A stretch of DNA of 64,000 bases from Candidatus Promineifilum breve. GTDB lineage: Bacteria > Chloroflexota > Anaerolineae > Promineifilales > Promineifilaceae. The stretch covers positions 2,458,726 to 2,522,725 of the forward strand of contig NZ_LN890655.1 of assembly GCF_900066015.1 (NCBI RefSeq), in the 5' to 3' direction. Shown in pieces: positions 1 through 64,000 of the stretch. Each line of letters opens with the position of its first letter. Within the stretch, counting starts at the first letter, position 1. The notes under the pieces were generated by a model that was given only the letters and a program-made list of their open reading frames with translations, did no database searches and was not told the origin of the DNA. The translations under genes were made by a program, and so were the position numbers.

Positions 1-133
1 GCATCTCCTCGGCGGCGCGCTCTCCCTTCTCGGCCAGACGCGAGCCGATGATGACCTCATGCCCGGCGGCGGCCCATCGGAACCCTAACCCGGAACCTTC
101 CTTGCCGGTTCCGCCCAATATGGCAATCTTCAT
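1..133 (-). CDS. npdG: NADPH-dependent F420 reductase (F420:NADP oxidoreductase), 3' part cut off by window edge
   Basis: Only the first 44 or so codons are present. The product starts [20 protein letters not shown], a Rossmann fold with the glycine-rich dinucleotide loop at the very N-terminus, followed by an [10 protein letters not shown] segment that is typical of the F420-dependent NADP reductase family, which passes hydride between coenzyme F420 and NADP. The ATG is at 131-133. It lies just downstream of ssnA on the same strand, separated by a heptamer repeat. An F420-type LLM oxidoreductase at 2.2 kb fits an F420-using organism. A different NAD(P)-binding oxidoreductase is possible because the catalytic part is missing. 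Confidence 0.75.
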
Positions 134-162
134 AGTTATTTCCCTTGGTAGTAAGTCGGTTC

Positions 163-199
163 TGACCACTGACCACTGACCACTGACCACTGACCACTA
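163..199. repeat. Heptamer repeat (TGACCAC)5 carrying the ssnA stop codon
   Basis: Five perfect tandem copies of TGACCAC occupy 163-197. Read on the minus strand the unit is GTGGTCA, and the array begins TAGTGGTCA; that TAG (199-197) is the stop codon of ssnA. The same unit recurs near 2159, 14423, 30122, 35412 and, as a variant, 41987. Confidence 0.9.
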
Positions 200-1549
200 A
201 TCCAGCGCGTTATACCGCTCCCACACTTTCGCCGCCAACTCGCGGCTGCGGGCGGTGATGGCTGCCTCGTCGAGCGTCAGCAGTTGCCGGTCGCGCATGA
301 GCACCCGGCCGCCGACGATGGTCGTGGTCACCATACTGCTCTCGAAGCCGAAGATGATGTGCCAGGGCAGGTTGCCGGCGCTCAATGGCGTGGTGGCGTG
401 GTAATCGACCAGGATGACGTCGGCCGCCGCGCCAACGGCCAGGCGCCCCAGCGGTAAATTGGGCCAGAAGACGCGGGCCAGCGCGGCGTTGTTGTGCACG
501 GCCATCTGTACCACGTCCATGCCGTTCATGCGGCGCGGGTCGCGGTGGGCCTGCTTGTGCATGAAGTAGGCTTCCTTCCATTCGCCCCACATGGCGTTGC
601 CCATGCCGTCGTTGCCCAGACAGACGGGGATGCCCAGCCGTAACAGGCTCTCCACCGGGGCCGCGCCCACGGCGTTGTTCATGTTGCTGCGCGGCTGGTG
701 GGTCACCCACGTGCCCGTCTCGCGCAATAGTTCCATCTCGCGGCCGTCGATGTGGACACAATGGGCCACGATGCTGCGCGGCCCCAGAATGCCCGCCGCC
801 GCCAGCCGGTCGACCACACGCAGGCCATACCGTTCGCGCGAATCGTATTCGTCGGCCTCGTGCTCGGCCACGTGGATGTGGAAGCCGGAGTCCAGCCCCT
901 TGGCCGCGGCCACGCACCGTTCCAATGTTTTGTCGCTGAGCGACAGGGAGGCGTGCAGGCCAAACGTGCCGGCCAGCAAATCGCTGCCCCGTTCGCGCAC
1001 CGAGTGCAGAAAGCGCACGTTTTCGCTGATGCCCGCCTGCGCGCCGTCGGGGCCGTTGCGGTCGGTCACCTCATAGCACAGGGCGGTGCGCACGCCGGCC
1101 ATTTCCACCGCGTCGGCGATCTGATCGAGCGAGCTATCGATGGCGTTGGGGCTGGCGTGGTGATCGACCAGCGTCGTCGTGCCGTGCTTGATGGCGTCTA
1201 CTAGGCTGACCAGGGCGCTATACTTCACGTCCACGTCGAGCAGCGCCCGGTCGAGCCGCCACCACAGCCGCACCAGAATGTCGGGGAAATCCTTGGGGGC
1301 CGGGCCGGGGATCGCCATGCCGCGCGCGAACGCGCCATAGAAGTGGGTGTGGGCGCAGATGTTGCCGGGCATCACCAGTTGGCCGCGCGCGTCCAGGCGC
1401 TCGGCGTCGGGGTAGCGCTCCCGCAGCGCCGCCGATGGGCCGAGGTCGAGGATGCGGCCATCGCGCAGCAACAGGGCGCTGTCCTCGAGCAGTTCGTTGG
1501 GGGTGTTCCAGGTGATCAGGCGGCCGTTGTGGATGAGCAGGTCGGACAT
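197..1549 (-). CDS. ssnA: SsnA-like metal-dependent aminohydrolase (amidohydrolase superfamily)
   Basis: A 450-residue amidohydrolase of the chlorohydrolase/guanine-deaminase type. It has the first metal motif HTHFYG near residue 68, a long stretch close to E. coli SsnA (LWWRLDRAL, VDHHASPNAI, RSNMNN), the HIHVAEHEADEY and VAHCVHI histidines, and the catalytic aspartate in LGNDGMG near residue 316. SsnA proteins are linked to purine or other heterocyclic amine catabolism, but the substrate is not settled. Length is full for the family. No clear Shine-Dalgarno precedes the ATG. The TAG stop lies inside the downstream heptamer repeat. The npdG gene follows in the same direction. Confidence 0.88.
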   Translation of the reverse strand: MSDLLIHNGRLITWNTPNELLEDSALLLRDGRILDLGPSAALRERYPDAERLDARGQLVMPGNICAHTHFYGAFARGMAIPGPAPKDFPDILVRLWWRLDRALLDVDVKYSALVSLVDAIKHGTTTLVDHHASPNAIDSSLDQIADAVEMAGVRTALCYEVTDRNGPDGAQAGISENVRFLHSVRERGSDLLAGTFGLHASLSLSDKTLERCVAAAKGLDSGFHIHVAEHEADEYDSRERYGLRVVDRLAAAGILGPRSIVAHCVHIDGREMELLRETGTWVTHQPRSNMNNAVGAAPVESLLRLGIPVCLGNDGMGNAMWGEWKEAYFMHKQAHRDPRRMNGMDVVQMAVHNNAALARVFWPNLPLGRLAVGAAADVILVDYHATTPLSAGNLPWHIIFGFESSMVTTTIVGGRVLMRDRQLLTLDEAAITARSRELAAKVWERYNALD

Positions 1550-1639
1550 AAGGCTATTTTAGCGGTTGGGTAGGGATGCGCCAATCACAATCAGGTTAAC
1601 TGATCGTTGGCGGCGGATGCAATGTGCGGCCTTGTCTTG

Positions 1640-1645
1640 TATAAT
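1640..1645 (+). promoter_or_regulatory. Possible -10 element upstream of trxA
   Basis: A perfect TATAAT lies about 110 bases before the thioredoxin start in the divergent ssnA/trxA intergenic region. No good -35 hexamer is seen at 16-18 bases upstream, so this is only a candidate. Confidence 0.3.
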
Positions 1646-1753
1646 GCGCTGAACGTTGACATTGTTCCAGTATACATGGGTAAGAATCAACAGCATCGCT
1701 CCATCTACTAGGATGTAGCGCGAAAAAAGAGAACTCAAAGGAGATATGAGATA

Positions 1754-2101
1754 ATGGCCAAGCCGCTTGAAGTTACCGACGCCACCTTCCAGAAGGAAGT
1801 GTTGGAGTCTGATGTCCCCGTTCTGGTCGATTTCTGGGCCGATTGGTGCGGGCCGTGTCGTTTCATCGCCCCGTTTGTGAAGGAAATCGCGGCCGAGCAG
1901 GAAGGCGTCCTGAAGGTCGCCAAGGTTGACGTGGACGACAACCCGGCCGTGCCCGGCCGCTACGCCATCGTGGGCATCCCCACCCTGATGCTGTTCAAGG
2001 GCGGGCAGGTTGTGGAGCGCATCGTCGGCGCGCAGCCGAAGGAGCGCATCCTGGCCCAGGTTTTGCCGCATCTGGAAAAGTCGGCCAAAGCCACGGCCTA
2101 A
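1754..2101 (+). CDS. trxA: Thioredoxin
   Basis: A 115-residue thioredoxin with the active site WCGPC near residue 32, the cis-proline motif GIPTLMLF, and the usual length and fold pattern. It is a cytosolic dithiol-disulfide reductant that would serve ribonucleotide reductase, methionine sulfoxide reductases and peroxiredoxins. The ATG is preceded by AAAGGAGAT with good spacing. It is a single-gene unit closed by a strong hairpin terminator. The short alanine/lysine-rich C-terminal tail is ordinary. Confidence 0.97.
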   Translation: MAKPLEVTDATFQKEVLESDVPVLVDFWADWCGPCRFIAPFVKEIAAEQEGVLKVAKVDVDDNPAVPGRYAIVGIPTLMLFKGGQVVERIVGAQPKERILAQVLPHLEKSAKATA

Positions 2102-2119
2102 GCCAACCGAACTAATATG

Positions 2120-2149
2120 AAGAGCGCCGCTAAATGCGGCGCTCTTTTT
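2120..2149 (+). terminator. Rho-independent terminator of trxA
   Basis: The stem AAGAGCGCCGC / GCGGCGCTCTT encloses a five-base loop and is followed by a T run. It starts 18 bases after the trxA stop. Confidence 0.92.
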
Positions 2150-2158
2150 GATCCCAGC

Positions 2159-2227
2159 AGTGGTTAGTGGGCACTGCCCACTAACCACTGCCCACTATCC
2201 TCTTTGCGTCTTTGCGCCTTTGCGTTA
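2159..2227. repeat. Palindromic AGTGGTTAGTGG element plus CTTTGCG tandem
   Basis: Bases 2159-2189 form a perfect palindrome with 15-base arms and a one-base centre, built from GTGGTTAGT/GTGGGCA units related to the heptamer family. It runs into a second short tandem at 2201-2227 (CTTTGCGTCTTTGCGCCTTT). The composite sits between the trxA terminator and the LLM oxidoreductase start. Confidence 0.8.
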
Positions 2228-2237
2228 AATTCTGCCT

Positions 2238-3155
2238 ATGGAAGTCGCCATCATGATCGAGGGCCAGAACGGCCTGACCTGGCCGCGCTGGCAGCGGATC
2301 GCCGCCGCCGTCGAAGACCTGGGCTTTGCCGGCCTCTACCGCTCCGACCACTATACCAATGCCAACCCGCCCGATATCGAATCGCTGGAACTGTGGGTGT
2401 CGCTGACCTGGTTGGCCAGCCACACGACGCGCATCGAATTCGGGCCGCTGGTGTCACCCGTCTCCTTTCGCCAGCCGACGATGACGGCGCGCATGGCTGC
2501 GGCCGTGGATGACCTGTCCGGCGGCCGTCTATCGCTGGGCCTGGGCGCGGGCTGGCAGCAGCGGGAACACACCAACTACGGCTGGGAGCTGCTCGCCGTG
2601 CCGGAGCGCTTCGCCCGCTTCGAGGAAGGGCTGCGCATCATCAAGCGGCTGTTGCAGGAAGATGCGCCGTTCGACTTTGAGGGCGTCTATTACCGGCTAC
2701 ATGAGGCGGTGCTGCTGCCCCGACCGGCGCGACCCGGCGGCCCGCCCATCCTGATCGGCGGCAACGGCCCCCGGCGCACGCTGCCCCTGGCGGCCCGCTA
2801 CGCCGACGAGTGGAACGCGGTCTACATCAGCCCGGCGCGCTTCGCCGAGCTAAACGGCATGCTCGATGGCTTGTTGGCGGCGGTGGGGCGCGAACCGGCG
2901 TCGCTGCGCCGTTCGCTGATGATCGGCTGCCTCTTTGGCCGCGACGCGGCCGAGGTGGAGCGCAAGCTGGCGGCGCGCCATCGTACGGCGGCCGAGATGG
3001 TCGAACGGGGTGTGGCCGCGGGCACGGGCGAAGAGATCGCCGCGCAACTGGCGGCCTGGGCCGCGGCCGGTGTCCAGCGGGTCATGCTCCAGTGGCTCGA
3101 CCTGGACGACCTCGACGGCCTGGAGGCACTGGCCGGGAAGATCATTCGGAATTAG
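2238..3155 (+). CDS. LLM-class (probable F420-dependent) oxidoreductase
   Basis: A 305-residue luciferase-like TIM-barrel flavin/F420 oxidoreductase. It starts MEVAIMIEGQNGLTWPRW and shows GLYRSDHYTN, the conserved GRLSLGLGAGWQQREHTNYGW block and RPGGPPILIGGNGPRRTLPLAARYADEW, which resembles the F420-dependent Rv1855c-type subgroup. It would transfer hydride from F420H2 to an unknown substrate. The nearby npdG fragment could supply reduced F420. The last two codons and the TAG stop lie within the palindromic element at 3149-3240. FMN use cannot be excluded from sequence alone. Confidence 0.85.
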   Translation: MEVAIMIEGQNGLTWPRWQRIAAAVEDLGFAGLYRSDHYTNANPPDIESLELWVSLTWLASHTTRIEFGPLVSPVSFRQPTMTARMAAAVDDLSGGRLSLGLGAGWQQREHTNYGWELLAVPERFARFEEGLRIIKRLLQEDAPFDFEGVYYRLHEAVLLPRPARPGGPPILIGGNGPRRTLPLAARYADEWNAVYISPARFAELNGMLDGLLAAVGREPASLRRSLMIGCLFGRDAAEVERKLAARHRTAAEMVERGVAAGTGEEIAAQLAAWAAAGVQRVMLQWLDLDDLDGLEALAGKIIRN

Positions 3156-3240
3156 CTACGGATGGGCACGGATGGAACGGATGAGGACGGATATTTATCC
3201 GTTTTCATCCGTTTTATCCGTCCAAATCCGTAGCCAATTC
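3149..3240. repeat. ACGGAT/ATCCGT palindromic repeat overlapping the LLM gene end
   Basis: The outer arms at 3149-3163 and 3226-3240 match at 14 of 15 positions as inverted copies. Between them are four ACGGAT units followed by ATCCGT units in the opposite orientation. The left arm encodes the last residues and stop of the LLM oxidoreductase. A second member of the family is at 7903-7996. Confidence 0.88.
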
Positions 3241-3241
3241 T

Positions 3242-3724
3242 TTATTCCGTGGGCGATTTCTCGACCGGGGGTTGCTCGCTCGTGGCGGTCGGGGTGAACT
3301 GGTTAGCCAGCTTGTCCAGCTCGGTGCTCAGCCAGCGCAAACCACTGACGATGCCTTCCTGCGCCTTGTGGGTATACTCGCCCGTCTCGACGCGTTCCTT
3401 GGCGGCCGTGGCCTCTTCCTTCACGCGTGAGGCTGTCGGGCTGTCCTTGGCCTGATTGAACGCCTTCTCCATCTCGTCGGCAAAGCTCTTCATCCCGGCG
3501 CGCACTTCGGTCTCCACGCGGCGGGCCTCTTCGCTATTGAAGATGCCTTCCAGCGTGCCGGCGAACTGGCGGCCCAGGCGCTTGAACTCCTCCACGATAT
3601 CGGTCGAACCGGCGGCCGAAGCGCCACTCTTGGCGCTCTTCAACGGTTCATCTTCCATCGGGATGTCGATCTTCAGGCGCTCGTCTTCTTTCAGTTGATC
3701 AATAATCGGCTTGTCGTCACTCAT
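3242..3724 (-). CDS. Hypothetical small charged helical protein
   Basis: A 160-residue protein that I do not recognise by family. It starts MSDDKPIIDQLKEDERLKID and is preceded by AAAGGAG at good spacing, so the longer upstream reading frame is rejected. After an acidic N-terminal 40 residues, residues 45-145 are predicted to be long amphipathic helices rich in Glu, Lys and Ala (for example FKRLGRQFAGTLEGIFNSEE, SADEMEKAFNQAK-like text). There is no signal peptide or membrane segment, and the tail is Pro/Thr-rich. It is probably a cytosolic or membrane-surface coiled-coil protein of the phasin/apolipoprotein-like kind. Function unknown. Confidence 0.75.
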   Translation of the reverse strand: MSDDKPIIDQLKEDERLKIDIPMEDEPLKSAKSGASAAGSTDIVEEFKRLGRQFAGTLEGIFNSEEARRVETEVRAGMKSFADEMEKAFNQAKDSPTASRVKEEATAAKERVETGEYTHKAQEGIVSGLRWLSTELDKLANQFTPTATSEQPPVEKSPTE

Positions 3725-3851
3725 TGCAAAGCGCTCCTTTTTGGTTAAGGCCCATTCGGTCGCAGCCGGCCGGGCCGGGGGATCAATCCATTGTCTGCCA
3801 TACAATACGAGGGAGCGGCCGTTGGGGTTGCAGCATTGTAACTTGGCGAAG

Positions 3852-3887
3852 TAGAAACCGAGCTTCGAAGAAGAAGCTCGGTTTCTA
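3852..3887. repeat. AGAAACCGAGC palindrome supplying a stop codon
   Basis: Perfect 15-base arms (TAGAAACCGAGCTTC and its complement) flank a six-base loop. The right end, read on the minus strand, is the TAG stop of the adjacent methyltransferase. Relatives are at 28480 and 51931. Confidence 0.9.
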
Positions 3888-4682
3888 GGGCATTCCATTT
3901 TTACGGGCCACAAACAACCCCTCGCGCAGCCGGAAGGTCGTCAGGCCGCTGCCGCTTTGGGGATCGAGGAACTCGGCCGCCGCCGCCGGGGCCTGGGTCA
4001 GCAGCACCCGCAAGCGCGTTTGCATCTCCGGCGTATGGCGGGCGGCCCACGTCTCGAACGTCAGCCGCTTGTCCTGCGTCTCCTGCGCTTCAACGGTCAG
4101 CCCGGCCGCGACCAGCGCGTCGAGCCACTCCTCATGGCTCAGGCAGCGAACGTGGCTGGGGTCGCGCAGCTTCTCGAAGGCGTTGACGTAGTCGCCCGCC
4201 TCCCGTTGCGCGTTGGCCCGCTTGCCGCGCAGCCGGCTGCCGGGCACGACGTTATCGACCACGGCCAGCACGCCGCCCGGCCGCAGCACCCGCGCCGCCT
4301 CGGCGATGAAGCGGTCGACGTCGGGGAAGTGGTGGGGAGCGATGCGGCAGGTGACGGCATCGAACGCGCCGCCGTCGAACGGCAACGCTTCCACGTCGCC
4401 GACGGTGAAGGCCAGATTGCCCAGCCCGCGCTCGGCGGCCAGCCCGGCGGCCAGCGGCAGCATCTCCGGCGTCAGGTCCAGCCCCACGACAGCGGCCACG
4501 TGGGGGGCCAAGGCCAGCGCGGCGTGGCCGGCGGCCGTGGCCACGTCGAGCACCCGCCACCCCGCTTGCGGCGCGACGCGCGCCACCAGCCAGCCCAGAC
4601 TGGCTCCCTGGGCGTGGGTCGGGCTGGCGACGTAGGCGGCGGCATTGGCGCCGAATTGCTCACGAACCTGTTGCTTGCTCAT
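3885..4682 (-). CDS. Class I SAM-dependent methyltransferase (UbiE/Methyltransf_11 type)
   Basis: A 265-residue protein with the SAM-binding motif I VLDVATAAGHAAL near residue 45, motif II acidic residue in VVGLDLTPEML, a VGDVEALPFDGGAFDAVTCR motif, and post-motif LRPGGVLAVVDNVVPGS. The closest text is YcgJ/UbiE-like small-molecule methyltransferases. The substrate is unknown. The TAG stop lies inside the palindrome at 3852-3887. No neighbour clearly shares its pathway. Confidence 0.87.
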   Translation of the reverse strand: MSKQQVREQFGANAAAYVASPTHAQGASLGWLVARVAPQAGWRVLDVATAAGHAALALAPHVAAVVGLDLTPEMLPLAAGLAAERGLGNLAFTVGDVEALPFDGGAFDAVTCRIAPHHFPDVDRFIAEAARVLRPGGVLAVVDNVVPGSRLRGKRANAQREAGDYVNAFEKLRDPSHVRCLSHEEWLDALVAAGLTVEAQETQDKRLTFETWAARHTPEMQTRLRVLLTQAPAAAAEFLDPQSGSGLTTFRLREGLFVARKNGMP

Positions 4683-4713
4683 GGCCGTAGTATGCCCCAG
4701 GTCTCTCCTACGA

Positions 4714-4745
4714 CAAAAAAAAGCCGCGCCCGGAAAGGCGCGGCT
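4714..4745 (-). terminator. Rho-independent terminator (minus strand)
   Basis: On the minus strand, AGCCGCGCC pairs with GGCGCGGCT around a six-base loop and is followed by eight T residues. It lies downstream of the four-helix membrane protein gene that ends at 4803. Confidence 0.88.
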
Positions 4746-4762
4746 CTCGTCGTTTTCTTCTT

Positions 4763-4789
4763 AATCTGCGAAATCTGTGAAATCTGTGG
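4763..4789. repeat. AATCTGTGA tandem repeat, single-orientation copy
   Basis: Three units of the AATCTGCG/AATCTGTGA family lie between a stop codon (4803) and its terminator. Larger, inverted members are at 34651-34814, with a partial one at 12069. Confidence 0.8.
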
Positions 4790-4802
4790 ATTCTCTTTTC
4801 TT

Positions 4803-5573
4803 TTATCGCTGCGACTTGGCCGCCATCGGCGACGGCATTGTCGGCTGGCTATGGCCGGGCAGCGCGGGCCGCGGGTGAGTGCGCCCGGTGGGGCCGCTGC
4901 GGTTGGTCACCGGCATCGGGTCTACAGTGTCGTCGTCGATCAGCGTCATCTGCGGCGCGCGGCGTGGGGCGGCCTGCGTCGCGGGCTGGGCGGCCGTCTG
5001 GGCTTGCGCCGGTTGCGGCCGGGCGGCGGCCCGTTTCTCGTCACGGGTATCGCCGGCCAGGTCGAAGACGTGCTCCCCGGCCACCGAGAACGCGCCGATG
5101 AACAGGATGCGGGTCAGCAGCACCAGGGCGGCCACAAACACCGGCACCAGCTTGAGCAGGGTCTCGCGGCCCAGCACTTCGTTGCCGAAGTCATGGCTCA
5201 GCAAGGTGAGCGACACCGCCCACCAGGTCATCACCGCGTTCATCGTCGCCCCCAGCAACCAGGCGCCCATCAGGAACCAGATGGCTTTTGGCTCTTCGCT
5301 GCCCCGTTCGGGGGTGAAGAGCCGCGCCAGCCCGGCGAAGTCGATGGCGCAGAAGGCAATCGCCAGAATGGTCGCCCAGGTGATGCCGAAGAAGGCGATT
5401 TCGCCCAGCAGGCTATTGAGCGCGAAGCGGGTCGTGTCGAAGTTGAAAATCTCGAAGGCAATGAGCGCCACGACAAGAATGATGCCGACAACAGTCTTGC
5501 GCGACGCACTTTTGAATTGTACATCCACCGGCTGTGCGCCGGTGAATCGATCCAAGAATCGTTCTTGTTGCAT
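4803..5573 (-). CDS. Four-helix membrane protein with disordered C-terminal tail
   Basis: A 256-residue protein not recognised by family. The start MQQERFLDRF is chosen because GAGAGGAGAA precedes it; the longer frame lacks such a site. Four hydrophobic stretches are visible, around VVGIILVVALIAFEIF, FFGITWATILAIAFCAID, IWFLMGAWLLGATMNAVM and LVPVFVAALVLLTRILFIG. The last 80 residues are Pro/Ala/Gln-rich and probably disordered in the cytosol. The gene has its own promoter, a 5' leader hairpin and a terminator, so it is a single-gene unit. Confidence 0.75.
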   Translation of the reverse strand: MQQERFLDRFTGAQPVDVQFKSASRKTVVGIILVVALIAFEIFNFDTTRFALNSLLGEIAFFGITWATILAIAFCAIDFAGLARLFTPERGSEEPKAIWFLMGAWLLGATMNAVMTWWAVSLTLLSHDFGNEVLGRETLLKLVPVFVAALVLLTRILFIGAFSVAGEHVFDLAGDTRDEKRAAARPQPAQAQTAAQPATQAAPRRAPQMTLIDDDTVDPMPVTNRSGPTGRTHPRPALPGHSQPTMPSPMAAKSQR

Positions 5574-5655
5574 CGCTAATTCTCCTCTCTCTTTTTCTCT
5601 TTCAGCTTTGAAAAGGGCCTCTTCGCCTTCGCTCCCCACCGCCATAAAAGGAGAA

Positions 5656-5685
5656 GGAGCCGGTAAGCTCTCACTTACCGGCTCC
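5656..5685 (-). promoter_or_regulatory. 5' leader hairpin upstream of the four-helix membrane protein
   Basis: GGAGCCGGTAAG pairs perfectly with CTTACCGGCTCC across a six-base loop, between the promoter and the start codon. On the transcript it is followed by a short pyrimidine stretch, TTCTCCTTTT. It could be an attenuator, an RNA-binding-protein site or a stability element. No known riboswitch is recognised. Confidence 0.55.
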
Positions 5686-5737
5686 CGTCAGGAGGGGTAG
5701 TGGTGGGAGGGAAGAGGATGTGTCTGTCCTACACAGG

Positions 5738-5767
5738 ATAATAGCACATTTGTTCTAAGTGAGTCAA
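5738..5767 (-). promoter_or_regulatory. Sigma-70-type promoter, extended -10
   Basis: On the minus strand, TTGACT (5767-5762), an 18-base spacer and TATTAT (5743-5738), with TGC directly before the -10. It drives the membrane-protein gene ending at 4803. Confidence 0.7.
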
Positions 5768-5816
5768 TCCCGTTGGGATATACTGGTGATAAGTGGGGGA
5801 TAAGTTGGGGATATGG

Positions 5817-5883
5817 GCGGGCAGGGGTGCGGGGGTGCGGGGGAGCAGGGGAGCAGGGGAGCAGGGGAGCAGGGGAGCAGGGG
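5817..5883. repeat. GGGGAGCA tandem repeat array
   Basis: Imperfect GGGGTGC units pass into at least five GGGGAGCA units, all in one orientation. A related inverted array lies between tupA and tupB (30927-31021). Confidence 0.88.
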
Positions 5884-5919
5884 CAACTATGCGAGTTGGT
5901 AGGTGAGTAGCTTCTTCAA

Positions 5920-5968
5920 CCGGCTTCAGCCGGGTTTTGTGTAGCAGCGGCGGGTTTGAACCCGCCGC
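5920..5968. repeat. Two adjacent small hairpin repeats
   Basis: CCGGCTTCAGCCGG (5920-5933) is followed by GCGGCGGGTTT/AAACCCGCCGC-type arms (5947-5968). They lie 16 bases beyond the VanW-protein stop. There is no T run, so a repeat is more likely than a canonical terminator. Confidence 0.6.
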
Positions 5969-5984
5969 GCCGGCCGGATGTAAA

Positions 5985-7868
5985 TTAGAAGTCAGGATCG
6001 GGGACGAGGGAGTAGTCCCCCTCTTCCACGCCGGGGCCGTAGCGATAGACGTTGGGCCAGGGGATGTAGTTGCTGACGAAGGTATCTTCGTCGATCAGCT
6101 GGTCGTCGGCGTTGAAGACGCGGCGAGCGACAGTGACGCGCGCGCCTTCGGTGGCGTAGTCGAATTGCTCCACCGTGCCCTCGGCCACCTGATCATCGAA
6201 CTCCCAGATGTCTTCCGTCGGCGCGGGGGTCACGTTCTCGAAGATCGGTTCGTCTTTCTCCACGCGACGGCCCAACGAGGTGGAATAGAACTTGAAGGTC
6301 AGTGATTCAAACTCCTCATTGTAGTAGTTCTCAATGAGCAGATGGTGGGGCGTGTTGTTGATGAAGCGGAAATCGACCAGCGGCGAGAACACCGTGGCGT
6401 CCATGCCCGGCCCCTCGCCGTCGTTGTAGTAGCCGACCATGTAGCCGTGCTCCCAACGCTCGACGATGGGGAAGCCGGCCCAGAAGGCGGTCTGGTAGAG
6501 CGTCGTGCTGACCTGGCAGACGCCGCCGCCGACGCCCTGGATGGTGCGGCCGCCGATGATGATCAGACCAACCTCGTAGCCGTCGGATTCGCTGATGGAG
6601 CCGAGGTAGCGATTGAACGAGAACTCCTCGCCGGGGGCGACGACGACGCCGTAGAAATTGGCCGCGGCGCGGGCGATGTTGTGCTTGCGCGCGTCCGATG
6701 AGCCGTAGAACCAGGTCGTCGTCTCGGTGATGAGTTCGGTGATGCCCAACTCGACGGCCGTCGCGCCCGAATGGGCCAGGGGGGTGATCTCCTTGACGAT
6801 GAGCGGCACGGCGTGGTTGTCGCTGTTGATCTGGGCGATGAAGCGTTGCAGCGTCGCTTCCACGTCCAGCTCGCGGCCGTTCACGTGGGGGGCGACGAGC
6901 ACCAGTTCGCGGGTGTCGTCGTTGAAGTAGTAGCGGGCATTCTCCGGCCGGCGGTAAATGGTCGCGCCGAACTGGGCCAGCCAGTTGCGGGCGGCGTTCT
7001 CGTCCACCTGGATGCGGTGTTCCACGCGGCCGTCGGTCTCGGTCACCTGTTCCACGCGCAGCCATTTCGCCAGTTCTTCCTGCGGCAGCGTCACGCCGTT
7101 CAGATCGAGGTCGTCCAGCGGTTCCTGGAAGTAGAACGACACCGGCGCGGCCAGCGTGCGCTGGAGGCGCAAGGCGGTGTCCGGCTCGTCGTAGACGGCC
7201 GGGTAAATATCGGCCGTCAGCAGTTCCACGCGGGCGTCGGCAAACGAGCCGATGGGCTGGAGCAACTGCTCGCGCAGGTAGGCGCGGTCGATTGTCCGGC
7301 CGACCTGGGCCGGGGTGTAGGCGGGGACGCCGGTCGCGTCGCTGCCCCAGGCGGCGCTGACGGCCTCGCGCTCGATCTCGGCCGACACGCCGGCCAGGGC
7401 GCGATCCAGTTGCGCCTCGGCAAACACGACGATGGGCGGGATGGCGCGGCCGTAATACCATGTCTGGAAGGTGTCTTGCAGACGGCGCAACGGCCCACCG
7501 GAGCGGCCGACGTCAAACGCGGCGGCGGCCGTGGCCTCGGCATCGATCAGGATGCCCATCTCCGCCGGGACAAATGACCACTCCTCGCCGCTGCGGGGAT
7601 CGACCAGGGTGATCGTGCCGTCGGTCGAGTAGGCCGTGGCCTCGCGCAACGTCGCCGCCGCCTCGTCCGGGGTCAGTCCGCCGACGTCGACGCCCTGAAT
7701 GGTGACGCCGGTGTAGACCCGGCCGCTGTGATCGGCGCGATAGAGGGCCATCGCCGCCCCCAGCACCAGGACGGCCAGCGCCAGCCCGACGACGAGGGGG
7801 ATCAGGAAATAGCCGATCTTGCGGCCGAGGGTATTGTTGCTTTGCGAACGGGGTGAAATGGCCTGCAT
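5985..7868 (-). CDS. VanW-family protein with tandem peptidoglycan-binding-like domains
   Basis: A 627-residue envelope protein. A short basic N-terminus is followed by one membrane anchor (residues about 20-42, IGYFLIPLVVGLALAVLVLG), then a GVTIQGVDVGGLTPDEAAATL motif typical of YoaR/PG_binding_4 proteins, two such repeats to about residue 365, and a VanW domain at about 375-510. The signature GGGVCQVSTTLYQTAFWAG is intact. The C-terminus is acidic. The bulk is predicted to be outside the cytoplasm. VanW function is unresolved, but the domain is common in Gram-positives and Chloroflexota with wall-associated proteins. No Shine-Dalgarno is seen at the ATG. Confidence 0.88.
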   Translation of the reverse strand: MQAISPRSQSNNTLGRKIGYFLIPLVVGLALAVLVLGAAMALYRADHSGRVYTGVTIQGVDVGGLTPDEAAATLREATAYSTDGTITLVDPRSGEEWSFVPAEMGILIDAEATAAAAFDVGRSGGPLRRLQDTFQTWYYGRAIPPIVVFAEAQLDRALAGVSAEIEREAVSAAWGSDATGVPAYTPAQVGRTIDRAYLREQLLQPIGSFADARVELLTADIYPAVYDEPDTALRLQRTLAAPVSFYFQEPLDDLDLNGVTLPQEELAKWLRVEQVTETDGRVEHRIQVDENAARNWLAQFGATIYRRPENARYYFNDDTRELVLVAPHVNGRELDVEATLQRFIAQINSDNHAVPLIVKEITPLAHSGATAVELGITELITETTTWFYGSSDARKHNIARAAANFYGVVVAPGEEFSFNRYLGSISESDGYEVGLIIIGGRTIQGVGGGVCQVSTTLYQTAFWAGFPIVERWEHGYMVGYYNDGEGPGMDATVFSPLVDFRFINNTPHHLLIENYYNEEFESLTFKFYSTSLGRRVEKDEPIFENVTPAPTEDIWEFDDQVAEGTVEQFDYATEGARVTVARRVFNADDQLIDEDTFVSNYIPWPNVYRYGPGVEEGDYSLVPDPDF

Positions 7869-7902
7869 AAGATTAGATTAATGACTGTTGCGGATTAATT
7901 AT

Positions 7903-7996
7903 TTAGCCACGGATTGACACGGATTTAACGGATCAAAACGGATCAAGAGAATTCAATCCGTATTCATCCGTTCAATCCGTGTCAATCCGTGGTTAA
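7903..7996. repeat. CACGGATT/AATCCGTG palindromic repeat
   Basis: Outer inverted arms at 7903-7925 and 7974-7996 match at 22 of 23 positions, with further ACGGAT and ATCCGT units inside. It lies 35 bases upstream of the VanW-protein start and belongs to the family of the element at 3149-3240. Confidence 0.9.
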
Positions 7997-8066
7997 TGAT
8001 TAAATCTATCGACTCGCGGCATTCTAGCACGCCTTCGGCCGGCGCGGCAGAACACTTAGACAGAAC

Positions 8067-8759
8067 TCAGGACGGGCGAACGGCCCAGACCAGTTCGTAC
8101 TCCACCTGCCACGGCTGGCTGCGCACGTCGATGAGTCCCAGGCCCGTCAGCAGCGCCTCCAGCGCGTCGCGATCGCGCGCCCGACCCAGGAAGTAGGCTG
8201 CCTCCGGTCCCTGGCGGCGGGTGATGAGCAACACGCCGCCCGGCTGCAGGACGCGTGCCATCTCGCCCAGGGCGGCGGCATCGTCGGGCAGAAATTCGAG
8301 CGCCTCCAGGCAGGTGACGGCGGCGAAGGTGGCGGCGGCGAAGGGCAACTCCTGGGCCGATTGGCGCACCAGCGCGGCCCGCTCGCCGAAGGGAGCCAGC
8401 TTGCGCGCGGCCTGTTCCAGCATCCCGGCCGAGGCGTCGAGACCGACGACGCGGCCGTTGAACTCCGCCTCCTGGAGCAAAAAGTAGGGCAGACGGCCGG
8501 TGCCGGTAGCCACATCGAGCACCAGCGGCGCGGGCCAGGCCTTCAGCCGCCGCCGCAGCGGGTAGGTGACGAAGGCGCTCTCCGTGTCGGGGTCGAACTT
8601 CTTGATGCCGTCGTAGCGCCCGGCGGCCAGATCGTAGAGCCACACGACCACCCGCCGCCCCAGAAAGACGCCCTCGGTCAGGATGAGCAACCAACGGAGG
8701 AGCCAATAGATCCCGGCGAGGAGCAGAACGATGAGGGCAAGGGCGACGGCGTAGACCAT
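8067..8759 (-). CDS. Membrane-anchored class I SAM-dependent methyltransferase
   Basis: A 230-residue protein. Residues 3-27 form a hydrophobic anchor (VYAVALALIVLLLAGIYWLL), followed by a methyltransferase domain with VLDVATGTGRLPYFLL (motif I), VVGLDASAGMLEQA (motif II), and LQPGGVLLITRR. An N-terminal membrane segment is unusual for this fold and suggests a lipid or envelope substrate, though this is inference. No clear ribosome-binding site precedes the ATG. It is downstream of dgt on the same strand, separated by a palindromic repeat. Confidence 0.83.
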   Translation of the reverse strand: MVYAVALALIVLLLAGIYWLLRWLLILTEGVFLGRRVVVWLYDLAAGRYDGIKKFDPDTESAFVTYPLRRRLKAWPAPLVLDVATGTGRLPYFLLQEAEFNGRVVGLDASAGMLEQAARKLAPFGERAALVRQSAQELPFAAATFAAVTCLEALEFLPDDAAALGEMARVLQPGGVLLITRRQGPEAAYFLGRARDRDALEALLTGLGLIDVRSQPWQVEYELVWAVRPS

Positions 8760-8781
8760 GAGGTAAAATTAACGCAATGAT

Positions 8782-8850
8782 GTGGCGGGTGGCGAGTGGC
8801 GGGTGGCGGGTTCAAAGCGACTCGCCACCCGCCACCCGCCACTCGCCACT
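8782..8850. repeat. GGTGGCGGGTGGCGA inverted repeat array
   Basis: GTGGCGGGTGGCGAGTGGC units are followed by their complements (CTCGCCACCCGCCACCCGCC), forming a long hairpin-capable array just beyond the dgt stop. A sister element is at 38524-38605. Confidence 0.9.
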
Positions 8851-8854
8851 CTTC

Positions 8855-10009
8855 TCACGCCCTTATGTACGGATCGTACAACTTCTGCCACTCATCCAGC
8901 GCGTAGCGGTCGGTCATCCCGGCGATGTAATCGGCGACGACGCGCTCGACCGCTCCGTCGCCCAGCCGTTCCTGCGTCTCGCGCGGCAGCATATGCGGCT
9001 CCTTGACGTAAGCCTCGAACAGTTCGGCGATGAACCGCTCGGCCTTGGTCTGCATCCGCACCAGCCGGTAGTGGCGGTACATGCGCTCGTAGAGGAAGCG
9101 TTTCAGCGCCCGCACCTTGACGCCAAACTCATCGGAGTAGCGCACCACGTTCGTGGCATGGCGCTGCAACTTCTCCGGCGAATCGATGGCCTGGGCGGTC
9201 AGCGTGGCCGCGGTCTGGGCCAATACGTCGCCGACGGAGCGGCCGATCAACTCGCGGATGATCTCATGGCGGTGGAGCGAGGTGAACGGCCGGCCGGGCC
9301 GCCAATCAGCCTCGGCGCACAACTCGCGCCAGACGGCCAACTCTTCCAGGTCATCCAGCGTGAACAGCCCGGCGCGCAGGCCGTCGTCCAGGTCGTGGGC
9401 ATTGTAGGCGATCTCGTCGGCCAGATTGGCGATCTGCGCTTCCAGCGAGGCCCGTTTGTCCGGCTCAAAATTGGCCGCCTCACTGACGTCGTAGTCCGTC
9501 TCGTGCTTCAGCATCCCCTCGCGCGTCTCGTAGGTCAGGTTGAGGCCGGGGAAATCGGGGTAGCGGTGTTCCAGTTCGGTGACGATGCGATAGCTCTGGG
9601 TATTGTGATTGAAACCGCCATGCCCGGCCATCAGGCTATTCAGCACGTGCTCGCCGGCATGGCCGAAAGGGGCGTGGCCCAGGTCGTGGGCCAGACAGAT
9701 GGCCTCGGTCAAATCCTCGTTGCCGCCCAGGCCGCGGGCCAGCGACCGGCCGAGTTGGGCCACTTCAATCGTGTGGGTCAGCCGGGTGCGGTAGTGGTCG
9801 CCCTCATAGAAGACGAAGACCTGGGTCTTGTACATGAGACGGCGAAAGGGGGTGGTGTGGATAATCCGGTCGCGATCGCGGGTGAAGGCCGTGCGCCCGG
9901 CCGATTCGGCTTCGGGGTAGGCTCGGCCGCGCGATTCCGCGCTGCGCAACGCATAGGGGGCCAGACTCATGGCCTCGATCTCCTCAAGTTGCGGCCGCAT
10001 ACGTATCAT
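8855..10009 (-). CDS. dgt: dGTPase-like HD-domain deoxynucleoside triphosphate triphosphohydrolase
   Basis: A 384-residue HD-superfamily enzyme that cleaves dNTPs to deoxynucleoside and tripolyphosphate. Visible motifs are RTAFTRDRDRIIHTTPFRRL, the metal-binding RLTHTIEVAQ and AHDLGHAPFGHAGE histidine/aspartate motifs, and DEIAYNAHDLDDGL. The length matches the type-2 dGTPase-like family rather than the longer E. coli Dgt. AGGAG sits nine bases before the ATG. Substrate range cannot be read from sequence. Confidence 0.93.
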   Translation of the reverse strand: MIRMRPQLEEIEAMSLAPYALRSAESRGRAYPEAESAGRTAFTRDRDRIIHTTPFRRLMYKTQVFVFYEGDHYRTRLTHTIEVAQLGRSLARGLGGNEDLTEAICLAHDLGHAPFGHAGEHVLNSLMAGHGGFNHNTQSYRIVTELEHRYPDFPGLNLTYETREGMLKHETDYDVSEAANFEPDKRASLEAQIANLADEIAYNAHDLDDGLRAGLFTLDDLEELAVWRELCAEADWRPGRPFTSLHRHEIIRELIGRSVGDVLAQTAATLTAQAIDSPEKLQRHATNVVRYSDEFGVKVRALKRFLYERMYRHYRLVRMQTKAERFIAELFEAYVKEPHMLPRETQERLGDGAVERVVADYIAGMTDRYALDEWQKLYDPYIRA

Positions 10010-10128
10010 TTTGGCATACTCCTGAACTGAGAAGGTGGCGGCGGTGGCAGCGATCGCGGAAACGGGGGTTGCCGCCGGACACCGGCAAGTGTAACATAAT
10101 CCTATCCTGACCGCTACGTGGGGCGCTT

Positions 10129-10830
10129 ATGGCATCCAATCCCAATCGTAAGGGTTGCGGCGCCCGCTTGCCGCAACTGATTTTCACCGTTATCGTGGCT
10201 ATCCTGCTGGCGATGGTCGTCTTCTGGGCCATTCCTTTTCTGCAGGGACGGCCCGAATTGCCCAGTGGCACCAACGTTTTGCAGGTCGAGGGCAATCTGA
10301 TCCGCGTGGTCATGGACCCCAATCAGGAGGTCTTTCTGGTGCCCCTCGGCGGCATCGGCACGGGCACGGGGGGGCAGACGATAACGCAACTACCCAGCCC
10401 GACGCCCAATATACTGGCTACTGTCGCCGCGACGGCCACCACCCAGGTGCTGCCGACCGCGCCGCCGCCCGTGCCGGCCACGGCCACGGCTCGCCCGGCC
10501 AATAGCTGCATTGCCTTCACCGGCTACACGGTGGTGGCGGGCGACACCCTGTTCAGCATCTCGCGCAAGTTCGTCACGTCCATCGTCCTGATGGCCCGCC
10601 ACGGCATCTCGTCGGCGTCGCTGCTGCCGGGGGCGGCGCTGCGCATTCCGGTGGGCGATCCCGCCTGTTGTGCGGGTGGTTGGCGGCCCTACGTGGTGGA
10701 AGAGGGCGAAACGTGGTTCGGCATCGCCCAGCAATGCGGCACCACGGTGGATTCACTCTTGCAGGGCAACGGTCTCGGCGCGGGCGCGCCGCTCTATATG
10801 GCCTCGGTCATCTGTGTGCCGGCCAATTGA
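10129..10830 (+). CDS. Membrane-anchored twin-LysM protein
   Basis: A 233-residue protein: a basic N-terminus, one membrane helix (about residues 16-38, QLIFTVIVAILLAMVVFW), a 60-residue Pro/Thr/Ala linker, then two LysM-type modules. The first contains YTVVAGDTLFSISRKF and the second YVVEEGETWFGIAQQCGTT. LysM modules bind N-acetylglucosamine-containing glycans such as peptidoglycan. Cysteines flank the second module and may form disulfides outside the cell. It is probably a wall-binding surface protein. It stands alone, convergent with the next gene. Confidence 0.85.
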   Translation: MASNPNRKGCGARLPQLIFTVIVAILLAMVVFWAIPFLQGRPELPSGTNVLQVEGNLIRVVMDPNQEVFLVPLGGIGTGTGGQTITQLPSPTPNILATVAATATTQVLPTAPPPVPATATARPANSCIAFTGYTVVAGDTLFSISRKFVTSIVLMARHGISSASLLPGAALRIPVGDPACCAGGWRPYVVEEGETWFGIAQQCGTTVDSLLQGNGLGAGAPLYMASVICVPAN

Positions 10831-10848
10831 CGCCGCCGGCAGTGTAAC

Positions 10849-11148
10849 TCAGGCCAGCAAGCGGCCGGTCAGGGCCAGATAGCCCGTCACGGCCACGAGA
10901 ATGTTGAGCCACAACAGCACACCGATGATAATCCGCTGGGCATCGGTGAAATCCCACGGGCCGCGCGGCGCGAAATAGGTGGTCGTTGGGGCTTCAGTTG
11001 TTTCGACCAGGCTAGTCTCAACGACCGTCTCTTCGTAAACCGGGGCGGCGTTCCAATCCACGACCAATTCCTCGGCCGCCGCATCCTCGACCACCGCAAC
11101 CGTTTGGGTCACTGCCACCACTTCCGTCTCGACTATTTCTTCGGCCAT
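10849..11148 (-). CDS. Small acidic protein with C-terminal membrane segment
   Basis: A 99-residue protein starting MAEEIVETEVVAV with GGAGA upstream. Residues 1-65 are strongly acidic and Val/Thr/Glu-rich; residues 73-95 are a single hydrophobic helix (IIIGVLLWLNILVAVTGYLAL) close to the C-terminus. This is a tail-anchored layout with the acidic domain probably in the cytosol. Not recognised by family. The longer upstream frame is rejected because it runs through the birA coding region. Confidence 0.65.
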   Translation of the reverse strand: MAEEIVETEVVAVTQTVAVVEDAAAEELVVDWNAAPVYEETVVETSLVETTEAPTTTYFAPRGPWDFTDAQRIIIGVLLWLNILVAVTGYLALTGRLLA

Positions 11149-11216
11149 TGTGTTTCTCCGCCGCCAGGAATTGTGCGCTTCAACTTGACATAGCGTAACC
11201 TGATAGCCGCCAAATG

Positions 11217-12056
11217 TCAACGGTCGCGCAGGGTCACGTCGCCGGCGGCCACAACGTGTTGTCTGCCGGCCGCGTCGCGCACCAGCAGTTGGCCCCATTC
11301 GTCCGTGCCCTCGGCCAGCCCCTCCAGCGCGGCCGACGACCCCGCCGACACACGCACCGCTTGGCCGATGGTGATCAAGCGCGCGTTCCATTCGGCCCAG
11401 GGGGATTGCCCGGCATCGGCGGCGTCGTACCCTTGCTCCAGCCGGTCGAGCAGGGCCAGCAGCAACGGCCGCCGCGCGATGGGCCGCCCGGCGGCGACTT
11501 GCAGGCTAATCGGCGGCATGGGCGCGACGGGGAGTTGCTCGGCGGGGATGTTGACGTTCAGCCCCACGCCGAGGATGGCGCTCTCCAACCGGCCGGCGGG
11601 GTCGAGCGTCGAATCGAGCAGCAGGCCGCATACCTTGCGCCACGCGCCGTCGTGATCGAGCACCACATCGTTGGGCCATTTGAGGCGCGCCGGCCGCCCG
11701 GCCACGCTCTCGATGGCGGCGACGACGGCCAGCCCGGCCAGCATCGTCAGCCACGCCCCTTGCCGCGCCGGCCAGCCCGGCCGCAGCAGGGCCGAGAACA
11801 GCAGCCCCCCGCCCGGCGGCGCTTCCCAGCGGCGGTCGAGCCGCCCGCGCCCGGCCGATTGGAACTCGGCCAGCAGCACCGTGCCCGTCGCGCGGGCCGG
11901 GTCGGCCGCACGGGCCGGGTCGGCCGCCCACTCCTTCAGCCGGTCGTTGGTCGAATCGATGTCGGCGACGTAATGATACGGCCGCCCCAGCCAGGTTGTC
12001 GCCAGTTCCGCCCGCACACTGGCCTCGTCAAGTTGGTCATCCGGTATTTGTGACAT
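11217..12056 (-). CDS. birA: Biotin--[acetyl-CoA-carboxylase] ligase
   Basis: A 279-residue class I biotin protein ligase without the N-terminal DNA-binding domain. It shows STNDRLKEW, the biotinyl-AMP loop SAGRGRLDRRW, LKWPNDVVL, and GVGLNVNI, then a small C-terminal SH3-like domain. It attaches biotin to the carrier protein of acetyl-CoA carboxylase and related enzymes. The start MSQIPDDQ is taken at 12056 because upstream codons are repeat-derived. A two-unit direct repeat (11885-11935) encodes DPARAADPARA. Absence of a winged helix means it should not repress a biotin operon. Confidence 0.92.
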   Translation of the reverse strand: MSQIPDDQLDEASVRAELATTWLGRPYHYVADIDSTNDRLKEWAADPARAADPARATGTVLLAEFQSAGRGRLDRRWEAPPGGGLLFSALLRPGWPARQGAWLTMLAGLAVVAAIESVAGRPARLKWPNDVVLDHDGAWRKVCGLLLDSTLDPAGRLESAILGVGLNVNIPAEQLPVAPMPPISLQVAAGRPIARRPLLLALLDRLEQGYDAADAGQSPWAEWNARLITIGQAVRVSAGSSAALEGLAEGTDEWGQLLVRDAAGRQHVVAAGDVTLRDR

Positions 12057-12068
12057 AGGCAAGAATGA

Positions 12069-12100
12069 AACCACAGATTGCCCAGATTTCACAGATTGAA
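12069..12100. repeat. CAGATTTCACAGATT repeat, partial copy
   Basis: A short member of the AATCTGTGA family, in the inverse sense, lies between birA and the divergent PBP-like gene. It contains a TTG that lengthens the PBP reading frame artificially. Confidence 0.65.
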
Positions 12101-12122
12101 GAAAGAGGAAAATCCTGCGACA

Positions 12123-14687
12123 ATGAATGGTATGCGGGCCACAGACATCATTCGACTGCGACGAGCACGACAAGCCGGGCGGCGTGCCCGGCGCGGGTCG
12201 CGGGCGCTGGCCGGCGCGGCGTTGCTGCCGGCGCTGCTGGTCATGATTGTGCTCGTTGCCGGGCTGGCCGGCGGCGCGGCGGCGCTGCTGGCCCTGACGC
12301 GCGATCTGCCGGCCGTCGAAACGCTGCGCGACTTGCCCGGCCACTTCCGGCCCATCACCGCCACGACCCGCCTCTATGCCGGGGAAGAACCGGCGACGGC
12401 CGGCGCGTCGGGACGGGTGTTGATTGACGAAATCGGCGATCCCCGGCTGGACAGCGCCGGCTGGGTTGCCCTCGATGACCTGCCGCCGGTTGTGCCCACC
12501 GCCTATCTGGCCGTGGTCGATCCGCAATTCATGGCTGCTGCGCCGTCCACGTTCGCTGCCCTGCGCGGCGCGCTCACCAGCCGGGATTCGCCGGTCATTC
12601 AGGAGTTAATCCGCGACCATCTGCGCGGCGGCGCGGTCGGGGCGGCGGGCGACACGCGGCGGGCGTGGCAGGATTGGCTGCTGGCCCGCCAGATGGAGCG
12701 CCTCTACTCGCGCGAGCAATTGCTGGCGTGGACGCTCAACACGCGCTACTTCGGCCATCTGGCCTACGGCATCGAGGCCGCGGCGCGGGTCTATTTCGCC
12801 AAGGGCGCGGCCGACCTGACGCCGGGCGAGGCGGCCCTGCTGGTGGCCGTGGCCCGCGACCCGGCGGCCAACCCGTTCGACGACCCGGCCGGGGCGCGGC
12901 GCGGGCAGGAAGCGGTGCTGTCGGCCCTGGTGGCCGCCGGGGCGCTAACTGTCGAAGAAGCGGCGACTGTGCTGGCCGCGCCGCTCGTCCTCGCCCCCCC
13001 GCCGGGCAGCACCTCGGCCGCGCCGGATTTTGCTCGGCTGGCCCGCCGTGAATTAGAGCGCAGCCTGGGACCGGAACGCCTGCTGGCCGGCGGCTGGCAG
13101 GTGGAGACAACGCTCGATTGGGCGCTACAGACGCAGGCGGCCTGTCTCATCGACATTCAAACCGGGCGAACCGGGCAGACATCAAGCGGCGGCCCAGCCT
13201 GCCCGGCGGCCGATCTGTTGCCTGCTGTGACTGTCTCGCCGACCGGCGCGGCGGCCATCGTGGCCCTCGACCCGGCCACCGGCGCGATCGCCGCGCTGGC
13301 CGGCGACGTGACGACAGCCCATCCCGGCGGCGCGCTCGTCCGGCCGCTCATCTACCTGACCGCATTGAGTCGCGGCTACACGGCGGCGACGTTGACGCTG
13401 GACGTGCCCACCGTCTATCTGCAAAACGGCCGGCCCTACACACCGCGCAACGCCGACGGCCACTATCTCGGCCCGCTGCGCCTGCGCCAGGCATTGGCCG
13501 CCGACCGCGCCGCGCCCGCGGCCCAGGTGCTGGGTTGGGTCGGCGCGGAACGGGTCGTGGCGACGGCGCGGGCGCTGGGGCTGCGAGCCGACGAGCCGGC
13601 GGCGGGATTGGCCTTGGCCGAAGAAGGCTTCCCGGCCGGCCTGCTGGAGATGAGCGCCGCGCTGGCCGCCGTAGCCAATCGCGGGGCGCTGGCCGGCGCG
13701 GCGGACACACTGGGTCAGCCCCGGCCGACGACTATTCGCCGCGTCACCGACGGCGGCGGCGCGGTGGCCTACGCCTATGAGCCGGTGACGCGCGAGGCGC
13801 TGGCCCCGGAACTGGCCTACTTGCTGACCGACATGCTGGCCGGCCGGGACGCGGCTTGCCCGGCCGAGGTCTGCCCGGCCACGTCGGAACTACCCGACGG
13901 GCGGCGGGCGGCGCTGGTCGCAGGCGATGGCTGGGCGGTAGGCGCAACGCCGGAGCGGTTGATCGGGGTGTGGGCGGGCGGCGGCGCGTCACCGGCAATG
14001 GATAACGGCGAGGATGCCGGTTCCCTGTGGCGATCGCTCATGGCCTGGGCGACGGTGGACACGCCGGCCGGCGACTGGCTGCGGCCAACCACATTGCGCC
14101 CGGTGGAGGTGTGTGCGGCATCGGGGTTGTTGCCGTCGCGCGCGGCCGATTGCCCCACGGTGCGCGAGTGGTTCGCGCCGGGCACGGAGCCGTCGGCCGT
14201 GGATACGATGACCCGCGAAGTGGCCGTCAACCGCGAGACGGGCCGGCTGGCGACGATCTTCACCCCGCCGCAACTGGTCGAGCGCCGCGTGGTGACCGAC
14301 TATCCGCCGGAAGCGGCCGGCTGGGCGACGGCGCAGGGGATCGCCATGCCGCCGGCCGAATATGATACTATTCGGCGCATCACCACGCGCAATGGTGGAG
14401 CGACAATTACCGCCCCTGAGCCGTGGTCGGTGGTCAGTGGTCAGTGGTCGGTGGTCGGTTCCGCCGGTGGAGAAGGATTCTCCACCTACAGGCTGGCGTA
14501 TTTTCCCGGGCTGTGGCCGGAGGCGATGGGGATCATCGCCGAGGGGAGTGCGCCGGTGGCAGCGGGGGAGTTGGGGGTATGGGATACGACGCTGGTGGCG
14601 GATGGGCTTTATACGGTATTGCTGACGGTGTTTCGCGGTGATGGGACGTTTGATGAGGTGGCGATTCCGGTGACGGTTGGTAATTGA
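12123..14687 (+). CDS. Class A penicillin-binding-protein homologue, predicted catalytically inactive
   Basis: An 854-residue bitopic protein: basic N-terminus, one membrane helix, a GT51 transglycosylase-like domain (clear in RQMERLYSREQLLAWTLNTR, YFGHLAYGIEAAARVYFAKG) and a transpeptidase-like domain (PLIYLTALSRGYTAATLTLD, TPRNADGHYLGPLRLRQALA). Every expected catalytic motif I could align by eye is altered. The GT51 ED reads VD (near 12515), the HxG and STITQQ segments are lost, and RKxxE reads RAWQD. SxxK reads ALVR (13332-13343), SxN reads DRA (13502-13510) and KTG reads DGW (13926-13934). The frame is nonetheless open throughout. It may be a scaffold or regulator in wall synthesis. The ATG at 12123 is preferred over an upstream TTG. 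Confidence 0.8.
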   Translation: MNGMRATDIIRLRRARQAGRRARRGSRALAGAALLPALLVMIVLVAGLAGGAAALLALTRDLPAVETLRDLPGHFRPITATTRLYAGEEPATAGASGRVLIDEIGDPRLDSAGWVALDDLPPVVPTAYLAVVDPQFMAAAPSTFAALRGALTSRDSPVIQELIRDHLRGGAVGAAGDTRRAWQDWLLARQMERLYSREQLLAWTLNTRYFGHLAYGIEAAARVYFAKGAADLTPGEAALLVAVARDPAANPFDDPAGARRGQEAVLSALVAAGALTVEEAATVLAAPLVLAPPPGSTSAAPDFARLARRELERSLGPERLLAGGWQVETTLDWALQTQAACLIDIQTGRTGQTSSGGPACPAADLLPAVTVSPTGAAAIVALDPATGAIAALAGDVTTAHPGGALVRPLIYLTALSRGYTAATLTLDVPTVYLQNGRPYTPRNADGHYLGPLRLRQALAADRAAPAAQVLGWVGAERVVATARALGLRADEPAAGLALAEEGFPAGLLEMSAALAAVANRGALAGAADTLGQPRPTTIRRVTDGGGAVAYAYEPVTREALAPELAYLLTDMLAGRDAACPAEVCPATSELPDGRRAALVAGDGWAVGATPERLIGVWAGGGASPAMDNGEDAGSLWRSLMAWATVDTPAGDWLRPTTLRPVEVCAASGLLPSRAADCPTVREWFAPGTEPSAVDTMTREVAVNRETGRLATIFTPPQLVERRVVTDYPPEAAGWATAQGIAMPPAEYDTIRRITTRNGGATITAPEPWSVVSGQWSVVGSAGGEGFSTYRLAYFPGLWPEAMGIIAEGSAPVAAGELGVWDTTLVADGLYTVLLTVFRGDGTFDEVAIPVTVGN
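14423..14460. repeat. Heptamer repeat inside a coding region
   Basis: Five GTGGTC(A/G) units lie in frame within the PBP-like gene and encode [12 protein letters not shown]. The surrounding coding frame is not disturbed. Confidence 0.85.
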
Positions 14688-14734
14688 TTACCCCGCCCCT
14701 TTTTCGCCGGGCGCTGTGCGCACAAAATAGAAGA

Positions 14735-15151
14735 CTATTGAAGGACTTGTTCTGGCGTAAGAACGATTAATCCCTCAACACGAGTGAAATGACGCTCGTT
14801 CAGGGTGAGCAGAGGTAAATCGTTGTGTTGACAGACCGCGGCAATCATGACATCTTTCACGCCGATATCCTGGTTAGTGCGAATGAGGGCATCGTGTAAT
14901 GTGGCCGCCCGCGCGGCGGCATCCGCGTCGAACGGCAAAATAGTCATGACTTCCAACAACTGATCTTCACCAATCCTGCGATTAGCGCGAGCTACCCCAA
15001 AAAGCAGTTCGTAAGCAGTGATAGCCGTGATGTAGGGCTGTGCGTTGCGCACAACCCATTCCAAAGCTGTTGCCGCCGGATTACGACCCTTGAGAAACGC
15101 GATCAGAACATTGGTGTCGACGCAGACGCCGGTAAGTTCCATGATTCCCAC
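14735..15151 (-). CDS. vapC: PIN-domain ribonuclease toxin, VapC-like
   Basis: A 138-residue PIN-domain protein with the metal-binding acidic residues in VDTNVLIAFLKG (Asp near residue 12), AITAYELLFGV (Glu), and IGVKDVMIAA (Asp), and a C-terminal TLNERHF motif. VapC toxins cleave RNA, often tRNA or rRNA. The GTG at 15151 is preferred because GGAG lies five bases upstream; ATG at 15142 is the alternative. It overlaps the antitoxin gene by 49 bases, consistent with a translationally coupled type II toxin-antitoxin pair. Confidence 0.88.
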   Translation of the reverse strand: MGIMELTGVCVDTNVLIAFLKGRNPAATALEWVVRNAQPYITAITAYELLFGVARANRRIGEDQLLEVMTILPFDADAAARAATLHDALIRTNQDIGVKDVMIAAVCQHNDLPLLTLNERHFTRVEGLIVLTPEQVLQ

Positions 15152-15363
15152 GACCGCTCCAGTAAATCGACTGCCTCATCGAAGGCTGAATCTTCCGCCA
15201 ATGCACCCCGTAGGCCGAGAAATTTATCTAATTTCGCCAAGCGAAGCGTCTGGCCTTCGAGAATGGCTGTTACCTGGTCACCTTCATGCAGCATTAACCT
15301 TTCCAATAGATCGGCCGGCAGAGAGATCGTATTCTCGTTGTTGCTCAGAATCACCAGGGTCAT
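15103..15363 (-). CDS. AbrB/SpoVT-type antitoxin of the PIN toxin
   Basis: An 86-residue protein whose N-terminal 45 residues fit a swapped-hairpin AbrB fold (ILSNNENTISLPADLLERLM, GDQVTAILEGQTLRLAK). The C-terminal half is acidic with a Trp-rich end (LLERSWESWNL), which would wrap the toxin. Its 3' end overlaps the toxin start. It should bind its own promoter and neutralise the neighbouring PIN RNase. Confidence 0.82.
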   Translation of the reverse strand: MTLVILSNNENTISLPADLLERLMLHEGDQVTAILEGQTLRLAKLDKFLGLRGALAEDSAFDEAVDLLERSWESWNLPASASTPMF

Positions 15364-15488
15364 TTCATCACTTGCTCAGTTTCAACACTCAATCGACCTT
15401 GCTCAATTACCGGGTAAGATCGCCATTATAGCATAAATTACTAGCCAGCTGACGCGTCCTTTAGAAATACAAATTGACCGTATAGGTG

Positions 15489-16700
15489 TTACACCCGCTC
15501 GATAATGGTGGCGATCCCCATGCCGCCGCCGGCGCAGAGAGTAATGAGCGCGGTTGACAGGTTGCGCCGCTCCAATTCATCCAACGCCGTGCCCAGGATC
15601 ATCGCCCCCGTGGCCCCCAGCGGGTGGCCCAGGGCGATGGCCCCGCCGTTGACGTTGACCCGCTCCGGCCCGTCGGGCAAGCCCATCGCGCGGATGAATT
15701 TGAGCACCACGGCGGCGAACGCTTCGTTGATCTCGAACAGGTTGATGTCGGCCGCGCTCATGCCGGCCTTCTTCAGCGCCCGCTGCGAGGCCGGGGCGGG
15801 GGCGGTCAGCATGATCGTCGGCTCGTCGCCCAGCAGCGCGGCCGAGACGATGCGCGCCCGCGGCCGCAGGCCCAATGCCTCGCCCTTCTCTTTTGACCCG
15901 ACCAGCACCAGCGCCGCGCCATCGACGATGCCCGATGAGTTGCCGGCGGTGTGGACGTGGTCGATATGGGCGACCTGCGGGTACTTCTTCATGGCTACGG
16001 CGTCGAAGCCCATTGCCCCCAGCCCCTCAAAGGCCGGTTTGAGCGCGCCCAGCCCCTCCAGCGTGGCGTCGGGCCGGGCGTGCTCGTCGCAGTCGAGGAG
16101 GACGCGGCCGTCGGCGGCGCGCACGGGCACGATGGACGTGAAGCGCCCCTCGCGCTGGGCGGCGGCGGCCCGCTGTTGCGACAACAGGGCGAAGCCGTCC
16201 ACGTCCTGCCGGGTGAACCCTTCCAGCGAGGCGATGAGGTCGGCGCTGACGCCCTGGGGCACGATGCTCAGTTGGGCCATCACCTCGTAATCGTCCCACA
16301 TGGCCCCGCCGTCGGAACCCATCGGCACGCGCGACATCGACTCGATGCCGCCGGCCACGACCAGCTCTTCCCAGCCGGAGCGCACCTTCATGGCCGCCAG
16401 GTTGACCGCCTCCAGCCCGGAAGCGCAAAAGCGATTGAGTTGCGCGCCGGGCAGGTCGAGGTCCCAGCCGGCATAGAGCGGCGCGGTGCGGGCGATGTTG
16501 CCGCCCTGCTCCTTCACCGGCGTCACGCAGCCGAGCAGGACGTCATCGACCTGCGACGTGTCCAGGTCGTGGCGGGCGCGCAGCTCGTCGAACAGCGTCT
16601 TGAGCAGGTCGAGCGAGCGGACGGGGTGGAGCGAGCCGTTGGCTTTGCCTCGGCCGCGGGGGGTACGGATGGCGTCGAAAATGTAGGCTTCGGGTGACAT
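15489..16700 (-). CDS. Acetyl-CoA C-acyltransferase (thiolase)
   Basis: A 403-residue thiolase. It shows the nucleophile motif [13 protein letters not shown] (Cys near residue 90), [19 protein letters not shown] with the active-site His, and the terminal CAGGGMG motif with the second Cys. It would catalyse the last step of fatty acid beta-oxidation or the reverse condensation of acetyl-CoA. GGAG lies eight bases before the ATG at 16700, so the longer upstream frame is rejected. No other fatty-acid gene is adjacent. Which chain lengths it uses is unknown. Confidence 0.93.
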
Positions 16701-16840
16701 AGGATGGCTCCTCCATATTCTCTGAAAAGGCCGATTGGCCGATAAAGCGCATGGTATCACTGATCAACAGCAGGAGCCAATCGATTGAGGCAACCGCGAA
16801 GAAGGATTGGGCACAAGCCTTTCGACTGCTGGTTTGATCG

Positions 16841-16881
16841 AAAAACGGTTGGCAACCCATCCAAAGGATTGCCAACCGTTT
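16841..16881 (-). terminator. Rho-independent terminator of the LVIVD-repeat gene
   Basis: On the minus strand, AAACGGTTGGCAA pairs with TTGCCAACCGTTT (16881-16869 and 16855-16843) across a 13-base loop, ending in a T run. It starts 34 bases past the LVIVD-gene stop. Confidence 0.85.
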
Positions 16882-16914
16882 ACTCATGGATTCAGTGGCC
16901 CGGCGGGGTGGCCG

Positions 16915-19900
16915 TCAATGATTGTCGATCGTCAGGGGTAAGTAAGCCCCGGTGGGTAATTCAACCTGACGCGCAACGCGCACAGTCTGCTCTAGTTGAT
17001 CGTGATAGGCAAGGATTGGTCGCCCTCCGACCCCCATGGCGATGTCAGCTGCCCAGGAGTTCCCCACCTCATCAATAGTCTGCGATTTCCAGGTCGAGCG
17101 CCCGTCTGACAGCCACATGAGGTGCAAGTAATCGTCCTGAGCAAATACCACAAATGGATGGCCCAGATCATCCACTGTTATGGCTGCGGCCGAAGAACTT
17201 GATTTAATCCCCGAATATAGCAGTGTCCATGAACTGCTGGACCATATGCTATTCGTTGGATGGCCGTAATTCATCTCTCGCCATTCACTGGCAACGACAT
17301 GAGGCATCCCAGTCGCATCTAATGCCAAACCTAATTCGGCCGAAGTATTGCCGGTATAGCCGATGTCCGTCTTCTGCCAATCAGTACCGTTCCAATTGAA
17401 CAGCCAGAGATCCCCCGTGAACATATCGCCACTCAGGATAACGGGATGATGAGGCGCTATTGGCGACAGCGCAAGACGTGGATATTGCAATGTCCAAATG
17501 CTATGTTGGCCCATGGCTACCGTTTGCTTCACCCAGCCGGTATTGGTCCGGGTGGCATAGAGGACATCTCCTTCCATATTCAGATAGGCCACTGACGGCG
17601 TATAAGGGGGCGCGGGTGATATGGCCAAAGAGCCAAATTCCGCGGAGTCAATTACCTCGCTTAGCCATATCCCACCAGACCGATAGGCGTACATCAACTG
17701 GGAATCATCTACATAGACGATGCTCGGTTCAGGCGGATCGGTCGGCGTTAGGGCGATGGACGTAAACCAGTTGCCTGTCAGGCCGGTATTGACTCGTTGC
17801 CAACTGTCACCATCATGCCAGGCATACCAAAGCCGGCTCTGGTCGCCGATACCGGCCACGTAACTTAGATGCGCGCGGTGCGGCGCGGCCGGCTCGACCG
17901 CCAAAGAAACCAACCCCCGCTCACTATTTGCGCCTATTTCCTCGCTCAACCATCCCTCTGAAACCGGGGGTTCGCCCGTGGGCGTGGGTGATGGCGTGCT
18001 GGTCGGGGGAACGACTAGCGTCGCTGTCGGCGTCGCCGTTGGGGTGCGGGAGGGAGTGGGCGATGGCGTAGTTGTCGCAGTCGGGGTGAAGGACGGTGTG
18101 GGTGATGGCGTGGGATTCGGGCCGGATGAAAATTCCAGAATCAGGAGACCGCTGCTATCATCGGCGACGTAGACGTAATCCCCGGCCACAAACACACCCC
18201 AGGCAAAGCCCGACGTATCGTAGAAGCCGGCGCTGGTTGGCGCGGCCGGATTAGCGACGTTGACAATCGATAAACCACTCTCGCTGCCGACATAGGCATA
18301 CTCCCCATCCACGACCACGTCCAGGGCATCCTCTATGGCATAGGCGCCGGCCTGGAGCGGGGCAGCCGGGTTGGTAACGTCAAGAATCAGCAGCCCTTCG
18401 TAATAATCGGCTACATAGGCGTAGTTCCCCACCACGTCGACACCTTCGGCGCCAAATGTGTTATAGGTAGTGACTTCAGCCGGAGCAGCCGGGTTGGCGA
18501 CGTTGAGGATTCGCAATCCGGCGTTCCAGTCGGCAACGTAGGCGTATGCTCCGGCCACGACGATATTCTGGGGCATTGGCTCCCCCGACATGTTGACAAA
18601 CCCGGTTTCGGCTGGCGTGTGCGGGTTGGTTACGTTGATTACCCGTAAACTCGTCTCATTGACAACGTACGCATAGTTCCCGGCCACGGCCACGGCCACG
18701 GCTCCTCCGGTGTCAACGAAGGCGACCTCGACCGGATTAGCCGGATTGGTAAGCTGCATAATCCGCAGGCCATTACCCAACGGAATGTAGGCAAAGTTGC
18801 CCACCACGACCAGCGTTCCCGAACCGTGTTGGATATAGCCGGCCTGGGTCGGGGCTGCCGGATTGGCGACGTCGATGATCTGCAAGCCACCGTCATACCA
18901 CCCCCTGAGGACGTAGGCATAATTCCCGGCGACGGTCACGCTGTCAATGCGCCCCTGCCCATGATAAGAGCCGGTCTCGGCCGGCACGGGCAGGTCGGCG
19001 ATGTGAATGATCCGTACACTCCTCAAAGCATCGACGACGTAGGCGAACGCCCCGTTCACGGTTAAAGCCCACGCATCCTTCATATAATTGACGCCGGCTT
19101 CGGTTGGCGCGGCCGGGTTGGTGACATCGATAATCCGCAGACCATCCAGACGACCGGCGATGTAGACGTAGTTACCGGCCGTGGCTACATCCCAGGCACG
19201 ATCCTGAATCTCGTACTGGGCGACCTCCGTCGGGGCTGCCGGATTGGCGACATCGATGATCTGTAGATGCCGATAGCCATCAACGACATAGACATAGTTC
19301 CCGCCAGCCGCCACTGCCCGACCGAACTTATCGCCATAAGAAGTGACCAGGGTCGGATTGGTCGGGTCGGCAATGCTGACAATCCCCAATCCAAAATTAG
19401 TGGCAAGATAGGCATACGCGCCGGCCACAGCGACATCGAGGACGGTTGCGTCGATATCGAGATATTCGACCGGAATCGGCTGAGCCGGAGAGGCGATATC
19501 GATGATATGCAAACCGCCATATGTGGCTACGTAGGCGTATGCTCCGGCCACGACGACGCTCAGAGAGGTACCCGGCAGGGGGATAGCGGCGACCTGAACC
19601 GGGTTGGCCGGGTCGGCCACGTTGGCGATCAGTAGCCCGGCTTCCCCGGCAGCCATATAGGCAAACTCACCGGCCACGGCGACATCCAGTACCGCGCCCG
19701 GCAAAGGGGACGATCTGCCCACCACAACCGGCTGGGCCGGATTGGCAATACCGAGAATGGTCAGCCTGATCCCCTCGCCAACGTAGGCATAGGCCCCTTG
19801 AACGTCCACCACTTTGATAGCGCCGCCAAATTGGCCCACTAATGCAACGTTTTCGGCATCGGTCGGGGTGGCGGCCGTGCCCGAGGCCCTTTCCGCGGGC

Positions 19901-20007
19901 GTCGTCGTAGCCGCCGGCGCTCCCATGACAAGCCTGGTGGCGAGAATGGATAACAGGAGGATGATGAGGCAAGGTATGGCCCAACGACGGTTCATATGAC
20001 TGTTCAT
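16915..20007 (-). CDS. Secreted LVIVD-repeat beta-propeller protein
   Basis: A 1030-residue protein. A signal peptide (residues about 8-30) is followed by 14 repeats of about 42 residues. Each has a VAGNYAYV-type strand and a G-L-RIIDVANPAAP-type strand, the LVIVD pattern. A PTPTP-rich linker (residues about 630-690) separates them from a 300-residue C-terminal region with its own SxW/W-rich, sialidase-like repeats (YVAGIGDQSRLWYAWHDGD). Fourteen repeats could make two seven-bladed propellers. It is probably a surface or secreted binding protein. GGAG precedes the ATG at 20007. It is first-neighbour to two other secreted proteins on the same strand. Confidence 0.85.
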   Translation of the reverse strand: MNSHMNRRWAIPCLIILLLSILATRLVMGAPAATTTPAERASGTAATPTDAENVALVGQFGGAIKVVDVQGAYAYVGEGIRLTILGIANPAQPVVVGRSSPLPGAVLDVAVAGEFAYMAAGEAGLLIANVADPANPVQVAAIPLPGTSLSVVVAGAYAYVATYGGLHIIDIASPAQPIPVEYLDIDATVLDVAVAGAYAYLATNFGLGIVSIADPTNPTLVTSYGDKFGRAVAAGGNYVYVVDGYRHLQIIDVANPAAPTEVAQYEIQDRAWDVATAGNYVYIAGRLDGLRIIDVTNPAAPTEAGVNYMKDAWALTVNGAFAYVVDALRSVRIIHIADLPVPAETGSYHGQGRIDSVTVAGNYAYVLRGWYDGGLQIIDVANPAAPTQAGYIQHGSGTLVVVGNFAYIPLGNGLRIMQLTNPANPVEVAFVDTGGAVAVAVAGNYAYVVNETSLRVINVTNPHTPAETGFVNMSGEPMPQNIVVAGAYAYVADWNAGLRILNVANPAAPAEVTTYNTFGAEGVDVVGNYAYVADYYEGLLILDVTNPAAPLQAGAYAIEDALDVVVDGEYAYVGSESGLSIVNVANPAAPTSAGFYDTSGFAWGVFVAGDYVYVADDSSGLLILEFSSGPNPTPSPTPSFTPTATTTPSPTPSRTPTATPTATLVVPPTSTPSPTPTGEPPVSEGWLSEEIGANSERGLVSLAVEPAAPHRAHLSYVAGIGDQSRLWYAWHDGDSWQRVNTGLTGNWFTSIALTPTDPPEPSIVYVDDSQLMYAYRSGGIWLSEVIDSAEFGSLAISPAPPYTPSVAYLNMEGDVLYATRTNTGWVKQTVAMGQHSIWTLQYPRLALSPIAPHHPVILSGDMFTGDLWLFNWNGTDWQKTDIGYTGNTSAELGLALDATGMPHVVASEWREMNYGHPTNSIWSSSSWTLLYSGIKSSSSAAAITVDDLGHPFVVFAQDDYLHLMWLSDGRSTWKSQTIDEVGNSWAADIAMGVGGRPILAYHDQLEQTVRVARQVELPTGAYLPLTIDNH

Positions 20008-20159
20008 TGATTAACTCCACATCGGCCAGGGTTCATGCTGATACACACGATTTTTAGCCCCACGACAGGGCGACGACACAGGATTTGATTGTCAAAAGGC
20101 CGCCGCATGACCGTTCGCGCTGGTAATCTGAGCCGGGTAAGCGGCCTGGGCGGGCAGTG

Positions 20160-22034
20160 TCAGCCTTCATCGGTGATGATCACGGGCAGACCAAGGTGGT
20201 AGTCGAACTCCGGCGGTAGCGTAGGCATGAGGGTAGGTGTGACCGTGGGGGTAGACGTGGCCATGGTGGGGGGCGTGGCCGTGGGGGTAGACGTGGCCGT
20301 CGGCGTCGGCGTCGTGATCGGCGCACCCCAGTACCCGGAGTTTAGCCGGTAGTTACTGCTCGTTCGTAGACCCGTGGCGAAAGGTTGGCCGCTGGTGCCA
20401 AGTAAAACGTAGGAAGAGGAGGATTTTATGCCGCCGCCCATGCCCATGACGCTGCGAGACAGGCGATAGTTGGATGATGCGGGAAGTCCGGCATCGATTT
20501 CGACCTGGGCTTTGGCTATAGCTGGAGTTGATTCGTTTCCAGCTATACCCATCAGATCATACCCCCCAATCTCCACCTGGGCCTCTGACTTATTATCCTC
20601 GCTAGAAAACGTTCCAGAAGTAACTGAGCCTTCTAACCTTGGCCAAGTAGGCGCTACAACCTCTTCGGGAATGATTGGGCCAAAATCCAGTGGTCTTTCT
20701 GGAGCAGGAGGACCGTAGGCGTTGAAAAAAGGATTTGTGGTAAGTCCATTTTCAGAATTTACCAGAGAACCACAAGCACAACACCCCTCGCCTGATGAGC
20801 ATTGGATAGGCCCTTCGACCTGCCACCCGGTGAAGTACGCCAGGTGTTCAGCCTTCAGAAACTGGGTAGGATCATAGGTTGGCCACGGCGTCTCTCCGGT
20901 ATTACTGTTATGGTAGGAGATGTGTAAATGTGTATTACTGGGTGATCCGAGACCATAGAAGCCTTGTGTGCCTAATAAGGTAATGCCCGCCTGTACGCGT
21001 TGCCCGTTTACCACAACTCGATAATCCTGGTATGGGTTCTGAGCCGCCATATGAGCATAGTACCCCGCGATGCCGGCAAACGGTGCATCGAAAAAGTGAC
21101 GTATGGACGATTCCCCATACAGGTTAACCACACCATCAAACGTTGCGTATACCGGGGTGACTCCCGGGCCTTGCCCCCCGGCGATGTCTAATCCTCTGTG
21201 AGGGTTGCGGAAGTATGGATCGGGAGCGTTTGGGTTGTACATCGGGCAAACCGGATTATCCCAGCATCCCCAAGGGGCAATCAGCGTGCCTTCGGTTGGG
21301 ATGTACATGCTCGCGTCCGAGCATTTGCGAGCGGAGGTTGCCTCTTCAGCCCACTCTTGCGCCCTCTCATCATTACAGGCAGTAGACTCCAACTGCATCG
21401 CATTGAAGTCTAGAGTGGAGATGTCCGGCAGGGCAGCGCTGGCCCTTGGCGCGCTGTGAAATGTAAGGCTTTGAAGGATCGCTTCGAAGGCCGTAACGGA
21501 AACCTGGCTTCCTGTCGCCAGATACATGAGCCGGAACAGGCGATTCTCGTGCTCAAAAATAGCGTAGAGCATCGCCGCCGTTTCGCAGGTGTTGGGTTGA
21601 TAAAGGATAAGCGCCGGCTCCCCACCAACCAGAAACATTCCCGCCTCTCCAACGTGTTGGGCGTGGAATTGATACCGGTTATTGGTAAACCACTGTTCGG
21701 GCGTGAGGAGAGACGGTTCACTGATCAGACTGATGATTCCAAACGCATCGGCGGTAAGGAACGTCTCGCTGCCATTTTCAAGATTCGGCCAACCATTCTC
21801 CTGAAGTTGCCAGTTGTCCGGATAGCTAAAGGATAATCCCAGTGTTTCGTCGCGGTGCACCACTCCCGGACTTTGTTGGATCAGAGGATCGTCTGAAGCT
21901 GCCAGAATGCTATCGCTCGAACCACTAACCGCAGCAATCACAAACAGACCCAATATGATCGAAGACATGGGTAACCACCGAAGGCGGGCAGGGTTAAGTT
22001 GTCTCAAAATCCTTGTGGTATGCCGTATTTTCAT
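20160..22034 (-). CDS. Secreted M23-type metallopeptidase with PsbP-like N-terminal domain
   Basis: A 624-residue exported protein. After a signal peptide, residues about 50-200 resemble PsbP-like domains (LGLSFSYPDNWQ). An M23/LytM domain follows with NPHRGLDIAGG (zinc His and Asp) and NTHLHISYH (HxH), so zinc ligands look intact. The C-terminus carries two SSNYRL-type repeats and a Pro/Thr-rich linker, ending in a short tail. M23 enzymes cut peptidoglycan cross-bridges or other glycine-rich peptides. GAGG seven bases upstream supports the ATG at 22034. It may process wall or surface proteins made by the neighbouring genes. Confidence 0.83.
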   Translation of the reverse strand: MKIRHTTRILRQLNPARLRWLPMSSIILGLFVIAAVSGSSDSILAASDDPLIQQSPGVVHRDETLGLSFSYPDNWQLQENGWPNLENGSETFLTADAFGIISLISEPSLLTPEQWFTNNRYQFHAQHVGEAGMFLVGGEPALILYQPNTCETAAMLYAIFEHENRLFRLMYLATGSQVSVTAFEAILQSLTFHSAPRASAALPDISTLDFNAMQLESTACNDERAQEWAEEATSARKCSDASMYIPTEGTLIAPWGCWDNPVCPMYNPNAPDPYFRNPHRGLDIAGGQGPGVTPVYATFDGVVNLYGESSIRHFFDAPFAGIAGYYAHMAAQNPYQDYRVVVNGQRVQAGITLLGTQGFYGLGSPSNTHLHISYHNSNTGETPWPTYDPTQFLKAEHLAYFTGWQVEGPIQCSSGEGCCACGSLVNSENGLTTNPFFNAYGPPAPERPLDFGPIIPEEVVAPTWPRLEGSVTSGTFSSEDNKSEAQVEIGGYDLMGIAGNESTPAIAKAQVEIDAGLPASSNYRLSRSVMGMGGGIKSSSSYVLLGTSGQPFATGLRTSSNYRLNSGYWGAPITTPTPTATSTPTATPPTMATSTPTVTPTLMPTLPPEFDYHLGLPVIITDEG

Positions 22035-22087
22035 CTTTCGTCCTCGCTGCATTGTCAGGCGTTTCCCGTCCTACAACTCGGTTGTGT

Positions 22088-23239
22088 TCACCACTTGCGG
22101 ATCATCGCTTTAATAATCCCGCTCTCGCCATTCAGATCTTCCAGCGCCTGACCGATTACCATCCCCGGCCGCGGGTCGTTGTTGACCATGGCGTAACCGG
22201 GCACGCCGGAGGCAACCAGCAAGTCGCCGGCCCGCAACGGCCCAATGGCCTTGACGGGTTCGGCTCCCAGGACAATGGGCTTGCCGCTCACGTCGGCGAC
22301 CGCCATCACCAGACGATCGTTTTCCATGGCGCACAAATCCAATTGCTGCGCCTCGGCCGACCAACATAACAGGTCGCCGCGCTCGAAGCGCGTGATGTCG
22401 GCCGAGTTCCTTTCCGCCGGCGACATGAGGTTCGCCTCAACATAGGCGCCGCTCACGATGCTGCCGGGTTGGCATTCGGAGTTCGGTTCAGATTTATCGA
22501 GAGTATCGGAGCCAGGGAAGGCCGTGCGGGCACAGGTGCCGGCCAGATCGAGATTGCCGTTAACCTGAGTGGAACCATTCACAAGCAGTTTCGCCGCACC
22601 GCCGCAGCCGATACAGACTTGATCAAAGGGATAGGAAGGCCCCGACCAGGGGAGGATATGCAGCGTGCGGCTGCCGTCAATCCGCAGCATGTAATTACCG
22701 CCTAAGCCATCGTCTTCGCCCAGGATCAAGTTCCCACCGGTGATGCTCATATAATAGCCTTCGACGGTAAGGGGGCCTTCCGTATGAGCGTAGGCCATCA
22801 GCGTGTTCGCCTTCACCGCGACCGCCACCGCCGTCAGCATCTCGCGCGGCGATAGCGTCTCGCCATTGACCACCAGCTCCAGATAGGCATCGCCACTCAC
22901 ACAACTGGCAGGGATCGCCGTTACCTGACCCAGCACCACGTTAAACTGCCCATTCTGAACGTTGACCGTGCGATTTTCCGTCCAGCAAGCGCTGCCGCCG
23001 GTTGGCGCGGCGAACAGGCCAAAGCTCATCGGCATGGCTGAGGTCGTGATTGGGCTACCGGAAGCGTTGCGAAGCTCGCCCTGATAGCTGAAGAGAGGGG
23101 CGGCGGCGGCCGCTGAAGCCGGTTCGGCGGGCGTCGTCCCCTCGGTTTGCGCCTGGGCCTGAAACATGACACCAGCCAGCGCCAGAACCAGAACGCACAA
23201 TGCGCCGATCATCAGGATAGATAGCGAAGACTGTTTCAT
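22088..23239 (-). CDS. Secreted protein with IKAMIRKW C-terminal domain
   Basis: A 383-residue protein with a clear signal peptide (LSILMIGALCVLVLALAGVM). A domain at about 50-130 starts FSYQGELRNASG and has paired cysteines. The middle shows short beta-rich repeats like those of tail-spike or trimeric surface proteins. The C-terminal 90 residues contain GDLLVASGVPGYAMVNNDPR and end IIKAMIRKW. That end resembles the terminal domain of large secreted or phage-tail-like proteins (GDLL, IGQALE), which is inference from memory. A decayed paralogue of the end lies immediately upstream. Confidence 0.7.
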   Translation of the reverse strand: MKQSSLSILMIGALCVLVLALAGVMFQAQAQTEGTTPAEPASAAAAAPLFSYQGELRNASGSPITTSAMPMSFGLFAAPTGGSACWTENRTVNVQNGQFNVVLGQVTAIPASCVSGDAYLELVVNGETLSPREMLTAVAVAVKANTLMAYAHTEGPLTVEGYYMSITGGNLILGEDDGLGGNYMLRIDGSRTLHILPWSGPSYPFDQVCIGCGGAAKLLVNGSTQVNGNLDLAGTCARTAFPGSDTLDKSEPNSECQPGSIVSGAYVEANLMSPAERNSADITRFERGDLLCWSAEAQQLDLCAMENDRLVMAVADVSGKPIVLGAEPVKAIGPLRAGDLLVASGVPGYAMVNNDPRPGMVIGQALEDLNGESGIIKAMIRKW

Positions 23240-23293
23240 AACTACCTCATTGTCCTTACTGAATAAGTTGAGCCACTCAGGGCAAACGCGCCC

Positions 23294-23567
23294 TTACCAC
23301 TTACGGATCATTGCCTTGATCAATCCGGCGTCGCCGTCGAAGCCTTCAAGCGCCTGACCGATAACCGTGCCCGGCCGCGGCTCGTTATTGACCATGGCGT
23401 AGCCGGGTACGCTGGAAGAAACCAGGATGTCCCCCATCGTGACCGGGCCGAGAACGCGGATTTGCTCCGCGCCAACGATAATGGGCTTGCCATGGCCGGG
23501 TGATGAGGATTGCGGCGGCTATTAGCCAAAGCATTAAATGGATAAGGACGGCCATCTTACGATTCAT
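23294..23567 (-). pseudogene. Remnant of a paralogue of the IKAMIRKW-domain protein
   Basis: An ATG at 23567 opens MNRKMAVLIHLMLWLIAAAI, a signal-peptide-like start. About 30 codons later the sequence is homologous, in another frame, to the last 60 residues of the adjacent 383-residue protein (GKPIIVGAEQIRVLGPVTMG, then VPGYAMVNNEPRPGTVIGQA, ending GLIKAMIRKW and TAA at 23294). The middle of the gene is missing and the two parts are out of frame. The likely history is tandem duplication followed by an internal deletion. Confidence 0.75.
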
Positions 23568-23788
23568 CGTTCACCCCCGTCTGGCCCGGAAACATCTCCT
23601 GTTGGGACGAGTTCCCGGAACAAGCTAACAATCCCCCCAAACCGGCACCCCGCACTCATGGGGCAAGTCCATCGCCTTGCCGCCACCGAACTACTGGCTA
23701 TAGTATTCGTTATCGAATCAGCCTCTAGGCTCTTTTGGTCACAGTTCGGACAAAAAATGGACTTCTTGGGAGGAGGCCCGTCCCCATC

Positions 23789-32295: not shown

Positions 32296-32598
32296 CTAGG
32301 CCGCCGAGTAGATCTGTACTTCGCGCGCGATCCGGCCGGCCAACTGATCCTCGGCCACGTCCAGATCGTAGTCCATTTGCAGACCCAGCCAGAATTGGGG
32401 CGACATCCCGAAATAGCGCGCCAGCCGCAGCGCTGTGTCGGGCGTGATGCGCCGCTTGCCCTGGATGATCTCGTTGATGCGCCGGGCGGGGACGCGGATG
32501 TCGAGCGCCAGCCGGTTCTGGCTCAAGGCCATCGGCTTCAGAAACTCTTCGAGAAGGATTTCGCCCGGATGCACCGGGAGCAGGCTGTCATCAATCAT
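32296..32598 (-). CDS. higA: HigA-type XRE antitoxin without adjacent HigB toxin
   Basis: A 100-residue XRE-family protein with LPVHPGEILLEEFLKPMALS, SQNRLALDIRVPARRINEII, and RRITPDTALRLARYFGMSPQ, the HigA/VapI pattern, and a C-terminal WLGLQMDYDL. HigA normally pairs with a RelE-like HigB toxin encoded just upstream. Here the upstream gene is hicB, so the cognate toxin is missing or elsewhere. The longer frame is rejected; the ATG at 32598 gives the canonical start. It abuts the ModE-like gene. Confidence 0.85.
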   Translation of the reverse strand: MIDDSLLPVHPGEILLEEFLKPMALSQNRLALDIRVPARRINEIIQGKRRITPDTALRLARYFGMSPQFWLGLQMDYDLDVAEDQLAGRIAREVQIYSAA

Positions 32599-32621
32599 GG
32601 CACATTCACCCCAAAGGGACA

Positions 32622-32975
32622 TCATCTTTCTTGTCGGGCCAATCCGTCGGCCAGGAGTGTTGTGACCAACGCGTTCATACTGACGCCCTCCTGTTTGGCC
32701 CGCGCCGCCAGACGCGCATGGAGACTGCGGGGCACACGTTGAACGAAACGGCCGCTGTAGCTGCCACCGCTGCCCGGCTCCGGAACCGGCAACTTCATGC
32801 TTTCCAGCGCCGCGATCGTCTCGGACAGGGCATCCAAGCCATTGCGAATGGCCTCTTCGGGCGTTTCGCCGTCGGAGATGCATTCGCTGAAATCGGGGAA
32901 GGAGATTAGAAATCCTCCACCGTCGTCTTCCGAAAGGGTTCGGATTTCGAAAGGATAGTGGGTTAGGTCACGCAT
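32622..32975 (-). CDS. hicB: HicB antitoxin
   Basis: A 117-residue protein with the partly degraded RNase-H-like fold of HicB (YPFEIRTLSEDDGGGFLISF, DFSECISDGETPEEAIRNGL) and a C-terminal ribbon-helix-helix domain (FVQRVPRSLHARLAARAKQE). It binds and neutralises HicA, and the RHH represses the operon. It is separated from hicA by three bases. Full length. Confidence 0.92.
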   Translation of the reverse strand: MRDLTHYPFEIRTLSEDDGGGFLISFPDFSECISDGETPEEAIRNGLDALSETIAALESMKLPVPEPGSGGSYSGRFVQRVPRSLHARLAARAKQEGVSMNALVTTLLADGLARQER

Positions 32976-32978
32976 GAT

Positions 32979-33203
32979 TTAGCCTGTAACGAACTCCACA
33001 AACTTCTTGATATAGACCGGTTTGATGGGTCGATTGGCCGGGATGGGTAAGGTCTGACCATCACGTCTCACGAATACGACGTGGCTCGTTCCTTGTTGAC
33101 GCCATTCGATTTGGTTGGCACGGGCTATTGTCTTGAGTTGCTCGATTCGCCAATCTCGGGGATTGTTACGCATCCGCTCAAGAAGCTTCTCGGCCGTGCT
33201 CAT
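32979..33203 (-). CDS. hicA: HicA toxin
   Basis: A 74-residue double-stranded-RNA-binding-like toxin that cleaves mRNA. The motif GTSHVVFVRRDGQTLPIPAN contains the active-site histidine. It is the first gene of hicA-hicB-higA. Compared with short HicA proteins it has a longer N-terminal helix (TAEKLLERMRNNPRDWRIEQ). No Shine-Dalgarno is seen; a short AT-rich imperfect palindrome (TATCATTTTATCATGA) surrounds the start. Confidence 0.88.
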   Translation of the reverse strand: MSTAEKLLERMRNNPRDWRIEQLKTIARANQIEWRQQGTSHVVFVRRDGQTLPIPANRPIKPVYIKKFVEFVTG

Positions 33204-33275
33204 GATAAAATGATACTATATGTGATAGCAGCAGGCAACCTTCCCGCACTTTATTCCGTCGCCATACCGATTTCT

Positions 33276-33283
33276 GCTATACT
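33276..33283 (+). promoter_or_regulatory. Extended -10 candidate of asnS
   Basis: TGCTATACT, an extended -10, lies 30 bases before the asnS start. It matches the TGC-led -10 elements upstream of the membrane protein (5738) and rpoD-type genes (50480). The -35 is weak. Confidence 0.5.
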
Positions 33284-33312
33284 CCCCAAAACGTCCTCTA
33301 CGGAGACCCTTT

Positions 33313-34650
33313 ATGACCACCCCCTTCACCATCGAACGCATCGCCGATTTCGTCGGCCAACGCGTCACCGTTAAAGGTTGGCTCTATCAGTCCACGCCCA
33401 AAGGCAAGCTGCTCTTTCTGCGCCTGCGCGACGGCACGGGTATCACCCAGGCCGTGGCCTACCGGCCGGAAGTGGGCGACGAACTGTTCGAGATGCTGGC
33501 CCATCTGGGCCAGGAGTCGTCGCTCATGGTCACCGGCACGGTGCGGGCCAACGACCGCGCGCCGGGCACGCCCAAGGGGTTCGAGATCGGCATCGAGGAA
33601 GTCGAGGTGCTCCAGAATGCCGTCGATTACCCTATCACCCCCAAGGAGCACGGCGTGGAGTTCCTGATGGACAACCGCCACCTGTGGCTACGCAGCAGCC
33701 AGCAGTGGGCCATCATGCGCGTGCGCACGACCATCAAGCGGGCCATCGTCGACTTCCTGGACAACAACGGCTTCCTGAACATCGATACGCCGATCATCAC
33801 CCCCAGCGCGGCCGAGGGCACCAGCAACCTGTTCGAGGTGCAATACTTCGAGGATAAGGCCTATCTGGCCCAGACCGGCCAACTCTACAACGAGGCCAAC
33901 ATCATGGCCTTCGGCAAGGTCTACTGCTTCGGCCCCACCTTCCGGGCCGAGAAGAGCAAGACCCGCCGCCATCTGGCCGAGTTCTGGATGGTGGAGCCGG
34001 AGATGGCCTTCCATGACCTCGACGACCTGATGGCCCTGGAGGAGCAGTTCGTCAGCTACATCGTGCAGACGACGCTGGAGAAGCGCGGGCCGGAGTTGGA
34101 ACTGCTGAACCGCGATGTGGCGGCGCTGCGTAACGTGACGCCCCCCTTCCCGCGCATCAGCTACGACGAGGCCATCGAGCGCCTCCATGCCATCCGCGCC
34201 GCCACCGACGACCCGAAATTAAAGGATGATTTGGCTATCGAGTGGGGCGACGACTTCGGCTCGCCGCACGAGACGGAACTGACCAAGCAGTTCGACAAGC
34301 CGGTGTTCGTCCATGGCTACCCCACGGCGGTCAAGGCGTTCTACATGGAGCCGTGGCCCGGCCGGCCGGAGGTGTGCAAGAGCGTCGATCTGCTGGCCCC
34401 CGAAGGGTACGGCGAGATCATCGGCGGCAGCGAGCGCATGAGCGACCCCGACGTGCTGCTGGCGGCCATCCGCCGCCACGAACTGCCGGAGGCCAACTAC
34501 CAATGGTACATCGACCTGCGGCGCTTCGGCAGCGTGCCCCATAGCGGCTTCGGCCTGGGCCTGGAGCGCACGGTGGCCTGGATCTGCGGCATCGACCACA
34601 TCCGCCAGACCAGCCCCTTCCCGCGCACCCTCAGCCGCCTGACACCCTAA
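33313..34650 (+). CDS. asnS: Asparaginyl-tRNA synthetase
   Basis: A 445-residue class IIb aminoacyl-tRNA synthetase. It has an OB-fold anticodon-binding domain (residues 1-105), then motif 1, motif 2 FRAEKSKTRRHLAEFWMVEP, and motif 3 GFGLGLERTVAWICGID. LAQTGQLYNEANIM and the absence of AspRS-specific signatures favour Asn. It charges tRNA-Asn with asparagine. GGAG precedes the ATG. The stop is immediately followed by a nested palindromic repeat. Confidence 0.95.
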   Translation: MTTPFTIERIADFVGQRVTVKGWLYQSTPKGKLLFLRLRDGTGITQAVAYRPEVGDELFEMLAHLGQESSLMVTGTVRANDRAPGTPKGFEIGIEEVEVLQNAVDYPITPKEHGVEFLMDNRHLWLRSSQQWAIMRVRTTIKRAIVDFLDNNGFLNIDTPIITPSAAEGTSNLFEVQYFEDKAYLAQTGQLYNEANIMAFGKVYCFGPTFRAEKSKTRRHLAEFWMVEPEMAFHDLDDLMALEEQFVSYIVQTTLEKRGPELELLNRDVAALRNVTPPFPRISYDEAIERLHAIRAATDDPKLKDDLAIEWGDDFGSPHETELTKQFDKPVFVHGYPTAVKAFYMEPWPGRPEVCKSVDLLAPEGYGEIIGGSERMSDPDVLLAAIRRHELPEANYQWYIDLRRFGSVPHSGFGLGLERTVAWICGIDHIRQTSPFPRTLSRLTP

Positions 34651-34814
34651 GAAGAAACCACAGATTTCACAGATTTCACAGATGAAGAAAAAGAATCCGC
34701 AGATTTCGCAGATTTCGCAGATTAAAGAACGCTTTTAAAAATCTGCGTAATCTGCGTAATCTGCGGATAAACCTCTTAAAAATCTGTGAAATCTGTGAAA
34801 TCTGTGGTTTCTCT
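34651..34814. repeat. Nested double palindrome of AATCTG-type repeats
   Basis: The outer arms are GAAACCACAGATTTCACAG and its complement. Nested within them, the inner arms carry the alternative unit CCGCAGATTTCGCAGATTTC and its near complement (TCTGCGTAATCTGCG). The element begins one base after the asnS stop and ends just before the pdxT ribosome-binding site. Confidence 0.92.
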
Positions 34815-34832
34815 TATCCCCCGGAGAAAGAT

Positions 34833-35414
34833 ATGAAGATTGGCGTATTGGCGTTGCAAGGCGCGTTTATCGAGCACATCCAGATTTTGCGCGGCTTGGG
34901 CGTCGAGGCGGTCGAGGTGCGGCTGCCGGGCGATCTGGAAGGGCTGGACGGCCTGATCATCCCCGGCGGCGAGAGCACGACCATCGGCAAACTGGCCGAC
35001 ACTTACGCCCTGATGAGTCCGCTGCGCCAGTTCGCGGCCGACAAGCCCGTCTGGGGCACGTGCGCCGGGATGATCTTCATGGCCCGCGAGCTGCACAGCG
35101 GTGACGGCCACCGTGACCAACCGCTATTGGGCGTGATGGACGTAGTCGTGGAGCGCAACGCCTTCGGCCGCCAGGTCGATAGCTTCATCACCCCCATCGA
35201 CGTCGCCCCGTTCGCGGGCGAGCCGTTCCCGGCCGTCTTCATCCGCGGCCCGCGTCTGGTGGAGGCCCACGGCGAAGCGCGCATCATCGCCCGTCTGGCC
35301 GACGGCACGCCCGTGGCCGCGCAGGAAGGGCATTGGCTGGTCACATCCTTCCACCCCGAATTGACGGGGGATAGCCGGTTCCACGACTATTTTGTGAAGA
35401 TGATTGGGGAATAG
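34833..35414 (+). CDS. pdxT: Pyridoxal 5'-phosphate synthase glutaminase subunit
   Basis: A 193-residue class I glutamine amidotransferase. It shows LALQGAFIEHI, GLIIPGGESTTIGKL, the nucleophile cysteine in WGTCAGMIFMA, and the catalytic HPE in VTSFHPELTGD. With PdxS, which is not in the window, it makes PLP from ribose 5-phosphate, glyceraldehyde 3-phosphate and glutamine. PLP is the cofactor of the tryptophanase encoded nearby. CGGAGA precedes the ATG. The stop TAG is the first triplet of a palindromic repeat. Confidence 0.95.
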   Translation: MKIGVLALQGAFIEHIQILRGLGVEAVEVRLPGDLEGLDGLIIPGGESTTIGKLADTYALMSPLRQFAADKPVWGTCAGMIFMARELHSGDGHRDQPLLGVMDVVVERNAFGRQVDSFITPIDVAPFAGEPFPAVFIRGPRLVEAHGEARIIARLADGTPVAAQEGHWLVTSFHPELTGDSRFHDYFVKMIGE

Positions 35415-35464
35415 TGGATAGTGGACAGTGGTCAGTCTGACCACTGACCACTGACCACTGTCTA
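35412..35464. repeat. Heptamer palindrome supplying the stop codons of both convergent genes
   Basis: The element starts TAGTGGATAGTGGACAGTGG and ends with the near-complement GACCACTGACCACTGTCTA. The first TAG is the pdxT stop; the last CTA, read on the minus strand, is the TAG stop of the histidine kinase. Confidence 0.93.
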
Positions 35465-36583
35465 CTGCCGACGGGGGAGGACGACGGTGAACGTCGCCCC
35501 ACCGCCGGGGTTATTCTCGGCGAAGATGCAGCCGTGGTGCTCGGCCACGATGCCCTGGGCGATGAAGAGGCCCAGCCCCGTGCCCTGGCCGCGCGGCTTG
35601 GTGGTGAAGAACGGCTCAAAGATGCGCTCCATGATCGTGGGCGCGATGCCCGTGCCCGTGTCGGCCACGGAGAAGGCGAACAGATCATCGGCCGCCGCGC
35701 CGTTGCCGTTGCGGGGCATGACGGCCCGGACATGGGCGGCCAGCGCCGTCTCCCGGCGCAGGTCGGGCGTCCAGAACTTGACCCCCACCACCCCGCCGGC
35801 CGGCTGCATGGCGTCACGGGCGTTGATGAGCAGGTTGATCAGCACCTGGGCGATGCGGTGATGGTCGCAAAAAATGGTCGCCGGGTCGGGCTGAAGTTCC
35901 GTCTCCACCGTCACCCGGGCCTGCTTGCGGAATTGCTGCTCGACCATCGTCAGCGCGTCCTGCATGATGGCCGCCGGGCTGGTGATGGCGATGGTCATGC
36001 CATCCTCCGCCGCGCCGTCGGGTGCGGGGCCGACGTTATGGGCGTAATGGCGCAGCACCTCGACGATGCGGGCGCAACGGAAGGCGCTCTGCTCGATCAA
36101 CTCCACCGCTTGCAGCAGTTCGGCACGATCGATAGTTTCGTCCCGCAACTCGTCGGCCAGATTGGCGCAGGTCGTGGTGATGATGCTGATCGGGTTGGTC
36201 AGCTCGTGGGCCACGCTGGCCGTCAAGGTGCCGATGCCGGCCAGCCGCTGGGCGTGGAGCAGCGACTCATTGAGCCGCTCCAACTCATCGCGCTTCATAA
36301 ACGACAGCAGGCGGCCACCCTCGGCCGCGCCGTTCAGCGGCGTCACGTCCAGCGTCACCGGCAACGTCTCGCCATTGCGGCGCGTTAATTCGGCGTCCTG
36401 CGCCCGCGTTCGCGCCGGCGAGCGATGCCCCAGCCACATATCCGATACAAATAGATTCGTCAATTGTCCAGCCCCATACCCAAGCAGCGCTTCGGCCGCC
36501 CGATTCGCCGACAGAATCTTCCCCTGCTCATCAACAATTACCACGCCTTCCCTGGCGTGGCGTCCCGCGTATTCAATTTCCAC
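35462..36583 (-). CDS. PAS-domain sensor histidine kinase
   Basis: A 373-residue soluble kinase. A PAS domain (residues about 8-100: GVVIVDEQGKILSANRAAEA) precedes the dimerisation helix with the phospho-acceptor His in GTLTASVAHELTNPISIITT, and a HATPase_c domain with N box LLINARDAMQPA, G1 VADTGTGIA and G2 GQGTGLGLFIAQG. No membrane helix is present, so it senses a cytosolic signal, perhaps redox or a ligand bound by the PAS domain. No response regulator is adjacent. The divergent neighbour is msrP. Confidence 0.9.
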   Translation of the reverse strand: MEIEYAGRHAREGVVIVDEQGKILSANRAAEALLGYGAGQLTNLFVSDMWLGHRSPARTRAQDAELTRRNGETLPVTLDVTPLNGAAEGGRLLSFMKRDELERLNESLLHAQRLAGIGTLTASVAHELTNPISIITTTCANLADELRDETIDRAELLQAVELIEQSAFRCARIVEVLRHYAHNVGPAPDGAAEDGMTIAITSPAAIMQDALTMVEQQFRKQARVTVETELQPDPATIFCDHHRIAQVLINLLINARDAMQPAGGVVGVKFWTPDLRRETALAAHVRAVMPRNGNGAAADDLFAFSVADTGTGIAPTIMERIFEPFFTTKPRGQGTGLGLFIAQGIVAEHHGCIFAENNPGGGATFTVVLPRRQ

Positions 36584-36814
36584 CTTTTTGTCCCTCTTCC
36601 GCCGGGCGACACCCCGCGGGCTGAGAAAAGCATACGCCAGACAGGGCGCGGCGTCCGTATGCCGCCCGTAAAATCAGCGTGAAGAGAGCGTGAACGGCTC
36701 CGCTGCCATTGTTTTCATCTGCCACTTTATAACAATGTAAGTAATATTAAGGAAAGAATGCGCCGCCCTGTCCCTTGCGTATACTGAGAGAACCGACAAG
36801 GAGAGAACGAATCC

Positions 36815-37828
<1,014 letters not shown>

Positions 37829-37841
37829 CTTGAGAGCTGTT

Positions 37842-38522
37842 ATGAGTGATTTGGTCGAACAGGTTAAGTCGGAAAAACAGATGCCTGTGGCTCCGCGGCC
37901 GCGCCGCCTCTCCCATGAGGCGCGGAAACGCTTGCTGCGCCTGGCCTATCATGCCGTCGGCCTCTTCCCCCTGGCCTGGCTCATCTTCGACTTCTGGTTC
38001 GGCTTCCTCGGCGCCGAACCGATTCGGGCCATGATCCTGCGCACCGGCAAGGCGGCCATCATCATGCTGACGCTGTCGCTGGCCTGCACCCCGGCCAACA
38101 TCATCTTCGGCTGGAAGCAATCGGTCATCGTGCGCCGGGCGTTGGGCCTCTACGCCTTCATGTACGTCTGCATCCACCTGACCATCTTCGTCTGGCTCGA
38201 TTACGAGTTCCAGATGCGCCTGGTGGTGGAGGAGATCATCCTGCGCCGCTACGCCGTGGTGGGCTTCATCGCCTTCCTGCTGCTCATCCCGCTGGCCCTG
38301 ACCAGCACCAAGGGCTGGCAAAAGCGGCTGGGCAAGCGCTGGAAGTCGCTCCACAAGCTGGTCTATCTCATCGGCGGTCTGGCGGTCATCCACTACATCT
38401 GGCTGGTCAAGAACGCCTACACCCAGCCGCTCATCTTCGCCGCGCTCATCGGCTTTTTGCTGCTGGTGCGCATTGACCCGATCAAGCAGTTCTTTCTGCG
38501 CGCCTGGCGTAGGAAGGGGTAA
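37842..38522 (+). CDS. msrQ: MsrQ heme-binding membrane subunit
   Basis: A 226-residue, six-helix ferric-reductase-like membrane protein. Histidines in LRLAYHAVGLFPLAW, YVCIHLTIFVWLDY, KSLHKLVYLIGGLAVIHYIW are the expected heme ligands. It passes electrons from the quinone or NADH pool to MsrP. The ATG is 13 bases after the msrP stop. The stop TAA runs into a palindromic repeat. Confidence 0.92.
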   Translation: MSDLVEQVKSEKQMPVAPRPRRLSHEARKRLLRLAYHAVGLFPLAWLIFDFWFGFLGAEPIRAMILRTGKAAIIMLTLSLACTPANIIFGWKQSVIVRRALGLYAFMYVCIHLTIFVWLDYEFQMRLVVEEIILRRYAVVGFIAFLLLIPLALTSTKGWQKRLGKRWKSLHKLVYLIGGLAVIHYIWLVKNAYTQPLIFAALIGFLLLVRIDPIKQFFLRAWRRKG

Positions 38523-38523
38523 A

Positions 38524-38605
38524 GGTGGCGGGTGGCGGGTAGCAAGTAGCGAGTAGCGGGTAGCGAGTTCACAGAGACTCGCCACCCGCCACTTGCCACT
38601 CGCTA
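38524..38605. repeat. GGTGGCGGGT/TAGCGAGT palindromic array between convergent genes
   Basis: GTGGCGGGTAGC-type units on the left and CTCGCCACCCGCCACTTGCC on the right. The right end carries the CTA that is the TAG stop of the minus-strand neighbour; msrQ stops one base before the left end. Confidence 0.9.
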
Positions 38606-39784
38606 ATAATTCAGCAGATCATTCTCATCATCAACCGCCTGCCGGGCGACGTAGTCCCCTTCCTTGGCCCAGGCCGATAGCTCGATGGTGAAGCGGTCGA
38701 AGTAGCTGCCGTCGGGCATGTCGCCGCCTTCGCCATATTCCATCTCGGTGATCTCGGCGTTGATGATCAGCGTCGCCGTCTCCAGGATGATCGTCTCCTT
38801 GGGGCGGGCCAGCACCGGCTCGCCCTTGGGGGCCAGCTTGGCCTTCAGCGCCTCATCGAAGAAGGCGTGGTCGCTCATAATCACCTTGGTGATGGTGCGG
38901 ATGTCGTTCTTGTCGAACAGCCACACTTCGAAGGCGGTCACGTTGCGCGGCGTGGTGGCCCCCACGGCTTCGGCGATGCCCACGCCGCACTCGCCCAGGA
39001 AGTCGCCGTTGGCGCTTTCGATGCTGAACGAGTCGTCGTAGGTATCGTGGCCGCGGGTGTAGGCGGTGCGGAACCGGGCGATGGGCACGGCCGATGATTC
39101 AGCGGCCGGCGCGGCGGTGGCGGCGGCGACGGCCGGAACCGTGGCGCTCAGATTTGGCCGCTGATACGACGGCCGCGACGATTTGCGGGCGACCGGCGCT
39201 TCGCCGGGCACGGACTCCAGATCGTCGTCGGCGCCGGCCATCAGCGCCCGGCGGCGGGTCAACACGTAAAAAGCGGCCGCGCCCAACAGGGCCAGCAGGA
39301 GCAACCCCAACAGCAGCGGCAGGGTATTGCTGCCGCCGTCATCGGCCGCCGCGCCGGGCGCGGCGATGGTCGCCCCGGGCAGGGCCGCCGTCGCGCCGGG
39401 GGTCAGCCCCGCGGCCGGCGTCGCTTGTACGCCCGGCGCGGCCGCCAAAGTGCCGCAGCCGGTACTATTGACGATGGTCGCCGCGGCCACCAGCCGTTGC
39501 TGGTCGGCCGGGTCCAGTGATGCCTGGGCCAATTCGCAAGCCAGCACGTCCCCTTGCCAACTCCCCAGGGCATTGCGCAGTTTGTCCTGGTTGTTGTCGA
39601 AGGCGTACAGTTCGGCCGCGTTGCGGACGAACATGGCCTGATATTCGGGAAAGAGACCGGATGGATCGGCGCCGCTGTACTGAACCGGGAAAAGGCCCCA
39701 GCCCAAGACCACCAGGCCGATAATGAGTCCGGCGATAAACGCTACTAGAGCCGCCAAGCCGGGCCGTCGATTAATGATGTCCAT
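38603..39784 (-). CDS. Hypothetical membrane protein with two membrane segments and a C-terminal soluble domain
   Basis: A 393-residue protein I do not recognise. An N-terminal membrane segment (LAALVAFIAGLIIGLVVLG) is followed by a helical extracytoplasmic region (FPEYQAMFVRNAAELYAFDN) with two cysteines, an Ala/Pro/Thr linker and a second membrane helix (TLPLLLGLLLLALLGAAAFY). The cytosolic C-terminal half has a conserved-looking domain (SFSIESANGDFLGECGVGIA). AGGTAGGTG supports the ATG at 39784. The TAG stop lies in the repeat shared with msrQ. Confidence 0.75.
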   Translation of the reverse strand: MDIINRRPGLAALVAFIAGLIIGLVVLGWGLFPVQYSGADPSGLFPEYQAMFVRNAAELYAFDNNQDKLRNALGSWQGDVLACELAQASLDPADQQRLVAAATIVNSTGCGTLAAAPGVQATPAAGLTPGATAALPGATIAAPGAAADDGGSNTLPLLLGLLLLALLGAAAFYVLTRRRALMAGADDDLESVPGEAPVARKSSRPSYQRPNLSATVPAVAAATAAPAAESSAVPIARFRTAYTRGHDTYDDSFSIESANGDFLGECGVGIAEAVGATTPRNVTAFEVWLFDKNDIRTITKVIMSDHAFFDEALKAKLAPKGEPVLARPKETIILETATLIINAEITEMEYGEGGDMPDGSYFDRFTIELSAWAKEGDYVARQAVDDENDLLNY

Positions 39785-40047
39785 GTTTGTCACCTACCTG
39801 CTTGTATCCTTACGGAATGGATTTTTGTCGAACCCGCTTGATCGACTGCCCGGCGCGCCCGGCCGTCCGCGCACTTCTGCCGGCCTGAGCCGTCGCAACG
39901 GTTCCACCGTTGTTGCGGGTTCCGCTCTTAGGCGACATCCCCTCTTCTGCTGGCGACATCTTACCATAACTCAGAGAGGGATACAAGAAAAGGCGCGTGG
40001 GGCCGTCAATGATATAATGCGGGCCGACTGAACGGATTGAACACAAC

Positions 40048-40809
40048 ATGACCCACCCCAAAAACTATCTCATCGACATGGACGGCGTGCTCGTGCGCGG
40101 CCGGACGATTATCCCCGGCGCCGACGCCTTCATTCAGCGCCTCATCGACCGCGAGGCCCAATTTCTGGTATTGACCAATAACCCGCGCTACACCCCGGCC
40201 GATCTGGCCCACCGCCTGGGCACGATGGGGCTGCAAGTGCCGACGGAACGCATCTTTAGCTCGGCCATGGCCACGGCCCGCTTCCTGCAATCGCAGAAGC
40301 CGGAGGGCACGGCCTTCGTGCTGGGCGAGAGCGGCCTGACCTCGGCCATCCACGGCATCGGCTACGTCATCACCGACCTCGACCCGGATTACGTCATCCT
40401 GGGCGAGGGCAGCTTCGACCTGGAGCAGCTGACCAAGGCCATCCGTCTGGTGGCCGGCGGGGCGCACTTTCTGGCGACCAACCCCGACCCCAGCGGCCCC
40501 GGCGAGGGCGGCACCGTGCCCGCCTGTGGGGCGATGGCCGCCTTCATCGAGAAGGCCAGCGGCGTGTCGCCCTATTTCGTCGGCAAGCCCAATCCGCTGA
40601 TGATGCGCACGGCGCTCAACTTCATCGATGTCCATTCGGAGGACACGATCATGGTCGGCGACACGATGGCGACCGACATCAAGGGCGGCGTGGAGGCCGG
40701 ACTGCAAACCATCCTCGTGCTGACCGGTGTCACCCGGCCGGAGGACGTCGGCCGCTTCCCGTTCCAGCCGACCTATATCCTCGATTCGGTGGCCGATATC
40801 GTTGTGTAG
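40048..40809 (+). CDS. HAD-superfamily subfamily IIA phosphatase (NagD-like)
   Basis: A 253-residue HAD hydrolase. Motif I is [11 protein letters not shown], motif II the Thr in [11 protein letters not shown], a type IIA cap domain follows, then the motif III Lys in [14 protein letters not shown] and motif [19 protein letters not shown]. NagD-like enzymes dephosphorylate small phosphates (p-nitrophenyl phosphate, nucleotides, glycolytic intermediates). A TATAAT at 40013-40018 could be its -10, but no -35 is clear. Single gene. Confidence 0.9.
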
Positions 40810-40836
40810 GCTATGCCTGGACAGGGCAGAAAGAAT

Positions 40837-40934
40837 AACACAGAGTCCATAGAGAGAAGACACAGAGAGCAAGAAGAGACACCGATCCTGTCTTCCTCTG
40901 TGAATCTCTGTGTCCCTCTGTGAACTCCGTGTAA
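40837..40934. repeat. CACAGAG/CTCTGTG inverted repeat element
   Basis: CACAGAGTCCATAGAGAG and CACAGAGAGCAAGAAG are followed by opposite-sense CTCTGTGAATCTCTGTGTCC. It is related to the core of the element at 26882-27035 but lacks its 18-base ends. Confidence 0.8.
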
Positions 40935-41035
40935 CCTCTTCACACCTCGTTATCCGACTCGCCCCCGACGCTTGACGGGGGCTGTATACTTTAACCTAGC
41001 GCTATCAGCCGTTGCTCCGGCTCAAGCGAAAGGAC

Positions 41036-44000
41036 ATGATGGTCAAACGCCAAGAAAACCCTCATGGATCCGATATCTTCCAGTTTCTGGCCGCCGATGA
41101 ACGGCAGCGTTTGATCCGCCTGCTGTCCGAGTTGCCGCTCATCCTGACCGGCGGCGCCGATGGTCGCCTGGCCTTTCTCAATAGCAACGGCCTTCTGGAA
41201 TTGAGCACCCGCTTGCCGATGGCCGACAATGCCCAGCTCTTTGCCGGGTTGCTGGTCATCACCGCCGAGGGGCAGGGCGAACCGCTGGCGCACCGGCCGG
41301 GCTACCACGCTCTGGGCGCGGTCTGCGACGGCGTGCTGCAACTGGACGACGCGCCGCGCGACGACCGGCCGTTCCTGGCCCAATTGATCGCGCGCTATGC
41401 CCTGGTGGAAGATGAGGCGGTAGTGGCCCGCCTGCGCGACGAGTTCGGCCCGGCGGCCAAGAGCACGCCCTGGCGGCAACTGCGCCGCCAAATCACCGCT
41501 AACGATTTCGCCGACAGTGTCGGCCAGTTGCTTAGCGCCCGCTACGCGCCCTACATCACCAGCTTCATGGTCCCGGCGGCGGTGGCCGCCGGCATCGAAG
41601 GGCAGCCACCGGCGCCGGGCGACCCGCCCTATAAGGGGCTGCAATATTTCGACGAGGCCGACGCCGACCACTTTCTCGGCCGCGAGGCGCTGACGGCGCG
41701 GCTGGCCGGTCGCCTGCGCGCCGAGCGCTTCCTGGCCGTCATCGGCGCGTCGGGCAGCGGTAAATCGTCGGTCGTGCGCGCCGGGTTGATCCCCGCCCTG
41801 CGACGCGGCAAGCCGTTGGGCGATGGGGCGCTGCCGCCGGCCGGTTCCGACCAATGGCTTATCCGCGTGATGACGCCCACGGCCCACCCGCTCGACGCGC
41901 TGGCCGCCGCGCTGCTGCCCGAGGCCGAACCGGCGGCGGTGGTGGCGCTGCGGGATGGGTTGGCGGCCTCACCCACGGCGCTGGCCGACCATAGACCACA
42001 GACCACAGACCACCGCCCCCTGCTGCTGGTCGTCGATCAATTTGAAGAGGTCTTCTCCCTGGCTCGCCACGAAGATGAGCGGCGGGCCTTCATCGACAAT
42101 CTGGTGACGGCGGCCACCGCCGCGACCGGAACGCGGGTGGTCATCGTCCTGCGCGCCGACTTCTACGACCGCTGCGCCCAATACGACGGCCTGCGCGAAC
42201 TGGTGTCGCAACACCAGGAGTACATCGGCGCGATGAGCCGCGAGGAGTTGTTCCGGGTCATCGTGCTGCCCGCGGCCCGCGCCGCGTGGCAGATTCAGGA
42301 AGGGCTGGTCGAGACGATGCTCGACGACGTGGGCGACGAGCCGGGGGCGCTGCCGCTGCTGTCCCACGCCCTGTTGGAGACCTGGGCGCGGCGGCGCGGC
42401 CGGACGATGACCCTCTCCGGCTACCGCGAGGCGGGCGGCGTGCGCGGGGCCATCGCCAAGACGGCCGAGACCGTCTTCCGCCAACGCCTGACGGCCGAGC
42501 AGCGCCCCATTGCCCGCATGATCTTCGTCCGCCTGACCGAACTGGGCGAGAGCGCCGCCGCCGACACGCCCGACACCCGCCGCCGCGCCCAGTTCAGCGA
42601 GCTGATCACCCGCGCCACCGACGCGCCGACGCTGGAGCTTGTGCTGGGCATCCTCATCGATTCGCGGCTGGTGACGACCGACATCGTGCCGCCGGGCGAG
42701 ACGAAGGTGGTCGAGGTGTGCCACGAGGCGCTCATCCGCGAATGGCCCACGCTGCGCGACTGGCTCAATCAGGATCGCGAGGGGCTGATTCGCCACCGCC
42801 AGTTGACGGCCGACGTCAACGACTGGCTCAATCTGGGGCGCGACCCCGGCGCGCTCTATCGCGGGGCGCGGCTGCAACAGGCGTTGGGCTGGACGGCTGC
42901 GCCGCCCGACCCGTTGAGCGTGGCCGAGCTGGAGTTCCTGGAGGCCAGCCGGGCCGCGGCCGAGGAAGAGACGCGCCGCGCCGAGCGGCTGGCGAAATCG
43001 ACGCGCAACCAGCGCGTCCTGATCGGCCTGGCCGCCGTCCTGCTGCTGGGGGTCATCGCCGCCGTGCTCTACAACCTGGGCGTGTTCGATCCGCCGGTGG
43101 AGACGATGACCGGCGATTTCAAGGTGGCCGTGGCCCAGTTTGCCGTGCTCGATGAGGCCGGCCAATTGAGCGGCGGCGACGCCGGGCGGCAAATCGCCGA
43201 GCGCATCGGCCTCGACCTGGCCGGCGAATCGGGGCTGGACCTGAGCGTCTGGTTCGATGGCCCGGCCAGCCCGGACTCCGGCCACGTGCCCATCGGTGTA
43301 GTCGGCGAGGGCATCGACGGCGCGGCCGATCCGGCGGCCGTGGCCGAGCAGATCAAGGCCGACATGATCATCTACGGCTGGGTGGAGCCGGACGGCGAAT
43401 TCGGCAACCTGTCGGCGCGCATCTATGCCCGGCCCCAATTCGGTTCCAACGTGGCGCGCGCCTCCGGCATCTACAACCTCGTCAGCGACATCCCGGTTTT
43501 CGACGTCAATGAGCCGGGCAATGACGTCTGGCTGCGGCTGGACCCCTACGCGCGGGCGGCGGCGCGGATCATGCTCGGCCTGCGCCAGCAGCTCTTGGGC
43601 GACGAAGCGTTTGCTCTGGCTCAATTTGAGCGGGCCGCGGAACTGGCCCCCGACATGGACATGGCCCATTATTTTGTGGGACAGGGCAATGTATTCCTGG
43701 CGCAGGCGGGGGGAACCATCGATGGCGAGCGGCTGGCGGCGGCCGAGGCGGCTTTCGATCAGGCCCTGGCGCTGAACCCGGCCAACCCGCGGGCGCAAAG
43801 CGGGGCGGGCAGCATCCACTATCTGCGGGCGCAGGCGCTGCTGGATGCGTCCACGGCCGAGGATTTCAGCGGCGACAGCGTGGCCGCCGTCGAGGAGGCC
43901 ATCGCCGAGGCGCGGTTGGCGCTGGCGGCCTATGCGCCAATCGCCGGCGGGCCGGAGCAGCAGGAGATCTACGGCTGGCCCGTCGCCAGCCTGGCGAAGT

Positions 44001-44380
44001 TCGAGGAAGGTATCACCTTGCGCCTGCTGGCCGACGCGCATTACCGGCTGGGGGCCGTGGCCGAGGCGGAAGCGGCGGCCAACGAGGCCATCAGCCGCCT
44101 GGAGTCGATTGTGGCCCCGCTACAGGCCAACGGCAACCATCGCCAGTTGGCCCAGACCTATCAGGCATTGGGCACGGCCTATGAGTGGCGGGGCTTTCTG
44201 CTGGGCCGGCGCGGCGATGACGCAGCGGCGGCCGAAGCCTACAACCGGGCGCTGACCAACTATGAGGCGTGTGTGGCGGCCGGCGAAGCGTTCCCGTTCG
44301 ATACCTTCTTGGATTTGGAGATCGTTCAGCTATTGTGCCAGCCGCGTATCGACGCCTTGACTCAGGGAGGTGGTGGATGA
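41036..44380 (+). CDS. Membrane-spanning STAND NTPase with TPR output domain
   Basis: A 1114-residue protein. The N-terminal 190 residues (FLAADERQRLIRLLSELPLI) resemble effector-associated domains. A STAND NTPase (nSTAND1-type) starts at PYKGLQYFDEADADHFLGRE, with Walker A VIGASGSGKSSVVRAGL and Walker B LLLVVDQFEEVFS, and further helical WH-like regions to about residue 650. One membrane helix (RVLIGLAAVLLLGVIAAVLY) leads to an outside region with a FlgO/TolB-like fold (FKVAVAQFAVLDEAG) and C-terminal TPRs. The ATG follows AAAGGA; 41039 is an alternative. The stop overlaps the next start (ATGA). A heptamer repeat lies in frame before Walker B. Confidence 0.8.
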   Translation: MMVKRQENPHGSDIFQFLAADERQRLIRLLSELPLILTGGADGRLAFLNSNGLLELSTRLPMADNAQLFAGLLVITAEGQGEPLAHRPGYHALGAVCDGVLQLDDAPRDDRPFLAQLIARYALVEDEAVVARLRDEFGPAAKSTPWRQLRRQITANDFADSVGQLLSARYAPYITSFMVPAAVAAGIEGQPPAPGDPPYKGLQYFDEADADHFLGREALTARLAGRLRAERFLAVIGASGSGKSSVVRAGLIPALRRGKPLGDGALPPAGSDQWLIRVMTPTAHPLDALAAALLPEAEPAAVVALRDGLAASPTALADHRPQTTDHRPLLLVVDQFEEVFSLARHEDERRAFIDNLVTAATAATGTRVVIVLRADFYDRCAQYDGLRELVSQHQEYIGAMSREELFRVIVLPAARAAWQIQEGLVETMLDDVGDEPGALPLLSHALLETWARRRGRTMTLSGYREAGGVRGAIAKTAETVFRQRLTAEQRPIARMIFVRLTELGESAAADTPDTRRRAQFSELITRATDAPTLELVLGILIDSRLVTTDIVPPGETKVVEVCHEALIREWPTLRDWLNQDREGLIRHRQLTADVNDWLNLGRDPGALYRGARLQQALGWTAAPPDPLSVAELEFLEASRAAAEEETRRAERLAKSTRNQRVLIGLAAVLLLGVIAAVLYNLGVFDPPVETMTGDFKVAVAQFAVLDEAGQLSGGDAGRQIAERIGLDLAGESGLDLSVWFDGPASPDSGHVPIGVVGEGIDGAADPAAVAEQIKADMIIYGWVEPDGEFGNLSARIYARPQFGSNVARASGIYNLVSDIPVFDVNEPGNDVWLRLDPYARAAARIMLGLRQQLLGDEAFALAQFERAAELAPDMDMAHYFVGQGNVFLAQAGGTIDGERLAAAEAAFDQALALNPANPRAQSGAGSIHYLRAQALLDASTAEDFSGDSVAAVEEAIAEARLALAAYAPIAGGPEQQEIYGWPVASLAKFEEGITLRLLADAHYRLGAVAEAEAAANEAISRLESIVAPLQANGNHRQLAQTYQALGTAYEWRGFLLGRRGDDAAAAEAYNRALTNYEACVAAGEAFPFDTFLDLEIVQLLCQPRIDALTQGGGG
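41987..42014. repeat. AGACCAC repeat inside the STAND gene
   Basis: Three to four (A)GACCACA units lie in frame and encode DHRPQTTDHRP. The stretch lies immediately before the Walker B strand, in a loop. Confidence 0.75.
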
Positions 44381-45495
44381 AGATGAAACGATTGGTGGCG
44401 CTATTGATCCTGATACCGGCGGTGATCCTGGCGTCGTGCGGCGGGGGGGACGATGAACCGCCCGCGCCACTCACGGCTGATCCCCAGGGCCAGATCGCCA
44501 ATTCCGTGCAGCAGACCGTGGCCGCCATCGCCGTGGCCCAGACTGTGGCCGCGCTGACGGGGAGCGCCACTCCGTCCGGAGTGACCACGCCGTCTGGCGG
44601 GGCCACGCCGTCTGGCGGGGCCACGCCGTCCGGCAGTGTGACGCAGCCCACATCCACGTCCGCCCTGCCCACCCCGGTGGTGACGCCCACCGCCGCCCCG
44701 CCCGGCGCGACGGCCGCCCCGCCCACCGACGCGCCCGCCCCGACCGTTGCCCCGGTCACCGGCGCGCCTACCTGCACCGTCATCTCCGGCGTCAACCTGC
44801 GCTCCGGGCCGGGCACGGCTTATGAACCGCCGGTTGGTTCCCTGGGGCCGAATACCACTTTGCGGCCGTTGGCCTATACGCCGACCGGCTTCCCGCAAGG
44901 GGCCTGGCTCCAGGTCGAGGTCGTCGGGGCCGGGCAGGTGGCCTGGGTCAGTGCCGGGCCGCAATTCGTGAGCTGCACGGTCGATCCGGCCACGTTGCCG
45001 CGGCCGGCGGCCATCCCGGCCACGCCCCGCCCGCCGGCCACCAACCCCCCGCCCACGGCCACGCCGCAGCCGGTCGCCAATCTGCCGCCCGACCTGCGCA
45101 ACGTCAGCAGCGGGGCGACGTGTCGCGATGATGCCGCCATCAACGCCAGCGAACCGATTGTCGATCCGCGCTTTCTGCTGCGCATTGACGCGGAGCTATT
45201 CGACCCGCCGCCGGGCGAATCGGGCAATGGCGCGGGCATCGACCGGGTGGAGTTCGCGGTCTTCCAGGCCGGCTTCACCCATACGGAGCGCAATGCCGGC
45301 TTTTGCATCTTCCAGGGCGGCGAGCCGGATTGTCAGGCCTGGCCGCGCAACGCGCTGGGGCAACCGACCTGGGGCGTCGGCGGCCCGGTCGTCGTCGATG
45401 GCGATTACAACATCGGCGTCACCATTTTCCCCAGGCCGGAGACTTTTCTGTCTGAATGTCAATGGGCTATCTCATTGACCATCGACGTGCCTTGA
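44377..45495 (+). CDS. SH3b-domain lipoprotein coupled to the STAND-TPR gene
   Basis: A 372-residue exported lipoprotein. The lipobox ILASC is near residue 20. A long Pro/Thr/Gly linker carries tandem TPSGGA repeats. It leads to a bacterial SH3 domain (TVISGVNLRSGPGTAYEPPV), a second Pro-rich linker, and a C-terminal region of about 130 residues with cysteines (NVSSGATCRDDAAINASEPI). Bacterial SH3 domains often bind wall peptides. The ATG overlaps the upstream stop as ATGA and has GGAGGTGG, so the two proteins are made together and may act as one envelope sensor. Confidence 0.82.
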   Translation: MKMKRLVALLILIPAVILASCGGGDDEPPAPLTADPQGQIANSVQQTVAAIAVAQTVAALTGSATPSGVTTPSGGATPSGGATPSGSVTQPTSTSALPTPVVTPTAAPPGATAAPPTDAPAPTVAPVTGAPTCTVISGVNLRSGPGTAYEPPVGSLGPNTTLRPLAYTPTGFPQGAWLQVEVVGAGQVAWVSAGPQFVSCTVDPATLPRPAAIPATPRPPATNPPPTATPQPVANLPPDLRNVSSGATCRDDAAINASEPIVDPRFLLRIDAELFDPPPGESGNGAGIDRVEFAVFQAGFTHTERNAGFCIFQGGEPDCQAWPRNALGQPTWGVGGPVVVDGDYNIGVTIFPRPETFLSECQWAISLTIDVP

Positions 45496-45503
45496 GACTG
45501 ATC

Positions 45504-45522
45504 CTAGACCTGTCAGGTCTAG
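45504..45522. repeat. CTAGACCTG palindrome
   Basis: Nine-base arms with a one-base centre, eight bases past the lipoprotein stop and 22 bases before the DinG start. Short AGACCTGACAGGT-type palindromes of this kind recur in related genomes, as I recall. Confidence 0.7.
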
Positions 45523-45544
45523 AACAAATGATATAATCCTCTCC

Positions 45545-48367
45545 ATGACGACCACCTACGTAGCGGTTGACGTGGAGACGACCGGCCTCGATCCGGGGCG
45601 CGATGCCATCATTGAAGTCGCGGCCATCACCTTTCGCGGGGCCGACGTGCTGGACGAGTTCGCCTCGCTGGTCAACCCGCTGGTGGACATCCCGCCCTTC
45701 ATCAGCCAACTGACGACCATCACCGACGCCATGGTGGCCGACGCGCCGACGCTCCACACCCTGCGGCCGAAGCTGCGCGCCAAACTGGGCGACAACGTGC
45801 TCATCGGCCACAACGTCGATTTCGACCTCGGCTTCCTGCGCGCGGCGCAACTGGCCTTCGGCAACCGGCGCATCGACACCCTCACGCTGGCGTCGATCCT
45901 GGTGCCGGAAGCAGGCCGCTTCAGCCTGGGGGCGCTGGCCGATCATCTCAACTTTCCCAGCAACGGCGGCAACCACCGCGCCCTGAACGACGCCGAGCAG
46001 ACGGTGGAGCTATTTCTGGCCCTGCAGGAGCGGGCGCTGGCCCTGTCGCTCGTCCAGTTGGAAGAGATCGTCGAGGCGGGCCGCCGGTTGGGCTGGCCGG
46101 AGACGCTATTCTTCGAGGAAGCATTGGCCGAGCGCGCCCTTCATGCCTTCGAGAGAGGCGAATTGCGCGGGCGCGGCCAGCTACAACGCCTCTACATTCC
46201 GCCCAAGGTGGAGGGCAGCAGCCTGACGCCCGCGGAGAAACCCGCGCCGCTCGACGTGGATGCGCTGACGGCGCTCATAAGCCCCGGCGGCCGCTTCGAC
46301 CGCGCCTTTCCCGGCTTTGAGCACCGGCCGCAACAGGTGGACATGCTCAGTACCGTGGCCGGGGCGTTCAACGAGGGGCGGCACGTACTGGTGGAGGCGG
46401 GCACGGGCACGGGCAAGAGCCTCGGCTATCTGTTGCCGGCCGCCTTCTGGGCCACGGCCAACGGCCGGCGCGTCGTCATCTCCACCAACACCATCAACCT
46501 GCAAGACCAACTGGTCGATAAGGACATCCCCGCGCTCCAGGAGACATTGCGCCTCGACGTACGCGCCGCCATTCGCAAGGGGCGCAGCAACTACATCTGC
46601 ACCCGCCTGTTCCAGCAAATGCGCCGCGCCGGGCCGGGCAGCGCCGACGAGATGGCCCTCTATGCTCGTATCCTGCTCTGGCTGCCCCATTCCCAGACCG
46701 GCGACGTGGGCGAGATCGCCCTGCGCACACCCGGCGAGCGGCTGGCCTGGAGCAAGATCAACGGCGAAAACCCGACCTGCACCTCCGACCAGTGCGCCGC
46801 CGAGAATTGCCCGCTCCACATTGCCCGCCGCCGGGCCGAGATGGCCCATCTGGTCATCGTCAACCATTCGCTGCTGCTGGCCGACCTGCGCTCGTCGGGG
46901 CTGGTGCTGCCGGAATACGCCGACCTGATCATCGACGAGGCCCACCACCTGGAGGCGGCCGTCACCGATGGCCTCAGCTTCCGCGCCGACCGCCGCTCGC
47001 TGGAGGCGATCCTGGTGGAGGTGACCCGGCCGAAAGCCGGGTTGGTGGGCAACACCCAGGCGCGCATCGCCGCCGTGGCCGCGGCCGAGATCAGCCAGAC
47101 GGTGGACGCCATCGCCGACCGTATGCGGACCGAAGCCCAGACGGCCACCATGCGCACCGAGGAGTTCTTTATGACCCTCGATTTCTTCCTGCGCGGCCAG
47201 GAGCGCGAGCGCAGCCAGTTCGCCGCGCAGATTCGCCTGACGCCGGCCGTGCGCACCCAGCCCGACTATCATCTGATCGAGGAAAGCTGGACCGACCTGA
47301 GCCGGCTCTATGCCGTCATCGCCAAGGGCTTCCAGAAGCTGGCCCAGACCGTGGCCGATTTGTCGCACAAGGCGGGCATCGAGGGCGAGGACGAATTGCG
47401 CGCGGCGCTGACCAGCAACGGCCAACTGCTGGAGGAGGCGCGGCTCAACATCGACGCGCTGGTGCTGAAGCCGGACGCGGGGATGATCTATTGGGCCGAG
47501 CAGTTTAAGGACACGATCTCGCTCCACGCCGCGCCGCTCCACGTGGGGCCGCTGGTGGAGCAGCACATCTTCCAGAGCAAGGAGACGGTGGTGCTGACCT
47601 CGGCCACGCTGCGCACCGCCGGCTATGGGCGGGCCGAATCGACGTTCGACTATCTGCGCGACCGGCTGCACGCCCACGACGCCGACGAACTGGCCGTCGG
47701 CTCGCCGTTCGATTACAAGAACTCGACCCTGCTCTATCTGGTGACCGACATCCCCGAGCCGAACCAGCCCGGTTACCAGCGGATGCTGGAGGCGGCCATC
47801 GTGGACACGGCCACGGCGCTGGGCGGCCGGACGCTGGTGCTCTTCACGGCCAACAACCACCTGAGCCAGACGGCGACGGCCATCGAAAGCACACTGACGG
47901 CGCGCAATATCACCACGCTGGCCCAGACGCAGGGCATGTCGCGCCAGCAGCTACTGGAGCAGTTCCGGCGCGAGGGCAGCCGGACGGTGCTGCTGGGCAC
48001 GCGCTCCTTCTGGGAAGGGGTCGATGTGCCCGGCCCGGCGCTGACGGCGCTGATCATCGCCAAGCTGCCCTTCGACGTGCCCAGCGACCCGATCTTCGCT
48101 GCCCGCTCGGAGACCTACGAAAGCCCGTTCTTTGAATATTCCATCCCGGAGGCGGTGTTGCGCTTCCGGCAGGGGTTCGGCCGCCTCATTCGTCGCGGTA
48201 GCGATGAGGGGGTGGTGCTGGTGCTCGACAAGCGCCTGCTGACCAAGCGGTATGGGGGGATGTTCCTGGAGGCGCTGCCCGGCTGCACGGTGTTGCGGCA
48301 GCGGGCGGATCGGATTGAGGAGTTGATTGGGCGGTGGATGACGCGCGATCGGAGTCGGAAGTTGTAG
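45545..48367 (+). CDS. dinG: DinG-family exonuclease-helicase
   Basis: A 940-residue protein. The N-terminal DEDDh exonuclease (AVDVETTGLDPGRDAIIEVA, NVDFDLGFL, HRALNDAEQT) is joined to an XPD/DinG-type helicase with Walker A EAGTGTGKS, DEAH box IIDEAHHLEAA, and Fe-S-type cysteines (one in NYICTRLF, then CTSDQCAAENC). Motif VI is FRQGFGRLIRRGSDEG. It would unwind and trim DNA in repair or R-loop removal. This exo-helicase fusion is common in Firmicutes and Chloroflexota. No partner gene is adjacent. Confidence 0.93.
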   Translation: MTTTYVAVDVETTGLDPGRDAIIEVAAITFRGADVLDEFASLVNPLVDIPPFISQLTTITDAMVADAPTLHTLRPKLRAKLGDNVLIGHNVDFDLGFLRAAQLAFGNRRIDTLTLASILVPEAGRFSLGALADHLNFPSNGGNHRALNDAEQTVELFLALQERALALSLVQLEEIVEAGRRLGWPETLFFEEALAERALHAFERGELRGRGQLQRLYIPPKVEGSSLTPAEKPAPLDVDALTALISPGGRFDRAFPGFEHRPQQVDMLSTVAGAFNEGRHVLVEAGTGTGKSLGYLLPAAFWATANGRRVVISTNTINLQDQLVDKDIPALQETLRLDVRAAIRKGRSNYICTRLFQQMRRAGPGSADEMALYARILLWLPHSQTGDVGEIALRTPGERLAWSKINGENPTCTSDQCAAENCPLHIARRRAEMAHLVIVNHSLLLADLRSSGLVLPEYADLIIDEAHHLEAAVTDGLSFRADRRSLEAILVEVTRPKAGLVGNTQARIAAVAAAEISQTVDAIADRMRTEAQTATMRTEEFFMTLDFFLRGQERERSQFAAQIRLTPAVRTQPDYHLIEESWTDLSRLYAVIAKGFQKLAQTVADLSHKAGIEGEDELRAALTSNGQLLEEARLNIDALVLKPDAGMIYWAEQFKDTISLHAAPLHVGPLVEQHIFQSKETVVLTSATLRTAGYGRAESTFDYLRDRLHAHDADELAVGSPFDYKNSTLLYLVTDIPEPNQPGYQRMLEAAIVDTATALGGRTLVLFTANNHLSQTATAIESTLTARNITTLAQTQGMSRQQLLEQFRREGSRTVLLGTRSFWEGVDVPGPALTALIIAKLPFDVPSDPIFAARSETYESPFFEYSIPEAVLRFRQGFGRLIRRGSDEGVVLVLDKRLLTKRYGGMFLEALPGCTVLRQRADRIEELIGRWMTRDRSRKL

Positions 48368-48373
48368 GATTCA

Positions 48374-48523
48374 GCCCTCTCCCTAACCCTCTCCCGTGGG
48401 GAGAGGGAACCAGAAGCCCTCTCCCACGGGGAGAGGGAACCAGAAACCCTCTCCCAAGGGGAGAGGGAACTTCCGGCCCCCTCTCCCCTTGGGAGAGGGT
48501 TGGGGAGAGGGTTCTGGGTTCTT
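48374..48523. repeat. CCCTCTCCC/GGGAGAGGG inverted repeat array
   Basis: Four CCCTCTCCC units and their GGGAGAGGGAACCAGAA complements form several nested hairpins. The element separates the convergent dinG and htrA-like genes, starting six bases after the dinG stop. Confidence 0.9.
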
Positions 48524-48525
48524 GC

Positions 48526-50208
48526 TTATTGCCCCGGCAGCGTCCCCACAATATTGAACGTATTCAGGATATGATCCATCGCGTCCAGATCGGCGTCGGT
48601 GACGGCCTGCACCAGAACAATGACCGAGTAGTTCCGGGCCGCCGGCTCGGCACCCAGGACGATGATGACGCTACCCTCACCGGCGCAATCGCTGTACAGA
48701 TCGTAGACGCCGGTATAGATCGGGTCCTCGTAATCGAAACGCCCTTCCAGAGTGCAGTCGGTGCTGAAGTCGAAGAAGTCGACCAGTTCGCCCATCGTGA
48801 TGTCGCCGAAGTAAGCCCCGGCCAGAATCTGAACGCCAGGCGTCGTAAAGGTGGTGGAGAATTCGTTGATGTTAGGCGCAGCGATCAACTGGCTGCCCAA
48901 GACCGTGCCGTCGTCCTCATCGAGCCAGTTGGAGCCATCCACCTCAACCCATTCAACCGGCACTTCGACGTAGACGGCGTTGGAATCGTCGTAGATGCCG
49001 ACAAACTCGGTGTAGGTCGTGCCGCCCGTATCGCCGCCGGTGTCGCCGCCGGCCGCCGGCTCTTCCGCCACCTCAACCGCCTGGGCGAAGGAGAAGGATT
49101 GCTCCAGCTCGGGGCCGTTTAGCTGGCCTTCCAGCACTTCCTGGGTGGCGAAGCGCAACACTTCGATAGCCATCGGGTCGGTGGCCTCGCGGCTACGCAG
49201 GATGTCGCAATAGTCGGCCATCGTGCCGTCGAGCGAGAGCACCAGTCCTTCCAGCTTGGTGATGATGTCGCCGGCCTCGACGCCCACGCGATCGGCCGGC
49301 GAACCGGAGGCAACGGAGGCGACCCAGATGCCGGTATCGCCGTCGGCGGTGATGACCGCCTCGCCGTTGATGCCGATGGTCTCCATATCGACGCCGCCGC
49401 GCAGTTGCTCGACGATGGTTCGCGCGTCGGCGGCGTTGATGGCGAAGTATTGGCTCACGTCGGATGCGCCGGCGTAGTTGACGCCCACGACTTTGCCGTC
49501 GGCCGTCACCAGCGGGCCGCCGGAGTTGCCGGGGTTAATCGTCGCGTCGTGCTCCAGCACCTGATCGACCGACGCCCAACTCGTTTCGCCGTCGGCTTCT
49601 TCCTTAGATATAACGCCGCGGGTGAGCGACGGCTCCGGGTCGCCCAGCGGGTAGCCCAGGGCGTAGACCTCGGTGCCCAGCGACACGGGCGCGGTGTTCC
49701 AGTCGAGGAACGGGTAGCCCTCGCCCTCGATGTCGATGACGGCCAGGTCGGAACATTCCGACACGCCCAGGACGCGGGCGTTGAGCGGTTCGTCCTGGCC
49801 CTGAACAAAGACCTGCAGGAAGGCCGAGCCGGTGACGACGTGGTTGTTGGTGACGGCGATGCCCGACGGATCGATGATGAAGCCCGACCCGCGACCAGCG
49901 GTATTGAGTTGCATACCGAATTCAGGATCCATGAAGCTGCCCTCGGCCTCGATCTGGATCGTGGCCTGGATGGCGTCCTGGAAGGTACTCATGGCCGTTG
50001 GCCCGGAGGCGGTGGGCTCGGCAGTGGGTTCGGCGACGGGTTCGGCCGTCGGTTCGGGGGCCTGGGTCGGCTCAGCCTGGGCCACCGTAGCCGCCGGTTC
50101 AATGGTGACTTCGGTTGTCGGTTCCTCGCCACCACCGCCGCAGGCGATCAAAAGGGCGGCGAACAATACGAATATTACAATAAGACTCAAGGGGCGCACA
50201 CGCTTCAT
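48526..50208 (-). CDS. HtrA/DegP-like serine protease lipoprotein with PDZ domain
   Basis: A 560-residue lipoprotein (lipobox LLIAC) with an acidic Glu/Pro/Thr linker. The trypsin-like domain has its triad in AVTNNHVVTGS, CSDLAVIDIEG and NPGNSGGPLVTAD. A PDZ domain follows (SVASGSPADRVGVEAGDIIT). An extra C-terminal domain of about 190 residues (YTEFVGIYDDSNAVYVEVPV) with two cysteine pairs resembles PsbP-like or stress-sensing domains, but I cannot name it. Role: quality control of envelope proteins. AGGAGG supports the ATG at 50208. Divergent from the sigma-factor gene. Confidence 0.9.
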   Translation of the reverse strand: MKRVRPLSLIVIFVLFAALLIACGGGGEEPTTEVTIEPAATVAQAEPTQAPEPTAEPVAEPTAEPTASGPTAMSTFQDAIQATIQIEAEGSFMDPEFGMQLNTAGRGSGFIIDPSGIAVTNNHVVTGSAFLQVFVQGQDEPLNARVLGVSECSDLAVIDIEGEGYPFLDWNTAPVSLGTEVYALGYPLGDPEPSLTRGVISKEEADGETSWASVDQVLEHDATINPGNSGGPLVTADGKVVGVNYAGASDVSQYFAINAADARTIVEQLRGGVDMETIGINGEAVITADGDTGIWVASVASGSPADRVGVEAGDIITKLEGLVLSLDGTMADYCDILRSREATDPMAIEVLRFATQEVLEGQLNGPELEQSFSFAQAVEVAEEPAAGGDTGGDTGGTTYTEFVGIYDDSNAVYVEVPVEWVEVDGSNWLDEDDGTVLGSQLIAAPNINEFSTTFTTPGVQILAGAYFGDITMGELVDFFDFSTDCTLEGRFDYEDPIYTGVYDLYSDCAGEGSVIIVLGAEPAARNYSVIVLVQAVTDADLDAMDHILNTFNIVGTLPGQ

Positions 50209-50672
50209 TCCTGACCTCCTCAACTTGGTTAAAAATGATCCTCCGATCTAAAAGGCTGACGGCCTTCTCATCTTGCCAACATGCGCGGCATTATACTGCA
50301 TGTCCGGGCTTAGTAATAGTTAAGCAATTAACAGCGGCCGGTATCATTTGGTAACTATTTAGCCCCTCAAATCGTCTAGGTAATAATAATGAATTTTACT
50401 AAGTATTAATAATGGCGCGGCGCGTTAAAAAGGGCTTCCGGTTGGCCTGGGCCTATTGACTTTTGTCCTCGGCTTATGCTAGACTGCACTTTTGATCTAG
50501 AGGAAGAGGAAAAGGTGTGGGGTGCATTAGCCAGCCCATCGCCGGTTGAAACAGTTTATATTTGAATTCATTATTGCTGAACCGGCAGGCCCTCAGCCTC
50601 TTTTCGCGCATTAATCGGCCGATCTCGGCATTGTTTGAGATCGATGGGAAGACGGCAAGGAATTATTTAACG
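50209..50672. other. Divergent intergenic region between the HtrA-like protease and sigma factor genes
   Basis: This AT-richer region carries the sigma-gene promoter (50456-50485) and, on the minus strand, a TATAAT (50295-50290) that may serve the protease gene. The rest, including the AT-rich block around 50380-50410, shows no gene, strong hairpin or repeat. Confidence 0.7.
50456..50485 (+). promoter_or_regulatory. Sigma-70-type promoter of the primary sigma factor gene
   Basis: TTGACT (50456-50461), an 18-base spacer, and TAGACT (50480-50485) with TGC before the -10. The leader to the ATG is about 180 bases. Confidence 0.65.
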
Positions 50673-51926
50673 ATGAGTGACGATTTGAACGATCCGTTGT
50701 CCGACGAAATGGAGATCCTCAACGCGCTTCTCAACGAGGGTATCGAGCAACGTTATTTAACGTATGACCAGATTTTAGAGGCGTTACCCGAAATCGAGAA
50801 CAATATCACGCTGCTGGAAACGCTGCTCGAGGAAGCCCAGACGCTCGGTTTGGCGATCTACGAGAACGAAGAGGACATCGTGGCCGTGGCGCTGAGCGAG
50901 GATGTGGACGAGGTCGATGAGGCGCTGATCGAGGCCGAGCTGCGCGAAGCAGAGCGCGTCGTCCGCCCGGCCCGCGTGCGCTCCCACGACGCGCCGCTGT
51001 TCGACCTGAGCAACGTGCCCATCGACGACTCGGTGGGTCTCTATTTCCGCGAGATGGGCCAGCAATCGCTGCTGTCGGCCGAGGAAGAGGTACATCTGGC
51101 GATGGAGATCGAGGCCGGGCGGGCCGCGGTCGAACAACTGGAGTCGGGACAGGTCACCGACTACGAGGAGATCGGCAAGCTGGAGCACCAGCGCGAAGTG
51201 GGCGACGCCGCCCGCGCCCATCTCATCCGCGCCAACACCCGTCTGGTGGTCAGCATCGCCAAGAAGTATCGTGGCCGCGGCCTACAATTCCTCGATCTGA
51301 TCCAGGAAGGCAACGTCGGCCTGATGAAGGCGGTCGAGAAGTACGACTATCGCCGCGGCAATCGCTTCAGCACCTACGCCACGTGGTGGATTCGGCAGGC
51401 GGTGACCCGCGCCCTGGCCAACCACGGCCGCACCATCCGCATCCCGGCCCACCTCGGCGGGCGCATTAGCAAGCTCTATCAGGTGGCCCAGGAACTGGAG
51501 CAGGAGTACGGCCGCCAGCCGACGGCCGAAGAGATCGCCGAGAACATGGAACTGCCGCCCGACCGCGTGCGCTGGATGTTGCGCACCAGCCGCCAGCCGG
51601 TTCATCTGGAGCGGCCGGTGGGCGATGAGTCGGACGCCGAGTTGGGCGACTTCATCGAGGACATCGAAGCCCCCGCCCCGGCCGAGACGGTGGCTCAGAC
51701 GATGCTGACCGAGGAGATCGGCGACATCCTGGATCAACTGACGCCGCGCGAGGCGCGTATCCTGCGCCTGCGCTATGGCCTGCAAGACGGCGAATCGCGC
51801 ACGCTGAAGGAAGTGGGCGAGATGTTCGGCCTGTCGCGCGAGCGCATCCGCCAACTGGAGAAGGAGGCGCTGCGCAAGTTGCGCCATCCGAACTTTGCCG
51901 GGCATTTGCGACAGTATTTGAATTGA
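50673..51926 (+). CDS. rpoD: RNA polymerase primary-type sigma factor (SigA/RpoD)
   Basis: A 417-residue sigma-70 factor. Region 1.1 is acidic ([20 protein letters not shown]). Region 1.2 is [20 protein letters not shown]. Regions 2.1-2.4 include [20 protein letters not shown] and [20 protein letters not shown]. Region 3 follows, then region 4.2 [20 protein letters not shown] and [11 protein letters not shown]. It directs RNA polymerase to housekeeping promoters. The ATG is at 50673 after AAGGAA; a TTG-started extension is rejected. Full regions 1.1 to 4 favour a group 1 or close group 2 factor. Confidence 0.93.
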
Positions 51927-51930
51927 GCTT

Positions 51931-51964
51931 AGAAACCGGGTTTTCAAGAAAAAACCCGGTTTCT
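51931..51964. repeat. AGAAACCGGGTTTT palindrome
   Basis: Perfect 14-base arms and a six-base loop, four bases past the rpoD stop and just before the terminator. Same family as 3852 and 28480. Confidence 0.9.
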
Positions 51965-51971
51965 AGGGGCG

Positions 51972-52002
51972 ACACCCTCTCCACCGCGGGAGGGTGTTTT
52001 TA
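51972..52002 (+). terminator. Rho-independent terminator of rpoD
   Basis: ACACCCTC pairs with GAGGGTGT and is followed by five T residues. Confidence 0.8.
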
Positions 52003-52206
52003 TTTCCGGGGCCTGACCGGGATTGGGCCGCCGGCGGGGCGGATTGTTTTACGCAATGTTCACACCGGTTTCACAACCCATTTCTCCGGATTGGGGCCGG
52101 ATATGATAAGTTGGTACTGGTTGGGTGGCGCGCCGTGTCCGGCGCCTGCCTGGCCCGACCGGCGCGCGCGTCGGGTGTTCGAGCGAGGGGTCTGCAGACC
52201 GGGGTT

Positions 52207-53052
52207 ATGACACAAATGAAGTCGGAACCAATAATAATCGAGCCGGTTAACGGCTGGCAGGTCATCAACTGGCGGGAGTTACGCGATTATCGCGACCTCT
52301 TCCGCTTTCTGATCGACCGCGACATCAAGGTGCTCTATAAGCAAACGGTGCTGGGGTTCGGTTGGGCCGTCCTGCGGCCGTTGCTGAGCATGATCATCTT
52401 CACCGTCATCTTCGGCAATCTGGCCCAGGTGGACAGCGACGGCGTGCCCTATGCCATCTTCAGCTACGTCGCCCTCGTGCCATGGCTCTACTTTTCCACG
52501 GCGCTGTCGTCGTCGGCGCTCAGCCTGGTCAACAATACCGACATGCTGACCAAGATCTATTTTCCGCGGCTGGTCTTTCCGATGACGCCGGTCGTCTCCA
52601 AGCTGGTCGATTTCGCCGTCTCTTTCGTCATCGTCTTCGCCCTCATGGCCTGGTTTCGCATCCACCCGACGATAGGTATGATCTATTTGCCCTTGCTCGT
52701 GGCCCTGATGATGCTGACCGCCGCCGGATTGGGGTTGTGGTTCGCGGCCATGTCGGTGCAATACCGCGACGTGAAACACGCGATGCCATTTCTGACCCAG
52801 ATATTGATGTATGCCGCCCCGGTGGTGTGGTCGGGTTCGCTCATCGCCGAGCGCTTCGGCCAGACAGGGCGCTACCTGTTCGGCCTCTACCCGATGGTCG
52901 GGGTTATCGAGGGCTTTCGCTCGGCTTTGCTGGGAACCGTGCCGATGCCTTGGGACATGATCGCCATAGGCGCGGTTTCGGCGTTGGTGCTGTTTGTCAC
53001 CGGCCTGTTCTACTTCCGGCGCATGGAATCGACCTTCGCGGACGTGGCCTGA
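52207..53052 (+). CDS. wzm: ABC-2 type polysaccharide export permease (Wzm-like)
   Basis: A 281-residue membrane protein with about six helices and the ABC-2 permease pattern (ELRDYRDLFRFLIDRDIKVL, YKQTVLGFGWAVLRPLLSMI, VQYRDVKHAMPFLTQILMYA, GLYPMVGVIEGFRSALLG). It would form the channel for exporting a lipid-linked surface glycan. The start at 52207 is taken because the upstream part of the frame covers repeat and non-coding sequence. Its ATPase partner is the Wzt-like protein two genes downstream. It opens the glycan cluster. Confidence 0.9.
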   Translation: MTQMKSEPIIIEPVNGWQVINWRELRDYRDLFRFLIDRDIKVLYKQTVLGFGWAVLRPLLSMIIFTVIFGNLAQVDSDGVPYAIFSYVALVPWLYFSTALSSSALSLVNNTDMLTKIYFPRLVFPMTPVVSKLVDFAVSFVIVFALMAWFRIHPTIGMIYLPLLVALMMLTAAGLGLWFAAMSVQYRDVKHAMPFLTQILMYAAPVVWSGSLIAERFGQTGRYLFGLYPMVGVIEGFRSALLGTVPMPWDMIAIGAVSALVLFVTGLFYFRRMESTFADVA

Positions 53053-53080
53053 GCGCCGACCGCCGGACTATGGAATTGAT

Positions 53081-53947
53081 ATGCTACAGGATTTGATCTA
53101 CGATGTGGGCATGGCCGACGGTCAAGACACCGCCTATTATCTCGCGCGCGGTTTTCGCGTGGTGGCCGTGGAGGCCAGCCCGCTGCTGGCCGACGAGGCG
53201 CGCCGGCGCTTTGCGGCGCAACAACAGGCCGGTCGCCTCGTCATCCTGGAAAACGCCATCGCCGCCACCGAGGAAACGCGGCCGTTCTGGATCTACGACG
53301 GCTATCCGGAGTGGAACTCGTTCGATGCGGCCCGGGCCGAGCAGGTCGGTATCGCCCATCACCAAGTGGACGTCGCCTGTCGGACGTTTGACTCCATCCT
53401 GTGGGCGCATGGTGTGCCCTATTACCTGAAAATCGACATCGAAGGTGCCGACCATCTCTGTATCGCGGCTCTCTCCGCAGACGATTTGCCGGCTTACGTG
53501 TCATTCGAGAAGAATGAGACCTGGCCCCAGTCGTTGGCCCATCTGCGAGACCTGGGCTATCGCCGCTTCAAATGCATTGGCCAGAAACATTTTCGAGCCG
53601 TGGAGATTGAGCGCGATCGCCACCAACGGGCGATGGAACGCGTCCAGCGAGTCTACACCGGCACCAGCGGCGACAGCTTTTCCGCCCGACTCCTGCGCCG
53701 CGCCGGCCTGCGCGATATGGCCAAAGAACGCTTTAGTCGCTCCCGGCAGATTGGTGGAGTGGCCTTTGCCCACGGCAGTTCGGGGCCATTTGGCGAGGAT
53801 ACCCGCGGTCGCTGGCAGAGTTACGTGGAGATGGCGGCAACGCTGGAATATTTCGACGACCGCTTTGCTCGTGGTCGGCGCAGCGCCTTTTGGGGCGACA
53901 CCCACAAGGCGTGGTCATTCTGGGCCGACATCCATGCGGCCATCTGA
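53081..53947 (+). CDS. FkbM-like SAM-dependent methyltransferase
   Basis: A 288-residue protein. LIYDVGMADGQDTAYYLARG (motif I) and VVAVEASPLLADEARRRF identify the FkbM-like branch, followed by KIDIEGADHLCIAAL. The family O-methylates sugars and related compounds. The extended C-terminus (RRAGLRDMAKERFSRSR) is not recognised. It sits between the export permease and the ATPase, so it probably modifies the exported glycan. The ATG at 53081 is in frame with the family start. Confidence 0.87.
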   Translation: MLQDLIYDVGMADGQDTAYYLARGFRVVAVEASPLLADEARRRFAAQQQAGRLVILENAIAATEETRPFWIYDGYPEWNSFDAARAEQVGIAHHQVDVACRTFDSILWAHGVPYYLKIDIEGADHLCIAALSADDLPAYVSFEKNETWPQSLAHLRDLGYRRFKCIGQKHFRAVEIERDRHQRAMERVQRVYTGTSGDSFSARLLRRAGLRDMAKERFSRSRQIGGVAFAHGSSGPFGEDTRGRWQSYVEMAATLEYFDDRFARGRRSAFWGDTHKAWSFWADIHAAI

Positions 53948-53972
53948 CGAGAAGGCGATTTAGAGAAGGTTT

Positions 53973-55256
53973 ATGAAAATCAGCACAAACGGCAATCGGT
54001 CGCGTTCGGCGGCCATTGAGGTTAAAGGCTTATCGAAACAGTACCACATCGGCCTGCCCGAGCAGCGGTCCGATTCGCTGTTGCAATCGGCTTTTGCCTG
54101 GGTGGGGGCACCGGTTGCCAATTTTCGTCGCCTGCGGCGGCAGGGCCAGCTCAGCGCCGACACCGCCGCCGACGTGATCTGGGCCTTGCGCGACGTGACG
54201 TTCACCGTCGAGCGCGGCGAAGTCATCGGCATCATCGGCCGTAATGGCGCGGGCAAGAGCACTCTGCTCAAAATCCTGTCGCGCATCACGCCGCCGTCCA
54301 CGGGACGAATCACACTCAACGGTCGCGTCTCCAGCCTGCTTGAAGTGGGCACCGGCTTCCACCCCGAACTAACCGGACGCGAGAACGTCTACCTGAACGG
54401 CACGATTCTGGGCATGCGTAAGGCCGAAGTGGACCGCAAATTCGATGAGATCGTGGCCTTCGCCGAGGTAGAGAAGTTCATCGACACGCCGGTGAAGCGT
54501 TACAGCAGCGGCATGCGCGTGCGGCTGGCCTTCGCCGTGTCGGCCCATCTAGAGTCGGAGATATTGCTCGTCGATGAGGTGCTGGCCGTTGGCGACGCCG
54601 CATTCCAGGCCAAGTGCCTCAACAAGATGGATGGTGTGTCCCAATCGGGCCGGACGGTGCTGTTCGTCAGCCATAATATGCAGGTAATGGCCCAGTTATG
54701 CCGCCGGTTGCTGTTGCTGGATGGCGGCCGGCTCGTGGCCGAGGGCGCGCCGGCGGCTATCATTGGCCGCTACCTCGATGACGCCCTGGTGACCACCACC
54801 CTTGATCCGCTGCAATTGGGCGAAGAGGTGCGCGTCAACCGCCTGAGCGTGACCCAGAACGGCGCGCCGGCCGGTGAGTTCCTTGACAGCGGCCGGCCGT
54901 TTGAGATCCACGTGAATTATGAGGTATTGCGCTCGCTGCGTAACCTGCTGCTGGGCTTCAACGTGGTCACCGGCGACGGCACATCTCTCTTCCGTACCTA
55001 TGATATGCTGGCCTATGGGCTGGGCGAGCGAGCGCCGGGGGCCTATGAGTCGGTCTTTCAATTGCCCGGCGGGCTGCTGCCGGCGGGCCATTACTTCTTC
55101 GAGGTGGTCGTCGGCATCCATCGCCTGCGCTGGCTGAGCAAGGGCGACATCCGCTTGCGACTCAATCTAAGCGGGGCGCGCGAATGGGACGTTGATTTTC
55201 CCGGCGTCGTGTCGCCCGTCGGCAACTGGACGGTATTACCCAATGGTCATGTCTAA
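53973..55256 (+). CDS. wzt: Polysaccharide export ATPase with C-terminal glycan-recognition domain (Wzt-like)
   Basis: A 427-residue protein. The ABC ATPase has Walker A GIIGRNGAGKSTLLKILSR, the signature KRYSSGMRVRLAFAV, Walker B EILLVDEVLAVGDAAFQAKC, and SHNMQVMAQLC. The last 150 residues form a Wzt_C-type beta-sandwich (FNVVTGDGTSLFRTYDMLAY). In characterised Wzt proteins that domain recognises a terminal modification, often a methyl or phosphate cap, before export. This fits the methyltransferases around it. It pairs with the upstream permease. Confidence 0.92.
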   Translation: MKISTNGNRSRSAAIEVKGLSKQYHIGLPEQRSDSLLQSAFAWVGAPVANFRRLRRQGQLSADTAADVIWALRDVTFTVERGEVIGIIGRNGAGKSTLLKILSRITPPSTGRITLNGRVSSLLEVGTGFHPELTGRENVYLNGTILGMRKAEVDRKFDEIVAFAEVEKFIDTPVKRYSSGMRVRLAFAVSAHLESEILLVDEVLAVGDAAFQAKCLNKMDGVSQSGRTVLFVSHNMQVMAQLCRRLLLLDGGRLVAEGAPAAIIGRYLDDALVTTTLDPLQLGEEVRVNRLSVTQNGAPAGEFLDSGRPFEIHVNYEVLRSLRNLLLGFNVVTGDGTSLFRTYDMLAYGLGERAPGAYESVFQLPGGLLPAGHYFFEVVVGIHRLRWLSKGDIRLRLNLSGAREWDVDFPGVVSPVGNWTVLPNGHV

Positions 55257-56049
55257 GTTCTACTGGCTTGCCCACCGGCGCTACGTTGAAAACAACCGTA
55301 TGCGCTGGCACGCGGAGACGGCCGACGAGGCCTTCTGGCTGGGCTACTGGCAATCTCATGTCAACGTCGCCTACTTCGAGCGGGCTGAAAAAACCGACTT
55401 GGGGATGGACGAGTTGGGCGCTCTATTGTTGAAAGCAATGCCCGCCGACGGTCGCCACCTGGAAGCGGGCTGTGGCGCCGGCTACTGGGTGGCGGCCCTG
55501 CGCGCCGCCGGGCGGAACGTCGAGGGCATCGAATACTCGCGCCCGCTGGTCGAACTGGTCAACGCGGTCTACCCGCAATTGCCGGTGGGCTATGGCGATG
55601 CCCTGGCGATTGACTGCCCCGACAATACCTATGCTTCCTATCTTTCCTTCGGCGTGGTGGAGCACCGCCGGGAGGGGCCGGAGCCGTTTCTGGCGGAGGC
55701 TTTCCGGGTGTTGCGGCCGGGTGGACGGATTCTGATCACCGTGCCCTATCTGGGCCGCGTGCGTGGGCTCAAAGCCCGCCTCGGTGTCTACGAAAGCCAT
55801 CCGCCGACGCAGCCATTTTTCCAGTACGGCTTTAGCGCCGGCGATTTCGGCGCGTTGCTGCGCGACGCGGGCTTCGAGATCGAGTATACCCGGCCGCTCT
55901 CCATCCACCGGCTGTTGCTGGAGGAGATCGGCCCTTATCGTTGGCTCTACGACCGGATTGGCAGCGCTGCCTGGCGGGCAGCGGTGCACCGGCTGCTGGG
56001 TGGCCGCGACGGCCACATGCTGCTGACCGTCGGCCACAAGCCGGCCTGA
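55243..56049 (+). CDS. Class I SAM-dependent methyltransferase of glycan cluster
   Basis: A 268-residue methyltransferase: HLEAGCGAGYWVAALRAAGR (motif I), VEGIEYSRPLVELV, SYLSFGVVEHRREGPEPFLA and LRPGGRILITVPYLG. The start overlaps the end of the wzt gene by 14 bases (ATG at 55249 is an alternative), so translation is coupled. Its substrate is probably the glycan or its lipid carrier, by context only. Confidence 0.87.
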   Translation: MVMSKFYWLAHRRYVENNRMRWHAETADEAFWLGYWQSHVNVAYFERAEKTDLGMDELGALLLKAMPADGRHLEAGCGAGYWVAALRAAGRNVEGIEYSRPLVELVNAVYPQLPVGYGDALAIDCPDNTYASYLSFGVVEHRREGPEPFLAEAFRVLRPGGRILITVPYLGRVRGLKARLGVYESHPPTQPFFQYGFSAGDFGALLRDAGFEIEYTRPLSIHRLLLEEIGPYRWLYDRIGSAAWRAAVHRLLGGRDGHMLLTVGHKPA

Positions 56050-56072
56050 ACGGTATTAGAGGATATTGACTT

Positions 56073-57944
56073 ATGTGTGGCATCAGCGGCGAACTCCAGT
56101 TCCACGACGGCCCAGCCCGCGACGCGGCGGTGATCGACCATATCAGCGCACTCATGGCCCGGCGTGGCCCCGACGACGCCGGGCTGTGGCGCGACGCCGA
56201 TCATGTCTGGCTGGCCTTTCGCCGCCTGGCAATCCTTGACTTGTCACCCGCCGGCCACCAGCCGATGCTGACCGCCGACGGCCGTTATGCCCTGGTCTTC
56301 AATGGCGAGGTCTACAATTTCGCCGAATTGCGGGGCGAGTTGGAACGGCGGGGCGTGGCCTTTCGCTCGTCGGGCGATACGGAAGTGGTGCTCCAGGCGC
56401 TGGTCCACTGGGGAACGTCGGCCCTGGATCGATTCAACGGTATGTTCGCCCTGGCTTTCTATGACCGGCGTGAGCGCGCCATGCTGTTGGCCCGCGACCA
56501 CGCCGGAATCAAGCCGATCTACTACCTCCTGGGCGATGACGGGCTGTTTTTTGCCTCGCAATACGATCAGATTTTGGCCCATCCCTGGCGGGCGGGGCTG
56601 CCGGTGTCGGCCGACGGTCTGGCGCTCTATCTGCGCCTGGGCTACATCCCCGCGCCGCAGGCCATCCTGGAGCGCACTCACATGCTGGAGCCGGGCAGTT
56701 GGTTGCGGGTGACGGCCGAGGGGCGCGTCAATCGCGGCGTCTATTACGCCTTCCCGGTCTTCCAGCCGCCCGACCTGCGCGGCGAAGCGGCCCACGAGGC
56801 CGTGGCGGCCGCCGTGGCCGCCGCCGTCAAACGCCAGATGATCAGCGACGTGCCGTTGGGCGCGTTTCTGTCCGGCGGCATCGATTCCCCCCTGGTGGCG
56901 GCCAAGATGCAAGCCGCCGCGGATCGCCCGGTGCGGGCCTATACTATCGGCAGCGCCGGCAGCCCGTTCGACGAGTCGGCCGCCGCCGCCGCCTATGCCG
57001 GGGCGCTGGGCCTCGACCACGTTCTGGAACAGTTCACGCCCGACCAGGCCCTCGATTGGCTGGACGATGTGGTGGCGGCCTGTGGCGAGCCGTTCGCCGA
57101 TCACTCCATCTTCCCGACCCTGATGGTCTCGCAGTTGGCCCGGCGCGACATGACCGTCGCCCTTTCCGGCGACGGCGGCGACGAGTTATTCTGGGGCTAT
57201 GCCGAGCGCTTCGGTTCGATCCTGCGGCGCGCCGCCGAATTTCGCGAGCCGTACTGGCTGCGTAGCGCGCGGGCCGGCGTCCGGCGTGTCGCCGATGGCG
57301 GCGACGAACACCGCTATCTGCGCTGGCCAACCATTGGCGATTGGCAGCGCGGCAAGCATTCGCTCATCCTGCCGGAGACGCTGGCCGCGGTGTTCGTCGA
57401 GCCGCCGCCCTGGCCCACCGGGGTGACGCTCTACGACTACGACGGCTGGCAACCCGACGCCACGGCCCAATGGCTGCGCTGGAATGAGTTCACCGGCCAT
57501 CTGGCCAAAGTGCTGCTCAAGGTCGATCGCGCCGGCATGGCCAACTCGCTAGAGGTGCGCGTGCCGTTGCTCGATCGGGAAGTGATCGCCGTGGCCGCGC
57601 GCGTCGATTGGCGCTCCTGCCTCGACCTGCGCGACGGGCGAGGCAAGCTGCCCTTGCGCCGGGCGTTGGGCCGCCACATCGGCGCCCAGACCCAGGCCAA
57701 GCGCGGTTTCCAGATTCCCATGGCCGAATGGTTTCGCGGCCCGCTCCACGTCGTCTTCGGCGATGTACTGTTGGGTCGCGACGAATTGCTGGGCCTGCCG
57801 TTGAATCGGCCGGCGCTGGAGCGCTTGCTGGCCGACCATACCACGGGGCGGGAAGACCTGAGCCGCAGCCTGTGGAGCCTTCTCAGTTTGGGGCTATGGA
57901 ATGACCGGCACCTGGAGCCGGCAATGGCGGGCCGGCCGGTCTGA
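56073..57944 (+). CDS. asnB: Asparagine synthetase (glutamine-hydrolysing)
   Basis: A 623-residue protein. The N-terminal glutaminase has the catalytic Cys at position 2 (MCGISGELQFHDG), FNGEVYNFAEL and SSGDTEVVLQAL. The synthetase domain has the PP-loop SGGIDSPLVAAKM and SGDGGDELFWGY. In glycan clusters, AsnB homologues often amidate uronic acids or amino sugars instead of making free asparagine; AsnB-type amidation here is inference. The last residues and the TGA stop overlap a palindromic repeat. Confidence 0.92.
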   Translation: MCGISGELQFHDGPARDAAVIDHISALMARRGPDDAGLWRDADHVWLAFRRLAILDLSPAGHQPMLTADGRYALVFNGEVYNFAELRGELERRGVAFRSSGDTEVVLQALVHWGTSALDRFNGMFALAFYDRRERAMLLARDHAGIKPIYYLLGDDGLFFASQYDQILAHPWRAGLPVSADGLALYLRLGYIPAPQAILERTHMLEPGSWLRVTAEGRVNRGVYYAFPVFQPPDLRGEAAHEAVAAAVAAAVKRQMISDVPLGAFLSGGIDSPLVAAKMQAAADRPVRAYTIGSAGSPFDESAAAAAYAGALGLDHVLEQFTPDQALDWLDDVVAACGEPFADHSIFPTLMVSQLARRDMTVALSGDGGDELFWGYAERFGSILRRAAEFREPYWLRSARAGVRRVADGGDEHRYLRWPTIGDWQRGKHSLILPETLAAVFVEPPPWPTGVTLYDYDGWQPDATAQWLRWNEFTGHLAKVLLKVDRAGMANSLEVRVPLLDREVIAVAARVDWRSCLDLRDGRGKLPLRRALGRHIGAQTQAKRGFQIPMAEWFRGPLHVVFGDVLLGRDELLGLPLNRPALERLLADHTTGREDLSRSLWSLLSLGLWNDRHLEPAMAGRPV

Positions 57945-57957
57945 CCGGTCAGACCGG
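57936..57957. repeat. ACCGGTC palindrome at the asnB stop
   Basis: A perfect 22-base palindrome of GGTCTGACC and GGTCAGACC units. It encodes the last Pro-Val codons and the TGA stop of the asnB-like gene. Confidence 0.85.
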
Positions 57958-58010
57958 TCTGATAGGCGGCCGTCGCCCGTGAGCATTCGAGATAAACGAG
58001 GGACAAGCTT

Positions 58011-58826
58011 ATGACAGAGACAACGACCGAAGAGTTGCGTGGAGTGGCCCGATCGATACGACGCGTCATTCAGCCAACGACAACTACCGATTTACTGGGC
58101 GTCACCTATACCCTGCGGCGAGAGGCGCGGCCGCAAGGCCCTGATCGTGACTACGCGGTGCTCAAGGCGCTGGCAACGGGCCGGCGTTGTGTGCTGGATG
58201 TCGGCGCCAATCTGGGCCTGACAGCCTTACTGATGACGTCGACGATGGCCCCCGACGGGCGGCTTTTCGCCTTCGAGACCTCGGAAGAGGCTTGCCGTAT
58301 CATCGGTGACAACGCCGCGCTCAACGGTCTGGCCGACCGCATCGTGGTCGTCAACGCGCTCATCGCCGAGCGCTCCGGCCTGACCATTGATTTTTATGGC
58401 GACTCCTTCTCCGGCGGGGCCTCGATCATCCCCGGCTATCTGGCTCACAACCGGCCGTTGCGCAAGGCGACGATGGCCCTGGATGATTTCGTGGCCGACT
58501 GCGGCTGCGCGCCGGACCTGCTCAAAATTGACGTCGAGGGGGCGGAACTGCGCGTATTGGCGGGTTTGAACCAGACAATGGCCGTTCACCGACCGTTGCT
58601 GTTCGTTGAATTGCATAGTTGGGGCGACGTGACCATCCCCAACACGGTCGCGCGCCTGCTGGAGCAACTCGCCCCGTTGGCTTATCGCCTGATCTACCTG
58701 CGCCACAAGGCTGTCGTCGACGACCCGGCCGTCTTTGCCGGGCGCGGACGCTGCCACGTATTGCTGTGCCCGAACGAGTCATCATTCTTTGATGAGTTAG
58801 CGATGTTGGATACGACGGGCCTCTAG
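58011..58826 (+). CDS. FkbM-family methyltransferase
   Basis: A 271-residue protein with motif I CVLDVGANLGLTALLMTSTM, FAFETSEEACRIIGDNAAL, ATMALDDFVADCGCAPDLLK and KIDVEGAELRVLAGL, the canonical FkbM pattern. It would O-methylate a sugar or an amide-containing substituent. It is the third methyltransferase of the cluster, in the same orientation. Confidence 0.9.
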   Translation: MTETTTEELRGVARSIRRVIQPTTTTDLLGVTYTLRREARPQGPDRDYAVLKALATGRRCVLDVGANLGLTALLMTSTMAPDGRLFAFETSEEACRIIGDNAALNGLADRIVVVNALIAERSGLTIDFYGDSFSGGASIIPGYLAHNRPLRKATMALDDFVADCGCAPDLLKIDVEGAELRVLAGLNQTMAVHRPLLFVELHSWGDVTIPNTVARLLEQLAPLAYRLIYLRHKAVVDDPAVFAGRGRCHVLLCPNESSFFDELAMLDTTGL

Positions 58827-58860
58827 CGACAAAGCAGATTTTGTGGATTATAGGCTCAAA

Positions 58861-60099
58861 ATGCGAACCCAGACCAGGCTTCAGAATCCTATGCGCGAGG
58901 CGCTCCGGGAAACAGACCCACACCCGGCGGGTGGCTATCTGCCCAACCGGTGGCTGACGGTCGCTCTCCTGCTGGCCGCTCTGGTGTTGGCGGGCCGCCT
59001 GATGGGGCTGGGGGACGCGCTGGATGATGTCCTGGTGAACCCACCGCTGGTGAAGGCGGCGATGCGCGTCGGCGGCGCGCCCGCGGCGGCCGGTGACGCA
59101 ATCACTTCGCCTGCGGCCCCCACCGGCGTGCAGGCGCGCGCCCTGGCCCAGATCGCCCAGGCCACCGGCCAGCGCGCCACGGTAGAAATATGGCTGCGCC
59201 GCGCTCTTAGAGATCCCCAATCCGCCTATCTGGCCCAGTTTGAGCTATGCCGTCTCTATTGGCAAGAGGGCCGACGGGATAAAGCCACCGAAGCCTGCCG
59301 CGCCACGAAAGCGTCGGCCGCCTACTGGCTCGAACACGGCTACCTCGCCGACCAGCACGGTGATCGCGCCGAAGCCCTGGCCTATTTCCAGATGGCCGGT
59401 AACGTGGAGCCGGCGCTCATCGCCGCCTGGCAGCACGCGGGCCATGCGCTGTTCGCCTTTGAACGGTATGACGAGGCCATTCAAGCCTACGAGCGCGTCC
59501 TGGCCCTCGATCCGTCGCCCACGGCCGATGTCGTTCATGCCCTCGGTCAGGCCTATCTGTCGGCAGGCAATCCCACGTTGGCCCGCGACGTGCTCGATCG
59601 AGGTTTGCTGATCTACCCCAATCAGCGCGAATTTTTCCTGGTGATGGCCGAGACGTATCGCCAGGAAGCCGACCTGGCGACGGCCGATGGCTGGTATGGG
59701 CGCATTTTGCAGCGCTGGCCGAATGATGCCCGGACGTGGGCGTACCGGGCGGAAGTGGCGGCGGCCGAAGGACGTTGGGTCGATGCCCTGACTTTCCTGC
59801 AAGAGGCCACCACCAACCAGCCTGAAGACGTCGGCTACTGGCAGGCGCTGGCCGCCGCCGCGGCCAAGGCTGAAAACGTGTCGGTGGCGACGGATGCCCA
59901 TGAGCGCGTCATGGCCCTGCGCCCCAACGACCCGGGCGTCTGGCTGCAAGCGGGCCGGTTCCTGGCCCAGACGGATCAGGCCGGCCCGGCGCGCGCCGTT
60001 CTGGCGCACGTTCTGGTCCTGCAGGCCGATAACGATGAGGCCGCGGCCCTGCTGGCTACTCTGGATGACCCCACGGGGCAGGGACAGGGATCACAATGA
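58861..60099 (+). CDS. Membrane-anchored TPR protein of glycan cluster
   Basis: A 412-residue protein. An N-terminal membrane anchor (LTVALLLAALVLAGRLMGLG) is followed by about eight TPR-like helical pairs (AYLAQFELCRLYWQEGRRDK, IAAWQHAGHALFAFERYDEA, GVWLQAGRFLAQTDQAGPAR), predicted to be outside the cytoplasm. Such proteins can act as scaffolds for glycan assembly. The ATG at 58861 is preferred over a GTG at 58843. Its stop overlaps the next gene by four bases (ATGA). Confidence 0.8.
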   Translation: MRTQTRLQNPMREALRETDPHPAGGYLPNRWLTVALLLAALVLAGRLMGLGDALDDVLVNPPLVKAAMRVGGAPAAAGDAITSPAAPTGVQARALAQIAQATGQRATVEIWLRRALRDPQSAYLAQFELCRLYWQEGRRDKATEACRATKASAAYWLEHGYLADQHGDRAEALAYFQMAGNVEPALIAAWQHAGHALFAFERYDEAIQAYERVLALDPSPTADVVHALGQAYLSAGNPTLARDVLDRGLLIYPNQREFFLVMAETYRQEADLATADGWYGRILQRWPNDARTWAYRAEVAAAEGRWVDALTFLQEATTNQPEDVGYWQALAAAAAKAENVSVATDAHERVMALRPNDPGVWLQAGRFLAQTDQAGPARAVLAHVLVLQADNDEAAALLATLDDPTGQGQGSQ

Positions 60100-61943
60100 A
60101 CGCTCCGGCAAACCTCTACTACGACCACGACCAGTCCGCGCCGCCGCCGGGCCTCGATTGGCTCGGCGATTGGCTGCTGACCTTTACCCCGCAGCCGGTC
60201 GCCGGGCTGCCCGCGCGCCGGCCGGGAATGGCCTGGCAGACGGCGTGGTCGGGGGCGTCATCGGCGCTATGGCGGGGCGACCCGGCCGGCGGCTGGCGCG
60301 GCCTGCCGCTGACGCGCGTGGCGACGCCGGCGTGGGCGGCCTGGCTCGCCGGCGAGCTGTATGGCACGCCCGACCCGGCCGCGGCCGTCGCCGCCGTGCT
60401 GATGGGTGACGCGCCGGCCGCCGCGCTGAATGGTCATTTCTTGTTGCTGGCCTATCATCAGCCGGCCGACGAGTGGCACGTCTGGACCAACCGCCACGCC
60501 ACAGTCCACGCCTATCTGGCGACGGCCAACGACCGCGCCGTCGTGGGCACATTCATGCCCGCCGTGGCCGCCGCCGCCGGCCGCGCCGAACTGGATTGGG
60601 AAGCGCTGACCGCTTTCTTCGGCTTCGGCTTTTGCGCCGGCGACCGGACCCAGTGGCAAGGGGTGCGCATCTTGCGCCCGGCCACCCATTACCGGCTCGA
60701 CGGCCGCGGCCGTCTGTTGAGCGAGGAATGCTATTGGGAGTGGCGACACGCGCCGGACGCCACGCGCTCCTATCAGGACACGCTGGCCGAATTCGCCGCG
60801 CTTTTCGGCGACGTGATGGGCGATTTGATGGCCGAGGGCCGCCTGGCCGTGCCCATCTCCGGCGGCCTCGATTCACGTTCGACCGTGGCGACGATGCGCG
60901 CCACCGACGCCGGCGCGGATCGCCGCTGGGCCTACTCCTATGGCTATAGCGACGACTCCATCGAAACGCGCATCGCCGGCCGGGTGGCCGCCGCTCGCGG
61001 CCTGCCCTTCGACACGTTTACCATCCAACCCTACCTGTTCCGGCAATTGCCCGGCGTCGTGGCGGCGGTCGAGGGCTTTTCCGACGTCACCCAATGCCGC
61101 CAGGCGGCCATCGTCGATGTCATTGCTCAGCGGGCCGATTATCTCATCGCCGCGCATCTGGGTGATCTCTACCTGGACGACATGGGGCTGGTGGGCGCCG
61201 CGCCCGGTTCGCTTGGCGAGGACGAATTAACCGGCGTGGCCCTCAAGAAAATCCGCAAGGGGGGCAGCGATTGGTTATTGGCTAACCTGTGCGCCCCACG
61301 ACTGGGCCGGGAGGAGCCGGAACCTCTGCTGCGCCGGCTGGCGGCCGATGAACTGGCCCGCCTGTCGGCCATTGCCGAGCCGGATTTCCGCATCAAGGCG
61401 TTCAAGGTCGATCAATGGTGCACCCGTTGGACGACCGTGGCCCTGCGCATGTTCCAGGCCGCCGCCTTCCCGCGCCTGCCCTTCTACGATACGCGGCTGG
61501 CCGATTTCTTCCTGACCGTGCCGACCGAATTCGTCGCCGGGCGGCGCTTGCAGATCGATTATCTGAAGCGTTACGCGCCCGATCTGGCGGCCATCGATTG
61601 GCAGCAGACGGGATCGAGCCTGTTCCGCGCCGGGCGACCCGACCCGCTGGCGACGGCGCGGCGGGCGGTCAACAAGGGGCGGCGCGTGCTCAGCGGGCGC
61701 GCGGTCATCGAGCGCAACTGGGAAGTGCAATTCCTCGGCCCCGAGGGCCGGCGCGGCCTGACGGCGTGGTTGCTGCGGCCCGGCTTACGCCTGCATGAGT
61801 TCGTCGCCCCCCAGGTCATCGCCGACCTGCTGGCCGCGTTCCAGGCCGCGCCGCTGGTCGATAAGCGCGGCTATACCGTCTCGATGCTGCTGACGTTTTC
61901 CGCCTGGCTGGAGCTATTTGGCGGCGGAGGCGGGGCGCGATGA
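60096..61943 (+). CDS. Asparagine synthetase-like protein lacking the glutaminase cysteine
   Basis: A 615-residue protein. The C-terminal half has the ATP-pyrophosphatase loop PISGGLDSRSTVATM, but the second motif is degenerate (AAHLGDLYLDDMGLVG). The N-terminal domain follows the layout of the glutaminase (ALNGHFLLLAYHQP, NRHATVHAYLATAND) but starts MNAPANLY, without the catalytic Cys at residue 2. It therefore cannot use glutamine in the standard way. It may ligate another amine, or act with the neighbouring AsnB. The start overlaps the TPR gene stop by four bases. Confidence 0.82.
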   Translation: MNAPANLYYDHDQSAPPPGLDWLGDWLLTFTPQPVAGLPARRPGMAWQTAWSGASSALWRGDPAGGWRGLPLTRVATPAWAAWLAGELYGTPDPAAAVAAVLMGDAPAAALNGHFLLLAYHQPADEWHVWTNRHATVHAYLATANDRAVVGTFMPAVAAAAGRAELDWEALTAFFGFGFCAGDRTQWQGVRILRPATHYRLDGRGRLLSEECYWEWRHAPDATRSYQDTLAEFAALFGDVMGDLMAEGRLAVPISGGLDSRSTVATMRATDAGADRRWAYSYGYSDDSIETRIAGRVAAARGLPFDTFTIQPYLFRQLPGVVAAVEGFSDVTQCRQAAIVDVIAQRADYLIAAHLGDLYLDDMGLVGAAPGSLGEDELTGVALKKIRKGGSDWLLANLCAPRLGREEPEPLLRRLAADELARLSAIAEPDFRIKAFKVDQWCTRWTTVALRMFQAAAFPRLPFYDTRLADFFLTVPTEFVAGRRLQIDYLKRYAPDLAAIDWQQTGSSLFRAGRPDPLATARRAVNKGRRVLSGRAVIERNWEVQFLGPEGRRGLTAWLLRPGLRLHEFVAPQVIADLLAAFQAAPLVDKRGYTVSMLLTFSAWLELFGGGGGAR

Positions 61944-63148
61944 CCCACGCCGCCCCCTTGCGCGTCCTGGTTCCCGGTCTGGCCTGGCCGCCGGAGACGT
62001 TCCTGGCCCGCCTGTTTCGCGGCCTGGCGGCGCGCGGCATCCGGCTGACGCTGATCGCGCCCCAGCCCCCCGATAGCGCGTGGCGGGCCATCCCCAACGT
62101 GGAGGTCAGGGTTATCCCGCGCTGGGACGGTTCCGCCCCGCGACGATTGTGGCAGTTGGGCGGGCGTTTGGGCGACGCGGCGCTACAGGCGGGCGAGACG
62201 CGCCGTCTGGTGGCCGCGGCACGGTCGGCCCCCGGCGACGGCCGCCCGCTGGAACGGCTCTACGCCTGGCTGCCGTTCAGTGGCGGCGAGTGGGACGTGG
62301 TTTACTTTCCCTGGAATACGGCGGCCATCGCCTATTGGCCGCTGCTGGACGGGCGGCCGTCGGTCATCAGTTGTCGCGGGGCGCAGATCAATATCGCCCC
62401 GCTCAACCCGGAGCGGGCGACGTTGCGCGATGGCCTGAAAATGACGTTCGCCAAGGCGACGGCCGTCCATTGCGTCTCCGAGGCCATCCGCCGCGAGGCG
62501 GCGCAGTACGGGCTGGACGAGGCCAGGGCCGTCGTCATCCGCCCCGCCGTTGACCCCGACGTTTTCCGGCCGGGCGGCGCGGAACGAGCCAACGGTACTC
62601 CTCTGCGGGTCATCTCCACCGGCAGCGTCATCTGGCGCAAGGGGTACGAGTACGCCCTGTCGGCCGTGCGCGAACTTGTCGAGCGCGGCGTGGCCGTGCG
62701 CTACGACATCATCGGCGACGGCGAGGAGCAGCAGCGCCTGCTCTATACGATTGACGATCTGGGGCTGGGCGACGTCGTCCATTGGCACGGCCGCCTCCGC
62801 CCGGACGAGGTGCTGGCCCGGCTACAGGCGGCCGACGTGTTCCTGCTGACCAGTCTAAGCGAGGGCATCTCCAACGCCGTGCTGGAAGGCATGGCCTGCG
62901 GGCTGCCGGTCGTGACGACCGATGTGGGCGGCATGGCCGAGGCGGTCACTGACGGCGTGGAAGGGTTCCTCGTGCCGCCGCGCGACCCGGCGGCCACCGC
63001 CGGCGCGCTCTACCGGCTGTGGGCGCAGCCTGAATTGCGCCGGACGATGGGCGCGGCCGGCCGCCGCCGTGTGCAGCGCGATTTCGCCCTGGACGATCAG
63101 ATTGACGCCTTCGCCGGGCTACTGCGCCGCGCGGGAGGGGGCCAATGA
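61940..63148 (+). CDS. Glycosyltransferase, GT4-type
   Basis: A 402-residue GT-B enzyme. A variable N-terminal acceptor domain precedes the donor-binding domain with VISTGSVIWRKGYEYALSAV, YDIIGDGEEQQRLLYTIDDL, VFLLTSLSEGISNAVLEGMA and CGLPVVTTDVGGMAE, the GT4 retaining signature with the EX7E-type glutamate. It would add a sugar from a nucleotide donor. Both ends overlap neighbours by four bases. Substrates unknown. Confidence 0.92.
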   Translation: MTHAAPLRVLVPGLAWPPETFLARLFRGLAARGIRLTLIAPQPPDSAWRAIPNVEVRVIPRWDGSAPRRLWQLGGRLGDAALQAGETRRLVAAARSAPGDGRPLERLYAWLPFSGGEWDVVYFPWNTAAIAYWPLLDGRPSVISCRGAQINIAPLNPERATLRDGLKMTFAKATAVHCVSEAIRREAAQYGLDEARAVVIRPAVDPDVFRPGGAERANGTPLRVISTGSVIWRKGYEYALSAVRELVERGVAVRYDIIGDGEEQQRLLYTIDDLGLGDVVHWHGRLRPDEVLARLQAADVFLLTSLSEGISNAVLEGMACGLPVVTTDVGGMAEAVTDGVEGFLVPPRDPAATAGALYRLWAQPELRRTMGAAGRRRVQRDFALDDQIDAFAGLLRRAGGGQ

Positions 63149-64000
63149 GACTCATCCTGGTCGTCCCCCACTTCCCCAAGCTGTCGGAGACGTTCATCGT
63201 CAACAAGTTTGTCGGCCTGGTTGATGCCGGCTGGGACGTACACGTGGTCTGCGCCGACGAAGGGGCATGGGCCGACTTCCCGCAATTGGCCGCCCGGCCG
63301 GAACTGCGGCGGCGCGTCCATCGCCAATGGCCCCACGCCCCGGCCTGGCGGGCGGCACTGCTGTTTTTGCCGGCGCTGCTGCTGACCTTGCTGCGTGCCC
63401 CGCGGGCCACGCTGCGCTACCGGCGCGTCGTCGGATTCGGCCGGGCGGCGGTCAAGCGTTTCTATATGGACGCCGTATTGATCGCGCTGCGGCCCGACAT
63501 TCTGCACTATGAGTTTGGCGCGCCGGCCGTGGGCCAGACCTATTTGAAGCGTGCCCTGGCCTGCCACCTCAGCGTCAGCTTTCGCGGCTACGATCTGAAC
63601 TACGCCGGTCTGGCTGACCCGCATTACTATGATGCCCTGTGGCGGGAGGTTGACGCCGTTCACGTGCTGGGCGGCGACCTGTGGCGGCGAGCCTTGCGGC
63701 GCGGCTGCCCGGCCAACAAGCCCCACGCCCTCATCCCCCCGGCGATTGATAGCCAACTCTTTCGGCCGTCCGCCGCCGCCGCCGCCGATATCGACGCCCA
63801 CCCGTTGCGCGTTCTCAGCGTCGGCCGTCTGGAATGGAAAAAGGGGTATGAGTATGGGCTGGAAGCGGTGCGCCGGCTGGTCGGCGGCGGTGTGCCGGTC
63901 GTCTATCGCATCGTCGGCGAGGGCGGCTATGGCGAGGCGCTCCATTTCGCCCGCCGCCAGATGGGGCTGGATGATTTCGTGACCTTCGTCGGGCGGCAGT
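63145..64000 (+). CDS. Glycosyltransferase, GT4-type, 3' end beyond window
   Basis: At least 285 residues. The start MRLILVVPHFPKLSETFIVN is typical of colanic-acid-type GT4 enzymes. YEFGAPAVGQTYLKRALACH and LSVGRLEWKKGYEYGLEAVR mark the two Rossmann domains. The donor-site glutamates lie past the edge. It overlaps the upstream glycosyltransferase by four bases and probably acts on the next sugar of the same chain. Confidence 0.9.
   Translation, partial: MRLILVVPHFPKLSETFIVNKFVGLVDAGWDVHVVCADEGAWADFPQLAARPELRRRVHRQWPHAPAWRAALLFLPALLLTLLRAPRATLRYRRVVGFGRAAVKRFYMDAVLIALRPDILHYEFGAPAVGQTYLKRALACHLSVSFRGYDLNYAGLADPHYYDALWREVDAVHVLGGDLWRRALRRGCPANKPHALIPPAIDSQLFRPSAAAAADIDAHPLRVLSVGRLEWKKGYEYGLEAVRRLVGGGVPVVYRIVGEGGYGEALHFARRQMGLDDFVTFVGRQ

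Follow-up and report, generated by a model that had tools for sequence, protein, structure and literature searches.

A class A penicillin-binding protein of Chloroflexota lacking both sets of catalytic residues and probably maintained as a pseudoenzyme

Within the window (the whole 64,000-nt stretch of Candidatus Promineifilum breve DNA that was analysed), one plus-strand gene encodes a degenerate class A penicillin-binding protein (PBP). The first-pass annotation had placed this gene correctly as an open frame and had described a preserved GT51-like and transpeptidase-like layout, which is supported by a Pfam match to GT51 and by the PBP fold of an AlphaFold2 model (Table 1). The glycosyltransferase (GT) domain matches PF00912 with an E-value of 5e-21 and 75 bits against a cut-off of 27, while the match to the transpeptidase (TP) family PF00905 stays below threshold (17.8 bits; cut-off 22.1). 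NCBIfam TIGR02074 (PBP_1a_fam) returned an E-value of 1e-67, but its 229 bits fall short of the curated cut-off of 508.75. A hydrophobic helix predicted within residues 6-59, from the model and the translation, would serve as the N-terminal membrane anchor, and residues 640-854 gave no Pfam match.

Table 1 Features of the degenerate PBP gene and tandem repeat runs, in window coordinates
Feature	Position	Strand	Basis or remark
Degenerate class A PBP ORF, 854 aa plus stop	12123..14687	+	Open frame, no stop
Alternative in-frame starts	12078 (TTG), 12132 (ATG)	+	
Putative Shine-Dalgarno-like AGAGGA	12104..12109	+	Direct reading of letters
N-terminal membrane helix region, residues 6-59	12138..12299	+	Predicted helix; hydrophobic stretch in translation
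GT51 domain, residues 111-290	12453..12992	+	Pfam PF00912; alignments
GT motif 1: VVDPQF replaces xEDxxF, catalytic Glu = V132	12513..12530	+	Alignment
GT motif 2: DSPVIQEL (155-162) replaces GSxITQQL	12585..12608	+	Alignment
GT motif 3: RRAWQD replaces RKxxE (R180-A-W-Q-D184)	12657..12674	+	Alignment
Linker, residues 291-372, with conserved cysteines C341 and C360	12993..13238	+	Structure model; alignment
Transpeptidase-like domain, residues 373-645	13239..14057	+	Model; VIA-align match to PBP1a/PBP1b; sub-threshold PF00905
SxxK position: G-A-L-V-R-P, S to A404, K to R407	13329..13346	+	Alignment
SxN position: D461-R-A463	13503..13511	+	Alignment
KTG position: V599-A-G601, followed by a shortened loop	13917..13925	+	Alignment
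C-terminal region, residues 646-854: C664...C677 segment and one Ig-like beta-sandwich	14058..14684	+	
(GTGGTCA)n runs	14423-14456, 164-197, 2169-2195, 30131-30171, 35414-35472, 41987-42013		

The seven-base tandem repeat (GTGGTCA)n recurs at several sites of the window, with 18 matches against 0.02 expected. Its run inside the PBP coding sequence encodes 13 residues of the Ig-like domain, the length of which is unchanged relative to intact orthologues. Judging by their translations, a small ORF just downstream of the PBP gene (14735-15151, minus strand) resembles a PIN-domain (VapC-like) protein, and a further minus-strand gene (16915-20007) would encode a secreted protein of 1030 residues with many LVIVD-like repeats.

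The AlphaFold2 model, built with 48 homologues, reached a mean pLDDT of 88.5 and a pTM of 0.78. In VIA-align comparisons it superposed on PBP1a (4oon) with Z 40.4 over 363 residues at 2.6 Å and on E. coli PBP1b entries with Z about 39 over more than 500 residues; the large rmsd of the latter probably reflects domains set at a different angle. The transpeptidase fold of the model is matched with Z 37-40 by PBP1a, PBP1b and PonA1. The predicted fold is thus confidently PBP1a/PBP1b-like, although a common fold by itself proves no function. The last Big_7 Ig domain, present in an intact orthologue and in two other degenerate ones, is missing from the window PBP. An intact orthologue gave a poorer model (pLDDT 75, pTM 0.53), which was left out of the comparison.

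Motif positions were set by alignment with two intact paralogues from the same genome (L002 and L003) and with intact orthologues. The substitutions that had first been proposed by eye were largely borne out: ED reads V132-D133, RKxxE reads RAWQD, the Ser and Lys of SxxK are replaced by Ala and Arg (ALVR), and SxN reads DRA. The proposed change of KTG to DGW stood as a loss but not in its register, since the KTG column aligns with VAG (599-601), and D602 and W604 belong to an RDxW segment that is conserved just after this column in intact enzymes too. The replacement of TITQQ by DSPVIQEL is an extra loss, absent from the earlier list. The GT motif 4/5 region (N206...Y224-F-x-K227) is kept while motifs 1-3 are lost. 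Intact catalytic residues elsewhere in the protein, which would have overturned the initial reading, were looked for and not found: K227, within the conserved YFxK segment, is the sole lysine, and a scan of the whole protein revealed no SxxK, SxN or KTG at any other position, so the active sites have not moved and relocated catalytic residues can be ruled out. Neither ED/TQQ/RKxxE nor SxxK/SxN/KTG, the defining catalytic features of a functional class A PBP, is present. As judged by alignment, the protein is without the residues on which GT51 and transpeptidase catalysis depend, and annotation as a functional bifunctional PBP is therefore unwarranted.

The same losses extend across the genus. 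All five congeneric orthologues, 57-61% identical to the window PBP, have lost every motif in open frames, as the first-pass annotation had proposed to check. Nine orthologues from further genera of the window's family are likewise degenerate, to differing degrees, with ED kept in some (G025, G027), KTG in one (G034) and SxN in one (G024). An intact SxxK occurs in none of the 15 degenerate family members while the other motifs are variably kept, a pattern that fits a course in which the transpeptidase constraint would have been lost first and the remaining motifs eroded later. Other genera of the window's family keep the motifs, and intact orthologues in sister genera (e.g. L048_G030, L047_G067) share 39-40% identity with the window PBP. 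Beyond the family, the motifs are kept in 35 of 37 class A PBPs, a count that does not include the f21 set described below; the exceptions are G057 (of f21) and G178. At twelve columns where intact enzymes are invariant, the window genus is invariant too but has another residue, as might be seen if the old sites had been recruited to new chemistry. However, these columns hold no plausible new catalytic set, and the catalytic columns themselves differ from one congener to another (A or T for Ser; R or Q for Lys), which leaves such recruitment very improbable.

A second degenerate lineage was found in family f21, reached via G057. All 27 of its genomes with a readable SxxK region are without the Ser/Lys pair, SxN and KTG; most retain ED, and most have lost TQQ and RKxxE (L172 / L221-L248). 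This family appears to have lost the catalytic Ser and Lys separately from the window's family. The large gene tree requires two changes in all to account for the degenerate state, and G178 (f49) was consequently not counted as a third origin. Within the window's family, the gene tree unites the 15 degenerate members in a single clade (SH-aLRT 99), while the rpoB tree scatters them and needs six changes. Approximately unbiased (AU) tests did not reject a grouping of G024 with G067 (p 0.23) and rejected one of G025 with G012 and G008 (p 0.0002). The conflict between the gene and rpoB trees could stem from long-branch attraction or from replacement by transfer. Because the trees disagree, the AU tests are split and the branches are long, we limit the overall claim to at least two losses. 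We consider it an evenly balanced question whether a class A PBP lineage of this Chloroflexota class gave rise on two or more occasions to a double pseudoenzyme that preserved the fold and was then long kept.

Each genome of the window's family contained at most one match at E ≤ 1e-90, with some doubt owing to genomes of low completeness. Among the congeners, the order dGTPase, LysM protein, divergent biotin ligase and PBP recurs wherever the contig extends far enough. Elsewhere in the family, a divergent KBL/BioF-like gene upstream and a histidine kinase-pdxT-pdxS group downstream are common to intact and degenerate loci, an arrangement from which the neighbourhood in the window genus differs (all gene names are taken from translations). 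Given these common flanks, the dead gene would occupy the place of the live gene in those genera. A dead duplicate beside a live copy is countered by the same flanks and by the single match per genome, within the limits of completeness, and the observations argue for loss in place rather than in a spare copy.

Catalytic capacity is present elsewhere in these genomes. The window's genome encodes two intact class A PBPs as well as SEDS proteins and other transpeptidase-domain proteins, and each of eight further degenerate-lineage genomes examined has at least two class A PBPs with intact transpeptidase motifs. The window PBP might dampen an intact class A PBP such as these two by pairing with it or with its activator, and the preserved fold could permit such pairing. 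A conserved shared neighbour gene is absent, however, and we regard this kind of negative regulation as rather improbable. Two further observations concern the PBP complement of these genomes. Outside the window, a frame of 950 codons (G000:C1:70081-72522) matches both SEDS (FtsW/RodA) and transpeptidase families, and is an apparent SEDS-PBP fusion. A different class A PBP paralogue, L299 (G296:C7:39987-41939), is also degenerate, PGATVMP standing in place of SxxK and KINH in place of KTG, so more than one orthologue group may have lost catalysis.

Selection was assessed by pairwise GY94 codon estimates. Pairs within the window genus, in which dS is saturated, gave dN of 0.29-0.41 and full-length ω ≤0.14; per-domain ω was ≤0.22 in the pairs tested, and ω = 1 was rejected in every test, again under saturated dS. 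An unsaturated pair from f21 (G212/G311) yielded ω 0.079 (dS 0.29, dN 0.023; likelihood ratio 257). Intact paralogues, mostly from the same genomes, showed dN of 0.06-0.17 at dS of 1.2-2.0, and the degenerate PBP evolves two to five times faster than these. As the rate exceeds that of the intact paralogues and ω is nevertheless far below 1, constraint appears relaxed yet real. These values bear on the alternative, raised at the outset, of a recently silenced gene that is now decaying. The lost catalytic motifs, the faster protein evolution and the absence of the last Ig domain from the window genus would suit a pseudogene, but the frames are open in all six congeners, whose pairwise identities are 52-59%, ω is far below 1 in every domain as well as in the close f21 pair, and the fold is predicted with high confidence. 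With neither stops or frameshifts nor ω near 1, simple decay is rejected as the explanation, and we attach next to no probability to it.

The remaining constraint is unevenly distributed along the protein. We counted the positions with a conservation of 90% or more among 59 intact orthologues: in the window genus 22 of 26 are kept in the C-terminal region, 38 of 87 in the TP domain and 24 of 53 in the GT domain, and the corresponding fractions in f21 are 22/26, 45/87 and 32/53. The C-terminal region thus appears best protected in both lineages, on counts that are small and in a part of the protein that is harder to align. Within the GT domain, N206, G211, Y215-G216, A219-A220, Y224 and K227 are conserved in both degenerate lineages. 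This conservation of the motif 4/5 region, together with the retention of about half of the intact-invariant GT and TP positions, might indicate a sensor or decoy whose cleft can hold lipid II, glycan strands or stem peptides but performs no chemistry on them. Against this, the TQQ and RKxxE residues lining the GT cleft and the peptide-binding SxN and KTG are lost, the kept residues may merely support folding, and conservation is concentrated in the C-terminal region. We therefore consider a substrate-binding pseudoenzyme unlikely, though the least improbable of the alternatives.

Taken together, the catalytic residues are lost, the fold is kept and the gene is under purifying selection. We are highly confident that the window PBP is a selected pseudoenzyme, dead in both domains and not decaying. 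This reading, first put forward from the letters of the sequence, is strongly supported by the losses that orthologues share, a dN/dS far below 1, a long-open frame, the PBP fold and the second lineage. The preservation of fold and selection across many Chloroflexota genera makes a non-catalytic structural or regulatory job probable; a specific assignment as scaffold or regulator is one that we would neither favour nor disfavour. The particular roles named in the first-pass annotation, a divisome or elongasome scaffold and a lipid II sensor, would be candidates. On balance, the account we find best overall, and hold to be somewhat probable, is that of a selected, non-catalytic partner, dead in both domains, with a C-terminal interface. 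In such an account, the protein would be anchored in the membrane and would assist the peptidoglycan-synthesis machinery as a structural or allosteric partner. It would make its contacts mainly through the conserved C-terminal region, with its cysteines and Ig-like domain, and the dead GT/TP body would act as a scaffold or stalk. The two intact class A PBPs, together with SEDS/class B enzymes, would polymerise and cross-link the wall. Against this account, synteny points to no dedicated partner, the neighbours being housekeeping genes. One of several redundant class A PBPs might already have had a structural role, after which the transpeptidase constraint would have relaxed first and the GT constraint later.

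If this is true, selection can act on a structural function of class A PBPs that centres on the C-terminal region and can be separated from both polymerisation and cross-linking. PBP roles beyond catalysis have so far been approached mainly through engineered dead mutants; here, natural lineages would offer a maintained protein with both class A centres gone, and unconverted sister species for comparison. The finding also calls for caution in annotation, as the name 'penicillin-binding protein' will probably be given to proteins of this kind although they offer no serine for acylation. This bears on the prediction of beta-lactam targets and of cell-wall synthesis in Chloroflexota that are common in the environment.

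In the open-access literature searched, we found no report of a natural class A PBP pseudoenzyme dead in both domains, which does not imply that none exists. The closest structural relatives are of the PBP1a type (PBP1a 4oon; A. baumannii PBP1a 3udf), which have the same TM-GT51-linker-TP order and fold. The window PBP differs from them in being without the catalytic Glu, TQQ, RKxxE, SxxK, SxN and KTG, and is about a quarter identical to PBP chains in the PDB. PbpC/PBP1c proteins likewise combine GT51 and TP domains with an extra C-terminal region, but the matches of the window PBP to their models (TIGR02073, 5e-37; NF051885, 2e-43) lie far below the curated cut-offs. The window PBP is an orthologue of intact class A PBPs found in its own family and class. 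The intact sister-genus orthologues are, like the degenerate members, present in one copy per genome above threshold and share gene neighbours with other degenerate members; in contrast to the window PBP, they have all motifs intact and one more Big_7 Ig domain.

The closest functional parallels come from class B enzymes. In B. subtilis, PBP 2B plays a structural part for which catalysis is not required, its dead form supporting division when PBP 3 supplies activity (PMC5656894). In C. difficile, the activity of PBP3 is dispensable for its promotion of asymmetric division (PMC12713402). Both resemble the role that we infer for the window PBP, in that wall assembly is supported without transpeptidase activity. 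PBP 2B and PBP3, however, are naturally active, and their non-catalytic role was revealed by engineered dead mutants, whereas the window PBP is a class A protein in which both centres have been lost naturally across whole lineages.
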